64,000 nucleotides of DNA, taken from positions 3,087,968-3,151,967 of the forward strand of contig CP036424.1 of assembly GCA_007745835.1 (NCBI GenBank), read 5' to 3'. Made by a program: the position numbers and the translations under genes. The notes below the pieces were generated by a model. That model saw nothing but the letters and a program-made list of their open reading frames with translations, was not told the DNA's origin and did not search any database. Each line of letters begins with the position of its first letter. Position 1 is the stretch's first letter. Below are positions 1 through 64,000 of this stretch, piece after piece. This DNA comes from Planctomycetes bacterium MalM25 (GTDB lineage Bacteria > Planctomycetota > Planctomycetia > Pirellulales > Lacipirellulaceae).

Positions 1-1
1 C

Positions 2-361
2 ATCGTGGGGGGCGCAGCGGATAAGACGCCCGAAGAGGTCGCCCGTCTGTTCGGTTACCTCGCGGACCTGCTCCGCAGTCACCAGCCGGAGGCGCCGGTC
101 ATCTGCTGCGACGTCCGCCCCGCCCCCAGCCGGTTCAAGGCGTGGGACAAGATCCGGCTCGGCAACGCCGCGTTGAAGGCGGCTTGCGAGCAGCGCGAGG
201 GCGTGCACTACCTCGACACATCCGACGCCTTCCTCGTCGAGGGGGGCGACGCCGCGAGGGCCGACCTGTACGGCCCCGACCGCCTGCACCTGAACGAAGC
301 GGGCTACGCGGTCTGGTCCGCGCAGATCAAGAGCGAGATCGACCGCGTGCTCGGCGAGTGA
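2..361 (+). CDS. SGNH/GDSL-type hydrolase, 3' part only
   Basis: The reading frame is already open at the left edge, so only the last ~119 codons are present. The C-terminal stretch DRLHLNEAGYAVW carries the Asp-x-x-His pair of SGNH hydrolases (block V: catalytic Asp and His). The preceding text (PVICCDVRPAPSRF, then a strand before YLDTSDAF) fits the alternating strand and helix layout of the fold. The nucleophile Ser and the Gly/Asn blocks would lie upstream, outside the window. These enzymes hydrolyse esters of lipids, acetylated sugars or similar substrates; the substrate cannot be named from this fragment. The GTG at position 5 is internal, not a start. Confidence 0.75.
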   Translation: MVGGAADKTPEEVARLFGYLADLLRSHQPEAPVICCDVRPAPSRFKAWDKIRLGNAALKAACEQREGVHYLDTSDAFLVEGGDAARADLYGPDRLHLNEAGYAVWSAQIKSEIDRVLGE

Positions 362-440
362 GGGGGTAGCGCGCTGAACGAAGAGACTCGCCCCGAGCGG
401 ATTGCGATCCGAGTGTTGCGTGGGGACTGCCTGATCAAAT

Positions 441-470
441 TTGACGGAATGAATAACCGTCGCATACGAT
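441..470 (+). promoter_or_regulatory. Candidate sigma70-type promoter with near-zero leader
   Basis: TTGACG (441-446) is followed after 18 bp by TACGAT (465-470). The predicted transcription start, 6-7 bp downstream, falls on or next to the A of the ATG at 477. No Shine-Dalgarno sequence is visible before that ATG, so a leaderless transcript is possible. The match is 5/6 and 4/6 to consensus. Sigma70-like boxes occur by chance, hence modest confidence. Confidence 0.4.
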
Positions 471-476
471 CCGTGT

Positions 477-1907
477 ATGGCGAGCTTCACTCACCGATCG
501 ACCCTCGGGTTGGTTCAGGGCTTGGTCGTCGCGACACTCTTGGCAGGGCCAGCCTGCCAAGCGAGCGATCCTTTGCCCGCGGGGGCCGTGCTGATCGACG
601 ACAACCTCGTCGGCGATCTTGAAGCGTGGGGCATGCTCGCCCTCAACCCGGCCCGCGATCAGATCGCCTACCAGAGCCGTGGAGCCTTGTGGGCCTCGGA
701 TCTTTCGGGGGCGCCACCCGAGCGGGTGGTCGATCTGCCCGACACGCAGTCCGCTTACCTCCTGGGGACAGACTACGCCTCGTCGCGATCGCGATTCAAC
801 AAGATCGGCGTCACTGATCTGCCCAAGGATCACTACCCGCGTGGTGAGGAACGCCCCACGATACGGATCAACGACCTCCAGTGGTCGGCGTCTCAAGGTG
901 GTTGGTGCTACCTCGAAATCTCAAGCACAGGCGAACGCTCCTACGACGCGAAGCTCTCGCACAAGATCCGTTCGGTAGCGAACAACAACACCGTTGAAAC
1001 GCTCACCACCGCCTGCCGAGAACGATTCGATCAACCCCAAAGGTTCTGGAGCTTCGCGCTGCCCGACAACCACAACCTCATCATCCTCTACGCCGGTTCC
1101 TACGCCCATGTCACAAGCCGGCTTCCTCTCTTCTGGAACCGAGTCACTCAACGGCCTTTGGTGACCAGCTACGACCGAATCTTCCCAAGCCCCTCGTGCC
1201 GCCGATTCCTCGGCGTCGAGATCGACACGCACCAGCTGGTGCTGCTCAACGCGGACCTCCGGATCGAGAGACGCTACGACGTTTTCCTCGGCAAGGAACA
1301 CCACCTCACCTCCTGCGCCTGGTCGCCGAACGAGCGACACCTCCTCTACAAGCTCAAGCCCGCTTACCCGCCCCGGACCGCCGTGCCGTATCGAATCGAC
1401 CTCGAGACGGGCGAGGGCCTCCGGCTGAGTGAATCGCACGAGGGCGATCGGTTCGTCCTGACGGGCGACCGGGACGAGGCGCTGAGGATCGGCAAGTTCC
1501 CGATCCGCCACGGCGGGAAGTCCGACGGCGGGGACGGGAGCTACGTATCGCTCGTCGAGGCCGGTGGCCGGCACGAGACGTTCCTAGCGAACTTCAATCG
1601 CCGAACCGTGCGCGGCCGGAGGAGCGGCGAAGACAAACCATATCCGATGCCGGTCGTCAGCGCGAGCACGCGACAGGCAGTCATCGCGCTGCCACGCGGA
1701 CCGGGAACGGTCGGCTACCGCTACTGGCTGGTGGACGCCCAAGGGGAGCGGCGGCCGCTCGGAATGGACAACCGCGACTGCTACTACTCGCCGTGGCGTG
1801 TGTTGGCGTTCGTCGACGGCGGCAACCGCCTGCTCGCCAACGATTACACGCGACTCTTCACCGTCCCGATCGAATCCATCTCGAAGGATGACGTCGATGG
1901 TCCGTAA
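477..1907 (+). CDS. Secreted WD40/PD40-like propeller protein, unknown function (copy 1)
   Basis: A 476-aa protein. Residues 1-30 form a signal peptide (basic start, then LGLVQGLVVATLLAGPACQA). The mature part contains repeating blades of the PD40/TolB-like kind, for example NPARDQIAYQS near the start and CAWSPNERHLLYKL in the middle. No catalytic motif is recognised. It is a diverged paralogue of the next gene: RFLGVEIDTHQLVLLNADL here aligns with RWIGLEKDTRQLVILDADF there. The two overlap and are probably co-transcribed. The ATG at 477 is preceded by a candidate promoter almost abutting it. A role as an extracytoplasmic scaffold or binding protein is only a guess. Confidence 0.7.
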   Translation: MASFTHRSTLGLVQGLVVATLLAGPACQASDPLPAGAVLIDDNLVGDLEAWGMLALNPARDQIAYQSRGALWASDLSGAPPERVVDLPDTQSAYLLGTDYASSRSRFNKIGVTDLPKDHYPRGEERPTIRINDLQWSASQGGWCYLEISSTGERSYDAKLSHKIRSVANNNTVETLTTACRERFDQPQRFWSFALPDNHNLIILYAGSYAHVTSRLPLFWNRVTQRPLVTSYDRIFPSPSCRRFLGVEIDTHQLVLLNADLRIERRYDVFLGKEHHLTSCAWSPNERHLLYKLKPAYPPRTAVPYRIDLETGEGLRLSESHEGDRFVLTGDRDEALRIGKFPIRHGGKSDGGDGSYVSLVEAGGRHETFLANFNRRTVRGRRSGEDKPYPMPVVSASTRQAVIALPRGPGTVGYRYWLVDAQGERRPLGMDNRDCYYSPWRVLAFVDGGNRLLANDYTRLFTVPIESISKDDVDGP

Positions 1908-3279
1908 CCTGCCCGGGGCGCTGGCGTTCGCCCCCCTGCTCGTTGGTCTCGCCTCCGCCGGCATGCCGTCGATCGAAGGGGCCCGTGTGCTCGATGGCAA
2001 CGCCTTGCTTCACGAGCGACCCTACGTCGTGCTCTCCCCTAATCGCGAACAGGTGGCGTACGTCAGCAAGGGACATGTCGTTTTCTGCAACGTCCTCGAT
2101 CCGCAACCCAAGCGTCTGGGCGCGGTCCCGGGGAGTTGGACCGAGATCTTGGCACGTCCCGAAAACGCTCATGCGTTAGGCAACTCTCACGTGCTTCTTA
2201 AAAAACTGGGGCGTGAGGAACGGTCCGCCTTCTACAATAAGCTGAGCCGGGTCGTTGACCTGCAATGGACCCACGACAGCGAGTCCGTGGTGTGGGGCTT
2301 GCAGCGGTTCGTCGAAGGGGACGTGCCGGCGGACCCACGACAACCGCCGAGCCGCGTCGGGCAGACGGAGTACTGGATCGCCACGACCGCGGGTGAAAAA
2401 CGCCCCATGCTCACAACCCGGCGTGGCGGTGCCCGAATCACTCGCGACCGACGTTACTCTGTGGCCAACGCTCACTCCAAGGCCTTGATCTGGGACCTCA
2501 AGGCCAACCGCCCCCGCGCCACCCCCTACCTCCGACTGACCGCGTCAAGCACGAGCGACCGGTGGATCGGCCTCGAGAAAGACACGCGGCAGCTGGTGAT
2601 CCTCGACGCGGACTTTGAGGTCGTGCAGCGGTTCGAGGAATTCATGCCGAAACTAACCTTTGGGAGCGAGTTGCTCTGGTCGCCCGATGAACGCTACGCG
2701 TTGCTACGCAACCAAATCGGCTTCGACCATTACAGCAACTGGAAGGGGTTTTGCCTCGATCTCGAAACCGGGGAGAAACTCCCACTCGAGGGGTGGTTTA
2801 TGCGAGAAGATTTTGCCTTCACCGGACGCGGCGACGAGTTCTATCGCTGCGGGGTTAGCGGGAAGAGAAACCCACAAGTCACCGCCACTATCGTGACCGG
2901 GGCTCACTTCACCCTCTATCCATCACTCATAGCCGAACCGATCCGGCTGTTGGAGGTTCAATACGGCACGCGAAATCACAACGCTGCGCCAAGCAGCCCG
3001 GGCCCGTACGGCGTGTTCGCTAGCGCCGATGCCGAGTGCTTCCTCTTGTGCCAAAGCGGCCCGGGAAATAACCGCTGGGAGTGGCGCTGGCGGCTGTGCG
3101 ATCGAGAGGGGGCACTACGCCCTCTGGCCCCCGAGGCCCCCGACCTCGCCGCGCCTAGCGTGCGCATCGCCGGCTTCGCCAAGGGCGACCGTGAGGTGAT
3201 CGCGTACGACCGAACCGGTCTCTTCGCGTTGCCGGTTTCGCCACCGGGCGCGAAATCAACCAGTGCACCGTCGCCCTAG
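1897..3279 (+). CDS. Secreted WD40/PD40-like propeller protein, unknown function (copy 2)
   Basis: A 460-aa paralogue of the gene before it, with the same blade phrases (LSPNREQVAYVS, LLWSPDERYALLRN). The start chosen is ATG 1897 because an AAGG at 1884-1887 sits 9 nt upstream; ATG 1888 is an alternative. Either start lies inside the end of copy 1 (11-nt overlap), which suggests translational coupling. The N-terminus (LPGALAFAPLLVGLASAGMP) is a signal peptide. Tandem duplication followed by divergence is the simplest history. The gene is convergent with the S9 peptidase gene, 35 nt away. No enzymatic residues could be identified. Confidence 0.7.
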   Translation: MVRNLPGALAFAPLLVGLASAGMPSIEGARVLDGNALLHERPYVVLSPNREQVAYVSKGHVVFCNVLDPQPKRLGAVPGSWTEILARPENAHALGNSHVLLKKLGREERSAFYNKLSRVVDLQWTHDSESVVWGLQRFVEGDVPADPRQPPSRVGQTEYWIATTAGEKRPMLTTRRGGARITRDRRYSVANAHSKALIWDLKANRPRATPYLRLTASSTSDRWIGLEKDTRQLVILDADFEVVQRFEEFMPKLTFGSELLWSPDERYALLRNQIGFDHYSNWKGFCLDLETGEKLPLEGWFMREDFAFTGRGDEFYRCGVSGKRNPQVTATIVTGAHFTLYPSLIAEPIRLLEVQYGTRNHNAAPSSPGPYGVFASADAECFLLCQSGPGNNRWEWRWRLCDREGALRPLAPEAPDLAAPSVRIAGFAKGDREVIAYDRTGLFALPVSPPGAKSTSAPSP

Positions 3280-3314
3280 ACAGCCGTCGTTTATCGCGTC
3301 CGCCGCCATGGGGC

Positions 3315-5615
3315 TCACTCGGCTTCTTCGGCGCCCTCTTCGGCAGCGGGTTCCGGCGGCATCTTCTGCCGCTCGGGGGGGAGCACCTCGGCCAGACCGG
3401 GCGCGCCGGTGACCCCCGTGGGCACGTGCAGGCTGCAGCCCTCCAAGTCCTCGGGCTCCAGCGGCTCGTAGCGCCCGCCCAGGTGCTCGGACAGGAACGC
3501 CTCGGTGACGGCGTTGAAGCTCGTGCGGTTCTGGGGGCGTTGGAAGCCGTGCCCCTCGTCCGGGTAAAGGGCGTAGGTGACCGGGATCCCCTTGGCCTCC
3601 ATCGCCTGGACGATCTGGTCCGCTTCGAGCTGCGTGACGCGCGGGTCGTTCGCCCCCTGGCCAATCAACAGTGGCTTGCTGATCTGGTCGACCTTTGTCA
3701 GCGGCGAACGGGCCAGCAACTCGGCCTGGCCCTCTTCGGTCGTCCAGTCGCCGACGCGTTCTTTCATGACCGGCATGAACTGGTACCAGTACGGCGGCAC
3801 GTTGTTCATCAGCGTCACGAGGCTCGACGGGCCGACGATGTCCACTCCGCACGCGAACGTGTCCGGCGTGAACGTGAGCCCGACGAGCGTCGCGTAGCCG
3901 CCGTACGAGCCGCCCATGATGCCGACCTTCGACTCCTCGGCGATCTTCTTATCGACGGCCCAGGCGACCGCGTCGATCAGGTCGTCGTGCATCTTGCCGG
4001 ACCACTCACCGTTGGCGGCGTTGATGAAGTTCTTGCCGAAGCCGGTCGAGCCGCGGTAGTTGACGCTCAGCACGGCGTACCCGCGGTTGGCGAGCCACTG
4101 GTGGCTCGCGTTGTAACCCCAGCCGTCGCGGGCCCACGGCCCGCCGTGCACGTCGAGCACCAGGGGCAGCGGCGCGTCGGGCACGCCGTCGCCGTCCGGG
4201 TCGGTCCCGACGGGCAGCGTCAGGTAGCTGACCAGTTTGAGCCCGTCGCGGCTGTCGATGACCGGCGTGTGCATCTTCGCCAACGAGTACTCGCCCAGGT
4301 CGTCGCGGCTGTTGAACAGGAACCGCATACGGGCGTCGCCCTTCGCCCCTTGCCCATTCGAAGCAGCGCGGTCGTACAGGTAGAACTTGAGCGGCCCGTT
4401 GTCCAGCACGTAGGCGACGGTCCACTTCGCGTCGTCGAGTGTGCGGCTGGTGACGATGAACTCACCGTCTTGGAAGCCTTGCAGGAACTCGATGTCGGGG
4501 CGGATCGCCTCGTCGAGGATCTTCCATTCCGTGCGGCTGTAAGTGAACGAGACCGCCTGCAACGTCTTCTCGGTCGGGTGCGACATGACGCCGCCGACGT
4601 CGGCGCGCGAGTCCTCGGCGATCAAGGCGATGTCGCCCGACTCCAGATCGCGCGAGAAGAGCCCCGCGGTGTCGCGGTCGCGACTGTCCTCGAAGTAGAG
4701 GACCTCGCCCGTCTTGTCGAAGCCGGCCGGACCGCTGGTCATCGCGTCGACGCTGGAGAACTCCTCCATCGGCTCCCAGTCGGCGTAGCCCTTGTCTCCG
4801 GGCTGCTCTTCGGTCGGCTTCAGCCAGACCTGGCCGGCGCCCTCCGTGAAGTTCACGGCGAGGCGCACGCGGAAATCGTCGTCGGTCACAAAGCCGGCGA
4901 CGCCCGGGTTCTCTTGCACGAGCGACTTCTCGCCCGTGACGACGTTCACGCGATAGATATCGTGGAATCGCTTGTCGCGGTCGTTGAAACCGATCAGCAG
5001 TTCATCCGGGAACTTTTCGCTCGCGCCGGCAAGCTGACCGCGGACGCCGTCGACTGGCGTGAGGTCTTTCGTCTCGCCGGTCTCGACGTCGGTCGCGTAG
5101 ACGTGGAAGTTCTCATCGCCTCCCTTGTCCTGCGTGTAGACGAGGTAGCGGCTGTTGTAAGTCCAGCTGTGCGAGCGGATGCCGCGGAATGTATCGTCGG
5201 TCACCGGCTTTGCAGCCGAAGGGTCGTCAGAGGGACCAACCCACACGTTCAGAACGCCTTCGACCGGCTTGAGGTAGCTCAGCCATTTGCCGTCCGGGCT
5301 GAGCCGCGCCTGGGCCCGGTCGGGGTTGCCGAAGAGAACCTCTCGGGGGATCAGCGGGGTCTCATTCTTCACGGCTTTCTCTTCCTCTTGGGGATCGATC
5401 CCCAGGCCTTGCGCCTCGGGCTCTTCGGCTTCGACGACCCGCGCTTCGGTGGTCCCGGCCTGGACCGTCTGGCCCGTCGCGGCCGCTTCGTTGGCTGGCT
5501 TGCAACCCGCCGCGAGGGCGGTCAGCAGGCCGGCAAAGAGGGCCAGTTCGGTGAACGTGCGGATCGCTCCGCCTGACGACTGGTGTGCGGAACGAGATTT
5601 CTGGCGGCGTGCCAT
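3315..5615 (-). CDS. S9 family prolyl oligopeptidase-type peptidase, lipoprotein
   Basis: A 766-aa serine peptidase of the prolyl-oligopeptidase / acylaminoacyl-peptidase family. The start ATG at 5615 is preceded by GGGAGGAA about 9 nt upstream on the same strand. The N-terminus carries a hydrophobic segment ending LTALAAGC, a lipobox, so the protein is probably membrane-anchored outside the cytoplasm. The N-terminal two thirds form a beta-propeller (phrases such as ARLSPDGKWLSYL). The C-terminal alpha/beta-hydrolase domain has GGSYGGYA with Ser ~570, Asp ~657 in GANDPRV and His ~689 in DEGHGF, a complete triad. It probably degrades peptides in the periplasm; the substrate is unknown. Confidence 0.9.
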   Translation of the reverse strand: MARRQKSRSAHQSSGGAIRTFTELALFAGLLTALAAGCKPANEAAATGQTVQAGTTEARVVEAEEPEAQGLGIDPQEEEKAVKNETPLIPREVLFGNPDRAQARLSPDGKWLSYLKPVEGVLNVWVGPSDDPSAAKPVTDDTFRGIRSHSWTYNSRYLVYTQDKGGDENFHVYATDVETGETKDLTPVDGVRGQLAGASEKFPDELLIGFNDRDKRFHDIYRVNVVTGEKSLVQENPGVAGFVTDDDFRVRLAVNFTEGAGQVWLKPTEEQPGDKGYADWEPMEEFSSVDAMTSGPAGFDKTGEVLYFEDSRDRDTAGLFSRDLESGDIALIAEDSRADVGGVMSHPTEKTLQAVSFTYSRTEWKILDEAIRPDIEFLQGFQDGEFIVTSRTLDDAKWTVAYVLDNGPLKFYLYDRAASNGQGAKGDARMRFLFNSRDDLGEYSLAKMHTPVIDSRDGLKLVSYLTLPVGTDPDGDGVPDAPLPLVLDVHGGPWARDGWGYNASHQWLANRGYAVLSVNYRGSTGFGKNFINAANGEWSGKMHDDLIDAVAWAVDKKIAEESKVGIMGGSYGGYATLVGLTFTPDTFACGVDIVGPSSLVTLMNNVPPYWYQFMPVMKERVGDWTTEEGQAELLARSPLTKVDQISKPLLIGQGANDPRVTQLEADQIVQAMEAKGIPVTYALYPDEGHGFQRPQNRTSFNAVTEAFLSEHLGGRYEPLEPEDLEGCSLHVPTGVTGAPGLAEVLPPERQKMPPEPAAEEGAEEAE

Positions 5616-5757
5616 GGTGGGTTTCCTCCCTGATCGGTGCGCAGCCTGTGGGGGCGACGCGGGGCGTGGCTCGGTGGACAGGCCGGCGGGCCTTCGTGGC
5701 GGCCGGCGACGGAGCGTGTGGTGCGTCTTCTCCCTGACGCCCGAGCGTGTGAATAGC

Positions 5758-5790
5758 GAGACCGTGGTCGAACAAGAATCGTACGGTCTC
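5758..5790. promoter_or_regulatory. Inverted repeat upstream of the S9 peptidase gene
   Basis: Perfect 8-bp arms GAGACCGT (5758-5765) and ACGGTCTC (5783-5790) are separated by 17 bp. They lie in the 277-bp divergent spacer between the S9 peptidase gene and comEC. It could be an operator or a short hairpin; no convincing promoter boxes were found next to it. Confidence 0.25.
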
Positions 5791-5892
5791 AACGCCGATC
5801 TTGCCTACGCCCCGCCAGCCGCCGCAGTTCGCCCCGTTTCTCGCGGCGGACTATGCTAGCACCCTGTTCAGGCCCCCTCCGACCGAGCCACG

Positions 5893-8433
5893 ATGCCCCT
5901 CCCGCGCGGATCCGCCGGCCGTCGCCTCGCCGAAGAGCGGCTCGCGGAACGCCGACGATCGCCACGACGGCCAGCTGAGACGCCGCTCGTCTGGATCGCC
6001 CTCGCGACCGGCGCCGGAGCGCTGACGGCCGTCGCCCTGCCCCACCTCGGCTTCGGCCCACCGGTGCTGGGAGCCACCGGCGCCATGCTGCTGATGGCTT
6101 GGGCGCACGCCTGGTGGCGTCACGCGGACACCCGGGCTTGCGGCCTCCTGCTGGCGAGCGTCGCCTCGCTGGCAGGCGCCTGGGCCGGCGCCGCCTGGCG
6201 ATGGTTCCCTGTGGACGACGTGGGCCGCTACGCTCCGCGCGACGCCGAGCCGGTCTGCTTCGAAGCCCGTGTCCATCGCGTCCCGACGGTTTACCCCGCT
6301 GAGGAACGTTCCCCCTTCCAAGCGATCCCGCCCCGCGATCGCACCGTGCTGGATGTCGAGGTCGTCGCCTTACGAGACGGCGTCCGATGGCGGCCAACAA
6401 GCGGACGGTGCGAGGTCACCATCGCGGGACGGCTCGAAGCGCTGACGCCGGGCGAGCGGTTGCGGGTCTTCGGGCAACTGCGTCGTCCCTCTCCCGCGAT
6501 GAACCCGGGGCAGCGCGACGCGGCCGCGATGGACCGCGCCGAGCGCAAGCTCGCCCGTGTCTGGACCGAATCGCCGGCGTGCGTCGCCTCCCTCGGTAAC
6601 ACCAGCGAATCACCCGCCGCCTGGTTGGCGAGCACGCGAGTGTGGTCACTCGATCGGATCGACGCCCACCTCCCCCCTGTGGTGAGCCCGCTCGCGCGGG
6701 CGATGCTGCTCGGTGAGGGATCTCGGCTCCCCGAGCCGGTCGTCAAGGCGTTCCGCAAGACGGGCACGCTCCACGTGCTGGTGGTCTCCGGACTGCACGT
6801 CGGGCTCGTGGCGGCGGTGCTACCCGGTCTGGCGGCGCTCGGCCTGCTGCCGCGACGGCTCGCTTGGTGCGGGGCGTTGGTGCTGGTGATCGCCTACGTG
6901 GCGCTCGTCGGGGCGCGTCCCTCGGCGGTGCGAGCGGGCGTGGTCGCCGCAGCCGCCTGCCTCGCCGCCCTCTCGGGATGGCGGGCGCTGAGCCTCAATT
7001 CACTCGCCGGCGCAGGCGTGGCGGTCTTCGCCACGCAGCCCGGCGCCTGGGCGGCGGCCGGGACGCAACTCAGCTTCCTCGCCGCGGCGACGCTGCTGGG
7101 GGTCTCCTCCTGGATCGCCCACCGCAACGCGAAGGTGACGCCCCCGCTGGAGCGCCTCGTCGAATCGACGCGGACGCCGATCGAGCGGCTCGTACGCCGC
7201 GGCCTCGCGTGGGCGGGCTGGGTCCTCGCCGCGACCCTCGCCGTGCAGTTGGTGACCGGGCCACTCGTGGCCTCGGAGTTCCACCGCGTCTCGCCTGCGG
7301 CGGCGCCGCTCGCGTTGGTGGTCTCACCGCTGGTCGCCCTCTCGGTCGGCTCCGGCCTGCTCCTACTGGCTGCGGAATCGGTCGGGCTCTCGTGGATCGC
7401 CGAGGCGGCTGGCTGGCTGTGCGGTGTTGCGGTGCAGTCGATGGGCGATTCGGTTGTCGCAACTTCCCGGTTTGCCGGCGCGGGATTCTGGACCGCCGGC
7501 CCCACGGGCTGGTGGTCGGCCGCTTGGATCGCCAGTTGCGGGATCGGCGCCCTCCTGGCGAACTACGGCGTGAACGCTAGGCCCTTCTTGCTGCGCAGCG
7601 GCGTCGCGTTGGCGGCCGCGGCGTTCGCCCCGACGCTCTGGTCCACCTGGGCCGACGCCGACAAGCTGCGGTGCCACTTCCTCGCGGTCGGTCACGGCTC
7701 GGCGACACTGATCGAAACTCCCGACGGTGAGTGCGTGCTCATCGACGCCGGCGCTCTCGGCTCCCCCGACCGAGTCGCCGACACCGTGGCCCGAACCCTG
7801 TGGGCGCACGGGGTGACGCGGATCGACGCGATCCTGCTCACGCACGCCGACATCGATCATTACAACGCCATCCCTGGGTTGATCGAGCGTTTCCCCGTCG
7901 AGGCGATCTGGACAACCCACCGGATGTTCCCACGCGTCATCGACGACACCGACCATTCCGGCCCCGCCGAGTTGGCCCGGCTGCTTAAGCAAGCGAACCT
8001 GCCGACCCGGCTGCTACGGCGTGGCGACCGGTTGCGTGTGGGCGCGGCCCGACTGGAGGTGCTCCACCCTGACGAGTTGGGCGTTCTCGGGTCGGACAAC
8101 GCGAACAGCCTCGTCCTGGGCGTCGAGTACGCGGGCCGCCGCCTCCTGCTTCCAGGCGACCTCGAGTCACCTGGGATCGAGGCCCTGCTGGCACAAGAGC
8201 CCTACGACTGCGATCTGATACTGGCGCCCCACCACGGCAGCCACCGCAGCAACCCGCCCGGCTTCGCCGCCTGGTGCCGCCCGGAGCGGGTCGTCATCAG
8301 CAGCGGCCAACCACGCGGCGAGGCCCGCTCCGCCTACGCCCGAGCGGGGGCTGAGGTGATTTCGACCCACGAGACAGGAGAAGTGAGTGTCTCGCTCAGC
8401 GAGCGAGGGCTCGAAGTGAACAGTTTCCGCTAA
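5893..8433 (+). CDS. comEC: ComEC/Rec2 family DNA internalisation channel protein
   Basis: An 846-aa polytopic membrane protein with the three-part ComEC layout: an N-terminal membrane/OB-like region (from ~residue 30, LVWIALATGAGAL), a central competence domain with many transmembrane helices (FRKTGTLHVLVVSGLHVGL is the family hallmark), and a C-terminal metallo-beta-lactamase-like domain. That last domain shows HADIDH at residues 651-656 and HHGSHRSN from ~780, so the nuclease-like metal site looks intact. In the family the protein moves single-stranded DNA across the inner membrane during transformation. No other competence gene lies next to it; a prepilin peptidase is 13 kb downstream. 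Confidence 0.93.
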   Translation: MPLPRGSAGRRLAEERLAERRRSPRRPAETPLVWIALATGAGALTAVALPHLGFGPPVLGATGAMLLMAWAHAWWRHADTRACGLLLASVASLAGAWAGAAWRWFPVDDVGRYAPRDAEPVCFEARVHRVPTVYPAEERSPFQAIPPRDRTVLDVEVVALRDGVRWRPTSGRCEVTIAGRLEALTPGERLRVFGQLRRPSPAMNPGQRDAAAMDRAERKLARVWTESPACVASLGNTSESPAAWLASTRVWSLDRIDAHLPPVVSPLARAMLLGEGSRLPEPVVKAFRKTGTLHVLVVSGLHVGLVAAVLPGLAALGLLPRRLAWCGALVLVIAYVALVGARPSAVRAGVVAAAACLAALSGWRALSLNSLAGAGVAVFATQPGAWAAAGTQLSFLAAATLLGVSSWIAHRNAKVTPPLERLVESTRTPIERLVRRGLAWAGWVLAATLAVQLVTGPLVASEFHRVSPAAAPLALVVSPLVALSVGSGLLLLAAESVGLSWIAEAAGWLCGVAVQSMGDSVVATSRFAGAGFWTAGPTGWWSAAWIASCGIGALLANYGVNARPFLLRSGVALAAAAFAPTLWSTWADADKLRCHFLAVGHGSATLIETPDGECVLIDAGALGSPDRVADTVARTLWAHGVTRIDAILLTHADIDHYNAIPGLIERFPVEAIWTTHRMFPRVIDDTDHSGPAELARLLKQANLPTRLLRRGDRLRVGAARLEVLHPDELGVLGSDNANSLVLGVEYAGRRLLLPGDLESPGIEALLAQEPYDCDLILAPHHGSHRSNPPGFAAWCRPERVVISSGQPRGEARSAYARAGAEVISTHETGEVSVSLSERGLEVNSFR

Positions 8434-8520
8434 GAAAGCGTGACGAATCGCCGCAACAGACCTCTTCTGGGGTAGGCACTCGGCCTAGGGATACCTAGCT
8501 TTAACTTGATTGGACGCCGC

Positions 8521-8542
8521 TTGTGAGAGCTTGTCTCAACAA
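8521..8542. promoter_or_regulatory. Operator-like inverted repeat upstream of the desaturase
   Basis: The core TGAGA-GCTTG-TCTCA is a perfect 5-bp-arm palindrome flanked by partly symmetric TTG and ACAA. It lies ~115 bp upstream of the desaturase ATG in a spacer that is less GC-rich than its neighbours. Desaturase genes are commonly controlled by TetR-type repressors binding such sites, but nothing here identifies the regulator. Confidence 0.25.
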
Positions 8543-8654
8543 AGCAGATCGCTTTCAATCCCCAACACCACTGGACGGCGATCGCTCGAGAGGGGCTATT
8601 TGGCTCACGAGTCCGACGCCGCGTCATACCCGCCCCCCTGAAGGCTGATTTCGT

Positions 8655-9671
8655 ATGTCGATCGATTCGACTGATAGCGACACGCTGACGACGACCCCCA
8701 CGGTGGGCGTTGTGAAGCGCCCCAGCTCCGCCCAGTCAGCCCCACAGACCGGGCCTGAGGAGCGTTCCGCTCTAGACGAGACCGACGCCCCGGCCAACAG
8801 CTGGGCCCTCTGGCGCAAGGGGCTCGACTGGCCGACCGTCATCTGGATCGTTGTCGCTCACGCGATGGCGTTCGCGGCTCCGCTTTTTTTCAGCTGGCAA
8901 GCCTTTGTTGCTTTCTTGGTGCTGTATGTGGCGACCGGCTCGTTCGGCATCTGCATGGGCTACCACCGTCTGCTGACGCACGGCAGCTTCCAGACCTACA
9001 AACCGGTCCGTTGGTTCCTGGCCCTGCTCGGCGGGCTGTCGGGCGAGGGATCGGCACTGACTTGGGTCGCCAACCACCGCAAACACCACAAATTCAGCGA
9101 CCACGATGGCGATCCCCACTCGCCCCGCCACGGCAAGTGGTGGGCCCACATGTTCTGGTTCATGCCCAACCGCGGCATGAAGTGGCGTGAAGAGATCCTC
9201 GCGAAGTACGCCCCGGACCTTCAGAAAGACAAGGTGATGGTCTGGCTCGATAAGATGTTCCTCCCCTCGCATTTCGCCTTGGGAACGGTGCTGTACGCTA
9301 TTGGTTACTTCGGGACCGGCCTGGGAATGGGCACCAATAGGGACGGCTGGTGCATGGTCTTCTGGGGCTTGGCGTTCCGGATGGTGTGGGTCATGCACGT
9401 CACGTGGCTCGTGAACTCGGCGACCCACCTGTGGGGCTACCGCAACTACGAGACCTCCGACGACAGCAAGAACCTCTGGTGGGTCGGGCTGCTCGCCTTC
9501 GGCGAGGGTTGGCACAACAACCACCACGCCTATCAGCGGGTCGCCTCGCAGGGCCACAAATGGTGGGAGTTTGACTTCACCTACTGGTTCATCGTGGCGA
9601 TGGAGAAGACGGGCCTCGCTTGGAACGTGGTCCGGCTGAAGGACATCCCGAAGGGGACTCCCCCGGCCTAG
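8655..9671 (+). CDS. Acyl-CoA (delta-9 type) fatty acid desaturase
   Basis: A 338-aa integral membrane di-iron desaturase. The three histidine boxes are all present and correctly spaced: HRLLTH (104-109), HRKHH (141-145) and HNNHH (287-291). Transmembrane segments surround residues 61-95 and 118-135 and a further pair lies near 215-265. The family introduces a cis double bond into an acyl chain using O2 and reduced electron carriers, which adjusts membrane fluidity. The N-terminal ~45 residues are polar, low in complexity and outside the catalytic core. The gene stands alone, with a possible operator upstream. Confidence 0.93.
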   Translation: MSIDSTDSDTLTTTPTVGVVKRPSSAQSAPQTGPEERSALDETDAPANSWALWRKGLDWPTVIWIVVAHAMAFAAPLFFSWQAFVAFLVLYVATGSFGICMGYHRLLTHGSFQTYKPVRWFLALLGGLSGEGSALTWVANHRKHHKFSDHDGDPHSPRHGKWWAHMFWFMPNRGMKWREEILAKYAPDLQKDKVMVWLDKMFLPSHFALGTVLYAIGYFGTGLGMGTNRDGWCMVFWGLAFRMVWVMHVTWLVNSATHLWGYRNYETSDDSKNLWWVGLLAFGEGWHNNHHAYQRVASQGHKWWEFDFTYWFIVAMEKTGLAWNVVRLKDIPKGTPPA

Positions 9672-9990
9672 GCTGGCAGCTGAGCTTCGAGGCCCCCTAA
9701 ACCGCCGATTTTGGCGGAGAAATGCCCGCAACCGCCCGTTGCAAAGCGGTCCTTCTGTGGTATCGTGCTCAGCTTGCTAAGTGTTTTGACATCCCCATAG
9801 TTCGTAGGTGCGTGGCCACTGGTGGCCTCCGCCCAGGAGCAGGTGCAGCCCCCCCAACCCACACGGCTCGAGACAACAGGCCGCGGGAGGGACGTGCTCC
9901 AGATCGAGAAAGCCAACCGCGCCACACGCTTTTCCGGCGTGTCGGGACGCGGGCGGCGGCAATCAAGTCCAGCAGGCAAAAACGACTAAC
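9672..9990 (+). promoter_or_regulatory. Spacer upstream of rpsO with candidate promoter
   Basis: This 319-bp spacer has no supported gene. It holds a weak sigma70-like pair, TTGCAA at 9739-9744 and TATCGT at 9761-9766 with 16 bp between them (4/6 matches each), which would give a leader of ~220 nt for rpsO. A CCGCC-loop-GGCGG stem near 9702-9715, just after the desaturase, is not followed by a T-run. Confidence 0.3.
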
Positions 9991-10260
9991 ATGGCGCTGA
10001 CGACCGACGAAACGGCTCAACTGACCGCTGAGTATGGACGCGAGGCGAGCGACACGGGTTCGCCCGAGGTCCAGATCGCGTTGCTGACGTCGCGCATCAA
10101 GCAGATGACCGAGCACATGCATGCCCATCACAAGGACTATGCAAGTCGCAAGGGTCTGCTCCGCATGGTCAGCCGTCGCCGCCGGTTGCTGGACTACGTG
10201 AAGCGGAAGAACCCGCAGCTCTACCTCGATCTGTTGCAGCGGTTGGGTATCCGGAAGTAG
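9991..10260 (+). CDS. rpsO: 30S ribosomal protein S15
   Basis: An 89-aa protein of the normal length for S15. It shows the family signatures DTGSPEVQIALLTSRI and HHKDYASRKGLLRMVSRRRR. S15 binds 16S rRNA (helices 20-22) and nucleates assembly of the 30S platform. It is followed by pnp, the rpsO-pnp order seen in many bacteria. The ATG at 9991 gives the usual N-terminus (MALTTDE). Confidence 0.98.
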   Translation: MALTTDETAQLTAEYGREASDTGSPEVQIALLTSRIKQMTEHMHAHHKDYASRKGLLRMVSRRRRLLDYVKRKNPQLYLDLLQRLGIRK

Positions 10261-10624
10261 CCCGATGCGGTCCCCCGAGCCGAGTGCTCGTGGGACTCTC
10301 TGGCCGCTCCGTCGCGTCTTCCGGCAATCGGGCCGGGACGCCTCAGCCGAAAAGTCTTCTTTCCGAGCACGCTTGACGCCGCGAACCGGCGTTCAGGGTC
10401 TTTGCTCGCGTTGTGTCGAATCCACGCTGGCCTCCGCGTCGTGAAAGCGGAAGTCGGTGGCTCGCGTGGCTTACGGGTGCCGGCTGCCACTGCTCCTCGG
10501 CGTATCCGCCAGACACTCCGCCCACGGACGCACCCGGAAGCGGTCGTCGCCGTGCTGGCGTCGCCTCTCTGCTTGTCGCAGCGAGGGGCCAGCGGCCCGA
10601 CCCAAACACAAGGATTTAGGTAAG
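10261..10624 (+). promoter_or_regulatory. Long rpsO-pnp spacer / probable pnp leader
   Basis: This 364-bp spacer has no supported gene. The pnp frame stays open leftwards to an ATG at 10457, but residues coded there do not resemble a PNPase N-terminus. In other bacteria this spacer carries promoter or RNase processing sites for pnp autoregulation. I saw GC-rich short hairpins but no structure clear enough to name. Confidence 0.35.
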
Positions 10625-12745
10625 TTGCAAAAGACCATTGTTGAAAAGCAGATCGGTGGCGAGACCCTCTCGATCGAGACCGGCATCCTCGGAAAGCAGG
10701 CCGCCGGCTGTGTGCTGGTTAAGCTCCGCGAGACCGTGGTGCTGGTCGCGACCGCGACCAGCAACCCGCGCCCCGGCATCGACTTCTTCCCCCTGACCTG
10801 CGACTACCGCGAGCGGTTCGCCGCCGCCGGTAAGTTCCCGGGCGGGTTCCTGAAGCGTGAGGGTCGCCCCACGACCAAAGAGACGCTCACCGCCCGCCTG
10901 ATCGACCGCCCGATCCGTCCGATGTTCGCCGAGGGCTTCCAGGACGAGGTCCAGGTCCAGGCGTTCGTGATGGCGTCCGACCGCCAGACCGACGGCGATG
11001 TGCTCGCCATGAACGGCGCCTCGGCCGCCCTCATGCTCTCGACGATGCCGTTCGAGGGCCCGCTCGGCTCGGTCCGCATGGGCAAGGTCGATGGCAAGCT
11101 GATCCCCTTCCCCACCGCCGAGCAGCTCGAGTTCAGCGAGCTCGACCTGATGGTCTCCGGCACGAAGGACGCGATCCTCATGATCGAGGGCTTCGCCCGC
11201 GAGATGCCCGAGGACGAGATGGTCGACGCCCTCATGGAGGCGCACAAGATCATCGGCGACCTGTGCGACATGCAGATCGAGCTGCGTGAGAAGGTGGGTG
11301 TCGAGCCGACCAGCTACGTGCCGCCCGAGGACGACGGCTTGCTCGGCAAGCTCGACGCCGCCTACGGCGCCAAGCTCAAGGAAGCCAAGCAGATCGCCGG
11401 CAAGCAGGACCGCGCCGAGGCTTGCTCGGCCCTCAAGGCCGAGGCCCTCGCCGAGTTCATCCCCGATGCCGAAGCCGACGGCGCCATCTGCACCGGCCGC
11501 TTCAAGTCCGTCTGGCACGACCTGGAAGGCAAGGTCATCCGCCAGACGATCCTCGCGGGCAAACGCCCGGACGGACGCGCCCCGGCCGACCTGCGGAACA
11601 TCGAGTGCGACGTCGACCTGCTGCCGCGCGTGCACGGCTCGGCCATGTTCCAGCGTGGCGAGACACAGGCTCTCATCACCATCACGCTGGGCACCGGCCG
11701 CGACGAGCAGCGCGTCGATGGCCCGATGGAAGAGTACAGCAAGCGTTTCATGCTGGACTACAACTTCCCGAGCTTCAGCGTCGGCGAGTGCCGCCCCATC
11801 CGCGGACCCGGCCGCCGCGAGATCGGCCACGGCATGCTCGCGGAGCGCAGCGTCAACCCGGTGCTGCCGGACCACGACACGTTCCCGTACACGATCCGCG
11901 TGATCTCGGACATCCTCGAGTCGAACGGCTCGAGCTCGATGGCCAGCGTCTGCGGTTCGACGCTCGGCCTCATGGCCGCCGGCGTGCCGATCACCAACCC
12001 GGTGGCGGGCATCTCGGTCGGCCTCGTCAAAGAGGGCGACGACTGGACGCTGCTCACCGACATCCTCGGCGACGAGGATCACTTCGGTGACATGGACTTC
12101 AAGATCGCCGGCACGCAGAACGGCATCACGGGCATCCAGCTCGACCTGAAGATCATGGGCATCAGCGAGGAGATCATCCGCGCCACGCTCAAGCAGAGCC
12201 GCGAGGCCCGGATCGAGATCCTCCGCAACATGCTCTCGGCGATCCAGCGGCCTCGTGAGTCGACCAGCGAGTCGGCGCCGCGTCTGGTCCGCACCTCGAT
12301 CGACCCGCAGAAGATCGGCCTGTTGATCGGCCCCGGCGGCAAGACGATCCGCGGCATCCAAGAGGACACGGGTGTGCAGATCGACGTCGACGAGGACGGC
12401 ACGATCACGATCGCCGGCCCGGACGAGGCGACCGTCACCGAGGGCCTCGGCCGCGTCGAAGCCCTCACGGCGAGCGTCCAGGTCGGCCGCATCTACCAGG
12501 GCAAGGTGTCGAGCATCAAGGACTTCGGCGCGTTCGTCGAGATCCTGCCCGGCAAGGACGGCCTCTGCCACATCAGCGAGCTGTCGAACGACTACGTGGG
12601 CAGCGTCGGCGACATCTGCAAGGTGGGCGACAAGATGGCCGTGAAGGTCATCGCCGTCGACGACCAGGACCGCGTGAAGCTCAGCCGCAAGGCCGCCATG
12701 GCCGAGGAAGAGGGCGACGCCGCCCCCGCCGAATCGAAGGCCTGA
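10625..12745 (+). CDS. pnp: Polyribonucleotide nucleotidyltransferase (PNPase)
   Basis: A 706-aa protein from a TTG at 10625. The start is inferred: the residues after it ([19 protein letters not shown]) match the family N-terminus and an AAGGA element lies ~10 nt upstream; the only upstream ATG (10457) adds non-homologous sequence. Domains in order are a first RNase PH domain (~5-215), an all-helical linker, a second PH domain (~310-540, with the active-site area around [16 protein letters not shown]), a KH domain (~550-610, [12 protein letters not shown]) and an S1 domain (~620-690, [19 protein letters not shown]). The enzyme degrades RNA 3' to 5' by phosphorolysis. A strong terminator follows. 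Confidence 0.96.
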
Positions 12746-12770
12746 GCCGATCGCGATCGATAACGAACGA

Positions 12771-12804
12771 AAGCCGGGCCTCGCTTTGCGGGGCCCGGCT
12801 TTTT
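12771..12804 (+). terminator. Rho-independent terminator of pnp
   Basis: A perfect 10-bp stem, AAGCCGGGCC (12771-12780) paired with GGCCCGGCTT (12792-12801), encloses an 11-nt loop. The stem runs into a TTTTT tract (12800-12804). It sits 26 nt after the pnp stop codon. Confidence 0.9.
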
Positions 12805-12811
12805 CCATACC

Positions 12812-12898
12812 TGTGGGAGGCGTCTCCTGACGCCGATTGCGGTGTCTGAGCGTGATCGGCTGAGATACCGCAGTCGGCTTCTGGAGAAGCCTCCTACA
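12812..12898. repeat. Long imperfect palindrome, copy A of a dispersed element
   Basis: Two ~40-bp arms (12812-12851 and 12859-12898) are reverse complements with ~7 mismatches and a 7-bp centre. Outer consensus: TGTRGGAGGCKTCTCC. A related palindrome lies at 41490-41575 and shares GTRGGAGGCGTCTCC followed by GACRCCGAT. Both copies lie just past a gene's 3' end. It resembles REP/BIME-like intergenic repeats; no coding capacity was seen. Confidence 0.7.
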
Positions 12899-12908
12899 AT
12901 CGATGCAA

Positions 12909-12944
12909 CCTGGCGACCCTTGGCGCTCTTGGCGTCCTTGGCGG
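12909..12944. repeat. Tandem 9-mer repeat upstream of the histidine kinase
   Basis: Four consecutive 9-nt units of the form CCTTGGCGN (the first has lost one T) run from ~12909 to 12944, ending 13 nt before the kinase ATG. Read on the minus strand the unit spells CGCCAAGG. No open frame uses it convincingly. Confidence 0.6.
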
Positions 12945-12957
12945 TTAATCTATTCCC

Positions 12958-13758
12958 ATGAGCGACGCCTCCGCCCCCAACGAACCCACCACCGACGAGA
13001 CCGTCCAGCGGCTGATGGACCAGTACGCCGAGATCGCTCGGCTCGCTGGGGGGCTCGCGCACGAGATCAAGAACCCGCTGTCGACCATCCGGCTCAACAT
13101 GCAGCTGCTGGCCGAGGACGTGCTTCCCGAGCCGGCGGAAGTCGGCGATGGTTTAGAGAGCGACGAGGTCATCCTCAGCCCCGAGCAGACCCGCGCAAAG
13201 AAGCGGATCGCCGCCGTACAGCGCGAGTGCACTCGCCTGCAGGACCTGCTGGACGACTTCCTGAACTACGCGAAGGTCCGCCGCGTCGAGCTCACGCCAC
13301 GGAACCTGAACCAGGAGATCGCCGACGCGCTCGACTTCTTCGAGCCGGAGGCGGAGGCCGCCGGCGTGGAGATCGTCCCCTACCTCGACCCCGACCTGCC
13401 GACGGTGCGGCTCGACCGCGAGGCGTTCCGCGGCGCGATGACGAACCTGCTGCTCAACGCCAAGCAGGCGATGCCCGACGGCGGGCAGCTGATCGTCCAG
13501 ACCCGCAACCTGGGCGACCGGGCGGCCGTCTACCTGACCGACACGGGCGTCGGCATGGACGACACGACTGCGAGCCGGATGTTCGAGGCCTTCTACAGCA
13601 CCAAGCCGGGCGGCAGCGGCCTGGGGCTCCCGACGACCGCCAAGCTGATCGAGGCCCACGGCGGCACGATCGCCGTCGAGAGCGAGCTGGGTCGTGGCAC
13701 CCGCTTCACGATCGAGCTGCCCGCGACGGCGAGGCTGGCGCAAACCGGCGAGAGCTAG
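12958..13758 (+). CDS. Soluble sensor histidine kinase (HisKA-HATPase_c)
   Basis: A 266-aa kinase with no signal or membrane segment and no separate sensor domain. The H-box LAHEIKNPLSTI places the phospho-accepting His at residue 35. The ATPase domain shows the N-box NLLLNAKQAM, G1 DTGVGM and G2 GGSGLGLPTTAKLI. This NtrB-like core autophosphorylates and passes phosphate to a response regulator. The nearest candidate partner is the NtrC-like gene at 15523, two genes downstream. An acetyltransferase gene begins 2 nt after its stop, implying one transcript. With no input domain it probably senses through a partner protein (inference). Confidence 0.9.
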   Translation: MSDASAPNEPTTDETVQRLMDQYAEIARLAGGLAHEIKNPLSTIRLNMQLLAEDVLPEPAEVGDGLESDEVILSPEQTRAKKRIAAVQRECTRLQDLLDDFLNYAKVRRVELTPRNLNQEIADALDFFEPEAEAAGVEIVPYLDPDLPTVRLDREAFRGAMTNLLLNAKQAMPDGGQLIVQTRNLGDRAAVYLTDTGVGMDDTTASRMFEAFYSTKPGGSGLGLPTTAKLIEAHGGTIAVESELGRGTRFTIELPATARLAQTGES

Positions 13759-13760
13759 TC

Positions 13761-14294
13761 ATGCTTGCCATACGAGAGGCGTCCCCCTCCGATCGCGACG
13801 CGATCCGCGCCGTTCACGCCCTCGCCTTCGCCGGGCCTGAGGCGGAACCGGTGGCGAAGCTCGCCGTCGAGTTGCTCGACGAGACGGGCCCGCGCGCGAC
13901 GCTCAACCTGGTCGCCGAGTCGACGGGCGAGCTTGTCGGGCACGTGGCGTTCAGCCCGGTCGCGTTCGCCGCGTCGGAAGGTCTGTCGGGCTACTTGCTG
14001 GCCCCACTCGGGGTGAGGCCCGACCATCAAATGCGGCGGGTCGGGACGCAGATCGTCGAGGAAGGCATCAACCGGTTGCGTGGCCAAGGCGTTGACGTGC
14101 TGCTCGTCTACGGCGACCCGGCCTACTACGGCCGGTTCGGCTTCACGGACAAGAACTCGAATCGCTTCGTGCCCCCTTACGAGCTGGAGCAGCCCTTCGG
14201 CTGGCTCACCCTACCGCTGCGTGAGGACCGCCTGCCGAAGGGGCCGATGCGTCTCTCGTGCGTCGAGCCGCTGTGCGATCCCGGGCTTTGGTAG
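13761..14294 (+). CDS. GNAT family N-acetyltransferase (YhbS-like)
   Basis: A 177-aa protein starting 2 nt after the kinase stop, so probably translationally coupled. It has the GNAT layout: N-terminal strand and helix (LAIREASPSDRDAIRAVH), central strands ending LLAPLGVRPDHQMRRVGTQI (the acetyl-CoA-binding R/Q-x-x-G-x-G/A region, here RRVGTQ), then VLLVYGDPAYYGRFGF, typical of the YhbS subgroup. The family moves an acetyl group from acetyl-CoA to an amine; the acceptor is unknown. Confidence 0.85.
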   Translation: MLAIREASPSDRDAIRAVHALAFAGPEAEPVAKLAVELLDETGPRATLNLVAESTGELVGHVAFSPVAFAASEGLSGYLLAPLGVRPDHQMRRVGTQIVEEGINRLRGQGVDVLLVYGDPAYYGRFGFTDKNSNRFVPPYELEQPFGWLTLPLREDRLPKGPMRLSCVEPLCDPGLW

Positions 14295-14422
14295 CCGATC
14301 GTTCCGCACGATTCGTGAAAAAACTGCGAGCGGCGTGTCGGCCTCCTTGCCGGTTTCTTGAGACCCGTGGCGTAACGATCGCCACGCCCATTATCGGGCC
14401 CTCACGAAACCGGGAACGACCG

Positions 14423-15376
14423 ATGAACTGCACGCCCCTCGCCCTCACCGCCGCTCTGCTTTTCGGTGTCGCCTCGAACGCCCAGGCGACCCCAATGGAG
14501 GTTTACCGCAGCTCGATGTCCCACGGCGCCGGCTGGGGGATCAACGCCTTTGGCGATGGTGACCACGCCGCTACCTTTGGCTACGACTACAGCGCCGACG
14601 GCGTGCCCGAGGCGCCCAACAGCCGGGGGGGAGATCTCGCCACGCGGGGCGTGAAGCTCGAAGCGAACACCGACCCCAACTCGCCGGGGGCATCCGGTTT
14701 CATGCTCTACCCGGTCGGCCAAAACTTCACGGGCCGCTATCAACTCCGCTTCGACGCCTGGATGAACTACGACGCCCACGAGCGGATCAACGGCGGGTCG
14801 GCCGGCACGACCGAGTTCCTCGGCGGCGGGATCGGCTACGACAACGCGGCCGCTGATCTCGGTGTCGGCGCCCAGGTGATCGCCACCGGCGAGGGCGGCT
14901 CGGGCAGCGACTGGCGTGCCTTCGGCGAGGGCTCCTTCCTCGGCGCCGCTGACATGACCGCTGGAACACGCAATGGCTTCGATCCTCACTACGCCGACTT
15001 CCTGCCGGGCGTCGCTCCGTCCCTGGCGCAGGCCCAGGTGAGCCACCCCGCGGGTGTCGCGGGCTCGCCCGGTTTCCAGTGGGTCACTTTCGAGATCACC
15101 ACCGACGGGGCGGAGGCCGATGTCTGGATCGAGAAGCCGGGCGGCGACCGCCTTGAGATCACGACGATCAACGACAACGGCGCCCACCCGTTCACCTCCG
15201 ACGGCAACGTCGGCATCTACTACGCGGACCTGTTCTCATCGGTCTCCAGCCGGCCCGACCTGATGTTCGGGCTGGTCGACAACGTGGTCGTCACCCAGAA
15301 TCCGGTCCCCGAGCCGGGCGCCCTGGCGTTGGCGGTGGTCGGTCTCTCCGGGCTGATACGCAACCGGCGCCGTTGA
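14423..15376 (+). CDS. PEP-CTERM sorting-domain secreted protein
   Basis: A 317-aa exported protein. The start ATG 14423 gives a signal peptide ending near NAQATP. The C-terminus reads VPEPGALALAVVGLSGL followed by IRNRRR: the PEP motif, a hydrophobic helix and a basic tail, which exosortase recognises and removes. The body has repeated Gly/Asp-rich strand segments and looks like a lectin or concanavalin-like jelly roll, but no family was recognised. It lies between the kinase/acetyltransferase pair and the NtrC-like regulator and may be under that regulator's control (inference). Confidence 0.85.
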   Translation: MNCTPLALTAALLFGVASNAQATPMEVYRSSMSHGAGWGINAFGDGDHAATFGYDYSADGVPEAPNSRGGDLATRGVKLEANTDPNSPGASGFMLYPVGQNFTGRYQLRFDAWMNYDAHERINGGSAGTTEFLGGGIGYDNAAADLGVGAQVIATGEGGSGSDWRAFGEGSFLGAADMTAGTRNGFDPHYADFLPGVAPSLAQAQVSHPAGVAGSPGFQWVTFEITTDGAEADVWIEKPGGDRLEITTINDNGAHPFTSDGNVGIYYADLFSSVSSRPDLMFGLVDNVVVTQNPVPEPGALALAVVGLSGLIRNRRR

Positions 15377-15395
15377 AGCGGAACCGACAATCCCG

Positions 15396-15463
15396 AGCCC
15401 GCGAAGGACGCGGATCGGCGTGACTCTAGGTCGCGTCGGTTGGCGCCTTTCGCGGGCTTTCTT
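15396..15463 (+). terminator. Terminator after the PEP-CTERM gene
   Basis: An outer 10-bp stem AGCCCGCGAA (15396-15405) pairs with TTCGCGGGCT (15449-15458). An inner GACGCG/CGCGTC stem (15407-15412 / 15432-15437) shortens the loop. The structure runs into TTTCTT. It starts 19 nt after the stop codon. Confidence 0.75.
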
Positions 15464-15522
15464 CGTTGGAGCGGGTCGATCGCCGCCTTCCGCCCCGCGA
15501 GTTCCCCCCTCATAATTCGCCC

Positions 15523-16932
15523 ATGGCGAAGACGAAGACCCAAGCCGCCGCCGGCCCGCCGATCCGCGTGCTGGTGGTCGATAACGACGAAGCGCACGCC
15601 GAGGCGATGGGCGAATCGCTCTCGAAGATCGGCTACGCCTGCGACGTGACCCACAGCGGCGCCGAGGCCTCGGCCCTCATGGAGAAGGGGGACTACGAGA
15701 TTGTGGTCACCGACCTGGTCATGCCGGGCGGGTCGGGCGGTCTGGAGGTCCTCGCCGAGGCGCGGGAGCGGCTGCCCGAGGCGGAGGTGATCCTCGTCAC
15801 GGGGCACGGCACAATCGAGTCGGCCGTCGAGGCGATGCGCCGCGGGGCGTTCAACTACCTGCTCAAGCCGCTCGACCTGGCCCAACTAAGAGCCGTGGTC
15901 GACAACGCGGCCCGCAGTCAGCACCTCCGCCGGGCGAACGCCGAGCTGCGGAAGCGGCTCGACGAGAAGTTTGGCTTCGAGGGCGTGGTCGGCGAGAGCG
16001 AGGCGATGCGGGGCGTGATCGAGCGGCTCAGCCGCATCGCCCCGACCGACGCCACCGTCCTCATCCAAGGCGACACCGGCGCCGGCAAGGAGCTGGTCGC
16101 GCAGGCGATCCACCAAAACAGTCCCCGCAAGACGCGGCCCTTCGTCGCGCTGAACTGCGGCGCGCTGAGCGAGAACATTCTCGAGAGCGAGCTGTTCGGG
16201 CACATCAAGGGCGCGTTCACCGACGCGTCGCACGACCGGGTCGGCAAGTTCGAGTACGCCGACGGCGGCACGCTCTTCCTCGACGAGGTGGGCGACATGC
16301 CGCTGCCCACGCAGATCAAGCTGCTGCGCGTGCTCGAGTCGGGCGAGATCACACGGGTCGGCAGCAACGAAGCGAAGAAGGTCGATGTCCGCATCCTGTC
16401 GGCGACCAACCGCGACCTGGAGAACGCCATCGCCGAGGGGACGTTCCGCGAGGACCTCTACCACCGGCTAAAGGTCGTGACCGTCCGGCTGCCCAAGCTG
16501 ATCGAACGCCGCGAGGACATTCCGCTCTTGATCGAGCACTTCCTCAGGCTGCACAGCAAGCGGCACCACAAGAAGGTGAAGAGCGTCTCGTCCGCCGCCC
16601 GCCGACGGCTGATGGCGTACGACTGGCCGGGCAACGTCCGCGAGCTGAAGAACGCGATCGAGAGCATGGTGGTCGTCGATATGGACGGCGTCCTCGACCT
16701 GGACGACCTGCCCGAGCAGTTCACCAGCCACGCCGGCGACGACGCCGTGGACGCCGCCCCCGCGGGGGGCTCGCTCGCCGAGCTGGTCGGCAAGACGATG
16801 TCCGACCTCGAGGGCCTCTTCATCGCCGAGACCCTCAAGGTCACCGGCGGCAACCGTGAAGAGGCCGCCAAGATGCTCGGCATCGGCGAGCGGACTTTGT
16901 ACCGGAAGATCAAAGAGTACGAGTTGAATTGA
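15523..16932 (+). CDS. NtrC-family response regulator with variant GAFTDA loop
   Basis: A 469-aa, three-domain regulator. The receiver domain (residues ~14-130) has phospho-acceptor Asp64 in VVTDLVMPG. The AAA+ sigma54-interaction domain (~150-385) has Walker A GDTGAGKE, Walker [14 protein letters not shown] and an arginine-rich sensor region. The C-terminal Fis-type helix-turn-helix reads [20 protein letters not shown]. The loop that contacts sigma54, normally GAFTGA, is GAFTDA here (residues 230-235, Asp234). The second NtrC-like gene in this window keeps GAFTGA. The kinase at 12958 is a plausible partner. Its ability to open sigma54 promoters is therefore open to question. Confidence 0.92.
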
Positions 16933-16973
16933 GGAGGAGGAGATAAGGGGATGAATTGGGGATAAGGTGATGG
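16931..16973. repeat. Left arm of a ~41-bp imperfect inverted repeat
   Basis: The purine-rich arm begins in the stop codon of the NtrC-like gene and contains GGGGATGAATTGGGGAT. It is the reverse complement of 17305-17346 at about 36 of 41 positions (hand count). The two arms enclose the 91-aa gene at 17022. No target-site duplication was found outside the arms. Confidence 0.8.
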
Positions 16974-17021
16974 CGGCTGCTTTGAGCCGCACTAGCACGG
17001 CAAGCTAACTGCTAAAGAACA

Positions 17022-17297
17022 GTGAAGCCCGACCACGAACGAGCCCTCGATATCTTGAAGAGTCGCGACGGTCTGGAGTCAGAAGTAGTCCTCGCTGATG
17101 GTTCCTCCGTCCGGGTCTGGAACGTTGCTTGGGGCTACGACATCGGAGAGAGCGTCGCTCATATAACGACCAACATTTCGGGGCCTGATCCGGCCGACGA
17201 ACGCCCAATCCACTTCTTTCACGCCAGCGAAGTCGTTCGGATCTTCGATGTTGAAGACGGTGGTTTACGATTCGAGCTAACTAGCGGCAGACCGTAG
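17022..17297 (+). CDS. Small hypothetical protein bracketed by inverted repeats
   Basis: A 91-aa protein from GTG 17022. It is soluble, slightly acidic and not recognised. The middle (EVVLADGSSVRVWNVAWGYDIG) looks like short beta-strands, and the Trp- and His-containing phrase RPIHFFHASEVVRIFD is distinctive. Composition is visibly less GC-rich than neighbouring genes. It lies between two ~41-bp inverted repeats and separates the NtrC-like gene from mutL, so it may be a recent insertion. No Shine-Dalgarno sequence is evident. An immunity-protein-like or DUF-type small domain is possible but unproven. Confidence 0.55.
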   Translation: MKPDHERALDILKSRDGLESEVVLADGSSVRVWNVAWGYDIGESVAHITTNISGPDPADERPIHFFHASEVVRIFDVEDGGLRFELTSGRP

Positions 17298-17304
17298 CGA
17301 CAGA

Positions 17305-17346
17305 CCATCTCCCCATCCCCAATTCATCCCCTCATCTCCTTCTCCT
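17305..17346. repeat. Right arm of the ~41-bp imperfect inverted repeat
   Basis: This pyrimidine-rich arm contains ATCCCCAATTCATCCCC, the exact reverse complement of the core of the left arm (16931-16973). It ends 27 nt before the mutL ATG, so mutL transcription may have to come from inside or across the bracketed segment. Confidence 0.8.
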
Positions 17347-17373
17347 AATCGCACCGCAACGGAAGGCTCAGCG

Positions 17374-19323
17374 ATGGCGAACATCAAACCCTTGCCACCC
17401 TTGGTGGTGAATCAGATCGCCGCGGGCGAGGTCGTGGAGCGTCCGGCGAGTGTCGTCAAGGAGCTGCTCGAGAACGCCATCGACTCGGGCGCGGGGCGGA
17501 TCGACGTGGCGATCGAGCAGGGGGGCGCGGCGCTCGTGCGGGTCGTTGACGACGGCTGCGGGATCGCCGCGGAGCAGCTCCCGCTGGCGGTCACGAACCA
17601 CGCCACCAGCAAGATCGCTTCGGCCGACGAGCTCTTCCGCGTCGGCACGCTCGGCTTCCGGGGCGAGGCGCTCGCGTCGATCGCGTCGGTCAGCCGGTTC
17701 ACCATCCGCAGCCATCGTGAAGGCGAGGACGGAGCGGAGCTGATCGTGAACGGCGGCCAGACCGAGGGGGTCACCCCCGCCGGCTGCCCGATCGGCACGA
17801 CGGTCGAGGTCCGCGACCTCTTCTACAACACGCCGGTCCGGCGGAAGTACCTGCGGACCGCGCAGACCGAGTCGGGGCACGTCTCCGAGGCGTTCGCGCG
17901 GGTTGCGCTCGCCCACCCCGGCGTCCACTTCACGCTGACGCACAACGGCCGCCTGCTGCACGACCTCCCCCCCTGTCCCGCCTCTCCTGAAACGGGCTCA
18001 CCGGAGACCGGCGAGGACACGGCGTGGCGGAAACGGATCGGCCTGCTGTTCGGCGAGGACCTGGCGGCGGCGTTGATCGCCGTCGAGAGCCACGACGAGC
18101 GTGAAGAGGGGACGGTGCGATTGAGCGGTTTCGTTGCGGACCCGACGCAGAGTCGCTCGCACGCGCGGATGCAGTACCTGCTGGTCAACGGCCGCGCGAT
18201 CCGCGACCGCTCGCTCCAGCACGCCCTCGGCGAAGCGTACCGTGGTCTGCTGCTCACGGGGCGTAAACCGATCTGCTTCCTCCGGTTGCAGATGCCGCCG
18301 GCCCTGGTCGACGTGAACGTCCACCCGCAGAAGCTCGAGGTCCGTTTCTCCGACTCGGGTCCGCTCTACAGCCAGCTGCTCGGCACGCTCCGATCGAGAT
18401 TCCTCGCTGCCGACCTCCGCGCCGGCGTCCCCGATAGCTCATCGTCCGAAGCCGACGATGGCGGGCACGCGGGTGATGCTGGCGAGCTCGTCGCTTGGGC
18501 GAAGCAGGGGCTCTCCGATCGGCAACGCCGCTTCGACGAAGCGGGATCGTCCGCCACACCGCACGCGCCCGCCTCCTCTCCCGGCTCGGCGCCCGATTTC
18601 AAGCCCTTCCCGTCGGCTGGTGAGCCGCTGTCGATGCACCGCTTCGATGCCGCGCGGCACACGGCCCCCGCGGCGTCGGTCGCCACGGCGCCGCAGCGTG
18701 TCGCCGCGGAACCCGACGGGGCGTTGGCGGAGCCCGCTCCCCCCCCCGCCGCGCTGCAGCTGCACAACCGTTACCTCGTCGTTGAGACCGAGGTGGGCCT
18801 CGAAGTCATCGACCAGCACGCTCTGCACGAGCGGGTCCTCTACGAGCAGCTGCGGACGCGCGTGCTCGCCGGCCCGCTGGAGACCCAGAAGCTGCTGGTC
18901 CCCGAGCCGGTCGATCTGACGCCAGCGGAGGCGGCGGCCGTTCTGGAAAACACGGAGCTGCTGAAATCGATCGGCCTGGAGGTGCAGCCTTTCGGCGGGG
19001 ACACGGTGCTGGTCGCCTCGTTCCCGGCGATGCTACGGCGGCTGACGCCGGCCGATACGCTGCGGGAGCTCGCCGCGCAGCTCGTCGAAGCGGGCACGGC
19101 GCCCGACACCCGCGGGGCGTCGCAGAGCGTGGTCGATGACCTGCTGGCCCTCATGAGCTGCAAGGCGGCGGTCAAGTACGGCGACCCCCTCACGCCCGAA
19201 GAGATCACCGCGTTGCTGGCCGCCCGCCCCGAGACCGAGAACCACCACCACTGCCCGCACGGCCGCCCGACGTCGCTCGTTTTCACCCGCGAGGAACTGG
19301 ATCGCCGTTTCCAGCGGATATAA
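17374..19323 (+). CDS. mutL: DNA mismatch repair protein MutL
   Basis: A 649-aa protein from ATG 17374, with GGAAGG 7 nt upstream. The N-terminal GHKL ATPase shows VVNQIAAGEVVERPASVVKE, then ELLENAIDSGA, DDGCGI and GFRGEAL, all MutL motifs. The transducer domain follows, with NVHPQKLEVRF. A Pro/Ala-rich linker spans ~350-460. The C-terminal dimerisation domain begins near NRYLVVETEVGLEVIDQHA. I did not see the DQHAxxERxxYE endonuclease motif in full: the text is DQHALHERVLYE, which does fit, so nicking activity is plausible. MutL links MutS mismatch recognition to strand removal. A weak stem (GCTGGG/CCCAGC, 19329-19353) follows the stop. Confidence 0.95.
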   Translation: MANIKPLPPLVVNQIAAGEVVERPASVVKELLENAIDSGAGRIDVAIEQGGAALVRVVDDGCGIAAEQLPLAVTNHATSKIASADELFRVGTLGFRGEALASIASVSRFTIRSHREGEDGAELIVNGGQTEGVTPAGCPIGTTVEVRDLFYNTPVRRKYLRTAQTESGHVSEAFARVALAHPGVHFTLTHNGRLLHDLPPCPASPETGSPETGEDTAWRKRIGLLFGEDLAAALIAVESHDEREEGTVRLSGFVADPTQSRSHARMQYLLVNGRAIRDRSLQHALGEAYRGLLLTGRKPICFLRLQMPPALVDVNVHPQKLEVRFSDSGPLYSQLLGTLRSRFLAADLRAGVPDSSSSEADDGGHAGDAGELVAWAKQGLSDRQRRFDEAGSSATPHAPASSPGSAPDFKPFPSAGEPLSMHRFDAARHTAPAASVATAPQRVAAEPDGALAEPAPPPAALQLHNRYLVVETEVGLEVIDQHALHERVLYEQLRTRVLAGPLETQKLLVPEPVDLTPAEAAAVLENTELLKSIGLEVQPFGGDTVLVASFPAMLRRLTPADTLRELAAQLVEAGTAPDTRGASQSVVDDLLALMSCKAAVKYGDPLTPEEITALLAARPETENHHHCPHGRPTSLVFTREELDRRFQRI

Positions 19324-19441
19324 CCGTTGCTGGGGCGCCGCCGTCGTCCCAGCGGCTAGCGATTCAGCGGACCGCGAGCGACAATGGGCCGTCACCTGCC
19401 CCGCAACCCACGACGTCTCCTCCAGCCTCGAGCCTCACCTC

Positions 19442-20944
19442 ATGATCTGCGTCGCGATCGGTCGCAGCCGGCACAAGCACATGCTGGCGGAGCACAAGCA
19501 CCTTGCCGAGCAGGGCGCGCAGCTCGTCGAGCTGCGGCTCGACTACATCAGCACCCGAGTGAACCTGCACCGCCTGCTGTCCGATCGCCCCACGCCGGTG
19601 ATCTGCACGTACCGGCGTGAGCAGGACGGCGGCAAGTTCGCCGGCACCGAAGAGCAGCGGATGATGATGATCCGCGAGGCGATCGCCCTGGGCGTCGATT
19701 ACATCGACATCGAAGAGGACATCGCCGACAAGGTCCCGCGCTACGGCAAGACCAAGCGGATCATCAGCTACCACAACTTCCGAAAAACCCCGGACGATCT
19801 TGAAGAGTTGCACGCCCGCATGGCGTCGATGGACGCGGACGTCATCAAGCTGGCGACCATGGCGCAGCGCCCGCACGACAACGTGCGGATGCTGGAGCTC
19901 ATCAAGAACTCGGAAGTGCCCACCGCCGGCATGTGCATGGGCGACATCGGCACGCCTTCGCGGATCCTCGGGGCCAAGTTCGGCGCACCGTTCACGTACG
20001 CGACGTTCCACCACGAGCGGGCCCTCGCCCCGGGGCAGCTCAGCTACCAGCAGATGAACGAGGTGTACGGCTACGAGCGGATCACCGCCGACACGGACGT
20101 CTACGGCGTGGTGGCCGACCCGGTGGCTCACAGCCTCAGCCCACAGATCCACAACGCCGCGTTCCATAAATCGGACACGAACGCCGTCTACCTGCCCTTC
20201 CGCGTTCCGGCCGACTCGCTGGCCGAGTTCGTCTCGGACGCGCCGAAGCTTGGATTGAAGGGGTTGAGCGTCACGATCCCCCACAAGGAGGCGATCGCCT
20301 CCCACCTGACGAAGGTCGATCCGGCCGCCAAGGGGATCGCCGCGGTCAACACGGTCGTCCTCCGCGATGGCGAGATCATCGGCTACAACACCGACTACAA
20401 GGCGGCGATCGACGCCTTGGAGGTCGGCCTGATGCCGCCCGGCGAGAAGCCGATCCCGGGAAGCGGGAGCCGCCTCTCCGGCAAGCGGGTGCTCGTGCTC
20501 GGCGCCGGCGGGGTGTCGCGGGCGCTCCTGTATGGTCTTCAGAAGCGGGGCGCCTCGACGATCGTCGCCAGCCGCACGAAGGAACGCGCCGAGAAGCTCG
20601 CCAAGGAGTTCGGCGGCCGCGCCGTCGAGTGGGCCGCCCGCCACAACATGGACGCCGACGTGCTGGTCAACGGCACGCCGATCGGCATGCACCCGAACGT
20701 CGACGAATCGCCCTTCAACAAGGCGCACCTGAAGCCCTCGCTCGTGGTGTTCGACACGGTCTACAACCCCGAGTCGACCCTCCTGGTCAAAGAGGCCCGC
20801 GAGCACGGCTGTCGCATCGTGACGGGGGTCGAGATGTTCGTCGGTCAGGCGGAGCTGCAATACCGGCTGTTCACTGGCGCAGACGCCCCCGAGGGGGTCA
20901 TGCGCGAGACTCTCAAGCGGGCCATCGGGCCGGTGAAGTACTAG
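19442..20944 (+). CDS. aroDE: Bifunctional 3-dehydroquinate dehydratase (type I) / shikimate dehydrogenase
   Basis: A 500-aa fusion. Residues 1-~215 are a type I DHQ dehydratase: VELRLDYI at the start, the catalytic His in ISYHNF and the Schiff-base Lys in VIKLATMA. Residues ~220-490 are shikimate dehydrogenase: HSLSPQIHNAAF, the catalytic Lys in SVTIPHKE, YNTDY, and the NADP-binding VLGAGGVSRALLYGL. The two halves catalyse consecutive shikimate-pathway steps (3-dehydroquinate to 3-dehydroshikimate to shikimate). The fusion is known from plants, Chlamydia and planctomycetes. The next gene is shikimate kinase, the following step, 70 nt downstream. Confidence 0.95.
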   Translation: MICVAIGRSRHKHMLAEHKHLAEQGAQLVELRLDYISTRVNLHRLLSDRPTPVICTYRREQDGGKFAGTEEQRMMMIREAIALGVDYIDIEEDIADKVPRYGKTKRIISYHNFRKTPDDLEELHARMASMDADVIKLATMAQRPHDNVRMLELIKNSEVPTAGMCMGDIGTPSRILGAKFGAPFTYATFHHERALAPGQLSYQQMNEVYGYERITADTDVYGVVADPVAHSLSPQIHNAAFHKSDTNAVYLPFRVPADSLAEFVSDAPKLGLKGLSVTIPHKEAIASHLTKVDPAAKGIAAVNTVVLRDGEIIGYNTDYKAAIDALEVGLMPPGEKPIPGSGSRLSGKRVLVLGAGGVSRALLYGLQKRGASTIVASRTKERAEKLAKEFGGRAVEWAARHNMDADVLVNGTPIGMHPNVDESPFNKAHLKPSLVVFDTVYNPESTLLVKEAREHGCRIVTGVEMFVGQAELQYRLFTGADAPEGVMRETLKRAIGPVKY

Positions 20945-20949
20945 GGAGC

Positions 20950-20977
20950 TGTCAGCTATCAGCGATCAGCCGTCAGC
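20950..20977. repeat. Heptad tandem repeat between aroDE and aroK
   Basis: Four consecutive 7-mers of the form NNTCAGC (TGTCAGC, TATCAGC, GATCAGC, CGTCAGC) begin 6 nt after the aroDE stop. They resemble short tandemly repeated repetitive sequences. They fall where the aroK ribosome-binding region and start would be expected. Confidence 0.7.
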
Positions 20978-21014
20978 AGACCGAGCCCCCTACGCCGCAA
21001 CGCGTGTCTTCCTG

Positions 21015-21527
21015 ATGGGATACCGTGGCTGCGGTAAGAGCACCGTCGCGCGATTGCTGGCGGAGCGACTCGACTGGCAGGCGATCGACTCGGACGACGA
21101 GATCGAGCACGAGGCGGGCGTCAGCATCGCCGAGATGTTCGCAACGCAAGGGGAGCCCGCGTTCCGCGACCTCGAAGAGCGTGTCGTCGCCCGGCTTGCG
21201 CAGCGCGAGAAGACGGTCGTCGCCCTCGGGGGCGGAGCCGTGCTGCGGGAAGAGACCCGCGACCGCCTCGGTGCGGCGGGACCGGTCGTCTGGCTCACCG
21301 CTTCGGCCGAGACCCTGGCAGCCCGCATCGCGGGCGACGCCTCCTCCGCCGACCGACGACCCAGCCTGACCGGACAATCCGGCGCCGCGGGTCTGGGAGA
21401 AGTCGAGCGGGTGTTGGCCGAACGGGAGCCGATTTACCGAGACTGTGCTACCGTTGCGATGGACGCCGACGGCCGCACACCCGCGGCAATCGCCGACGAA
21501 ATCGCCGCCTGGCTGCAGGGCGGATAG
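21015..21527 (+). CDS. aroK: Shikimate kinase
   Basis: A 170-aa kinase that phosphorylates shikimate at O3 with ATP, the step after the AroE half of the preceding gene. It has Walker A GYRGCGKST, the substrate-binding DSDDEIE, the FRDLEE motif and the ALGGGAVLREETR glycine-rich loop. The start is uncertain. ATG 21015 removes the usual first beta-strand, yet the upstream codons read TRVFL directly before MGYRG, matching that strand. Going left the frame is open to 20937 with no ATG, GTG or TTG. Real translation may begin at a non-standard codon (e.g. CTG 20949) within the heptad repeat. Confidence 0.88.
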   Translation: MGYRGCGKSTVARLLAERLDWQAIDSDDEIEHEAGVSIAEMFATQGEPAFRDLEERVVARLAQREKTVVALGGGAVLREETRDRLGAAGPVVWLTASAETLAARIAGDASSADRRPSLTGQSGAAGLGEVERVLAEREPIYRDCATVAMDADGRTPAAIADEIAAWLQGG

Positions 21528-21562
21528 CCAACCAGCAGGCCCCGGAGGGGCGACTCCGCACC

Positions 21563-22897
21563 GTGATCGACACACTGATCTTTATCGTCGCCGCGCTGGT
21601 CGCTTCGCTCGCGAACGCGGCGACCTACGAGTGGGCCTGGAACCGCCGGCGGATCAGCCCCTGGCAGCCGACGCCCGAGGGCGTGGCGCGACGCTCCTGG
21701 CTCGATTGCTTGCCGATCGTTGGCTGGGTCCGACTCCGCCGCGACGCGGGCGCGCTGGGCGCCGGTTTTTGGGTCCGGCCGATGGTGGTCGAGGCCCTCT
21801 TCGCGGTGGCGATGGTGGGGCTCTTCGCTTGGGAGGTCGAGCACCGCGGCCTCATCACCCCTCAAGAGCCCCTCGCCACGACCGCCTTGGCGTTGTCGAG
21901 CCCGTGGCAGGGCTACCTGCTGCACTTCGTGCTCGCCGGGCTGATGCTCGTAGCGACGCTGATCGACCTCGACGAGAAGACAATCCCCGACCAGATCACC
22001 GTGCCGGGCATGTTGATTGCCTTGTTGCTGGCGACCTTGTTCCCCTATGGGCACCTGCCCAACGTTGAAGAACGCCTCTTCCGCCCGGCGGTCGCCGAGC
22101 CGCTCAAGCCGCTCAAGGGGCCGCCCCTCGTCGGCGTCGAGGGGGCGCCGATCTATGTCGAGCCGACCCACGTCAACGCCCCCAACGAATGGCCGACCAG
22201 CCTCGACGGCGGTCAGCAGAACCATCGCTCGCTGCTGCTCGGCCTCGGCTGCTTCGGTCTCTGGTGCTTCGCCCTCACGCCCCGCTACTGGCGGACACGG
22301 CGGGGCGTGCTGTTCGGGCTGGTCGTCCTGCTGCGGCGCGCGGCGCGCGAACTCCGCCTACGACCGCTGCGTGAGATCCTCATCGGGGGCGTGCTGGCGA
22401 TCACCTGCGTCTGGTTCACCGGCGGGGCGGCGTGGCAGGGGCTGCTGACGGCGCTGGTGGGGATGGTCGTGTCGGGCGCGATGGTGTGGGCCGTGCGGAT
22501 CGTTGGCTCGGCAGCCCTAGGGCGCGAGGCGATGGGGTTCGGCGACGTGACCCTCATGTTCATGGTCGGCGCGTTCCTCGGCTGGCAGGCGGGGCTGACG
22601 ATCTTCTTTCTGGCGCCCTTCGCCGCGCTGATCATCGGCCTGCTGCAGCTCGTGCTGCGGCGTGAGGACGAGATCCCGTACGGCCCGTTCCTCTGCCTGG
22701 CGGCGGCGTTCGTGGTCGTCCGCTGGGGCGACGTCTGGCGTGCGGGCGAGGTTTACTTCTCGATGGGCGCGGTCCTTCCGGTGGTGCTGGTTGTGTGCCT
22801 CGGCATGCTGGGGGTGCTGCTGGCGATCTGGCGACAATTCAAGCTGCGGGTGCTGGGGATAAGCGAAGATTGGGACGACGAAGTCGATCCCGCCTGA
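21563..22897 (+). CDS. A24-type prepilin peptidase, enlarged and lacking the Cys motif
   Basis: A 444-aa polytopic membrane protein from GTG 21563. Two aspartates of the A24 aspartic peptidase family are visible: LIDLDEKTIPD and, after a long insertion, GFGDVTLMFMVGAFLGW (GxGD motif). The IPYGPFLCLAA segment is also typical. The N-terminal methylase-like part lacks the CxxC pairs (its one local Cys is in SWLDCLP) and the family phrase appears degenerate. About 130 extra residues with additional hydrophobic stretches lie between the two Asp motifs; usual length is ~260-290. It may process the TadE-like pseudopilins encoded at 25.7-27.7 kb (inference). Confidence 0.82.
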   Translation: MIDTLIFIVAALVASLANAATYEWAWNRRRISPWQPTPEGVARRSWLDCLPIVGWVRLRRDAGALGAGFWVRPMVVEALFAVAMVGLFAWEVEHRGLITPQEPLATTALALSSPWQGYLLHFVLAGLMLVATLIDLDEKTIPDQITVPGMLIALLLATLFPYGHLPNVEERLFRPAVAEPLKPLKGPPLVGVEGAPIYVEPTHVNAPNEWPTSLDGGQQNHRSLLLGLGCFGLWCFALTPRYWRTRRGVLFGLVVLLRRAARELRLRPLREILIGGVLAITCVWFTGGAAWQGLLTALVGMVVSGAMVWAVRIVGSAALGREAMGFGDVTLMFMVGAFLGWQAGLTIFFLAPFAALIIGLLQLVLRREDEIPYGPFLCLAAAFVVVRWGDVWRAGEVYFSMGAVLPVVLVVCLGMLGVLLAIWRQFKLRVLGISEDWDDEVDPA

Positions 22898-22915
22898 GCC
22901 CGCCCCGCCCGACCC

Positions 22916-23386
22916 ATGCCGCTGCTGGAATCGATCACCGACCTCCGGTCCGGCGCCGAGACGCTCCGCACACGCCGTTACGGCGTGATCGAAACCCGCG
23001 GGGGCGAACTCGTCGGGGTCACGCTGAGGCCGTGGCCGCACCTGCTGTCGCTGCGAGAGCTTTGGCCCCGTGGCGAGCGCTGGCGTCCCGGAGGGCCGGA
23101 AGACCGCTGCCGACTTTACTACAACCAGCCGCGCGGCCACGAGCGGTTCCTCGCACTGCGGTACGTCGCCTGCACCGCTGGCGCCAGCTACAGCACTTTC
23201 CGGCGGGCCCTGACCGTGCTCGACCAGATCGCCGAGATGAAGCGGGTCGACGCCCTGCTCTGCGACGCCGCGAACAAGCGGCTCTCCGAGCGTTTCCTCC
23301 GCCGCATGGGCTGGGAGCCGCACGCGGCGGCCTGGGGGCGGCGGAACTATATCCGGCGTTTCTACGGCGTGTACCCGACGACCTGA
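22916..23386 (+). CDS. Conserved-looking hypothetical protein, possibly GNAT-like
   Basis: A 156-aa soluble protein starting 18 nt after the prepilin peptidase, in the same direction. It is basic and Arg-rich. The C-terminal stretch NKRLSERFLRRMGWEPH and the closing YIRRFYGVYP resemble the last helix and strand of GNAT acetyltransferases, where a similar grammar (helix, then GF/GW, then strand) is common. The acetyl-CoA loop is not clear, so the assignment is a suggestion only. Confidence 0.6.
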   Translation: MPLLESITDLRSGAETLRTRRYGVIETRGGELVGVTLRPWPHLLSLRELWPRGERWRPGGPEDRCRLYYNQPRGHERFLALRYVACTAGASYSTFRRALTVLDQIAEMKRVDALLCDAANKRLSERFLRRMGWEPHAAAWGRRNYIRRFYGVYPTT

Positions 23387-23461
23387 GGTGGGCTTGGCTG
23401 GCTCCGTGGCGGTTGCTACGGTCCGCCCCGCGTCCATTTTCACGCCGAAAGCCGCGATCCC

Positions 23462-24307
23462 ATGCCGCCCCGTTCGGTCCGTCTGTTGCTCGTCTGCCTG
23501 TCGCTCATGGCGACCGGGTGCGGGCGTGTCGTTTTTAGGCCCGACGACGCGGTCGCGGGTCAGCCGCAGCCGGTCACGCTCACCTACGACCAGCAGCAGC
23601 AGATCGCCCAGCGCGAGCAGGAGATGCAACGTCGGGCCGATCAGCTCGACCGCGACAACCAAGAGCTCGAAACGATGCTCGCCCAGTCGCGTCAGCAGGT
23701 GCAGCTGCTCGGAGATCAAATCACGGCAACCCAGGGGCAACTCCGCTCCGCCAGCGAGCAGCTCGCCGCCTCGCAGACCGATAACTCGCAGCTCCGCGAA
23801 CGGACCGAAGAACTGCTCGCCTCGAACGAGCGTCAAACACGCACGATCGGTTTCGCGCCGAACAGCTCGCTGCTCGAACCGATCCGACTGCGCAACCTTC
23901 CGGGCGTTGAGGTCCGCCAGGACGGGGACGTGATCCGCGTCGCCCTGCCGGCAGACCAGGTCTTTTACACCGCGTCGGCGCAGATGCAGCCGACCGGCGA
24001 GCGGCTCACCGCGACGGTCGCCACGCAGCTGGCCGAGGCTTATCCCGATCACCGGATCGGCATCGAAGGGCACACTGACGGAGCCCCGATCTCCTCGCCC
24101 CAGCACCCCAGCAGCCACCACCTGTCGGTCGCCCAAGCGACCGCCGTGTACGACGCGCTGCGGCGGACCGGGATGCCGGCGGCCCAGATGTTCGTGATCG
24201 GGCACGGTTCGAACCACCCGCTGGTCTCCAACGCGACCGAAGCGGGTCGCCAGAAGAACCGCCGGCTTGAGATGGTGGTCTACCCCGAGACGGTTCGGCG
24301 GCGATAG
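23462..24307 (+). CDS. OmpA-family peptidoglycan-binding lipoprotein
   Basis: A 281-aa protein. The N-terminus ends in a lipobox (LSLMATGC, Cys ~20). Residues ~40-125 are a Gln/Glu-rich coiled coil with few hydrophobic breaks. The C-terminal OmpA domain (~150-275) has FYTASAQMQPTGE, IGIEGHTDG and RQKNRRLEMVVYP, which bind the diaminopimelate of peptidoglycan. It probably tethers the outer membrane to the cell wall. It lies between an unknown gene and hisH, with 75 nt upstream. Confidence 0.9.
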   Translation: MPPRSVRLLLVCLSLMATGCGRVVFRPDDAVAGQPQPVTLTYDQQQQIAQREQEMQRRADQLDRDNQELETMLAQSRQQVQLLGDQITATQGQLRSASEQLAASQTDNSQLRERTEELLASNERQTRTIGFAPNSSLLEPIRLRNLPGVEVRQDGDVIRVALPADQVFYTASAQMQPTGERLTATVATQLAEAYPDHRIGIEGHTDGAPISSPQHPSSHHLSVAQATAVYDALRRTGMPAAQMFVIGHGSNHPLVSNATEAGRQKNRRLEMVVYPETVRRR

Positions 24308-24454
24308 AAACGGTCTCGGGCTTCGCCCCCCCGAGCGAACATGCTGGTCAGTGGGTCTGTCTAGAATCGCAGCGAGTGGGGGGGCACAATGGTGTGCAGT
24401 CTGTCGCTCCCAGTGATTCCCAAGGCCCGCAGCCTGCATCCGAAGCCTCCTGCC

Positions 24455-25084
24455 GTGATCGTCATCGTCGACTTCGGACTCGGCAACCTCCGCAGCGTGC
24501 AGAAAGCGTTGGAGAAGGTCGGCCACGAGGCGACCATCGCGCGCGATCCGTCCGAGCTGGCGAACGCCGAGCGGGTGATCCTGCCGGGCGTGGGGGCGTC
24601 GGCCGACGCACTGGCCGCGGTCCGCGAGCGTGGACTGGAAACGCCGCTCAAGGCGTTCATCGACTCCGGGCGGCCCTTCCTGGGCATCTGCCTCGGCCTC
24701 CAGATGCTGTTCGAGTGGAGCTACGAGGACGGCGAGCACCGCGGGCTGGGCGTGCTGCCGGGCAAGGTCGTCCGCTTCGAGGTCCCACGCGAGTTGAAGG
24801 TCCCACACATGGGCTGGAACCAGGTCCAGTTCGCCAACCGCCCGCCGATTTTCGCCGGAATCGAAGAGGGCGAGCACTTCTATTTCGTTCACTCATACCA
24901 CGTGGTGACCGAAGAGCGTTCGATCGTCGCCACCGAGACCGACTACGGCGGACCGTTCTGCTCGAGCGTCTGGCGTGACAACTTGTTCGCCACGCAGTTC
25001 CACCCCGAGAAGAGCCAGCGGGCCGGCCTGCGGGTGCTGAAGAACTTCGCCGAGCTGCCTCTTGGCGCCGGCGTGACGGGGTGA
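24455..25084 (+). CDS. hisH: Imidazole glycerol phosphate synthase, glutaminase subunit
   Basis: A 209-aa class I glutamine amidotransferase. The GTG at 24455 gives the standard N-terminus ([15 protein letters not shown]); an ATG at 24389 would add 22 unrelated residues although a G-run precedes it. The nucleophile is Cys79 in GICLGLQ, and the His/Glu pair is in FHPEKSQ. HisH releases ammonia from glutamine for HisF, forming the imidazole ring of histidine and AICAR. No hisF or hisA lies next to it, so the pathway is scattered. A -10-like TAGAAT lies at 24362-24367 without a clear -35. Confidence 0.93.
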
Positions 25085-25085
25085 G

Positions 25086-25102
25086 GTCACACTGTTTGTG
25101 AC
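25086..25102. promoter_or_regulatory. Palindrome just after hisH
   Basis: GTCACA and TGTGAC are perfect 6-bp arms around CTGTT, immediately after the hisH stop. There is no T-run, so it is not a classic terminator. It may be an operator for the following gene (GTG 25234) or a chance hairpin. Confidence 0.25.
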
Positions 25103-25233
25103 GACGGCGCCGGTCGCGAGACGCGGAGTCAGCGGGTCTGGGCCTCGGATCTCCGTATCCACGTCGGGGCGAGAGCTAGGGTTGCTGCAAGCGCCTTCGT
25201 GCGCGACAGCGATCCCCTCCGCGGAGACTTGCC

Positions 25234-25674
25234 GTGACGTCGCCAACGCACAAACGGAAGCAGAAGTTCATCGACCCCGAGGTCCAAGGCGCCCTCGCCC
25301 GCCGCATCGGCGTGCACTGGCTGCTGTACACGCTCGTGGCGTCGGTCCTGGTCGTCGGCCTCAAATGGTTGGCGAACCCCTTTGTCCCGATCACGGAGCA
25401 CGCGATCGAGGCCTGGTGGACCTACGGGCCGTTGCTGCTGGTCCTGATCTGCCTCGCGCCGATCTTCATCTACGACTCGGTGAAGCTGAGCAATCGCTTC
25501 ACGGGCCCCATGATGCGGATCCGCCAAGCGACGAAGTCGCTGGCCAAGGGCGAGCGGGTCCGTCCCCTCACCTTCCGCGGCGACGATTTCTGGCAAGACC
25601 TCGCCAAGGACTTCAACCAGATCGTCGACCGCTACGAGCCCAACGACGATAAGCCGAACGAGCCCTCGGCCTGA
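25234..25674 (+). CDS. Small membrane protein with HAMP-like segment
   Basis: A 146-aa protein from GTG 25234. Two transmembrane helices (~28-47 and ~65-85) are followed by a HAMP-like cytoplasmic stretch: RFTGPMMRIRQATKSLAKGE, then RPLTFRGDDFWQDLAKDFNQ. The P-x-x-R-I start and DDF/DEF pattern match HAMP domains of chemoreceptors and kinases, but no output domain follows. It sits 37 nt upstream of TadE-like genes and may be part of that cluster. Function unknown. Confidence 0.7.
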   Translation: MTSPTHKRKQKFIDPEVQGALARRIGVHWLLYTLVASVLVVGLKWLANPFVPITEHAIEAWWTYGPLLLVLICLAPIFIYDSVKLSNRFTGPMMRIRQATKSLAKGERVRPLTFRGDDFWQDLAKDFNQIVDRYEPNDDKPNEPSA

Positions 25675-25711
25675 CTCGCCCGAACCCACCGCTAACCCCC
25701 GCCACTCCGCC

Positions 25712-26134
25712 GTGATCCGTCACGCCAAGAAAACGACGAGCAGGCGTCGTCCGCACCGCCGCGGCGTCGCCGCGACCGAGTTCGCGATCTGCTTGCCCGT
25801 GTTGCTGCTGTTGCTGCTCGGGACGATCGAGTGCTGCACGATGATCTTCCTCAAGCAGACGCTGGCGATCGCGGCCTACGAGGGGGGGCACACGGCGCTG
25901 ATGCCGGCCGCCACGACGGCCGACGCCAGGAACACCTGCAACCAGATCCTCAACGATCGGCAGGTTCGCTCCGGCAGCGTGCAATTCGTCCCGGCGAACC
26001 TCGACAGTGTCGCGGAGGGCGACTACTTCGAAGTCCGCGTCTCGGCTCCAACCAACGCCAACCAGGTTGTCCCGCTCAGCTTCTTCGGCAGCCAGACGCT
26101 TCAGGCGTCGGCCGTCTTCATGAAAGAGATCTGA
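25712..26134 (+). CDS. TadE-like pseudopilin (copy 1)
   Basis: A 140-aa protein. A basic leader (RRRPHRRG) precedes VAATEFAICLPVLLLLLLGT, the TadE motif: a Gly before the cleavage point, Glu at +5 and then a hydrophobic helix. A C-terminal globular region of ~80 residues follows. Such minor pseudopilins belong to Flp/Tad pilus systems and are cleaved by a prepilin peptidase. A TadG-like gene follows after 5 nt and a second TadE gene after that, so the three form one operon. Confidence 0.85.
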   Translation: MIRHAKKTTSRRRPHRRGVAATEFAICLPVLLLLLLGTIECCTMIFLKQTLAIAAYEGGHTALMPAATTADARNTCNQILNDRQVRSGSVQFVPANLDSVAEGDYFEVRVSAPTNANQVVPLSFFGSQTLQASAVFMKEI

Positions 26135-26139
26135 CCCCC

Positions 26140-27276
26140 ATGACTCCGCGACCCAACCGACGCCGCCCCGCCCACCGCCGAGGAGCGATCCTGGTGCTGG
26201 TGGCCATCCTGCTGCCGATCTTCGTCATCATGGCGGCGTTCGCCATCGACCTGGCGTGGATGCAACTGGTGCGCACCGAGCTGCGCACCGCCACGGACTC
26301 CGCCTCGCGGGCCGGGGCCAAGACGCTTTCGATGCAACAGAACCAGGCCGCTGCGGAACGCGCGGCGATCGACGCCGCCAGCCGCAACCTGGTGGCGGGC
26401 CAGGGCCTTATCCTGGAACCGGGCGACGTTGACTTCGGCGAATGCACCCAAGCGAACTCGAACGCTCGGTTCATCTTTCGTGAGAACGCCCCGATCACCA
26501 ATGCGGTGAAAGTCGAAGGGCGCCGCACGGCGGGATCGCCCGGTGGCGAGGTCGATCTGTTTTTCGGCTCCGTGCTGGGAACGAAGGCTTTCGAGCCCGT
26601 CATGAACGCCACCTCAACGGTGCTGGACCGCGACATCTGCTTGGTGATCGACCGTTCGGGCTCCATGGGACTCGACATCAGCTTCCCGGGCACGGGCAAC
26701 GGTCAGAACTGCGGACCGCTGAGCCGGAGGACGCGGTTCTACGCCTTGGCGCTCGCGATCGAGGCGTTCTTGGGCGAGTTGGAACTCACGATCCCCGAGG
26801 AGCAGATCTCGCTCGTCAGCTACAGCACGAAGACCACGAGGTCCTGCTCGGGTGGACGCCTCCGCTTCAAGACGGCCGAGGAGCACGACAAGCTGACTGT
26901 CGACTACAACAAAATCACCGAGTCGATGGATGAGTTCCTCCTCAAAGGGATCGGTGGGGGCACCGCCATCGGAGAAGGTCTCAAGCAAGGGATCAAGACG
27001 CTGAACGGCGCACGTCCGCTGGCGATGAAGACCATCGTCCTCATGACCGACGGCCGCCACAACTCGGGCGTGACCCCCGAACGGGTCGCGCCGAGCGCCG
27101 CGAGCAAGGACATCACCGTCCACACGGTGACCTTCAGCCCCAACGCCGACACGGGCCGCATGAAACGGGTCGCCGAACTGACCGGGGGCCGCCACTTCCA
27201 CGCCGACACCGCTTCGGACCTGGCGCTCGTGTTCCGCGAGATCGCTCGCACCCTGCCGGTCCTGGTCACCGAGTGA
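26140..27276 (+). CDS. TadG-like protein with von Willebrand A domain
   Basis: A 378-aa protein. The N-terminus RRGAILVLVAILLPIFVIMA is the TadG/TadE-type helix. Residues ~165-375 form a vWA domain: the MIDAS D-x-S-x-S motif is DRSGSMG with Asp171, Ser173 and Ser175; a Thr in GGGTAIGEGL and Asp in VLMTDGRHN complete it. In TadG proteins the vWA part is periplasmic and binds a metal and a partner. It begins 5 nt after the first TadE gene and ends 10 nt before the second. Confidence 0.88.
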   Translation: MTPRPNRRRPAHRRGAILVLVAILLPIFVIMAAFAIDLAWMQLVRTELRTATDSASRAGAKTLSMQQNQAAAERAAIDAASRNLVAGQGLILEPGDVDFGECTQANSNARFIFRENAPITNAVKVEGRRTAGSPGGEVDLFFGSVLGTKAFEPVMNATSTVLDRDICLVIDRSGSMGLDISFPGTGNGQNCGPLSRRTRFYALALAIEAFLGELELTIPEEQISLVSYSTKTTRSCSGGRLRFKTAEEHDKLTVDYNKITESMDEFLLKGIGGGTAIGEGLKQGIKTLNGARPLAMKTIVLMTDGRHNSGVTPERVAPSAASKDITVHTVTFSPNADTGRMKRVAELTGGRHFHADTASDLALVFREIARTLPVLVTE

Positions 27277-27286
27277 GCCACCATCG

Positions 27287-27700
27287 ATGAGACACCCAAG
27301 AAACCGCCGCAACGATCGACGAGGCGCCACGATGGTCGAGTTCGCCATCGTCGCGCCGGTATTCTTCTTGCTGGTGCTTACGATGTTTGAGTTCACCCGG
27401 CTGAACGTGCTGCGTCACACCGCGGACAACGCCGCGTACGAAGCGGCCCGGGCGGCGATGGTGCCCGGTTCGGACGCCGCCTCCGCAACCGCCAAGGCCA
27501 ACCAACTGCTGAACGTTGTTGGGGCCCGGGGCGCCACGGTGACGATCAACCCTTCCAACATCACGACGGCAACCGATGAGGTGACGGTCACGGTCTCGGT
27601 ACCACTCGATCAGAACGGGTGGGTCGCGCCCAAGTTCACCAGGGGTGACACGTTCACCACCAGTTCGACCGTGCGGACCGAACGCGTCCGCACACACTAA
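27287..27700 (+). CDS. TadE-like pseudopilin (copy 2)
   Basis: A 137-aa protein. NDRRGATMVEFAIVAPVFFL is a canonical TadE motif: Gly at -1 and Glu at +5 of the predicted processed form, followed by a hydrophobic helix. The C-terminal ~90 residues are Thr/Val-rich beta-strand sequence (ITTATDEVTVTVSVPL). It is closer to the classic TadE pattern than copy 1. It ends the three-gene cluster. No tadA ATPase, tadB/C or rcpA secretin gene lies in this window. Confidence 0.85.
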   Translation: MRHPRNRRNDRRGATMVEFAIVAPVFFLLVLTMFEFTRLNVLRHTADNAAYEAARAAMVPGSDAASATAKANQLLNVVGARGATVTINPSNITTATDEVTVTVSVPLDQNGWVAPKFTRGDTFTTSSTVRTERVRTH

Positions 27701-27777
27701 GCCCACGGGGGCGCTAGACAGGCCGGGCTCAACGGCGAAACTCGCTACAGGAAACCACCTAGCGAGGAGAGCCCCGA

Positions 27778-28599
27778 GTGAGTCGCGAACCGGTCAGCGT
27801 CGATATCCGCGGCCAGATGGTCGTCCTGGGCACCGGCACCAGCGTCGGCGTGCCGGCCATCGGCTGCGGCTGCCCCGTTTGCACCAGCGACAACCCCAAG
27901 AATCGACGCACGCGCTGCAGCGTGATCCTCGGGCTGCCCGAGGGGAACCTGCTGATCGACACGTCGCCCGACCTGCGACATCAACTGCTGCGTGAGGGGA
28001 TCGGAATCGTTCACGCGGTCCTGTACACGCACGAGCACGCCGACCACCTGTTCGGGCTCGACGACCTACGGCTGATGCAATTCTACCTGGGCGGCCCGGT
28101 GCCGCTGTACTGCGAGGAGTGGACCGAGCAGCGCATCCGCAAGTCGTTCGACTACGCCTTCGGCAGGACGCGCAACACGCACCCCGGCGCCACGCCGCAG
28201 CTGACCTTCGAGCGGATCGGCGCCGTGAACGAGGGCTGGCCCGAGTTCGAGGTCCTGGGAGCCCGCGTCACCGCGGTGCGGCAGCACCACGGACCGAACT
28301 TCGACACGCTCGGTTTCCGATTCGGAAACGTCGCCTACTGCACCGACCTGAGCGGCATGCCCGAAGAGAGCCAGGAACGGCTGCACGGGCTCGACGTGCT
28401 GATCCTCGACGCGCTGCGTCCCGAAGGGCACTCGACCCACCTGAGCGTCGAGCAAGCGGTCTCGCTCGCCGAGAAGCTGGGCGCGAAACGGACCTACTTC
28501 ACGCACATGTGCCACGACCTCGAGCACGAGGCGACCTGCGCCGCCCTGCCTGACGGCGTTGACCTCGCCTACGACGGGCTGCGGATCCCGCTCACCTGA
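27778..28599 (+). CDS. PhnP-like MBL-fold phosphodiesterase
   Basis: A 273-aa metallo-beta-lactamase-fold hydrolase from GTG 27778, with GAGGAG ~8 nt upstream. It shows the GTGTSVGVPAIGCGCPVC start with Cys30, Cys32 and Cys35, a zinc-knuckle feature of the PhnP subgroup. The metal site is THEHADH (His85, His87, Asp89, His90), with further His at VRQHHGPN, DLSGMPEE and the C-terminal THMCHDLEHE. PhnP cleaves ribosyl cyclic phosphates in phosphonate use; here no phn genes are adjacent, so the substrate may be another cyclic phosphate. It converges with prc, 5 nt away. Confidence 0.85.
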   Translation: MSREPVSVDIRGQMVVLGTGTSVGVPAIGCGCPVCTSDNPKNRRTRCSVILGLPEGNLLIDTSPDLRHQLLREGIGIVHAVLYTHEHADHLFGLDDLRLMQFYLGGPVPLYCEEWTEQRIRKSFDYAFGRTRNTHPGATPQLTFERIGAVNEGWPEFEVLGARVTAVRQHHGPNFDTLGFRFGNVAYCTDLSGMPEESQERLHGLDVLILDALRPEGHSTHLSVEQAVSLAEKLGAKRTYFTHMCHDLEHEATCAALPDGVDLAYDGLRIPLT

Positions 28600-28604
28600 G
28601 CGGC

Positions 28605-30806
28605 TCAGCGAGCGATCGCGAGCTTGTTGGCTTGCAGCAAGCGAACGTAGTCGATCGTGATGGACATCGCTTCGCGGTTGTAGTGGTCATCCAGATCGAA
28701 GACCGGCTTGTCCGAGTCGCTCATCTGCTCGCCCATCTCCTTCTTCTCCTTGTCCTCGTCGAGCTCCTCACGCTCGGCGAGGAACTCGGACAGATTGAGC
28801 GTCAGATCGGTGTTGTCCTTCTGGGTCTCGTACTTGTCGATCTTCTTGAGGTCATCGGCGAAGTCCTCCGAACGACTCACTCGCTCGTCGGAGAGGCTTT
28901 GCAGCTGGCTGGCGATCTGGCCGCCCGCCATGCCGTGGAAGTCGTGCCGCAGAGCGCGGACCCGGTCGAAGGCGAGGGCGTAGTCCATCTCGGCCTCGGT
29001 GATCCCCTCGAGGTGGTCGGTGAGGGCCGGGATCCGGATGTCGGCCAGCACGCCCCGGTTCTGGGTGCTATCGCCGCCGGGTCGGTAGAACTGCTGGATC
29101 GTCATCTTCAGCGCGCCCAGGTTGCCCGCCCGACCGAAGAGCTTGTTGCCCAGGTCGAAGAGCTGCTGCACGGTCCCCTTGCCGTGGGTCGACTCGTCGC
29201 CGACGACGATGCCGCGGCCGTAGTCCTGCACGGCGCCGGCGAAGATCTCACTCGCCGAGGCGCTGAAGCGGTTGGTGAGCACTACGAGCGGACCGTCCCA
29301 CATCATGCCGGGGCTGTCGTCGGCGTAGGGGATGGTGCGACCGTCGGTCCCTTTCACCTGGACGACCGGGCCCTGGTCGATGAACAGGCCGGTCAGGTTG
29401 ACCGCCTCGGTGAGCGAACCGCCCCCGTTGAAGCGGAGATCGACCACGACGGCGTCGATCGGGCGGCCGGCGGCGGCCTCCTTGTCGAAGCCATCGAGCA
29501 GCCGGCGGACGTCACGGGTGACGCTCTTGTAGTTGGGCAGCCCGGCGCGGGCCCCCTCCATGTCCATGTAGAAGCTCGGAAGATCGATCACGCCGAGCCG
29601 GTACGGCTGGCCGTTCGCCTTGGGGGGGAGACCGAGGTCGGCTCCCTCAATGATGACGCTGCGGGCCTCTTGGTTCTTCAGCTCGATCCGGTCGCGAGTA
29701 ATGATGTACTCGACCAGGTCATTCGGGTTATCGACCGGCTTCACTTGCAAACGGACGATCGTGCCGCGTTTGCCGCGGATCAGCTTCACAACGTCGTTCA
29801 GCTTCATATCGACGATGTCTTCCATCGGGCCTTCGGTGTTCTGACCGACGCCAACGATCTTGTCGCCCTTGGTGAGCGATCCCTCCTGGTCGGCGGCTCC
29901 GCCGGCGATGACCTCGGCGACCTCGGTGTAGCCGTCGTCGCTGCGGAGCGAGGCCCCGATGCCGTCCAGCTCGAGCCGCATCTGGATGTTGAAGTTCTCC
30001 AGCGTTGAGGGGCTCATGTAGCTGGAGTGCGGGTCGAAACCGCTGGTGAGCGCCGTCACGTACAGCTCGAGCAGCTCGTCGCTCGAAGTCTGGTTCCAAC
30101 GCTTGCGGAGGCTGCTGTAACGCTTGCGGAGACGCACGCGGGCGTCGGAGAGGTCGGCGTCCTCGCCGAGTTGGATCCCGGGGCCGATCTTCAGCCCGGG
30201 GAGCGGCTCGCTCGCCGGCGCGCCCTCGGCCAACTCGGGGTCGGTCTCGGTGATCTTGAGCATCAGGTCGAACTTGACCCGCTTCCGCCAACGGTCGGAG
30301 GCCTCTTCCGGGGTGCGCGGGTAGGTCGCCGAGTCGGCGTCGGTGACCATCCGCTCGTCCACGGTGAAGTCATGCTCGGCATCGACCCACTTGAGAGCGG
30401 TTTCGACGCGTTCCTCTAGCCGCGCCAAGAAACGGGCGAAGACCGTGTGGGCGAAGTCGACGTTGCCCGAGCGGAAGTAATCGTCAAGCCGGTCACGGTT
30501 GCGGGCGAACTCGTCGATGTCCGACTGGTAGAAGTAGAGCTTTAGCGGGTCGAGCGATTCGAGGAACGACTCGAGACACCGCTGGGAGATCGTGTCGTCG
30601 ATCGCCTGCCGCGAGATGTGCTTCTGCTCGAGCAGGAACCGGACCGACCGAGCGATGGTCTGCGTCTGGCGGTCGGGCGGCGCGGGGGCGGCGAGGACTG
30701 GCGCCACCGTGACTACCGCCGCCAGGGCGAGCAGTCCGGCCTTGGCGGCCCTCCTCAGCGAAAATCCAGCGCGGACGGGGCCCAGACGACGGACGGAGTC
30801 GATCAT
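28605..30806 (-). CDS. prc: C-terminal processing (tail-specific) protease, S41 family
   Basis: A 733-aa periplasmic protease from ATG 30806, chosen because it begins a clear signal peptide (basic start, GLLALAAVVTVAPVLA); a GTG at 30878 adds 24 residues. Layout follows Prc/Tsp: an N-terminal helical domain, PDZ (~240-330, DGIGASLRSDDGYTEV), the S41 catalytic core and a C-terminal DUF3340-like domain. The Ser is in SASASE (second Ser, residue ~517) and the Lys in HGKGTVQ (residue ~543), both in the spacing of E. coli Tsp. It degrades or trims proteins by their C-termini, so PEP-CTERM or lipoprotein precursors are possible substrates (inference). Confidence 0.9.
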   Translation of the reverse strand: MIDSVRRLGPVRAGFSLRRAAKAGLLALAAVVTVAPVLAAPAPPDRQTQTIARSVRFLLEQKHISRQAIDDTISQRCLESFLESLDPLKLYFYQSDIDEFARNRDRLDDYFRSGNVDFAHTVFARFLARLEERVETALKWVDAEHDFTVDERMVTDADSATYPRTPEEASDRWRKRVKFDLMLKITETDPELAEGAPASEPLPGLKIGPGIQLGEDADLSDARVRLRKRYSSLRKRWNQTSSDELLELYVTALTSGFDPHSSYMSPSTLENFNIQMRLELDGIGASLRSDDGYTEVAEVIAGGAADQEGSLTKGDKIVGVGQNTEGPMEDIVDMKLNDVVKLIRGKRGTIVRLQVKPVDNPNDLVEYIITRDRIELKNQEARSVIIEGADLGLPPKANGQPYRLGVIDLPSFYMDMEGARAGLPNYKSVTRDVRRLLDGFDKEAAAGRPIDAVVVDLRFNGGGSLTEAVNLTGLFIDQGPVVQVKGTDGRTIPYADDSPGMMWDGPLVVLTNRFSASASEIFAGAVQDYGRGIVVGDESTHGKGTVQQLFDLGNKLFGRAGNLGALKMTIQQFYRPGGDSTQNRGVLADIRIPALTDHLEGITEAEMDYALAFDRVRALRHDFHGMAGGQIASQLQSLSDERVSRSEDFADDLKKIDKYETQKDNTDLTLNLSEFLAEREELDEDKEKKEMGEQMSDSDKPVFDLDDHYNREAMSITIDYVRLLQANKLAIAR

Positions 30807-31092
30807 GCCGTGTAGCTCGACGGGGATTGCGAGGAGTCGAAAGGCCTGGCGATAAGGTCTCTCTTCGGCGCTCGACACGGGACGCCATAAGACCAGTCTG
30901 ACCGGTCCCGCAGCCTCCCGGCGTCGCGCCCCGAGGGACCAAACGCACTAAACCAAATTCACCAAACAACTTGCAGAATATCGGCGTCCTGCAAACGGGG
31001 CAAGATCGCCAAGATGTAGCGATTAGCGGACCGGATCGGTCGCGCCACGCGACTCCTACGCTCAGCGGCGGGCCTTGGTTCAGGGCGACCGC

Positions 31093-32205
31093 TCAGAGGT
31101 CCTGCTCGGGCGCCGCTTTCTCCGCCGCTTCGCCTCGGCGGAACAGCCGGAGGAGCCGTCGGGGTCGGACCTCGACTGAAATCGAGGGGGGCCCGTTCTG
31201 CGGTTTCGGAGACCCGATGTCCTCGCTTGGCGTCCGACCGGACGCCACGAGGCGAGTCACCTGCCAGCGGGTCTTGGCGCCGGCGGCGTCGAACTCGGTG
31301 ACCGCCTCCTGGTGGAGACCGCCCGGGGCGTCGAAGCCGTGGATCGCGAACGCCTCGGTCCGCTCGCCGGTGGGGTGCTCGGTCGTCGATTCAACCTGCC
31401 AGGTCGCCGTGAGTTCGTCGCCGTAAATCGTGGGCGTTCCGAAGCGTGTCACCCCTTCGATCGCGAGCGGCCCCGCATCACTTCCGAGGACAGTTTGACC
31501 CTGGCGGCGAAGCACCGCGGGCTCGTTCTGATCGGAAACATAAAGCGTCAGTTTCTCGGCCCGTAACTCCGAGCCCGACTCGATCAACCAGGTGCGACAC
31601 GGCACGGCCAAGTCACCGAGGCTGATCGAGGTCGGCTCGCCCGCCATGATGGCGACAACCGGCTCCTCAACCGAACGGTCGTTAACCAACCAGAGCTCCT
31701 GCGTCTCGATCGGTCCGGGCGTGCGACGGCCGGCGAGTTCGACAACGGGTTCGATCGACAGCGTGTACGTCCGATCGCCAACCGCGACGAGGCGTTCGGT
31801 CCGCTCGCTCACGCTCCGTCCCGCGAAGGCGCCCGACTCGTCGAAGACCTCCGAGATGGTCTGCAGCCGTCGCCAAGCTCCTGGCTCGTAACGAACCCAC
31901 GGGTGACTCGCACGGAGCGTCGCGCGCAACTGCTCACCCTTATCAGCGTCGGGCGTCTCGGCGCCGGGCGAGGGCGTTTCGGCTTCGGCGAGCGCTGGTT
32001 CGGACTCCGGCTCGACCGACGAGCCCTCGACGGGCGCTCGTCTCTTCAAGATCGACTTCTCGCTCAACGCCTCGGCTCCGCTCTCCGAGGGCGGAAGCGG
32101 CGGCGCGACGAAAGGCTGGGCTTCGCTCAACTCTAGCGCAAGGGCGCCCACGACGCACTGGGTGCAGAGAGTGAGCGAGAGAATCCAGGCGAAGCGGGAA
32201 GGCAT
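31093..32205 (-). CDS. Secreted hypothetical protein
   Basis: A 370-aa protein from ATG 32205; the 100 residues coded further upstream do not look authentic. Residues 1-23 form a signal peptide (MPSRFAWILSLTLCTQCVVG). A Glu/Ala/Pro-rich linker spans ~27-85, then a beta-rich domain to ~340. The tail is Arg-rich (RPRRLLRLFRRGE). No family was recognised; the phrase RYEPGAWRRLQTISEVFDESG may be a family marker. A -10-like TATACT lies ~38 nt upstream on the same strand. It follows the SelA-like gene in the same direction. Confidence 0.6.
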   Translation of the reverse strand: MPSRFAWILSLTLCTQCVVGALALELSEAQPFVAPPLPPSESGAEALSEKSILKRRAPVEGSSVEPESEPALAEAETPSPGAETPDADKGEQLRATLRASHPWVRYEPGAWRRLQTISEVFDESGAFAGRSVSERTERLVAVGDRTYTLSIEPVVELAGRRTPGPIETQELWLVNDRSVEEPVVAIMAGEPTSISLGDLAVPCRTWLIESGSELRAEKLTLYVSDQNEPAVLRRQGQTVLGSDAGPLAIEGVTRFGTPTIYGDELTATWQVESTTEHPTGERTEAFAIHGFDAPGGLHQEAVTEFDAAGAKTRWQVTRLVASGRTPSEDIGSPKPQNGPPSISVEVRPRRLLRLFRRGEAAEKAAPEQDL

Positions 32206-32242
32206 ACGTGCAGTCGGCGGGGGCGTCGAGTCGCAGCCCCGT

Positions 32243-32248
32243 AGTATA
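32243..32248 (-). promoter_or_regulatory. -10-like box of the secreted hypothetical gene
   Basis: On the minus strand the hexamer reads TATACT (5/6 to TATAAT). No good -35 is seen 16-18 bp upstream. The predicted transcript start near 32236 would give a ~30-nt leader to ATG 32205. Confidence 0.3.
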
Positions 32249-32269
32249 ACCGCCATCCGACGCCTTTTT

Positions 32270-33622
32270 TCAGCCACTCTGCCCCTCCGACGGCTCTCCC
32301 TGGAGCGGCTCGGCCCCGAAAGCAGCGGCGATCGACCGGTCCTGGCTGGCGAAGACCGACCGTAAATCGAGGCTAAGACCCCTTTCGGTCTGCCCCAAGA
32401 CGAGGCCCGGGCCCCGCTTGGAGACGGCGGAGAGCAACTCGCTGGGGCTCCCCTCCGGCGTGATCTCCACACACCAACCGGGGCGAAGCCCGCCGGCAAT
32501 CTCAACGGCCTCGGCGGAGGCGACCCCCTCGGCGACGGCGATCAGCGGGGCGAGGCGTTCAGCGCGCGTGCGTAGGTTTTCCTGCGGCGCATCGAGCAAC
32601 TGGTGCAAGGGGTGCGTGAATCGGAGCGAATCGGGCTGATCGAAGAGTGCCAGAGTCGCCGCCAGCGCCGCGTCGAGCATGGGATCGATCAGATCGGCAC
32701 GCGCCGCGCCGCTCGCATTGATGCGTTCAAGAACCGAACGCTTGCCGAGCAGCAGGCCGCCCACCGGCCCACCAAGCAGGCCGCCGGTCGCCACGATCGC
32801 CGCGTCCACACCGGCGTCGAGTGTCTCCTCGATCGAGGGCGTCGTGTCTCCGTAGGCGGGCGTGTCGTTGCGTGGTCGAGCGGGGCCGCAATCGACGAGG
32901 CTCGCGGCGCCGTGGCGACTGGCGAGCGACGCCAGCTCTTCCGCCAACGGAGTCGCCCCGCCGCCGGGGCGGTGCAGCACAAGGCGACGTTCCGAACCGC
33001 TCGCCTTGGCCTCTTCGAGAGCCGTTTCGTAATCAGCCAGGGTCGCCGCGTCGGTGGCCCCCACCTCGCGGAGTGTGACGCCGGCACGGCGGGCTACTTC
33101 GTCCAAGCGGACGCCCTCGACGAGCTCGCGCATCTCGCTGCGTCCGACGACCGCTACGCCTCCGCCGGCCAGCGACTCCATCGCGACACTCAACGCGGCG
33201 ACAGGCGAAGAGCACAAACTCGCCGCCTCGCACGGCAGCAATCGGGTCGCAACCGAGGCGGCCGCTCCATGCTCGCGTCGGAATCCCTCGGCAACCGCCA
33301 ACGCCGCTTCGCGCGCCGCAGCGGGCAACGGCGGAGCGGCCCAACCGGTTAGCAAGTCGCCCGTCGCGTTGATCGAGGGCGGAGCGACAGGCGTCGATGG
33401 ATCGTTGAGCCGGCGGACGAGCTTCTCGAATAGCTCACCGGGGGCGATCGATTGCAACTCTTCGGCTCGCCGCGACACCTCGGCGCCCAGGCCGCTCAAC
33501 GCTGCGCGGACCTGTGCGGCGGCGTTCGAGCGGTTGACGCGATCGATCGTCGTCTTGATCCGCGGGTTCTCGAGCAGCTCATCGAGCGACGGGAGCTGCG
33601 ACAGGAAGTCGGGGCCGGGCAT
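32270..33622 (-). CDS. SelA-like PLP-fold protein lacking the catalytic lysine
   Basis: A 450-aa protein with the overall sequence of SelA, the selenocysteine synthase family (PLP fold type I). The N-terminus LPSLDELLENPRIKTTIDRV and the core INATGDLL match SelA. In SelA the PLP-binding Lys precedes LLGGP (GDKLLGGP); here the text is ATGGLLGGPVGG, with Gly281 at the Lys place. The later HPLHQLLDAPQENLRTRAERL also aligns. No alternative Lys was seen near the site. It may be a PLP-independent or non-catalytic paralogue. I saw no selB, selD or tRNA-Sec in the window, so a link to selenium is unsupported. Confidence 0.75.
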   Translation of the reverse strand: MPGPDFLSQLPSLDELLENPRIKTTIDRVNRSNAAAQVRAALSGLGAEVSRRAEELQSIAPGELFEKLVRRLNDPSTPVAPPSINATGDLLTGWAAPPLPAAAREAALAVAEGFRREHGAAASVATRLLPCEAASLCSSPVAALSVAMESLAGGGVAVVGRSEMRELVEGVRLDEVARRAGVTLREVGATDAATLADYETALEEAKASGSERRLVLHRPGGGATPLAEELASLASRHGAASLVDCGPARPRNDTPAYGDTTPSIEETLDAGVDAAIVATGGLLGGPVGGLLLGKRSVLERINASGAARADLIDPMLDAALAATLALFDQPDSLRFTHPLHQLLDAPQENLRTRAERLAPLIAVAEGVASAEAVEIAGGLRPGWCVEITPEGSPSELLSAVSKRGPGLVLGQTERGLSLDLRSVFASQDRSIAAAFGAEPLQGEPSEGQSG

Positions 33623-33690
33623 GAGTGGGCGTCTACCAAGGCGTGGGATTCACGCTCGGTTGTAGACCGCCGCCCGCTCCGCTCCAAGCG

Positions 33691-34209
33691 TCAGCGGCGG
33701 GTGCCAACGCGTTCTTGGGCCAGGAAACCTTGCACCGTCTGCGAACCCTCGGGCTCCTTGGCGGGCGTCATCAGCCGCGACCAGAAGCCGGGGCTGTCGT
33801 TCTTCGCCGTGCGGGCCGTGTCATCCCCGCCGAAGGGGAGGCTGCTCATCGCCGAGCCCCAGGCGTTGCGGACCTTGTCCGAGGCGTCCTTAGACCCAGT
33901 GGCGACCTTATCGAGGGCGCGCGAGATCGGGTTGCCGCCCGGTTGCCCCGGCGTGGCCGCCTTGTCGCCCCCACCGAAGCCCGGCTTCCAGGAGAGCTTG
34001 GGCATCTCGACCTTCGGCCAGCCGATCTTGAACAGGGGCGAATCGACCATGGCGGATTCACCATCGGCGGCGGCAGTCGCTGCCGATGAGTCGGTTCCCT
34101 TGCTCTCGCCGCCCCCAGGCCACCAGCTCGGGGCTTCGGCCGAGGCGGGTCCGGCGATCGAGGCGATCAGGCAGAGGGCGAACAAGCGGATTGTGGCTTT
34201 CACGGTCAT
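33691..34209 (-). CDS. Small secreted hypothetical protein
   Basis: A 172-aa protein with a signal peptide (ATIRLFALCLIASIAGPASA). The mature part is low in complexity: Gly/Ser/Pro-rich with Trp-containing short phrases (WWPGGG, IGWPKVEMPKLSWKPGF), consistent with an extended cell-surface or wall-associated protein. No domain was recognised. The start at 34209 faces proC divergently; the 190-bp spacer shows no clear promoter. Confidence 0.55.
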   Translation of the reverse strand: MTVKATIRLFALCLIASIAGPASAEAPSWWPGGGESKGTDSSAATAAADGESAMVDSPLFKIGWPKVEMPKLSWKPGFGGGDKAATPGQPGGNPISRALDKVATGSKDASDKVRNAWGSAMSSLPFGGDDTARTAKNDSPGFWSRLMTPAKEPEGSQTVQGFLAQERVGTRR

Positions 34210-34399
34210 CGGAGAATCGGCTCCATCCCAAGGGTCGCGTGGCGTCGGGATCCGGGTCCCGTCGATACGGATCGTCGGAGGCTTCCAAAACGCTCCGACG
34301 GCGTCCAGACCAACCGCCCGCGATTGAGGCCAAACCGACGGCGCCCTAGCATCAAGGGTCCGCTGGCGCTAGCTATCCCCCCGCAAGGCGACGACCCCC

Positions 34400-35233
34400 G
34401 TGACCCAAACCCCGCAAATTGACGGCGTGATCGCCTTCCTCGGCGCCGGCCGCATGGCTCAGGCGCTGGCCGCCGGTTTTGTGGAGGCCGGCCTCACCCC
34501 GCCCGACCAGATCGTCGCCTACGACCCGTCCGCCCCGGCGGGCGAGGCGTTCCAGGCGGCCGTTGGCGACGGCAGCCGCCTGGCCGCGACGCCGGCAGAA
34601 GCCGCGCAGGACGCCAAGTACGTCTTTCTGGCGGTCAAACCGGCCTACGCCGCTGAGGCAATTGCTTCGATCCGTGACGGCTGGAGCGACAAGCAGGCTC
34701 TGGTCTCGGTCGCGGCCGGCGTGACGATCGAGACGCTCGAATCGGGCCTGCCGAAGGGCGCCGCCGTGGTCCGCGTGATGCCCAACACCCCTTGCCTCGT
34801 AGGCAAGGGGGCGAGCGGCTACGCCCTCGGCGAGCACGCTTCGGCCGATCAGGGCGAGCAGGTCGGCCGGCTGCTCTCCGCGGTCGGCTTGGCGAGCGAA
34901 GTCCCCGAAAAGCTGCTCGACGCGGTGACCGGACTCTCGGGCTCCGGGCCGGCGTTCGTCTACACTATGATCGAGGCCCTCGCCGACGGCGGCGTGCGGG
35001 CGGGCCTGCCCCGCGACCTGGCTGCCCAGCTCGCGGCGCGCACCGTCGCGGGCGCCGCCGAGATGGTGCTCGCCACCGGTCAGCACCCGGCCGCACTCCG
35101 CGACGCGGTCGCCAGCCCGGGCGGCACGACCATCGCCGGCCTCGCCGAGATCGAGCGGCACGGCGTGCGGACCGCACTGATCGAAGCGGTCACCGCCGCC
35201 GCGAACCGTTCGGCCGAGCTCGGCTCGAAGTAA
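34400..35233 (+). CDS. proC: Pyrroline-5-carboxylate reductase
   Basis: A 277-aa enzyme from GTG 34400 that reduces pyrroline-5-carboxylate to proline with NAD(P)H, the last proline-biosynthesis step. The N-terminal Rossmann domain has IAFLGAGRMAQALAAGF; FLAVKPAYA follows. The C-terminal dimerisation domain carries VTGLSGSGPAFVYTMIEALADGGVRAG and the signature near AVASPGGTTIAGL. Length is typical (~270). Two small unknown genes follow in the same direction (30 and 41 nt spacing). Confidence 0.95.
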   Translation: MTQTPQIDGVIAFLGAGRMAQALAAGFVEAGLTPPDQIVAYDPSAPAGEAFQAAVGDGSRLAATPAEAAQDAKYVFLAVKPAYAAEAIASIRDGWSDKQALVSVAAGVTIETLESGLPKGAAVVRVMPNTPCLVGKGASGYALGEHASADQGEQVGRLLSAVGLASEVPEKLLDAVTGLSGSGPAFVYTMIEALADGGVRAGLPRDLAAQLAARTVAGAAEMVLATGQHPAALRDAVASPGGTTIAGLAEIERHGVRTALIEAVTAAANRSAELGSK

Positions 35234-35263
35234 CCCCCTTACCCACCCGCAGGATCCTGCCCC

Positions 35264-35500
35264 GTGTCGTCTATCCTCGCCCGCGTCGATGACAAGCACG
35301 TTCCGCTGTACCGGGTCCTCTGGACCTCCGCGACGCCCCACTTTTGTGGCGAAGAGGACTGCCTCCGCGAGGGCTCCTACGAGGTCCGGCTCGAAGAGGA
35401 CGAGACGCTCTGGGCGAGCCCCGGCGAGCACGAGGACTTGCTGAAGCAACTCGAATCGTGGCGAGGCGGGCTCGGGTCGTCGGGCGATTCCGACTGGTGA
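35264..35500 (+). CDS. Small hypothetical protein
   Basis: A 78-aa protein from GTG 35264, acidic, soluble. It has the phrase SATPHFCGEEDC, two Cys near residue 28 and 33, and an Asp/Glu-rich end (EHEDLLKQLESWRGG). It is between proC and another unknown gene in the same direction. The two Cys with an intervening acidic run might bind a metal, but two residues are few; no family recognised. Confidence 0.5.
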   Translation: MSSILARVDDKHVPLYRVLWTSATPHFCGEEDCLREGSYEVRLEEDETLWASPGEHEDLLKQLESWRGGLGSSGDSDW

Positions 35501-35541
35501 TCCCTCACCCAACCAACAAGCAACTTTCTAGGCCGGCGGAG

Positions 35542-36063
35542 ATGGACGAAGACACAACCGATTTCAACGAGGGCGCAGCGGGCGGCGAGCTCGCCTGGCG
35601 CGAGACGTACGTCGTGCTCTTCGAGCACGCCAACCGACCCACGCTCACGCAGGTCGAGGCGGCCATCGGCGCCGCGGACAACCGTCTGAAGATGGAGAAG
35701 CTCTCCGCGGACGAGGACGGGTACTTCCGCTCGCTGCTGGTCCAAGCGCCCGAAGACAACGCGATGCTCGACATCCGCTACGAGTCGGGCGACGCGATCT
35801 CCGAACGCGCGATGACGCTCGCCACGCAACTGCAAGACGAGCTCCAAGGCGACCAGATGGGCCGCCTCGTCCAGGCGAACGCCTGGCTCGAAGTGATGCA
35901 CTTCGAACGCCTCGGCGGGGGCGACGAATGGAGCGAAGAACCGGACGAAATGGCGGGCCCCGAGGGCCTCGACCCGGCGACGCTCATCACCGTTATCGGC
36001 GCCCTCGCCGAGCTGACCGACGGCCTCCCCATCGACCCCGAAGCGGGCGAAATTTTGACTTAG
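35542..36063 (+). CDS. Conserved-looking hypothetical protein upstream of the EF-P paralogue
   Basis: A 173-aa acidic soluble protein; the start ATG 35542 has a GGCGGAG directly upstream. The centre (RETYVVLFEHANRPTLTQVE, then YFRSLLVQAPEDNAMLDIRY) reads as alternating strands and helices. No catalytic motif. It lies 93 nt before the EfpL gene; the pairing may be fortuitous. Confidence 0.6.
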   Translation: MDEDTTDFNEGAAGGELAWRETYVVLFEHANRPTLTQVEAAIGAADNRLKMEKLSADEDGYFRSLLVQAPEDNAMLDIRYESGDAISERAMTLATQLQDELQGDQMGRLVQANAWLEVMHFERLGGGDEWSEEPDEMAGPEGLDPATLITVIGALAELTDGLPIDPEAGEILT

Positions 36064-36156
36064 ATCAGCAGGTTGCCGAGAGGAGAGCCTCTGCTCCCAA
36101 GATTCTCTCCCTCGCGCGATCTCCTCTTCCCCTCTCCCTACAACTCTCTGACCACT

Positions 36157-36720
36157 GTGCTCGCCAAAGACATCAAGCCCGGCACGATCGTCGTGCAGAA
36201 CGACGCCCCCTGCCTCATCGAGACCATGAGCGTGCAGAGCCCGTCGGCCCGCGGCGGGGCGACGCTCTACAAGTTCCGCGCCCGCAACGTGGTCACCAAA
36301 AACAAGGTCGACATCACGCTCAAGGGGACGGACAACCTGCCCGACGCGGACTTCGCCCGCCGCGAGGTGAGCATCATGTACTCCGACCAGGAGTCAATTC
36401 ACCTGATGGACAGCGAGACGTACGAGCAGTACGAGATCCCCGCCGACGAGGTCGCCGAGGAGATGAAGTGGGTCGCCGAAGGGATGGAGGGCTTGCTGGC
36501 GTTGATCTACAACGACCAGTGCGTCGGCATCCAGGTGCCCGCGACCGTGACCATGAAGATCGCGCAGTGCGACCCCGGCGCCAAAGGGAACAGCGCCACG
36601 GGCCGCACCAAGCCACTCACCCTCGAGTCGGGCGCCCAGATCCAAGGCCCCGAGTACCTCGCCGAGGGCGAGAGCGTCAAAGTCGATACAAGGACCGGCG
36701 ACTTCCTAGGCCGGGCGTGA
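36157..36720 (+). CDS. efpL: EF-P paralogue of the EfpL (YeiP) type
   Basis: A 187-aa translation factor from GTG 36157, giving the standard N-terminus (LAKDIKPGTIVVQND). All three OB/KOW-type domains are present. The P-site loop is SVQSPSARGGATLYKF, with Arg32 at the tip and the SPSARG-ATLYK grammar of EfpL/YeiP, not the Lys-containing PGKGxA loop of classical EF-P. The C-terminal GAQIQGPEYLAEGESVKVDT is also family-typical. EfpL eases ribosome stalling at proline and other motifs without post-translational modification. Its 3' end overlaps the convergent PEP-CTERM gene by 44 nt. Confidence 0.88.
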   Translation: MLAKDIKPGTIVVQNDAPCLIETMSVQSPSARGGATLYKFRARNVVTKNKVDITLKGTDNLPDADFARREVSIMYSDQESIHLMDSETYEQYEIPADEVAEEMKWVAEGMEGLLALIYNDQCVGIQVPATVTMKIAQCDPGAKGNSATGRTKPLTLESGAQIQGPEYLAEGESVKVDTRTGDFLGRA

Positions 36721-37522
36721 GGGCCGCGACGACCAGCAACACCAGCGCCGTGGGCTCGGGAACTGCGGTCGCCCCCCCCTGCTGGCTCAAAGCGACCTCG
36801 ATCGCGTTGTCAAACAACGCCAGGGCGGGCGCCCGATCGCCGTAGTGACCGCGCCACTTTGCCGAGGCCTCGATGAGCCATTGGTCGCTGGGCGCGGCGA
36901 GCATCGAAGCGGTGTCGCGGATCGACGTGTAGTCCGAGGCGTCGACGACGCCATCCTCGTTGTAGTCGGACCAATCGCCCGATCGGGCCAGCGCCCGCAG
37001 GTCGTACTCGAAGTAATCGGCCACCCAGTCGCGCGGGATCGTCTCGCCGCGAAGGTACATCCAGGGGCCGAGAGTCACCGCGTACATCTCCACGAGCGAC
37101 TGCTCCAACGGCGAGGCGGCGGGCGAGTCGTTGGCGATCCCCTCGAAGCGGTAAACCTCGAACGGGGTGAAGGCGAAGGGCTGAGGGATCAGCTCGCCCG
37201 TCAGAAGCTCCATATTGAAGAGATGCCCCACGTCGATGAACGCGGGCAACAGCGGGCCGAGGGGCGCCCGGATATCGACGTTGTCGAAACGCGGGGTCAA
37301 CTCAAGCGGCTCGTTGGGAGTGCCGCCCGACCACTCACGCAGGAAGTCGTACTCGCCCCGCAGGCGATAACGCGTCTCGACGCCGGCGAAGCCGCCGGAC
37401 TGGGTCAGGACGCTGTGGCTCGGCAGCAAGCGGTATTGGTCGAGCCGATCGGGCGGGGTGGCGACGCTCGCCACTGTCGAACCGAGGGTGACCGCCACCA
37501 CAATCAAAAATGAAAAACGCAT
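36677..37522 (-). CDS. PEP-CTERM secreted protein with dockerin-like segment
   Basis: A 281-aa protein. The N-terminus (FSFLIVVAVTLGSTVASVA) is a signal peptide. A dockerin-like Ca2+-loop phrase, DYNEDGVVDASDYTSIRD, is at ~190-208. The C-terminus ends AVPEPTALVLLVVAALTPGL plus RSLYRL: PEP motif, hydrophobic helix, Arg-containing tail. The last ~15 codons overlap efpL on the opposite strand. The body is not recognised. Confidence 0.8.
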   Translation of the reverse strand: MRFSFLIVVAVTLGSTVASVATPPDRLDQYRLLPSHSVLTQSGGFAGVETRYRLRGEYDFLREWSGGTPNEPLELTPRFDNVDIRAPLGPLLPAFIDVGHLFNMELLTGELIPQPFAFTPFEVYRFEGIANDSPAASPLEQSLVEMYAVTLGPWMYLRGETIPRDWVADYFEYDLRALARSGDWSDYNEDGVVDASDYTSIRDTASMLAAPSDQWLIEASAKWRGHYGDRAPALALFDNAIEVALSQQGGATAVPEPTALVLLVVAALTPGLGSRRSLYRL

Positions 37523-37622
37523 CGGTTAGTTCCTGCAGATTTGCCCCTGCGGAATACTTCTTACCCAGGATGGCCGAACCCAAAGCCCAAGTGCAACGCG
37601 CATCCTCGAGATTTCTAGGAAA

Positions 37623-37805
37623 TCACTTCTTCGCCTTCTTCTTGGGCGCCGCTTTGCCCTTCTTCTTGGGGGCCGCTTTCTTCTTGGCTGACTTGGCGAC
37701 CTTCTTAGTGGTCTTTTTCTTAGCCGTCTTCTTCTTGCCGCCGCCGAAGGCCTTGTCCCAGCCGCTGGCGTACTTCTCGTTGGAACCGACGTGGATGACT
37801 GACAT
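37623..37805 (-). CDS. Small protein with Lys/Ala-rich histone-like tail
   Basis: A 60-aa protein from ATG 37805; the further upstream part of the frame lies in an inverted repeat and is not credible. The N-terminal ~25 residues (SVIHVGSNEKYASGWDKAFG) are compact; the rest is KKKTAKKKTTKK followed by AAPKKKGKAAPKKK-type repeats, as in histone H1-like bacterial tails. It probably binds nucleic acid. The gene is 83 nt downstream of ettA in the same direction, so it may act at the ribosome or nucleoid. Function not known. Confidence 0.65.
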   Translation of the reverse strand: MSVIHVGSNEKYASGWDKAFGGGKKKTAKKKTTKKVAKSAKKKAAPKKKGKAAPKKKAKK

Positions 37806-37812
37806 GAGTTTT

Positions 37813-37881
37813 GAGTTCTGAGGCGCGAGTTGGGAGTAAAGAGGGCTTGGAAGTGAGGCGTTAACTCGCGCCTCGCAACTC
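37813..37881. repeat. Inverted repeat between ettA and the Lys-rich gene
   Basis: Arms of 19 nt, 37813-37831 and 37863-37881, are reverse complements except for two positions; both contain GAGGCGCGAGTT or its complement. TTGGGAG follows the left arm and recurs, reverse-complemented, near 37880-37886. Similar short repeats (GAGTT-type) may be dispersed in this genome. Confidence 0.6.
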
Positions 37882-37888
37882 CCAACCC

Positions 37889-39559
<1,671 letters not shown>

Positions 39560-39678
39560 GCTAGGGCGGGGCGGCGGGTCGCGGTGGGGGAGGATGGAAG
39601 CGGCCGATTATTACCGCTGGGCGGCCCCCTTGGCAGGCGCCGAGGGCAAGATTCGTCCGCTGGCGGCGAAGCACATTC

Positions 39679-40170
39679 ATGAAGTACCAGTTGCTCCGGC
39701 GGCTACTACGTTTCAACCCCACCTACGACCTCATCGACGGCCGGGGGCGGCCAATCCTGTGTGCCGAAAAGCGGCTCGTGTCGTTCTCGAGCGAGTACTC
39801 GGCCCGCAGTCCCGATGGGCGGCAAGAGCGTTTCAGCCTCCGCCAACGCTACGCCCTGGGGCGGCCCGACTACGAGGTCGCCCAGGGCGGTGAGTGGCTC
39901 GCCTTCATCCAGCGTCGGCTGAGTTTCTACCCGAGCTACGACATCGATCTGGTCGGGGGCGAGCAGCTCCACGTGATCAGTTCGACCCTCGGCAGGCGAT
40001 ACCACATCGCTCACGCCGACGCCGAGGACCAGCCCCTGGCGACGATCTCACGCGGGTGGACGTTGCGAGAGCGCTACCGTGTCGAACTGCTCGAACGGAG
40101 CTACGAGGAGGTCGTCTTCGCGATCGCTCTGGTGATCGCCGACAGCCTCCGGCACAGCAGCGTGGGGTGA
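39679..40170 (+). CDS. LURP-one-related (tubby C-terminal-like) protein
   Basis: A 163-aa protein with the grammar of the LURP-one family: repeating beta-strand phrases (YDLIDGRGRPIL, DYEVAQGGEWLAFIQRR, YDIDLVGGEQLHVISS) and a C-terminal hydrophobic helix (YEEVVFAIALVIADSLRHS). That fold is a closed beta-barrel around a central helix. The bacterial members are of unknown function; lipid or membrane binding is suggested for tubby-like relatives. The assignment rests on pattern, not a diagnostic residue. Confidence 0.6.
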   Translation: MKYQLLRRLLRFNPTYDLIDGRGRPILCAEKRLVSFSSEYSARSPDGRQERFSLRQRYALGRPDYEVAQGGEWLAFIQRRLSFYPSYDIDLVGGEQLHVISSTLGRRYHIAHADAEDQPLATISRGWTLRERYRVELLERSYEEVVFAIALVIADSLRHSSVG

Positions 40171-40247
40171 CCGGCGGTTCGCACGCCGCGGGAGGATGGG
40201 TAAGCTGGACGCCATCCCACCGACGCCCTCCCGAGGCAGATGCCCCT

Positions 40248-41483
40248 ATGCGTTTCTTCGCCCGACTCGGTTTGCTCCTCGCTGTCTACGCGCCCGGCGG
40301 CGTCTCCGCGGAAGACTGGCCCCAGTGGATGGGCCCCAACCGCGACGGCCTCACCGCCGAAACAGGGCTCTTGCAGGCGTGGCCCGAAGGGGGCCCCGAA
40401 CGGGTCTGGCTGTTCGAGGACTGCGGCCTCGGTTACGCCGGCCCGGCGATCGTGGATGGCAAGCTGTTCATCATGGGCTCGCGCGACGGCGTCGAGCGGC
40501 TCCTCTGCCTCGACGCGGCGACCGGCGACGAGCTGTGGGCTGCCGACCTCGGCGAGGAGTACGAGAACGGCTGGGGCGACGGACCCCGCGGCACCCCCAC
40601 AATCGACGGCGACCGGATCTACGTGCTCGCCGCCCGCGGGGCGCTCGTCTGCCTCTCGCTCAGTGGCGAAGAACAGTGGCGCGTCGCCATGCAGGACTTC
40701 GGCGGGAAGATCCCGGTCTGGGGGTACTCCGAGTCGCCCCTGATCGACGGCGATCAGGTCGTCGTCACGCCGGGCAAGGACCAAGGGGCGATCGTCGCCC
40801 TTGATAAGTACAGCGGCCAACTCGTTTGGCAAACCGAGGAGATCACCCCGGTGGCGCATTACTCCTCGATCGTCCGCGCCGAGATCCACGGGAAGCCACA
40901 GTACGTACAGCTGCTTGTCGATCAGTTGGTCGGAGTCGATCCGGCGAGCGGCGACCTGCTCTGGACGGTCCCCTGGCCCGGCCGCACCGCCGTGATCCCG
41001 ACGCCGATCGTCCGCGGCAACCAGATCTACGTCACCACGGGTTATGGCGTCGGTTGCATGCTGGTCGAGGTCGATGCGGATAACCACGCGTCGATCGTCT
41101 ACGAGAACAAGCTGATGAAGAACCACCACGGTGGCGTCGTCCTGCTGGGCGACAAGCTGTACGGCCACTCGGACAAGATGGGTTGGCTTTGCCAAGACTT
41201 CGCCACCGGCCAGCGCGTCTGGCGGGAGCGGGCCGCCCTCGGCAAGGGAGCGATCGCCTACGCCGACGGGCGCTTCTACTGCCTCAGCGAAAACGAGGGC
41301 GAAGTCGTCCTGATCGAGGCCTCAACCGAAGGCTGGACCGAGCACGGCCGCTTCACCCTCGAGCCGCAAACCGAGCTGCGCAAGCCGAAGGGAAAGATCT
41401 GGACCCACCCGGTCATCGTGGACGGCAAGCTCTACCTGCGGGATCAGGAGTTGCTGTTCTGCTTCGAGGTGTCGACCGACTGA
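40248..41483 (+). CDS. Secreted PQQ-like beta-propeller protein
   Basis: A 411-aa protein from ATG 40248; residues 1-21 form a signal peptide (LGLLLAVYAPGGVSA). After EDWPQWMGPNRDGLTAETG, the standard start of planctomycete PQQ-like proteins, come about seven blades with phrases such as LLCLDAATGDELWAADLGEE and IVALDKYSGQLVW, the AxDxxTGxxxW type repeats. It resembles PQQ-binding quinoproteins and BamB, but the residues that hold PQQ are not evident, so enzyme activity is doubtful. A repeat and a terminator follow. Confidence 0.85.
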   Translation: MRFFARLGLLLAVYAPGGVSAEDWPQWMGPNRDGLTAETGLLQAWPEGGPERVWLFEDCGLGYAGPAIVDGKLFIMGSRDGVERLLCLDAATGDELWAADLGEEYENGWGDGPRGTPTIDGDRIYVLAARGALVCLSLSGEEQWRVAMQDFGGKIPVWGYSESPLIDGDQVVVTPGKDQGAIVALDKYSGQLVWQTEEITPVAHYSSIVRAEIHGKPQYVQLLVDQLVGVDPASGDLLWTVPWPGRTAVIPTPIVRGNQIYVTTGYGVGCMLVEVDADNHASIVYENKLMKNHHGGVVLLGDKLYGHSDKMGWLCQDFATGQRVWRERAALGKGAIAYADGRFYCLSENEGEVVLIEASTEGWTEHGRFTLEPQTELRKPKGKIWTHPVIVDGKLYLRDQELLFCFEVSTD

Positions 41484-41489
41484 TCATCG

Positions 41490-41575
41490 GTAGGAGGCGT
41501 CTCCCGACACCGATTCGGGTGTCCCCGCCCTTGTCGGCTAGCAGCACGTCATCGGCGTCGGGAGACGCCTCCTAC
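41490..41575. repeat. Long palindrome, copy B of the dispersed element
   Basis: The 25-nt arms 41490-41514 and 41551-41575 match at 24 positions as reverse complements (GTAGGAGGCGTCTCCCGAC then R-CCGAT). The middle ~36 nt is unrelated to copy A (12812-12898), though both copies share the outer GTRGGAGGCGTCTCC. It lies 7 nt past the PQQ-like stop and before the terminator at 41593. Confidence 0.75.
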
Positions 41576-41592
41576 AAGCACCAACAAGAGAA

Positions 41593-41623
41593 AGGGCCCC
41601 GATCGGATTCCGACCGGGGCCCT
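41593..41623. terminator. Bidirectional terminator between convergent genes
   Basis: The stem AGGGCCCCG (41593-41601) pairs with CGGGGCCCT (41615-41623), with an inner TCG/CGA. On the minus strand it is followed by TTCTC and on the plus strand, after a few bases, by TTTT, so it can serve both the PQQ-like gene and fdhA. Confidence 0.75.
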
Positions 41624-41651
41624 CGTCGTTTTCGATTCAGCGATCCACGCC

Positions 41652-42854
41652 TCAGGCGGGGACCATGCCGTGCGGGTCGAGCACGAACTTCTTCGCGGCG
41701 CCCTGGTCGAAGTCCATGTAGCCCTTGGGGGCGTTTTCGAGCGAGATGACCTCGACGTTGCACGCGTCGGCCGGGTGGGCCTTGTCGTGCAGGATCGACA
41801 TCATCAGGCCACGGTTGTACTTCATCACCGGGCACTGGCCGGTCGTGAAGTGATGGCTCTTCGCCCAGCCAAGCCCGATGCGGATACCGAGCTGGCCGAT
41901 CTTGGCGTCCTCGTCGATGCCGCCCGGGTCGCCCGTGACGTACAAGCCGGGGATGCCGATGCCGCCGGCCGCCCGCGTAACTTCCATCACGCTGTTGAGC
42001 ACCGTGGCGGGCTGCTCGCGATCGGCGTCGCCGCCGTGGCCGCGGGCCTCGAAGCCGACGCAGTCGACCGCACAGTCAACCTCGGGCACACCGAGGATCT
42101 GCTCGATCTGCTCGGCCAGGTTGCCGTGCTTCGCGAGGTTGACCGTCTCACAACCGAACGAAGCGGCCTGGTCCAGACGCGACTGGATCATGTCGCCAAC
42201 GATCACGACCGAAGCGCCCAAGATCTTGCAGCTGTAGGCACAGGCCAAGCCGACCGGGCCGGCGCCCGCGACGTAGACCGTGCTGCCGGTCGTCACGCCC
42301 GCGGTCCAGGCACCGTGGTAGCCGGTCGGCAGGATGTCCGACAGCAGCGTCAGGTCGCGGATCTTCGCCAGGGCCGCGTCACGGTCCGGGAAGGCCAGCA
42401 AGTTCCAGTCGGCGTAGGGGACCATCACGTAGCGGGCCTGGCCGCCGATCCAGCCACCCATGTCGACGTAGCCGTACGCCGCGCCGGGGCGGGCCGGGTT
42501 CACGTTCAGACAGACGCCCGTGTCGCGTTCCTTGCAGCAACGGCAGCGGCCGCAGGCGATGTTGAACGGGACGCTGCAGATATCCCCCTTCTTGATGAAC
42601 TCGACATCGCGGCCGCACTCGATCACCTCGCCAGTGATCTCGTGACCGAGGATGATCCCCTCCGGCGCCGTGGTGCGACCGCGGACCATGTGCTGGTCGC
42701 TGCCGCAGATGTTGGTCGCGACGATCTTCAAGATCACCCCGTGCTGGCAGGGACGCATCTTGCCGTTCTGCTCAATCTCGAGCTTGGGGTCGTCGATCGA
42801 CTGGATCTCAACGACGCCCGGCTTGACGTAGGCAACGCCTTTGTTGTCGGACAT
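41652..42854 (-). CDS. fdhA: Glutathione-independent formaldehyde dehydrogenase (zinc ADH family)
   Basis: A 400-aa enzyme of the same length as Pseudomonas putida FdhA. It oxidises formaldehyde to formate with tightly bound NAD+ and zinc, without glutathione. The N-terminus SDNKGVAYVKPGVVEIQSID and the catalytic zinc motif NICGSDQHMVRGR are diagnostic; the structural-zinc Cys cluster is IACGRCRCCKERDTGVC. The Rossmann fold reads VYVAGAGPVGLACAYSCKI. A gene for an unrelated membrane protein lies upstream; no other C1 gene is near. Confidence 0.92.
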   Translation of the reverse strand: MSDNKGVAYVKPGVVEIQSIDDPKLEIEQNGKMRPCQHGVILKIVATNICGSDQHMVRGRTTAPEGIILGHEITGEVIECGRDVEFIKKGDICSVPFNIACGRCRCCKERDTGVCLNVNPARPGAAYGYVDMGGWIGGQARYVMVPYADWNLLAFPDRDAALAKIRDLTLLSDILPTGYHGAWTAGVTTGSTVYVAGAGPVGLACAYSCKILGASVVIVGDMIQSRLDQAASFGCETVNLAKHGNLAEQIEQILGVPEVDCAVDCVGFEARGHGGDADREQPATVLNSVMEVTRAAGGIGIPGLYVTGDPGGIDEDAKIGQLGIRIGLGWAKSHHFTTGQCPVMKYNRGLMMSILHDKAHPADACNVEVISLENAPKGYMDFDQGAAKKFVLDPHGMVPA

Positions 42855-43223
42855 CCGATTTGTCTCCGGTTGAAGAGTGAGAAGATGAGCGGGGCTCAAA
42901 GCATACCAGAAGCTGAGCGGATTCAAGCCGCTCGTCCGCGACGCTTGGCGACCACGAAGCGGCCGCCTAAGTCACCGATAAGTAATGTCGCGCCGGCTGA
43001 CGAACTCACCCGCGTATGCTCCACCTTCTCGACATAATCACGCAACGAGGTCCACTCTGGCCGCGAAGTAACGTTCGCGTAACGACCGAGCGGGCCGGCG
43101 TAAACGATACTTTGCAATCGGTTTGTTCTGACAACCCAATGGCAGCGCGCGCCGGCTCATAAGAGTTGCGGGTGGAACCTAGCAACCACTTGGCGGCGAC
43201 CATGCACTTGGCCGGCTCGCGGC
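42855..43223. other. Spacer upstream of fdhA without a supported gene
   Basis: These 369 nt are less GC-rich than the coding regions around. Short frames exist on the minus strand (64 aa at 42923-43117; 78 aa at 43006-43242) but they overlap each other, have no recognisable motif and no ribosome-binding site. The fdhA promoter is probably here; I could not point to clear boxes. Confidence 0.4.
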
Positions 43224-43568
43224 TCAAGAAACAGGAGGCCAATCAAAGACCTCGCCCCGTAGGTCGTCTCGCCAAACCTCCATGGCGTTCTCGATGCGTT
43301 CGCGCATCAGCTTCTTACCTGCGTTCATCCCTTTACGTTGCATCCACAGGATCGGCCAGAAGATCGGAATGATCGCGAAAGCGATCTGCAAACATCCGAA
43401 GGCTTTCAGGGATTCGAGCATGGCTTCGTATTCGCTAATCGCGTTCTTCAGATAAAGAACCTTTGCCTTGCGAACCTCATCCTCGGGAAGCCCCGCCAGG
43501 CCAGCGAGGAACAGCTGCATGCGTTCCGGCGATAACGAATCTTGTTGTGGGTTCCCGTGCATCGACAT
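43224..43568 (-). CDS. Small membrane-associated hypothetical protein
   Basis: A 114-aa protein: a helical N-terminal region (PERMQLFLAGLAGLPEDEVR), one hydrophobic segment (CLQIAFAIIPIFWPILWM, ~60-77), then a basic region rich in Arg/Lys (KGMNAGKKLMRERIENAME). Base composition is clearly lower in GC than the neighbours, which suggests a foreign or weakly expressed gene. No family was recognised. The gene is 72 nt from the guaA stop, both on the minus strand. Confidence 0.5.
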   Translation of the reverse strand: MSMHGNPQQDSLSPERMQLFLAGLAGLPEDEVRKAKVLYLKNAISEYEAMLESLKAFGCLQIAFAIIPIFWPILWMQRKGMNAGKKLMRERIENAMEVWRDDLRGEVFDWPPVS

Positions 43569-43640
43569 TGAGTTACTCCAACTGCATCCTATGCATTGCG
43601 TAATCGATGGCGATTCGCATGCGAAATGGGAATCTTGCCC

Positions 43641-45239
43641 TCACTCCCACTCGATCGTCGCCGGCGGCTTCGAGCTAATATCGTAGACCACGCGGTTCAC
43701 GCCCGGCACCTCGTTGATGACGCGGGTGCTGATGCGGCTCAGCAGGTCGTGCGGCAAGTGGCTCCAGTCGGCGGTCATGAAGTCGTCCGTGTTCACGCAC
43801 CGCACCGCGAGGGCGTTCTCGTAGGTGCGGCCGTCGCCCATCACGCCGACGCTTTGCACGGGCAGCAGCACCGCGAACGCCTGGGAGGTCTGGCGGTAGA
43901 GGCCGGCCGCCTTGATCTCGCCGACGACGATCGCGTCGGCCTCCCTTAGGGTGTGGCACTTCGCGGCGGTCACCTCGCCCAGGCAACGGACGGCCAGGCC
44001 GGGCCCCGGGAAGGGGTGCCGCCAGACGATCTCCTCGGGCAGTCCGAGCTGCAGGCCGAGCTGGCGGACCTCGTCCTTGAACAGGTCGCGGAGCGGCTCG
44101 ATCAGCTCGAAGCCGAGCTCCTCGGGGAGGCCGCCCACGTTGTGGTGCAGCTTGATCGAAGCGGCCGGCCCGTCCGGGTTGCCGCCGCTCTCGATCACGT
44201 CCGGGTAGAGCGTCCCTTGAGCAAGGAAGCGGGCGTCCTCGACCTTGGCGGCCTCCGCCTTAAAGCACTCGATGAACTCGCCGCCGATGATCTTGCGTTT
44301 GGTCTGCGGTTCGGTCACGCCGGCGAGCTTCGCGAGGAACCGCTCCTCGGCGTCGACGACGTGCAGATCCGATTTGAAGTGGTCGGTGAACTCGCGGACG
44401 ACGGCCGAAGCCTCGTCCTTGCGCAGCAGGCCGTTATCGACCAGGATGCAGGTGAGCTGCGGGCCGATCGCCTTGGACAACAGCGCCGCCACGACCGCCG
44501 AGTCGACGCCACCCGACAAGCCGCAGATGACGCGTGAGTCGCCCACCTGCTCGCGGACGCGGGCGATCGCCTCGTCGGCGAAGTCGCCCAGCCGCCACTG
44601 CCCGGTCGTGCCGCAAACCTCCCGCAGGAAGTTGCCGAGGATCGTCTTCCCCTCGACCGAGTGGGTCACCTCCGGGTGGAACTGCAAGCCGTAAGCGGGC
44701 AGGCGGTTGTGGCGCACGGCGGCGAAGGGGCACGTGTCGGTCTTCGCGAGCGGTGAGAAGTCGCTGGCGATCTGCTGCACCTGGTCGCCGTGGCTCATCC
44801 ACACCTCGGTGTGGGCGTGGACGTCCTTGAACAGGTCAGAGTCGTCGACGACCTCGCAGTGGGCGCGGCCGTATTCACGCACGTCGTGGCTCTCGACCTT
44901 GCCGCCGAGCGCCTCGCACATCAGCTGCATGCCGTAGCAGATGCCCAGCACGGGGACGCCCAACTCGAACAGCTTCGGGTCGCAGCGTGGCGCCCCCTCG
45001 GCGTAGACGCTGCTCGGGCCACCCGACAGGATGATCCCCTTGGGCGCCAACTCGACGATCCGCTCGGCCGGCAAGTCGTGGCGGACGATCTCGCAGTAGA
45101 CGTGCTGCTCGCGCACCCGGCGGGCGATCAGCTGGGCGAATTGGCTGCCGAAATCGAGGACGAGCACCCGCTCGCGGGCCAAGTCGCCGCGGCGGGGCGC
45201 CGCTGAGGGGGGGGCGGTCTCGGTGTTGATCGAAGACAT
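43641..45239 (-). CDS. guaA: GMP synthase (glutamine-hydrolysing)
   Basis: A 532-aa enzyme from ATG 45239. Residues ~25-210 form the class I glutaminase: GICYGMQ with the nucleophile Cys and FHPEVTHS with the catalytic His. Next is the ATP pyrophosphatase domain with the PP-loop [12 protein letters not shown], then the C-terminal dimerisation domain ending [17 protein letters not shown]. It converts XMP to GMP. A hairpin lies in its leader. The divergent neighbour surE is also nucleotide-related. Confidence 0.95.
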
Positions 45240-45260
45240 CACGTTGTCTTTCCGTGACAC

Positions 45261-45292
45261 CCGTTGCGGTCCGCGGGGGCGGGTCGCAACGG
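45261..45292 (-). promoter_or_regulatory. Leader hairpin upstream of guaA
   Basis: Perfect 8-bp arms CCGTTGCG (45261-45268) and CGCAACGG (45285-45292) enclose 16 nt, 22 nt upstream of the guaA start. It could form in the guaA leader RNA or act as a protein site in the guaA-surE divergent spacer. It does not match the guanine or PRPP riboswitch patterns I know. Confidence 0.3.
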
Positions 45293-45443
45293 TTGGAGTG
45301 GCCAAAAGCCGGATTCTACCGGCCGGGGCGCCCTCTCACTAGCAGTGGCGCACGGCTTGCTTCCTATCCAACACAACCCGCGTATCATGGAGCCACCGCG
45401 ACCCCCCCCTGCCCCCCACGCCACGGACGAGGCGACCCCCCCC

Positions 45444-46250
45444 ATGCGAATCCTGCTCACCAACGACGACGGCATCTACGCCCCCGGGCTGGCGGCGCTG
45501 CGCGCGGCGCTCGGACGCCTGGGCGAAGTGCGCGTCGCGGCGCCCGCCATCGAGCAGAGCGGCGTGGGCCACTCGATCACCTTCCTGACCCCGTTGATGG
45601 CCAACCAGGTCTTCGACGGCGATCAACTGCTAGGCTGGGCGGTCGAGGGATCGCCCGCCGACTGCGTGAAACTGGCGCTCGCGAAGCTGTTCGTCGACGA
45701 GTCGGGCGAGCCGTTCCGCCCCGACCTGGTGGTCAGCGGCATCAACGGCGGGCTTAACGCGGGCGTGAATGTGCTGTACTCCGGCACGGTCGCCGCCGCG
45801 ACCGAGGCGGCGCTGAACGACCTGCCGGCGATCGCCGTCTCGCTCGAGTGGGACGAGCACGCCCGATTCAACACGGCCGCCGGTCTAGCGGTCGAGGTCA
45901 TCGAGCAGATGCTCGCCCGCGACGCGTGGCGTGACCACCGCTTGTACAACCTGAACATCCCGACGACCGCCACCCTCCCGACCGCGGGCCAACCCAAGCT
46001 GCGGGTCTGCCGCATGGGCGCGACACGTTGGGACTCGGCTTTCGAAGAACGACTCGACCCGAAGGGCCGCCGCTACTACTGGACGATCGGCACCCCACCG
46101 ACCGAGCCGCCCGGCGCCGACACCGACGTGGTGGCGATCAACGAGGGCGCCCTGTCGCTGACGCCGCTGCTGGTCGATCGGACCCACGGCGATCAGCTGG
46201 AAACAATGAACTCATGGAACCTCGGCCTCACCGCCGGCGCGTCCGTTTAA
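45444..46250 (+). CDS. surE: 5'/3'-nucleotidase SurE
   Basis: A 268-aa metal-dependent phosphatase starting MRILLTNDDGIYAPGL, the family signature with the Asp-Asp metal ligands. VAAPAIEQSGVGHSIT follows, then VVSGINGGLNAGVNVLYSGTVAAATEAAL with the conserved Asn. The ATG at 45444 is chosen because the frame upstream is not SurE-like. It removes phosphate from nucleoside monophosphates. It is divergent from guaA and 23 nt before a lipoprotein gene. Confidence 0.95.
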   Translation: MRILLTNDDGIYAPGLAALRAALGRLGEVRVAAPAIEQSGVGHSITFLTPLMANQVFDGDQLLGWAVEGSPADCVKLALAKLFVDESGEPFRPDLVVSGINGGLNAGVNVLYSGTVAAATEAALNDLPAIAVSLEWDEHARFNTAAGLAVEVIEQMLARDAWRDHRLYNLNIPTTATLPTAGQPKLRVCRMGATRWDSAFEERLDPKGRRYYWTIGTPPTEPPGADTDVVAINEGALSLTPLLVDRTHGDQLETMNSWNLGLTAGASV

Positions 46251-46273
46251 CCCACGACTCAAGGAAGCCCGTC

Positions 46274-46858
46274 ATGCTCAAGCTCATCGGACGCTGGACG
46301 CTCGCGTCGCTGCTCGTCACGCCGCTGCTCGTCGGCTGCGGCGGTTCGGACACCGGCGGTTCGGACCTCGACGCGATGGCCGACCTGCTCGACGACAAGG
46401 TCGAGGCGGACGCGGAGACCGCCGCCGCCGATGCGGTCGCCGCCTCGCAAGCGGAGGTCGATGCGTTGCAAGCCAAAGCGGACGCCCTCAAGAACGAAGC
46501 GCCCAGTGAGATCTCCGTCCACGACATGCAGCGGGGCTCCGCCCTGGAAGGCGGCGGGGCCGCGAGCACGATGATTCGGGGCGGAATCGCCGCCGAGCAG
46601 AAGTACGGCATGATCAACGTTCAGAAAGCGACCCAGATCTTCTGGGGACTCGAAAGCCGCTGGCCGAAAGACCACGCCGAGTTCATGGAGAAGGTCATCG
46701 AGTTCAACCAGATCAAGCTCGAACCGCTCAAGGAACCGTACGAGTACTACTACGACGCCGAACTCAACCAGCAACTCCCGCTGAAACGCCCGAAGCCTGA
46801 AGCGATCGAAGCGGCTCAGGCCGCCGCGGATAAAGCCAAAGCGGCACTGCAAGAATAA
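46274..46858 (+). CDS. Lipoprotein of unknown function
   Basis: A 194-aa protein. MLKLIGRWTLASLLVTPLLVGC is a lipoprotein signal, Cys ~22. Residues ~30-75 are Ala/Asp/Glu-rich and helical, the C-terminal ~40 residues (PEAIEAAQAAADKAKAAL) likewise. A small central domain contains ATQIFWGLESRWPKDHAEFM. The coiled-coil ends suggest a periplasmic scaffold. It lies 23 nt after surE, in the same direction. Confidence 0.65.
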   Translation: MLKLIGRWTLASLLVTPLLVGCGGSDTGGSDLDAMADLLDDKVEADAETAAADAVAASQAEVDALQAKADALKNEAPSEISVHDMQRGSALEGGGAASTMIRGGIAAEQKYGMINVQKATQIFWGLESRWPKDHAEFMEKVIEFNQIKLEPLKEPYEYYYDAELNQQLPLKRPKPEAIEAAQAAADKAKAALQE

Positions 46859-46879
46859 GTTCAGCAAGCGACTTAGCGA

Positions 46880-46909
46880 GTAGCCCCGACCAAGCTTGGT
46901 CGGGGCTAC
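46880..46909. repeat. Perfect 30-bp palindrome
   Basis: The sequence is identical to its reverse complement: half-site GTAGCCCCGACCAAG, centred on AAGCTT. It follows the lipoprotein stop by ~22 nt and precedes the gene at 47033. No T-run follows, so it is not a plain rho-independent terminator, though it may still impede transcription. It may be another dispersed palindrome of the genome. Confidence 0.7.
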
Positions 46910-47032
46910 GAAGCTCCGTTCTCCTCACAAAAAACCACTTTCTCTACGAAGCTCTCTTCGCGACTCCCCACCGCTGCCAGCCGTCGCCCCCGCTCGCGAC
47001 GGTCCCTCCTCTTCTATCCCACCACTTGTCCG

Positions 47033-47836
47033 ATGACCGAGACCCTCACCCCGCGCGCCGCGCTCTGGTCTCTCACGCTCGTGCTGACCGCCGCCGCCTC
47101 GCCCTCCGGGGCGCAGGGCAGCTGGGCGTTCGCGCCGGCCGCGTTCACGCACGATCCGCAAACCGGCGGACGCGTCGCCCAGTACGCCGCGCACGAGCCG
47201 GTCGAGGGGCTGCCCGATCCGCGGCAGACCGTCAGCCGCTACTGGCGGACGCGGACCAACCTGCGTGGCGCCGACGGCTCGCAGGACACGATCTACGAGG
47301 TCCGCAGCTTCGGCAACACGCTCGGCGGGTTCGACGCGCAGCGCGAACGGGGCTACGACGCCTCGCTCCGCACGCTGCGGTCGCTCGAACCGTTCCGCCG
47401 CAACCCGTACCTCTTCTTCGGCGGCATGCAGGGCTTCGGCTACGGCTTCCCCGGCTACCCGGGCGCCGTGCCCGGGACGCCCGTGCCGGCGCCGCAGGGT
47501 GCGTTGCAGACGCCCTACCCCCCGACGGCGCCACAACAGCAGCCGGGCGTGCCGACCGCCGAGTGCCCGACGGGCGACTGTGCCCCCGCGGCGGCCGTGG
47601 CCCCCGCCCCCGCGGTTCAGTACCCGGCGCCCGGGCAGCCGGGCACGGCGTACCCCTACGCCCCGCCGAGTTCCTTCGTGGCTCCTTACCCGCCCTACGC
47701 TTTCGGTTATGGCCCCTATCCGTACGGTGGTGGCTATCCCCCCTACGGTGGCGTTTACCCTCCCCATGGCGGCGGGCACCGGCCGCCGTGGTGGGGCTAC
47801 GGACCGGGTCGGCAGGGCTACGTGCCGGGAAGGTAG
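47033..47836 (+). CDS. Secreted Pro/Gly/Tyr-rich protein
   Basis: A 267-aa protein with a signal peptide (LWSLTLVLTAAASPSGAQG). Residues ~28-135 contain a short Arg-rich region. The C-terminal half is a low-complexity Pro/Gly/Tyr/Ala sequence (PYPPYAFGYGPYPYGGGYPP) of the kind seen in surface or matrix proteins. A CPTGDC pair of Cys may form a disulfide. It converges with the next gene, whose stop is 17 nt away. No enzyme motif. Confidence 0.6.
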   Translation: MTETLTPRAALWSLTLVLTAAASPSGAQGSWAFAPAAFTHDPQTGGRVAQYAAHEPVEGLPDPRQTVSRYWRTRTNLRGADGSQDTIYEVRSFGNTLGGFDAQRERGYDASLRTLRSLEPFRRNPYLFFGGMQGFGYGFPGYPGAVPGTPVPAPQGALQTPYPPTAPQQQPGVPTAECPTGDCAPAAAVAPAPAVQYPAPGQPGTAYPYAPPSSFVAPYPPYAFGYGPYPYGGGYPPYGGVYPPHGGGHRPPWWGYGPGRQGYVPGR

Positions 47837-47853
47837 ATCCAAGCGCGTCGGCT

Positions 47854-48411
47854 CTAGTTCCCGAGCTTCGCGGCGCCTTCACGCCAGTCCTCGGCGGGTT
47901 GGTAGCCGTTGAGCAGCCAGCGGTCGCCCCGCCGAACGAGTTCGAGATCGAGGTCGTCGAAATAGGCCGCGGTGGCGCCGGTTTGCAGGTGCTGCACCTT
48001 GATGATCGGCTTGAGCGTGGCGGTCGCGATGGCGCCCTCGGCGGTCGGATCGGCCGGCAACTCGACCGTGACTTCGCCCCCTTCGCCGGCCGCCTCGACC
48101 TGGAACATCGGCATGAGGACGCCGGCGTCGGCGCGCATCTGGGTCGCGTCGGGATGGATCAGCGCGAGCACGCTCGCGAGATCGTTCGATTCAACGGCCC
48201 GGAACAGCTCCCCGATGGTCCGCCGCACCCGCTCACGCGGGGTGAGATAGGAACGTTCGAGCGCGATCGCGCCGACGGTCAGCAACACGGCCAAGGCCAA
48301 GAGCCCTTGCGACCCGCGCGTGCCGGTCTGCGTGTAGACGATCGCCGCCAGCGTGATCAGCAAGAGGCCCAGGGCGCCGACGGCCAACGGGCTTTCGAGC
48401 AGCAGGTCCAT
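47854..48411 (-). CDS. Membrane protein with NTF2/SnoaL-like domain
   Basis: A 185-aa protein. Two N-terminal transmembrane helices (~8-27 and ~36-53) precede a globular domain of ~120 residues beginning RVRRTIGELFRAVESND, LASVLALIHPDATQMRAD, whose grammar (helix-helix, then strand-rich end, GDRWLLNGYQPAEDW) resembles the NTF2/SnoaL fold. That fold often binds small ligands. It is the last gene of a minus-strand series headed by the PP2C gene. Confidence 0.65.
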   Translation of the reverse strand: MDLLLESPLAVGALGLLLITLAAIVYTQTGTRGSQGLLALAVLLTVGAIALERSYLTPRERVRRTIGELFRAVESNDLASVLALIHPDATQMRADAGVLMPMFQVEAAGEGGEVTVELPADPTAEGAIATATLKPIIKVQHLQTGATAAYFDDLDLELVRRGDRWLLNGYQPAEDWREGAAKLGN

Positions 48412-48477
48412 CGTGGCGTCTCCTTCGTGAGAAGAGAGGGGGAGCGAAACGCGGACGACTCTCTCCCAGTCTACCCG

Positions 48478-49863
48478 CTACGCCGCTTTCAGGCCCGCTT
48501 GTTGCTGGTTGAGCTTGTTGTAAAGCGTCTTGAGGCTGATGCCGAGTTCGGAGGCCGCCTTCGGCTTGGCGCCGTCGTGCCGTTCGAGGGCGTCGTGGAT
48601 CGCCTCCATCTCAAGGTCGCGGAGGGTCATCGGACCGCGTGACCGGACGGCGCCGTTCAGCTGCCGGCGGTTGAAGTGCTGCGGCAGGTCGTCGGCGGTG
48701 ATCGGCCCCGCGTCGCACAGGATCGTGGCGTGCTCGATCACGTTCGCCAGCTCGCGGACGTTGCCGGGCCAGACGTGCGCCTTCAGCGCCGCGACCGCGT
48801 CGTCGGTCAGCTGCTGCTCGATCGGCTTCGCGTGCGGGCGGAAACGCCGCAGCAGGTGCTCGGCGAGAGGGGGCAGGTCGTCGATCCGTTCGCGGAGAGC
48901 GGGCAGGTGAATCTCGAACGTGTTGATTCGGTACATGAGGTCTTCGCGGAACGCGCCGGACTCGACCATCTCGGCCAGGTCGCGGTGCGTAGCGCAGACG
49001 ACACGCACGTCGATCGACAGCGTCTTGTTCTCGCCGACGCGGCGGATCTCGCGGCTCTCCAGCACGCGGAGCAGCTTCGCCTGCATCGCCTTGGGCAGCT
49101 CGCCGATCTCGTCGAGGAAGATCGTGCCGCCGCTGGCGACCTCGAAGAGTCCGACGCGGTGCTCGTCGGCGCCCGTGAAGGCGCCCTTCGCGTGGCCGAA
49201 CAGCTCGCTCTCGATCAGGTTCTCCGGCAGCGCGCCGCAGTTGATCGCGACGAACGGCTTGTCCGCCCGCCCGCTCTGGTCGTGCACCGCGCGGGCGACC
49301 AGTTCCTTGCCCGATCCGGTCTCGCCGAGGACCAGCACGGTCGAATCGGTGGGGGCGACCTTGTCGATGAGCGCCTTGACCCGCGCCATCGGCCGGCTGT
49401 CGCCCACCAGCTGAGGCGCCCCCTCGATCGAGGCGAGGCGGCGTTCCAGCGCGTGGAACTTCTGGGTCAGCTCCCGCTTGCTCTCGATCCGCTTGAGCAG
49501 GGCCTCGATCTCGACCAGCTTGCACGGCTTGGTGAGGTAATCAAAGGCGCCGTGCCGCAGCGCGGCGATGGCGCTCTCGGTCGTGCTCTTGCCGGTGAGC
49601 ATCACCGCCTCGGTGGCGGGCGAGAGTTCCTTGAGCTTCGCGATCACCTCGACGCCGGTCATGCCGGGCATGTCGAGATCGACGATGATGGCGTCGTAGT
49701 TGTTCTTCTCGATCGCCGCGACCGCCGTCAGGCCATCGGGGCAGACGGTCACCGTGTGGCCCATCCGCGGCAGCTCGAGCTTCATCAGCTCCTGCAGCGA
49801 ACGCTCGTCGTCCGCAAACAGCAGCGAGAGGCCTTTCGTTTGATTCTTATCGGCGGCGGGCAT
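48478..49863 (-). CDS. NtrC-family response regulator
   Basis: A 461-aa regulator with receiver, AAA+ and Fis-type domains. The receiver has Asp62 in VDLDMPGMTG. The AAA+ part shows Walker A GETGSGKE, the intact sigma54-contact loop GAFTGA, Walker B GGTIFLDEIGELP and the usual arginine finger region. The C-terminal Fis-type HTH is KPKAASELGISLKTLYNKL. It lies 44 nt downstream of a histidine kinase gene on the same strand, so the two form one two-component system controlling sigma54 promoters. It serves as a reference for the variant copy at 15523. Confidence 0.94.
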   Translation of the reverse strand: MPAADKNQTKGLSLLFADDERSLQELMKLELPRMGHTVTVCPDGLTAVAAIEKNNYDAIIVDLDMPGMTGVEVIAKLKELSPATEAVMLTGKSTTESAIAALRHGAFDYLTKPCKLVEIEALLKRIESKRELTQKFHALERRLASIEGAPQLVGDSRPMARVKALIDKVAPTDSTVLVLGETGSGKELVARAVHDQSGRADKPFVAINCGALPENLIESELFGHAKGAFTGADEHRVGLFEVASGGTIFLDEIGELPKAMQAKLLRVLESREIRRVGENKTLSIDVRVVCATHRDLAEMVESGAFREDLMYRINTFEIHLPALRERIDDLPPLAEHLLRRFRPHAKPIEQQLTDDAVAALKAHVWPGNVRELANVIEHATILCDAGPITADDLPQHFNRRQLNGAVRSRGPMTLRDLEMEAIHDALERHDGAKPKAASELGISLKTLYNKLNQQQAGLKAA

Positions 49864-49907
49864 GTTGGTTCGCGTCCTTGCGATCGTTAGTTAACAGCGT
49901 CTCGGTC

Positions 49908-51581
49908 TCAGGCCGCCGTGCCGACGGCGACCGGTTGTTCGGTGGGCAGCGTCAGGGTGAAGGACGATCCCTGCCCGACCCCCTCGGAGTCGGCGGTCAG
50001 CTCGCCGTGGTGCTCTTCGACAATGCGGTACGTGATCGACAGGCCGAGCCCGGTCCCCTGCCCCGATCGGCGGCGGGTGAAGAAGGGCTCGAAGAGGTGC
50101 CGTTTCACCTCCTCGGTCATGCCGCAGCCGTTGTCGCGGACGACGATCCGCGCCCGGTCGCCCTCGGGCGTGACGGCGCGGCCGACCATAATCGTGACGC
50201 GTCCCCCTTCGTCGAGGCTGTCGAGGCCGTTCGTCACGAGGTTGAGCAGCACCTGCTTCATCTCCTGCGAGTCGACCTCGGCGAGCACCGGATCGCCCGC
50301 GAGCAGCTCGACGTGCTTCGTCTTGTACTTGCCGAGGTGCTGGACCATCTCGACCACGCCCTCGACCAGGTCGCGCAGGTCGGTCGCCCGCCGCTCCGGG
50401 TCGCCCAGGCGGGAGAAGTCGAGCAGCTTCTCCGTGATCTGCTTGCAGCGGAACGACTCCTTGCCGATCGTTTCGAGGTAGCTGTTCACGATCTCCCACT
50501 CGGCGGCGTGCGAACCATCCCCCTCGCCAAGCTCCGCCAGGCGGCTCTCGAGCGACTCGCTGCACATCGCGATGGCGGCCAGCGGGTTGTTGATCTCGTG
50601 GGCGACCCCCGCCGCGAGGAAGCCGACGCTGGCCAGCTGCTCGCTGCGGATGACCTGGTTGGTCCGCTCGCGGACCTGCTTGTCGAGGTCGTCGCGGGTC
50701 TGCTGGAAGCTGGCCATCATGCGGTTCATCGCCTCGGCCAGCTCGCCCATCTCGTCGCGCGAGTCGAGGCCGATGCGGTGGGCGAAGTCGCCCTCGGCCA
50801 CTTTGCGGGCGCCCTCCACCAGGAGCCGCAGCGGCTGGGCGATCGTTTTGCGGAACAGCTGGGTCGCCAGCAGCAGCAGCGTGATCGCCGAGACAAACGT
50901 CGCCCACGCCAGAGCGATCGCCGTGTGGTACTTCGATCGCACGTCTCCCGACAGCTCACCGAAACGGCGGTGGAGGTGACCGGGCAGCTGGGCGGTTAGC
51001 TCACTGAGCCGCTCGATCTCGGTCTCCAGCGTGTCGGTCTCTGCCTGCAACTCGTCGAAGAGCACGCTCTCCGAGAGGTCTTCGCGGCGGATCTTATCGA
51101 TGACCTTATCGATCTTGGCGAGCGTCTCACGTTCGAGCCGGTCGCCGCTGATGCGCGAGACCTCGCTCCTCCGGTTCGCGTCGAGGCGCTCGCGGTAGCG
51201 CCGGAGCGTCTCGGTGAACTGCTCGAACTCGACGCCGTACTGCACGCCCAACAGCTTGAGCTCGTACGGATCCGTCAGCTCCTCTTCGGCCTCGGGGGCC
51301 TCGTCGTCGCGGAAGGGGTCGGGGTAGTTCTCTTCGGTCCGCTGGCTGACGATGAGCGACTGCTGTCGCGCTTTACCGAGCACAACGCGCAGGTCCGCCA
51401 CGTCCTGGCTCAGCTTGTTCGCCAGCGGCAGCTCCGCGGCGCGGGCGCTGAGCGTTTTCACCAAGCCGCGGTAGGCGTGCAGGCCGTACAGGGCGGCGCC
51501 GAACAGCACGATGGTGCTGGCCGCCAACAGGCCGACCCCGATGCGCAGCTTGGTGCGGATCGATTGATCATGCAGGAGCAC
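49908..51581 (-). CDS. Transmembrane sensor histidine kinase (cognate of the NtrC regulator)
   Basis: A 557-aa kinase. The start is GTG 51581 because AAGGAGGT lies 5 nt upstream, a strong Shine-Dalgarno. TM1 is ~12-32, then a helical extracytoplasmic sensor of ~180 residues (helical bundle with Glu/Arg-rich segments), TM2 ~218-238 ([20 protein letters not shown]) and HAMP. The H-box is [15 protein letters not shown] with His328. The ATPase has the N-box [20 protein letters not shown] and [12 protein letters not shown]. It acts with the next gene. Upstream is a permease gene, 122 nt away. Confidence 0.93.
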
Positions 51582-51703
51582 GCGCGACCTCCTTGTCGCC
51601 GTGAACTTCGATCGGTGGGCGCCGGAACCCGGCGCCGCGATCGGTGAGAATAGCAGGGAGGCGACACCCGCCACAACGCTGAGTCAGCCCCGAATCGGGC
51701 ACG

Positions 51704-52882
51704 CTAATTCTGCGCCACGCGGCGCATCATCCAGAGGCCCCAGACCGCTAGCACCGCGTTGCCGAGCCAGACCGCCACGGGCGGGACGTCGCCCGACTTG
51801 GCGTGGTCGACGCTGATCATCAGCAGCGGGTAGTAAACCAGCAAGATGGGCAAGAAACAGAGGAAGAAGCTGGCCAGGAATTCTCCCTTCTGGCGCCAGA
51901 TCGCCATCGGCACGCCGACCAGCACGAAGCTCAGGCAGCTGAACCCGGCCGCCCACCGCCGGTGCGGCTCGACCGCCAGCCGGCGTTGCAAGTAGTGCTC
52001 CGAGCCCTCACGGGACTCGAAAGCGGACCACGATTCGTCGGACAGGCGATCGAAATCGCCGGTCATCATCGCGAGCGCCCGCTCGGTGGTCTGTTCGCGT
52101 TCCAGATCGGCGAGGCGATCGGCGCTGCGTTGCCGCTCTTCGACGATCTCCGTTAGCGCGAAACTCGACGGGCTGCGGCCCCGATTGTCGCCCAGCAGAT
52201 CGCGCAGATCGATCGCCTGCTCGATCGTCTCGGTGTCGGCGAAATTCAGCTCTCCTTCGAGGTGAATCCCCTCGAAACGGACGATCAGCTTGCGGCGGTC
52301 GGGCGACGAGCTCAGCTCCGCCGACGCCGAGGCGAGCTTCCACGAATCGGCGGGCGTTTCGCCCTGCACGGAGACGGTCGGCTGGATCAGCCGCCGGCCG
52401 TCGACGCCGCGCACGTTGATCTGCACGCCCCCTTCGGCGTAGCTGCGGTGCAGCTCGAGCTGGCGGTAGATGACTTCTTCGAGCGACTCGATGATGACCC
52501 GCTGCACGCCGAGCCGCCCCCAAGAGACCGCCAGGTCGTTGAGCGCCACGGCGCCGAGGCTGGTGATCGCCGCTAGCACGAAGGTCGGCCGCGCCAGCAC
52601 CCAGGGCGAGATGCCCAGCGCCTTGGCGGCGACGATCTCGTTGGAGGCCGACAGCCGGCCGTACACGCTGGTGGTCGCCAGCAGCATGGTGCCGGGGACC
52701 GCGAACTGCATCGCCTGCGGCAGCAGGTAGGGGGTCATCCGCATCAGCGGGCCGAGCCCGAGCCCCTCTTTGACCGCCTCTTTACCGATCAGCGCGACGA
52801 AGATCAGCGCGGTCAGCCCCGCCAAGGTCAGCAGGAAGACCTGCAGCAGTTCCCACAACACATAGCGTGAGAGCGTCTTCAA
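51704..52882 (-). CDS. LptF/LptG-type permease
   Basis: A 392-aa YjgP/YjgQ-family protein. Six hydrophobic segments are visible: three at residues ~14-125 and three at ~305-385, separated by a large extracytoplasmic beta-rich domain (~140-300). The N-terminus SRYVLWELLQVFLLTLAGL is typical. LptF and LptG with LptB2 extract lipopolysaccharide from the inner membrane. There is no partner gene nearby, so the lipid is uncertain. Planctomycetes have an outer membrane and LPS-related genes (established), which fits. Confidence 0.85.
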   Translation of the reverse strand: MKTLSRYVLWELLQVFLLTLAGLTALIFVALIGKEAVKEGLGLGPLMRMTPYLLPQAMQFAVPGTMLLATTSVYGRLSASNEIVAAKALGISPWVLARPTFVLAAITSLGAVALNDLAVSWGRLGVQRVIIESLEEVIYRQLELHRSYAEGGVQINVRGVDGRRLIQPTVSVQGETPADSWKLASASAELSSSPDRRKLIVRFEGIHLEGELNFADTETIEQAIDLRDLLGDNRGRSPSSFALTEIVEERQRSADRLADLEREQTTERALAMMTGDFDRLSDESWSAFESREGSEHYLQRRLAVEPHRRWAAGFSCLSFVLVGVPMAIWRQKGEFLASFFLCFLPILLVYYPLLMISVDHAKSGDVPPVAVWLGNAVLAVWGLWMMRRVAQN

Positions 52883-53003
52883 AACGTCGCGGAGCGGGGC
52901 CAGGGACTACGTCGGGGGGGCGATCGACCGGCGAACGTAGCAAGCTTCGCGATGGTGGGGAAGAACGATCCGGGCAACCTCGCACGGGGCGTCCCGCCGG
53001 ATG

Positions 53004-54356
53004 CTATCGCGGCGCCACGGCGCTGCTCTTGTAGCGATGCGTGCCGTCGTCCTCGCGGGCGGCTCGCACCACCTCGCGGACCACGCGGGCGTAGCCGAGG
53101 ATCGCCTCGGAGTAGTCGCGGCGTTCGAAGGCGGCGTCGGCCTCCTCGTGCGCTGGCCGGTGCGGGGTCCAATCGATCATGAAATGGCCGTTCAGCGAGC
53201 CGTTGTCGCTCGTCACGTGCGAATCGCCGCCCGGCCGGACCGTGTCGTCGTCGCTCTCCAAGTCGGCGAGTTCGCGAACGAGGTCGTGCAGGTCGCCCGC
53301 CGCGGCGGCCTGCTCGCCGCACTCGATCCGGCGGTAGGGTCCGTTGCCGTAGGGCCCGCCGAGCGATCGGTTTGGCGCCGGTTCACTCGACGGCTTCCGC
53401 ATGACGAAAGCGTAGGCGAGCGCCGCCCCCAACCCGACCGCCGACGCCAGCATCCCGGTCGTCTGGCTTTGCATGAAGAACCAACCGCACGCCAGCAGGC
53501 AGGCCGCCGCGGCGGCGAGGCCGAGGGCGTTGGGACCGCCATCGCACGGGAGCGGAGCATGCACGCAGGGTTGATCGCTATCCGCTTTCTCAACCCGGGC
53601 GACGACCACCGAAATGTTATCGGGCCCCCCCCGCAGGTTGGCGAGGTCGACTAGCGTTTGGGCCGCTTCGTCCGGGTCCATCGTGCCGAGCACCCCGCCG
53701 GCGAGCGTGTCGTCCACGACGCCGGTGAGGCCGTCGCTGCAAATCAAGAAGATGTCGCCCGGCTTGAGGGGGTGCGGCCCTTCGAGGTCAACGATGACGG
53801 TCTCGTGCGGCCCGAGCGAACGCGTGATCACGTTCTTCGGGATGCAGGAAGGGACTTTGTCCTCCGACACGTTGCTGGCGGCCGCCATCTCCCAGACGAG
53901 GCTGTGGTCGAAAGTCAGTTGCTCCAGCACCCCGTCGCGCAGGCGGTACACACGGCTGTCCCCCACATGCCCCACCAGGGCGGCGCCCTGCGTGATCACC
54001 AAGCAACTGCACGTCGTGCCCATCCCCTGGAACTCGGGCGACGAGTTCCCCTTGCCGTGGATCGATTCGTTCGCCTCACGGATCGCCTTGCGGAGGGCCG
54101 AAGGGGCCGACTCGGCGGCGGACTTTAGGTAAGCGAGGGGGACCGTGTCGGTGGCCATTTTGCTGGCCAGCTCTCCCGCGGCGTGGGCGCCCATGCCGTC
54201 GGCCACCATCAGGAAGGCGTCGCCGGCGATCGGCTTGTCGCCCCCTTCGGGCACAACGGCCAGCGAGTCTTGATTGGTCGCACGCCGCATCCCCACGTCG
54301 GTCCGCGAGGCGGCCCGGACGACGAGTGCTGGCGATGATGGCTTGGGTTCGGGCAT
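53004..54356 (-). CDS. PP2C-family serine/threonine protein phosphatase
   Basis: A 450-aa protein. Residues ~10-255 are a PP2C/PPM domain: RRATNQDSLAVV, ADGMGAHAAGE (metal-binding Asp), GHVGDSRVYRLRDG, SDGLTGVVDD and GGPDNISVVVA. The next ~75 residues hold two transmembrane helices (~275-320), and a Gly/Pro-rich, acidic tail follows. It dephosphorylates Ser/Thr-phosphorylated proteins with Mn/Mg. No Ser/Thr kinase gene is in this window. It heads the minus-strand series PP2C, LptF/G, kinase, NtrC. Confidence 0.9.
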   Translation of the reverse strand: MPEPKPSSPALVVRAASRTDVGMRRATNQDSLAVVPEGGDKPIAGDAFLMVADGMGAHAAGELASKMATDTVPLAYLKSAAESAPSALRKAIREANESIHGKGNSSPEFQGMGTTCSCLVITQGAALVGHVGDSRVYRLRDGVLEQLTFDHSLVWEMAAASNVSEDKVPSCIPKNVITRSLGPHETVIVDLEGPHPLKPGDIFLICSDGLTGVVDDTLAGGVLGTMDPDEAAQTLVDLANLRGGPDNISVVVARVEKADSDQPCVHAPLPCDGGPNALGLAAAAACLLACGWFFMQSQTTGMLASAVGLGAALAYAFVMRKPSSEPAPNRSLGGPYGNGPYRRIECGEQAAAAGDLHDLVRELADLESDDDTVRPGGDSHVTSDNGSLNGHFMIDWTPHRPAHEEADAAFERRDYSEAILGYARVVREVVRAAREDDGTHRYKSSAVAPR

Positions 54357-54507
54357 GCAATCGGTCCTAGCCTACCTATCGTACCTGCCGGATTCGCGGG
54401 GCGACAGCGGACGGCAAGCCACGACTCGCGACGCTGGCCTGGAGCCCGGGGGCGGGCGTCGCTAGACTCCGCCGCCCCTGTTTTCCGCCTCCCCGGTACG
54501 CCAGCGG

Positions 54508-55146
54508 ATGTTCCTGCCCTTCCCAACCGCCGCCAGTCGCCCCGCGTCCACTCGGATCGCCCTGGCCGTGTTGCTGATCGCCCTGGCGACTAGCGGATGT
54601 GTCCGCCGGCGACTGACCGTGCGGAGCAATCCGCCGGGGGCGATCGTCCATGTCGATAACCAAAGAATCGGCACGACGCCCTGCTCGATCGACTACGTCT
54701 ACTACGGCACGCGCGAGATCCGCCTGTCGCTGCCCGGCTTCGAGACGCTGACCGTCAACCAGCCGCTGCCCGCCCCCTGGTACGAGACGCCCGGCATCGA
54801 CTTCATCAGCGAGAACCTCGTCCCCGCGCGGATCGAGGACGCCCGCACCGTCAGCTTCAACCTGCAACGCACACGCCTCGAAGCGCCGGAGACCGTCATC
54901 GCCCGCGGCGAGGAGCTGCGTCGGCAGATGACGCCGCTTGGCGCGGCGCCGGTCGTTCCCGCGGCGGCAGCCATCCCCACGACGCAACCTCCGGGCGGCT
55001 ACGTCGGCCCGCCCGTTGGCGTGAGCCCCGGGCCTCCGCCCGCGGCGCCGGCGTTCGCCCCGCCTCCTGCGGGAGGCTATGCGCCGCCGGCCAGCGCCTC
55101 ACCGACTCCGGCCGCGCCCGGCCTGCCAGACGCGTTCCGGTACTGA
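54508..55146 (+). CDS. PEGA-domain lipoprotein
   Basis: A 212-aa protein. The signal region IALAVLLIALATSGC is a lipobox, Cys ~31. A PEGA domain follows (~35-85), LTVRSNPPGAIVHVDNQRIG with the SxPxGAxVxVDxxxxG pattern. The C-terminal ~70 residues are a Pro/Ala/Gly-rich tail (PPAAPAFAPPPAGGYAPP). It converges with the mlaD gene, only 3 nt apart. PEGA domains are surface-layer-associated; the ligand is unknown. Confidence 0.82.
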   Translation: MFLPFPTAASRPASTRIALAVLLIALATSGCVRRRLTVRSNPPGAIVHVDNQRIGTTPCSIDYVYYGTREIRLSLPGFETLTVNQPLPAPWYETPGIDFISENLVPARIEDARTVSFNLQRTRLEAPETVIARGEELRRQMTPLGAAPVVPAAAAIPTTQPPGGYVGPPVGVSPGPPPAAPAFAPPPAGGYAPPASASPTPAAPGLPDAFRY

Positions 55147-55149
55147 ACG

Positions 55150-56283
55150 CTACTTCAAGCCGGGGCCACGATTCACCGCACCGCCGATCAACCGGCCCGG
55201 CTCGCGGGCGATCTTATCGGAGAAGACCCGCGCGTCGTGCAAGATGGGGCGAATCTCCTTCAGCCGCTCGTTGAGCTGCCGCAGCACCACGTCGGCGTTG
55301 TAGATGACATTCGCGACGTTCTCGTAGAGCTGCGGATCGTTCAGCAACCGGTTCAAGGAGCCGCGGCTGTCGGTCACCGCGGAGACGAACGTCGAGGCGT
55401 CGGTGAGCGTCTTGTTTAGGTTCTCGATCGATTCGGCCAGCAGCTGAGAGAGCTCCTCGCCCCGCTCACCCAGCGGTTCGGTGAAGCCCTCCAGGTTCTT
55501 CAGATTGGTCTCCGCACTGGTCACGACCCCACCGAACGAGTCGAGTGTGTTCGTCGCCTTATTGACAGTGCTCCTAGCGTCCGCCAACAGTGCGGGCACC
55601 TCATCGAGGCTCTCCTTCAACGCCGGGTCGGAGACCAGCTTATCGAGCTGCGTCATCGTGTCGGTCATGACCTGCATGGTCTGCTGAAAATCGGCCAACG
55701 CCTGGGAAGCCTCGTCCGCGAGGCTGATCATCCGGTCGCCGCCGAAGTCCTCGCCGAGCGCCGAGTTCACACGCGTGGTGAGCTCTTCGATCGACTCCGC
55801 GGCGCGGCCGATCGACTCGATCGTAGGGCCGATATCGACTTGCAGGCTGGTCAGAGCCTCGACCGGGTCGGGCAGCGCGGCGGCGGTGACCAGCGAGTCG
55901 GCCGTGACCTTCTCGACCGGGCTGCCATCGCCGGCGTAGACGAAGCTGATGACGGCGTCCCCGAACAACGACGACGGGCGGATGCGGCAGGTGTCCGATT
56001 GGTAGATGGGCGAGCCGGGCTGGATGTCCGCCGTGACGAGCACGCCCCCCTCGGGCAGGAACTGGGTCGAGACGACACGTCCGATCACGACGCCGTCCTT
56101 GCGGATCGGCGTGTTCGGCCCGACACCCGGCGCGCGGTCGGTGCGGATCTTCAGCGTGTAGGGCGAGGGCCCCAGGCCCAACGGCAACGAGACGCCCGTG
56201 CCGACGGTCGCCAGCAAACCGCCAACGCCCGCCAACGCGAGCGCGACGACGCCGACGCGAAACTCTTGGGATCGACTGGACAT
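55150..56283 (-). CDS. mlaD: MlaD/MCE-family lipid-binding protein
   Basis: A 377-aa protein. An N-terminal membrane anchor (~8-30) leads to an MCE domain (~42-120) with GPNTPIRKDGVVIGRVVS. The rest is a long helical region with Leu/Glu heptads (LDSFGGVVTSAETNLKNLEG etc.). MlaD takes lipid between the inner membrane MlaFE complex and periplasmic carriers. It is 28 nt downstream of mlaF. The C-terminal extension is longer than in E. coli MlaD. Confidence 0.87.
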   Translation of the reverse strand: MSSRSQEFRVGVVALALAGVGGLLATVGTGVSLPLGLGPSPYTLKIRTDRAPGVGPNTPIRKDGVVIGRVVSTQFLPEGGVLVTADIQPGSPIYQSDTCRIRPSSLFGDAVISFVYAGDGSPVEKVTADSLVTAAALPDPVEALTSLQVDIGPTIESIGRAAESIEELTTRVNSALGEDFGGDRMISLADEASQALADFQQTMQVMTDTMTQLDKLVSDPALKESLDEVPALLADARSTVNKATNTLDSFGGVVTSAETNLKNLEGFTEPLGERGEELSQLLAESIENLNKTLTDASTFVSAVTDSRGSLNRLLNDPQLYENVANVIYNADVVLRQLNERLKEIRPILHDARVFSDKIAREPGRLIGGAVNRGPGLK

Positions 56284-56311
56284 GACGTTCTGGGGGGACC
56301 GTGTCTGTGGG

Positions 56312-57130
56312 CTAAACGGTTGCGAGTTCTTCCAAACGATCGCGGGCTTCGCCGCGGATAAACTGGGTGACGCGTGGGTCCTTCGAGTTCTCGATCGCCT
56401 CGGGCGAACCGTCGTAAAGGATCTGCGACTCGCCCGGTCCGAGCCGCGACACGGGGTAGAGCATCACGATGCGGTCGGCCAGCTTGCGAGCGCTGTGCAT
56501 GTCGTGTGTGACAACCACACTGGTGACCGGCACGTGCCCAAGGCGGGGGGTGCGGGTCCGCAGGATGAGCTCGTTCACCACGTCGCTCATGATCGGGTCG
56601 AGGCCGGTGGTCGGCTCGTCGTAGAGCAAGACCTCCGGGTCCATCATCAGCGCCCGGGCGAGTCCGACGCGCTTCCGCATGCCGCCCGACAGCTCCGCGG
56701 GCTTCTTCTGCATGACCGAAGGGGGGAGCCCGACCTGCTTCAGCCGTTCGACGGCGAGCCGGTAGGCATCGTCCCCGCTCATGCGGCCGTGCTCCTGCAG
56801 CGGGAACATCACGTTCTCGGCGATCGTCGACGAATCAAAGAGGGCCGCCTGCTGGAAGACGAAACCGTAGCGGGTCCGCACCTCGGTGAGCCGGCGGTCG
56901 TCCATCGCGTTGAGGGACTCGCCGTTGAAGCGGACGTGCCCCTTGCTCGGCTCGATAAGACCGATCAGGGATTTCAGCAGCACGGTCTTCCCGCAGCCAC
57001 TCTCGCCGATGATGACCAGCGTCTGGCCACGCTCGACGCGCAGCGTCAGGTCGCGCAGCACGGTCTGCGTGCCGAAGCGGACGCTCATCCGCTCGACGGC
57101 GACGATCGGCGTATCGTCCGGCTCGTTCAC
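56312..57130 (-). CDS. mlaF: MlaF-type ABC transporter ATPase
   Basis: A 272-aa ATPase from GTG 57130, inferred from the 4-nt GTGA overlap with the mlaE stop (57127-57129), a coupled start. Walker A is GESGCGKT, signature LSGGMRKRVGLARAL, Walker B LLYDEPTTGLDP, then the H-loop VVVTHDM. These match MlaF. It powers phospholipid movement with MlaE. Order of the operon: mlaE, mlaF, mlaD. Confidence 0.92.
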   Translation of the reverse strand: MNEPDDTPIVAVERMSVRFGTQTVLRDLTLRVERGQTLVIIGESGCGKTVLLKSLIGLIEPSKGHVRFNGESLNAMDDRRLTEVRTRYGFVFQQAALFDSSTIAENVMFPLQEHGRMSGDDAYRLAVERLKQVGLPPSVMQKKPAELSGGMRKRVGLARALMMDPEVLLYDEPTTGLDPIMSDVVNELILRTRTPRLGHVPVTSVVVTHDMHSARKLADRIVMLYPVSRLGPGESQILYDGSPEAIENSKDPRVTQFIRGEARDRLEELATV

Positions 57131-57972
57131 ACGCGCCACTCCTGCGGCCAAACCGCCGTGTAGAACCGGTCGAGCGCGATGCTGAGCACCAGGTCGAGCA
57201 CCAGGATCATGACGAACGACTGCACGAAGGCGACCGTCGCCGCGCGGCCGACGCCCTCGGCGCCCGCGCCGGAGTGGAAACCGCGATAGCAGCTGATGAT
57301 GGCGATCGCCCCGCCGAAGAAGAAGCTCTTGATCACGCCGTAGGCGATGTCCCAGGGGCTGGTCCCGTCGCGCGAGTTGGCGAGATAGAAGTAGGGGTCC
57401 ACGTCGAAGACGTAGATGCAATAAAAGGCCCCGCCGATCACGCCCATCGCGATGGCGGCGATCGTCAGCAGTGGGATCATCGTCAGGCAAGCGAGGAACC
57501 GGGGCAGCACCAGGTGCTGGATCGGGCTGGCGCCCATCGAGGCGAGCGCGTCGATCTGCTCGGTCACCTTCATCGTGCCCAGCTCGGCGGCGATCGCGCT
57601 GCCGATCCGGCCCGCGAGCATCGTGGCCGCGAGCACCGGGCCGAGCTCGCGGAACATCGACAGGTTGATCATCACGCCGAGGCGCGACTCCATGCCGAAC
57701 GCGCGGAACTGGTAGTACGACTGCACCGCGAGCACCATGCCGATGAACGCGCCCGTGAGGGCGATCACCGGCAGGCTCCGCACGCCGATGCGGTACATGC
57801 TGTCCACCATCCGGGCCCGACCGGGCGGCCGGCGGAAGAGCCAGGTGAGGGTCTGCCCGAAGAAGAGGGTCATCGCGCCGATCTCGGCGACCGCGTCGAG
57901 CGCGCGCTCGCCGACCGACGCGATCGCGTCGGCGATGCCGAGTCCCCGTTTGGCTTCGGGCGTGGCGGCCAT
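57127..57972 (-). CDS. mlaE: MlaE-type ABC transporter permease
   Basis: A 281-aa membrane protein from ATG 57972. It has five or so transmembrane segments and the MlaE signatures VIALTGAFIGMVLAVQSYYQ, FRELGPVLAATMLAGRIGSA and ELGTMKVTEQIDALASMG. With MlaF it forms the inner-membrane lipid transporter that maintains outer-membrane lipid asymmetry. It is the first gene of the operon; the ThuA/PQQ fusion gene ends 109 nt upstream on the same strand. Confidence 0.93.
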   Translation of the reverse strand: MAATPEAKRGLGIADAIASVGERALDAVAEIGAMTLFFGQTLTWLFRRPPGRARMVDSMYRIGVRSLPVIALTGAFIGMVLAVQSYYQFRAFGMESRLGVMINLSMFRELGPVLAATMLAGRIGSAIAAELGTMKVTEQIDALASMGASPIQHLVLPRFLACLTMIPLLTIAAIAMGVIGGAFYCIYVFDVDPYFYLANSRDGTSPWDIAYGVIKSFFFGGAIAIISCYRGFHSGAGAEGVGRAATVAFVQSFVMILVLDLVLSIALDRFYTAVWPQEWRV

Positions 57973-58081
57973 GCTTCCCTGACGCACGTTGAATCCGTCC
58001 GCGGCCGCGCACACCGAGCGCGCAGCCGTCCGGTTAGATCGACCGGGCAAAGGGCTCCGCTTGAGTCAACCTTGCGGGCCG

Positions 58082-60628
58082 CTAGCGTCGCTGGCGACCA
58101 AACTCAGCAGAGAAAGGGCTCCACCCAGCGAAACGTTCCGGCTCGGATCCAGCCAACTCGCCGTACGGTATCGACTCCCCATCCGACGCGGCGAGGGCCT
58201 CGTCGCGCGGCGCCGGGTCGTTGATTAGCAACAGCTCGGCAAGGCTGGCCGACGAATCGATCGGTCGGACGCCTCGGCTTTGAGATCCCGCCGCATCGGG
58301 GGCTTGGGCGAAGGCGATCGCGGGCGCGAGCGTCGGCGAGTCGAACGCTTCGTCCACTGCCTCGTGGGAGACAACGACCGGGGCTTCCGCAACGCCGGGC
58401 GCCGGGACGGTCGCCCCGTAGTTCAGCCGCCAGTAGTCGTAGTCGGCATCATTCACGTAGCCGTCGTTATCACCGTCGGCCGGGTGGTCGCCCTCGAAGC
58501 GCTCGACATCACGCCAGACGGTGTAGTCCGCCGCGTTGACGACGCCATCGTCGTTGTAGTCGCCGACGAGTTGGGGCAGGTTAGCGGTGAAGTCGACGCG
58601 GACGATCTGGGCGTCCGCGTTGTTGCCGGGGAAACCCGTCCCCCACTCGATCAGGTAGGCGGCGCCGTCGGGGCCGAACTCCATCTCGATCGGGCGCGTG
58701 AACGTCTGGTCGGTGAAGACCGGGTTGATCTTGAGGATCTCGCCCACATCGTCGAGCCGGACCTCCCACACCCCGCCGCGTGCCCAGTCGTAAACGAACA
58801 GCGCGCCGTCGTAGTACTCGGGGAGCTTGCGGTCCGAATCGAGGGAAGCGTCGTACTGGTAGACCCCGCCCACCATCGCGGCGCGGCTGCCGCTGCCGAA
58901 CTCGGGGAAATCGGGCGAGTTGGCGTAGGGGTACCAGATGAACGCCGGCTCGGCGTCGGGCAGCGCCGTTGGGCCCGTGTTGTTGGGCGAGTCGTTCACC
59001 AAGTTGTCCGGGTCGAACGGGGCGCCGGAGACGTTCGTGGCGAAGTCGTGGTCGTTGTAGGCCTGGTTGTCGGCGATGACGTAGGGCCAGCCGAAGTTGC
59101 CGGCCTGCCGGGCGCGGTTGATCTCGTCGTAGCCGCGGGGGCCGCGGTTCGGATCGTCGCCCCCCGCGTCGGGGCCGACATCGCCCCAATACAAATCCCC
59201 GGTCTCTTGATCGATGGCGATACGGAACGGGTTCCGCGAGCCCATCACGTAGATCTCCGGCCGCCCCTGCGAGCCGTCGGCGGGGAACAGGTTGCCGCCG
59301 GGGATGGAGTACGAGCCGTCGGCCTCCGGCTTGATGCGGAGGATCTTCCCGCGGAGGTCGTCGGCGTTGGCGGAGGTGCGTTGGGCGTCGAAGGCCTCGC
59401 GGCCGGGTTGTTCGTCGATGGGGCCGAAGCCGTTCGACTGGAACGGGTTCGTGTCGTCCCCCAACGAGGCGTAGAGCAGACCGTTCGGTCCGAAAGCGAG
59501 CGAGCCGCCCGTGTGACAACAGTTCTCGTCGGAGGGGACCTCCAGCAGCGTCACGTCGGTCGCGCGGTCGAGCGTCGAGCCGTCGTAGGTGACCCGAGCG
59601 ATCCTCTGGACGTGCACCGCCTCGTCGGGCGTGTAGAAGAAGTACATCCAGCCGTTCGTGGCGAAGTTCGGATCGAGGGCGAGGCCGAGCAGGCCGTCCT
59701 CGTTGCCCACATCGACCGAGAAGACGCCGATCGTGCTGGTCACGCCGGTCACCGGATCGATCTTGCGGACGCGACCATCCAGTTCGACAAAGAAGACAGT
59801 CCCGTCGGGCGCCACCTCCAGGCTCATCGGGTCGTTGACTTCCGTCTCGAGGACGGTCTTCTCGAAATTGGTCGCGACCCCTCCGCCCCCGTCCTGCGGC
59901 GTCTGCCCCGCGGCGAACTCGATGCCGCCGAGCAGGTGGTCCAGGAACCGCTGGTCGTTGTACATCGGCTCCCGATGGCCGAGCCCGGTGTACCACGAGC
60001 GGCCCCCCTCGAAGTGATGCCGCCAGGCGATGGGATGGTCGTAACCCATGCTGCCGCCCGAGTAGCTCGACTCGTCGATCGTCATGAGCACGTGGACCTC
60101 GCCGCGCGGGTTGCGATCGTAGTTGTACCACTCGTCGGCGAACGTGTTGCGATTGTTGAGGTGAGCGGTCGAGGGGTCGAGCTGGTCCGCCACGAGCAGC
60201 GAAGCGCTCTGGATGGCCGGGTGGTTTTGGAACGCGGCGCCTACCAGATCGACGTACCAATCCCAGTTCTTGTGCGTGTCCGCCGCCGCGTGGACGCCGA
60301 CGAATCCGCCCCCCGCTCGGATGTAGTCCTGCAACCCCGCTTGCTCCGCCGAATTGAGCGGCGTGCCGGTCGTGTTGAGAAAGACGACCGCCTCGTAGTC
60401 GTGGATCGAGGCGGAGGCGAACACCGACGAGTCCTCCGTGGCGGTCACGGAGAAGTCGTTGGCTAAGCCGAGCGACTGGATCGCGGCGATGCCCTCATCG
60501 ATCGACGAGTGACGGAAGCCGGTCGTCTCCGAGAAGACGAGCAAATCGAACGCCGCCAACAACCGGCGGTCTTCGAGGGGCTCTACGTAGAAGCGTTTCG
60601 CGTGCGGGAAGCGGCGGAGAGTAGCCAT
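58082..60628 (-). CDS. Secreted ThuA / sorbosone-dehydrogenase / dockerin fusion
   Basis: An 848-aa protein. Residues ~15-25 carry VEPLEDRRLLA, the LEPR-type motif at planctomycete exported protein starts. Residues ~27-245 are a ThuA-like (glutamine-amidotransferase-like) domain with IRAGGGFVGVHAAADTHKNW and YTGLGHREPMYND. Residues ~255-695 form a six-bladed glucose/sorbosone dehydrogenase propeller (EDGLLGLALDPNFATNGWMY, NCCHTGGSLAFGPNGLLYAS, RNPFRIAIDQETGDLYWGDV). A dockerin-like pair of Ca2+ loops follows (GDYNDDGVVNAADYTVWRD and DGDNDGYVNDADYDYWRL), then a disordered tail. It probably oxidises sugars outside the cell, with or without PQQ. Confidence 0.87.
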   Translation of the reverse strand: MATLRRFPHAKRFYVEPLEDRRLLAAFDLLVFSETTGFRHSSIDEGIAAIQSLGLANDFSVTATEDSSVFASASIHDYEAVVFLNTTGTPLNSAEQAGLQDYIRAGGGFVGVHAAADTHKNWDWYVDLVGAAFQNHPAIQSASLLVADQLDPSTAHLNNRNTFADEWYNYDRNPRGEVHVLMTIDESSYSGGSMGYDHPIAWRHHFEGGRSWYTGLGHREPMYNDQRFLDHLLGGIEFAAGQTPQDGGGGVATNFEKTVLETEVNDPMSLEVAPDGTVFFVELDGRVRKIDPVTGVTSTIGVFSVDVGNEDGLLGLALDPNFATNGWMYFFYTPDEAVHVQRIARVTYDGSTLDRATDVTLLEVPSDENCCHTGGSLAFGPNGLLYASLGDDTNPFQSNGFGPIDEQPGREAFDAQRTSANADDLRGKILRIKPEADGSYSIPGGNLFPADGSQGRPEIYVMGSRNPFRIAIDQETGDLYWGDVGPDAGGDDPNRGPRGYDEINRARQAGNFGWPYVIADNQAYNDHDFATNVSGAPFDPDNLVNDSPNNTGPTALPDAEPAFIWYPYANSPDFPEFGSGSRAAMVGGVYQYDASLDSDRKLPEYYDGALFVYDWARGGVWEVRLDDVGEILKINPVFTDQTFTRPIEMEFGPDGAAYLIEWGTGFPGNNADAQIVRVDFTANLPQLVGDYNDDGVVNAADYTVWRDVERFEGDHPADGDNDGYVNDADYDYWRLNYGATVPAPGVAEAPVVVSHEAVDEAFDSPTLAPAIAFAQAPDAAGSQSRGVRPIDSSASLAELLLINDPAPRDEALAASDGESIPYGELAGSEPERFAGWSPFSAEFGRQRR

Positions 60629-60709
60629 CGACGGCGGCCCCGGGGGAAGAGTGGGAGGGCCATCAGTTTACCACCCCGGGAGCACGAGAAACCGCATCGA
60701 TCGCGAGAA

Positions 60710-62284
60710 TCAGTTCCGGTTCCTCCGCTGCGCCAGAGGCGCTAGCAGCAGACCGAGCAGAGCCAATCCGCTCGGCTCAGGAACGGATAAGGTCAGGATG
60801 ACCTCGAACACCTCGCCGCTCGCGGAAGAGAGCCCGACCGGATTGCCAAACACGTGCTTCGCGTTGGTGATCAGTCCGCCGAAGATGTACCCCAGGCGGA
60901 CTTGGCCCTGGTCGTCGGCAAGGCTGTGCAGCAGGTCCATCGGGATGACGCCGTTCTCGTACGTCATGACCGCGTGATCGGCGAAGAACTCGGCGTTCGA
61001 CCCGAACCGCATGCGGTTGCCGTCGTCGGCCATCAGTTCAGGGTACTCGCCGAGGTAGTGCTGCTCGTACGAGCCGTCCGCGTTGCGGATGACGCTCGTG
61101 ATCTGGTTGGTGTTGGGCAGCGCGTTGTCGGTGACAAAACCGTCGGCGTCCGCCGCGGCGTCGCCCGGCAGGTACTCCTGCAGCGTGATGCCGCCGAAGA
61201 GCAGCTCGTGCATGTCGCCGGTCGCTTCGGAGAAGAGGCCGAGCTTGGCGGAGTGGTAGTTGTTCATCGCCTGCTTGAAGACCTGGTCCGACGCGTCGAG
61301 CACGCCGCCCGTGTTCAACGGATCGAGCCCGTTGTCGATCTGCTCGGGATTGCCCGAGGCGTCAATCTCGACCGGGACCGACCAGGCGCCGCGGCTCTCG
61401 GTGAAGACGCCCGACAGGACGGTGAGGCCCTGCTCGAGCGAGCCATCCCCCTGCTTCTCGAGCGTCGGGTAGACGTTCAGGTCACGACGGCGGAAGTGAT
61501 CCTCCGGCGTGGTCGATCCGACGTGCGTGAAGCCGAGCGTTGAGCCGTCGTCCTGGATCGTGAAGGTCCGCACCTGTTTGGTGTACTCGCCGTTCAGGCT
61601 GCCGCGGTACCGGCCCTCGTAGTCTTGTCCGAAGACCAGGTGCACCTGGCCGTCGATCGCGTACATGTCCCCGCCGGTGACCTTGAAGAGCGGGTCGTCC
61701 ACCTGACGGATGTGGTCGGCCGCGGTTCCGGCGCCCCCTTTGGCCCAATCGACCAACCCGGGCAAATCGAAGGCGGAAAGCGTCGAGAAGGTGCTGCGGG
61801 ACGTGTCGTCCAGCGGGTCGTTGTCGCCGTAGCCACCCGTCATGTAGAGGCGATCCCCCAGTTGCTCGAACTGCGAGTTCGCGGGCGTGAGCGAGAGGAC
61901 CTGCTCCTCGGTGAGCCCGCTGCCGGCGTCCGAGGGATCGATCGTCCGACTCCACGACTGCTTGCTCACCGGGTCGATCACCCAGACCGAGCGGTTCTGC
62001 TTGCGCTCCGGGATGCTGCTCTGGTCGATGTCGAAACCGTGCAGGCCGTTTGTCATGCCCGCGACGACGACCCATTGCCCGTTGTGCTCGCCGGCGGCGA
62101 ACGAGTGCAGGCTCGGCATCGACGCGGCGCCCATATCGTACTGGCGCAGTTCCACCGCGTACGGCAGTTCTCCGCCGACAATCACGGGGGTGACCGTGTC
62201 GGTCTGATTGGCGGCCGGGGCAATCCCCGCGAGCACCGCCAGCAGAGCGCCGACTTGCAGCGAGCGCGTAAGACGATCAGCCAT
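60710..62284 (-). CDS. PEP-CTERM protein with kelch-like propeller
   Basis: A 524-aa protein. The start ATG 62284 (GGAAAG nearby) gives a signal peptide (LQVGALLAVLAGIAPAA); ATG 62305 is an alternative. The body has kelch-like repeats (WVVVAGMTNGLHGFD, RLYMTGGYGDND, MHELLFGGITLQEY). The C-terminus ends SVPEPSGLALLGLLLAPLAQ then RRNRN: PEP motif, hydrophobic helix, basic tail. It is probably surface-bound after exosortase processing. It follows a smaller PEP-CTERM gene, 57 nt away, and precedes the ThuA/PQQ gene by 81 nt. Confidence 0.85.
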   Translation of the reverse strand: MADRLTRSLQVGALLAVLAGIAPAANQTDTVTPVIVGGELPYAVELRQYDMGAASMPSLHSFAAGEHNGQWVVVAGMTNGLHGFDIDQSSIPERKQNRSVWVIDPVSKQSWSRTIDPSDAGSGLTEEQVLSLTPANSQFEQLGDRLYMTGGYGDNDPLDDTSRSTFSTLSAFDLPGLVDWAKGGAGTAADHIRQVDDPLFKVTGGDMYAIDGQVHLVFGQDYEGRYRGSLNGEYTKQVRTFTIQDDGSTLGFTHVGSTTPEDHFRRRDLNVYPTLEKQGDGSLEQGLTVLSGVFTESRGAWSVPVEIDASGNPEQIDNGLDPLNTGGVLDASDQVFKQAMNNYHSAKLGLFSEATGDMHELLFGGITLQEYLPGDAAADADGFVTDNALPNTNQITSVIRNADGSYEQHYLGEYPELMADDGNRMRFGSNAEFFADHAVMTYENGVIPMDLLHSLADDQGQVRLGYIFGGLITNAKHVFGNPVGLSSASGEVFEVILTLSVPEPSGLALLGLLLAPLAQRRNRN

Positions 62285-62341
62285 CTTGCTTTCCAAGGTG
62301 TGCATGCGATCTCGATCGAGGGGCGTACGGTGTGAAGCGGA

Positions 62342-63034
62342 TCAATGGACAAACGAACGACGGCAGAACACCCCGCCAAGCACCAAGGCGGCCGCCACCA
62401 AGGACGACGGCTCGGGAACGCCAACGGCGCGGATGTTGTCGAGTCCGATTGAGGCGGCAATCACTTCGCCCTGCAGCCCCCCCGTGCCACCAAAGCTGAC
62501 GGTCGGGAGTCCAACACTCGATATCAAGCGCACACGCCCTACACTCCTAGCTACGGCGGAGAAATCACTCAGTCCCGCGCCGACGCGTGTCATCGCGTCG
62601 GCGGCAATCGAGAACGCTACTGAGGTCCACGCACTGTTGGCTCCGAGAAAGACAGGCTCTGTGGAGACAAACCAGGTCGTGCCATCGGCGATCCCCAAAC
62701 GAAGCGAAAGGTCCGTATCTCCAGCGTTGAGGGCTTCCGCGCTGATAGCGGCCACGCCGGACGCAAGGTAATCACCTCCCCATTGATTGCCAGGACCCTC
62801 GTTAGGAATCACCATCCGTGAGTTCGGGCCACCGAAGCCGTTCGACTCGTAGGCGAGGTACCTGTCGCCAGCGAGCTGCGGGCCGCCATCCGCGGTGACC
62901 AGCAAAGACTGGGTGCCCGCCCCCCACCCCGCTGTAGCGCCGTCCTGAAAATCATCGACTTGGCCGATCGTGACCGCCAAGGCCGGCGAGCAGAGTGTCG
63001 TGAGCAACATGAGGCCAGGTACCGTGCGAAGCAT
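62342..63034 (-). CDS. PEP-CTERM secreted protein, small
   Basis: A 230-aa protein. Signal peptide LRTVPGLMLLTTLCSPALA. The body, Gly/Asp/Ser-rich strands (FGGPNSRMVIPNEGPGNQWG), looks like a carbohydrate-binding-type jelly roll but no named family was seen. C-terminus VPEPSSLVAAALVLGGVFC followed by RRSFVH: PEP motif, hydrophobic helix, basic tail. It is the first of three secreted-protein genes in a row on the minus strand. Confidence 0.82.
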   Translation of the reverse strand: MLRTVPGLMLLTTLCSPALAVTIGQVDDFQDGATAGWGAGTQSLLVTADGGPQLAGDRYLAYESNGFGGPNSRMVIPNEGPGNQWGGDYLASGVAAISAEALNAGDTDLSLRLGIADGTTWFVSTEPVFLGANSAWTSVAFSIAADAMTRVGAGLSDFSAVARSVGRVRLISSVGLPTVSFGGTGGLQGEVIAASIGLDNIRAVGVPEPSSLVAAALVLGGVFCRRSFVH

Positions 63035-63371
63035 CGTTCATTCCGTGCTGGGGTGATGAGCGGCGACAGCGGCATGGCCACTGAAAGGGAGAACCAACCA
63101 TGCACTCGGAGAAAGAGCGCAAGATGCCCGTCCAAATAATGACCCCATCTCAAGTGAGAGGGGGCGGGACGAACCGGGTTACCACGCCGCCATTAGACGG
63201 GGGACCATCAAAGTAGGGAGGCCTAGGAGTGAGGCTTCATTATGGTTGTGGCTTTCCCCACGACAACCTCCGGCCACACAATTTCCTAGCTCATTTGCGG
63301 CGTATCCATCAAAAAAGGACGGGCCGTGTCACCACGGCCCGTCCAGCAAAAGACTGTCTGTGAGCTGAGGC
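63035..63371 (-). other. Spacer between clpC and the PEP-CTERM gene
   Basis: This 337-bp spacer has no supported gene. It contains the clpC terminator at 63311-63344. The promoter of the PEP-CTERM gene should lie in 63035-63300, which is visibly less GC-rich than the coding regions, but I could not identify convincing boxes. Confidence 0.4.
63311..63344 (-). terminator. Rho-independent terminator of clpC
   Basis: Read on the minus strand, a perfect 12-bp stem (GGACGGGCCGTG at 63317-63328 paired with CACGGCCCGTCC at 63333-63344) with a 4-nt loop is followed by six Ts (63311-63316). It begins ~27 nt after the clpC stop. Confidence 0.92.
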
Positions 63372-64000
63372 TCACCCCTCGCTCTCGGGGGCGGGCTCTT
63401 CGCCGTCGGCGACGCCCGCGGCGACCGGCTCCGGGTCGGGCTCCTTGGTCTGCACGCCCTCGAAGGTCAGCTGCTTCTTGTCGCCGACCTTCTTCACCTC
63501 GACGCGGATCGTGTCCTTGCCGGCGAACTCGCCCTTGAGCAGCTCCTCGGCAAGCGGGTCCTCGATGAACGATTCGATCGCGCGACGGAGGGGCCGGGCG
63601 CCGTAGTCGGTGTTCGATCCCTTCTTGACCAGGAAGGCCTTCGAGTCGTCCGAGAGTTCGAGCGTGAGGCCCTTGTCGGCCAGCCGCTCGCGGACCTTGG
63701 CGACCTCCAGCTCGACGACGTGCTTCAGGTTGTCCTCGGTCAAGTGGCGGAAGACGATGACGTCGTTCACGCGGTTGATGAACTCGGGACGGAAGACCTT
63801 CTCGATCTCGTCCATCACGCGGGCCTTCATGCCGTCGTAGCTGGCGTCGTCGTCCGGCTTGGCGAAGCCGAACGCCGATTCGTTCTTGATCGCGTCGGCG
63901 CCCGCGTTGGTCGTCATGATGACGATCGTGTTGCGGAAGTCGACGTTGCGGCCGAACGAGTCGGTCAGCCGACCCTCCTCCATGAGCTGGAGCATCATGT
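63372..64000 (-). CDS. clpC: ClpC/ClpB-type AAA+ unfoldase, C-terminal part only
   Basis: The right window edge cuts this gene; ~209 codons remain. It carries the second AAA+ domain from MMLQLMEEGRLTDSFGRNVD (the region after Walker B) through FRNTIVIMTTNAGA and FRPEFINRVNDVIVFRHL (arginine finger) to the small D2 domain with DYGARPLRRAIESFIEDPLAEELL. The fit is to ClpC, which unfolds proteins for ClpP, more than to ClpB; the tail after the D2 domain is acidic. A strong terminator follows. Confidence 0.9.
   Translation of the reverse strand, partial: MMLQLMEEGRLTDSFGRNVDFRNTIVIMTTNAGADAIKNESAFGFAKPDDDASYDGMKARVMDEIEKVFRPEFINRVNDVIVFRHLTEDNLKHVVELEVAKVRERLADKGLTLELSDDSKAFLVKKGSNTDYGARPLRRAIESFIEDPLAEELLKGEFAGKDTIRVEVKKVGDKKQLTFEGVQTKEPDPEPVAAGVADGEEPAPESEG

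Follow-up and report, generated by a model that had tools for sequence, protein, structure and literature searches.

We report that a lysine-less homologue of selenocysteine synthase (SelA), encoded in the genome of Planctomycetes bacterium MalM25 (family Lacipirellulaceae, order Pirellulales), is likely a pseudoenzyme derived from SelA, retained for a binding function that involves no catalysis and is carried by its N-terminal domain, in a role that is probably both undescribed so far and different from selenocysteine (Sec) synthesis. The gene lies in the 64-kb stretch of DNA that was analysed as a whole (64,000 nucleotides, at 3.088–3.152 Mb of the genome; hereafter the window), which contains the following features:

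32270..33622, minus strand: coding sequence of the lysine-less SelA homologue, 450 aa (open reading frame, profile matches, AlphaFold model)
33473..33622, minus strand: N-terminal helical domain, residues 1–50 (Se-cys_synth_N, PF12390), the most constrained part in the clade
33359..33373, minus strand: INATG motif, residues 84–88, still present, unlike the HTNLGRA that comes next in true SelA (alignment)
32780..32782, minus strand: Gly281 codon, aligned with Lys285 of Aquifex SelA, which binds PLP
32765..32776, minus strand: LGGP loop, residues 283–286 (LLGGP from 282), kept despite the missing lysine; G285 and P286 invariant (alignment)
32549..32581, minus strand: C-terminal helix ENLRTRAERLA, residues 348–358; N349, R353 and R356 shared by 100% of the clade
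31093..32205, minus strand: secreted protein of 370 aa, next gene in the same direction (signal peptide by eye)
28605..30878, minus strand: tail-specific (S41/PDZ) protease, a conserved neighbour in about 30 family loci
33691..34209, minus strand: secreted protein of 172 aa, upstream and in the same direction, a kept neighbour in part of the family
34400..35233, plus strand: proC (pyrroline-5-carboxylate reductase), divergent neighbour, which also adjoins selB-selA in Sec-using relatives

The protein is a member of the SelA superfamily by both sequence and fold. It scored 104.1 bits against the Pfam SelA family (PF03841, cut-off 22.8, residues 122–411) and 31.3 bits against the SelA N-terminal domain (PF12390, cut-off 22, residues 7–42), both above the curated cut-offs, and reached 129.4 bits against the SelA equivalog TIGR00474, below its cut-off of 267.9. 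Among solved structures, SelA of Aquifex aeolicus and of E. coli are nearest in sequence, and an AlphaFold model (mean pLDDT 89.9) adopts the SelA fold, with an N-domain that is predicted less surely (pLDDT 63–81). SelA structures were the top PDB matches of this model, led by Aquifex SelA (E 2e-27, Z 36–38), and the best SelA chains (Z 37–38) superposed on it at 2.3–3.4 Å over 351–365 residues. Pfam matches, full-length fold and alignment thus agree with the initial annotation, which had proposed a relationship to SelA over most of the length, including the LLGGP segment; the 450-codon frame that it described is real and intact, and runs from 33622 to 32270 on the minus strand, which had not been given.

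In the alignment, Gly281 falls on Lys285 of Aquifex SelA, as had been proposed for the lysine that binds PLP. This lysine is present in all 31 canonical SelA sequences and in none of the 58 members of the lysine-less clade, made up of 35 rows from the family Lacipirellulaceae and 23 from other families, so that its absence, first noted in one protein, extends to the whole clade. The family members carry Gly (33), Ala (1) or Cys (1) at the site, and those of other families carry His, Phe, Glu, Ala, Gly, Gln, Tyr, Arg and others, never Lys, with His found in four related sequences of another Pirellulales family (f15). A search for a substitute lysine in the clade alignment found none among the columns at least 70% conserved. 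A frame error or a misread lysine is ruled out by the number of sequences without it and by the lack of any other conserved lysine.

The losses extend to the functional residues of Aquifex SelA named in PMC4607533 (the selenophosphate arginines 86, 312 and 315, and the PLP contacts). Arg86, Arg119, Arg312, Arg315, Ser217, Ser282 and Asp284 (Aquifex numbers) are retained in nearly all of the 31 canonical sequences, whereas among the 35 family rows Arg86 is kept in 3, Arg119 in 0, Arg312 in 5, Arg315 in 6 and the PLP contact Ser282 in 3; Ser217, another PLP contact, and Asp284 are mostly lost too in lysine-less proteins. The window protein has Ala, Arg, Leu and Glu at positions 86, 312, 315 and 119, respectively, and so does not hold the set of selenophosphate arginines. 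It retains Arg174 and Asp199, through which SelA dimers are joined. G88, G285, P286, L320, P338, R353 and D428 are invariant across the clade; given in Aquifex numbering, the invariant scaffold residues are G77, G289 and P290. The N-terminal phrase that had been described as degraded is only partly so: INATG is kept, with an invariant G88, and the HTNLGRA after it is gone.

Two other sequences deserve mention here. A second SelA in one genome (L110, G017:C106, about 153–1697, minus strand) scores in the manner of canonical SelA (435 bits) and reads SADQMIGACQGG; with Gln at the site of the PLP lysine, it may represent a separate loss of this residue. L134 (G093, family f15, 6185–7660) is an extremely divergent lysine-less SelA relative with a branch length of 3.7, whose site reads TPGDGLLGGP and whose neighbours are not recognisable.

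The window genome itself has the machinery for selenocysteine, elsewhere. A canonical selA (GDKLLGGP), selB, selD and tRNA-Sec all stand at 2.699–2.706 Mb, and the canonical selA (2.700 Mb) is about 0.42 Mb from the lysine-less gene; within the 64-kb window, neither tRNA-Sec nor any other Rfam match was found, in keeping with the earlier remark that no selB, selD or tRNA-Sec was seen nearby. The separate canonical selA for which a search had been suggested is thus present, beside selB, selD and tRNA-Sec. Outside the window, selD (G000:C1:2704384-2705301) lies inside an open frame of 737 aa, likewise in several relatives, and is therefore probably fused to another domain, perhaps NADH-dehydrogenase-like.

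Across Lacipirellulaceae, 38 of 44 genomes hold the lysine-less orthologue (in one case as a fragment at a contig end), among them 28 of the 29 near-complete ones; Botrimarina colliarenosi is the closest relative with a name. The co-occurrence with selB, selD and tRNA-Sec that holds in the window genome does not extend to most carriers, as 22 of the 28 near-complete ones lack selB, selD, canonical selA and a strong tRNA-Sec, and the remaining six have selB above the cut-off together with selD, a strong tRNA-Sec and canonical selA (weak tRNA-Sec matches of 50–55 bits in some genomes were left out of these counts). Lysine-less relatives are also found in at least two further Pirellulales families (f15 and f17), where SelA relatives with low scores occur often; a sample of 294 genomes from the phylum showed such relatives to be nearly confined to Pirellulales. 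Of 20 low-scoring relatives examined, 19 joined the lysine-less group and one (L165) kept the lysine. No tRNA-Sec match was obtained in the f15 carriers tested, and most f17 carriers tested also lack it; those with a strong tRNA-Sec (G105, G180, G234) also hold canonical SelA or a fragment of one.

Gene order and phylogeny place the origin of the gene within the order. The Sec-using Pirellulales loci L119 and L123 have proC, selB, selA with its lysine and then a gene for a secreted protein, and the same secreted gene comes after selA in L114, L130 and L135. In the window and in most family members, the same slot reads proC, a small secreted gene, the lysine-less gene, a secreted gene and the protease, with selB gone. 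In the tree, the lysine-less clade nests inside Pirellulales SelA (support 99), the canonical SelA of the genome sits on another branch, and joining the lysine-less and canonical SelA proteins of the family is rejected by an AU test (p-AU 0.009). From synteny and tree position, the lysine-less gene is therefore the positional heir of the order's ancestral selA, that is, its in-place descendant and no stray duplicate. The tree and the same AU test also rule out that the gene arose by recent duplication of the canonical selA found in the family. A single loss of the lysine, and with it a single origin of the clade, is weakly supported (SH-aLRT 58–93). The divergent SelA relative L165 (G257, f15), which keeps its lysine in the sequence ASADKLIGGP, branches near the base of the lysine-less clade and is a possible intermediate.

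Genes of the type found at 31093..32205 are frequently located downstream of both true SelA and the lysine-less form, and follow a selA-type gene in five Pirellulales families. A Pfam domain search of the window's secreted neighbour gave no credible match; together with its relatives in L114, L119, L149 and L154, it forms a set of planctomycete secreted proteins of about 280–370 aa that share an H.W.RF..GAW motif and belong to no Pfam family.

Selection on the lysine-less gene is purifying, with pairwise dN/dS values of 0.07–0.33 (true SelA pairs, 0.155), and the distribution of constraint along the protein is inverted relative to true SelA. There, conservation is highest in the catalytic core (mean identity 0.59) and the N-domain is among the least conserved (0.37), whereas in the lysine-less family proteins the core falls to 0.32 against 0.44 for the N-domain. 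Over independent sister pairs, conservation is higher in the N-domain than in the core for 17 of 17 lysine-less pairs and lower for 7 of 8 SelA pairs (p = 1.8e-6). As a control, synonymous change is about equal in N-domain and core (pS 0.50 versus 0.54), while pN is 0.053 versus 0.155, and the inverted constraint is therefore a matter of protein-level selection; the same comparison rules out that the N-domain is conserved because of constraint on the DNA. In both groups the N-domain carries a net charge close to neutral, and charge therefore provides no argument for RNA binding. Most members of one genus (g5) have a deletion of about 110 core residues in the PLP domain, with the N-domain and the C-terminal helix retained, and the model of this short form is fair (pLDDT 81.7).

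The absence of the lysine throughout the clade, frames that stay intact over deep divergence and purifying selection bear out a retained role, the option that the initial annotation had preferred, and leave next to no credence for its other option, that of a gene on its way to decay. As a functionless relic of selA, the gene would be in line with a core domain that changes fast compared to canonical SelA, but such a reading is already refuted by frames intact in dozens of genomes, by the dN/dS range and the invariant residues given above, and by constraint on the N-domain that exceeds that of true SelA. The coexistence of both proteins in the window genome and several relatives, along with the retained dimer-joining Arg174 and Asp199, could speak for a regulatory or structural subunit of canonical SelA acting in mixed decamers, as LCB1 is to LCB2 in serine palmitoyltransferase. 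We regard this role as very unlikely, since the distribution largely refutes it: canonical SelA is missing from most carriers, with 22 of 28 near-complete family carriers lacking canonical SelA, SelB and SelD, and the f15 carriers tested lacking tRNA-Sec.

An enzyme with another chemistry, whose old site would hold PLP or a different phosphate by non-covalent contacts in the manner of His-bearing sugar dehydrases, is unlikely but carries some weight, since the protein retains both the fold and the LGGP loop and four f15 sequences have His in place of the lysine; against it stand the Gly found in the window protein and in nearly all family members, the loss of most of Ser217, Ser282, Asp284 and the arginines, and the genus that dispensed with about 110 residues of its PLP domain. 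We consider it rather improbable that the function is tied to the secreted neighbour or to the tail-specific protease, for example as a cytosolic chaperone or a translation-coupled regulator. The pairing with the secreted gene across five Pirellulales families and the protease gene that follows in about 30 family loci favour such a link, but in three genera (g3, g7 and g14) no secreted neighbour can be recognised beside the SelA-like gene, g14 also lacks the protease, and the same secreted gene follows ordinary SelA too.

The reading that we favour, a SelA-derived pseudoenzyme acting through its N-terminal domain, starts from a history that synteny and the tree support. In ancestral Pirellulales, a block of selB, selA and the secreted-protein gene was located beside proC. 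On the way to the present family, selB disappeared from the site, and selA lost the PLP lysine and most of the residues that bind selenophosphate and PLP without moving; the resulting ex-SelA has been kept intact and under selection whether or not the genome uses selenocysteine. The present-day protein would be cytosolic, with no covalent PLP binding and no selenium chemistry. It would retain the SelA scaffold and function by binding, with the helical N-terminal domain as its main working surface and the old catalytic domain as a framework that may now be partly dispensable, as the deletion in g5 suggests.

The N-terminal domain of Aquifex SelA binds tRNA-Sec, according to the account in PMC4607533, which cites Itoh et al. 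2013. By its sequence, the corresponding domain of the window protein is a putative tRNA-binding domain, present and strongly constrained, and RNA binding by it may be expected from this ancestral role. That constraint on the N-domain grew stronger where tRNA-Sec is missing suggests that the ligand has changed; most plausibly it would now be either RNA, for instance some tRNA distinct from tRNA-Sec, or a partner protein. Full-length members might still have some catalytic activity, because sugar dehydrases of the same fold act with His and without the lysine, and the fast evolution of the core could simply come from its being freed. More tentatively, SelA pseudoenzymes throughout Pirellulales might share this condition, with a freed tRNA-binding domain as the part now selected, binding another tRNA (a serine tRNA, for example), another RNA or a partner protein in bacteria most of which lack selenocysteine; this wider proposal is possible, but somewhat less likely than not.

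Among known systems, the protein is most like SelA itself (Aquifex aeolicus, 3W1H; E. coli, 8UZW), with which it shares the full-length fold, the N-terminal domain, the INATG and LGGP motifs and the gene slot. Unlike SelA as defined by PF03841 and PF12390 with TIGR00474, it is without the PLP lysine, most PLP and selenophosphate residues and an equivalog-level score, and its kind persists in genomes without tRNA-Sec, selB and selD. A practical caution follows: lysine-less genes pass the Pfam SelA cut-off, yet they are no evidence of selenocysteine use in planctomycetes. LCB1 (SPTLC1) is a lysine-less fold-type I subunit of serine palmitoyltransferase that needs a catalytic partner; both proteins are fold-type I and without the PLP lysine, but the window-type protein mostly lives without catalytic SelA, and there is thus no constant catalytic paralogue. 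In the sugar dehydrases ColD and E1, His replaces the PLP lysine and the PLP pocket still works. The natural loss of the Schiff-base lysine is shared with them, whereas the window protein has Gly at the site and a dismantled pocket.

No report of a lysine-less SelA clade was found in open-licence papers. Orphan SelA in species without selenocysteine has been a puzzle since at least 2006, when Zhang et al. recorded homologues of SelA in species lacking the Sec trait (PMC1794560). The closest precedent is Helicobacter pylori SelA (HP1513), in which selA outlived Sec decoding with the N-domain lost and Lys285 and the arginines kept (PMC4607533). This and other SelA proteins of non-Sec species resemble the lysine-less form in that selA was kept after the loss of Sec, in what is probably a new role. 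The H. pylori case suggested that orphan SelA proteins persist as PLP enzymes; the lysine-less clade shows the opposite path, in which the enzyme centre is dismantled and constraint becomes strongest on the N-terminal domain. The clade offers a natural test of the SelA scaffold and its tRNA-binding domain without catalysis, and the window protein, with its N-domain retained and its lysine lost, is the mirror image of H. pylori SelA.
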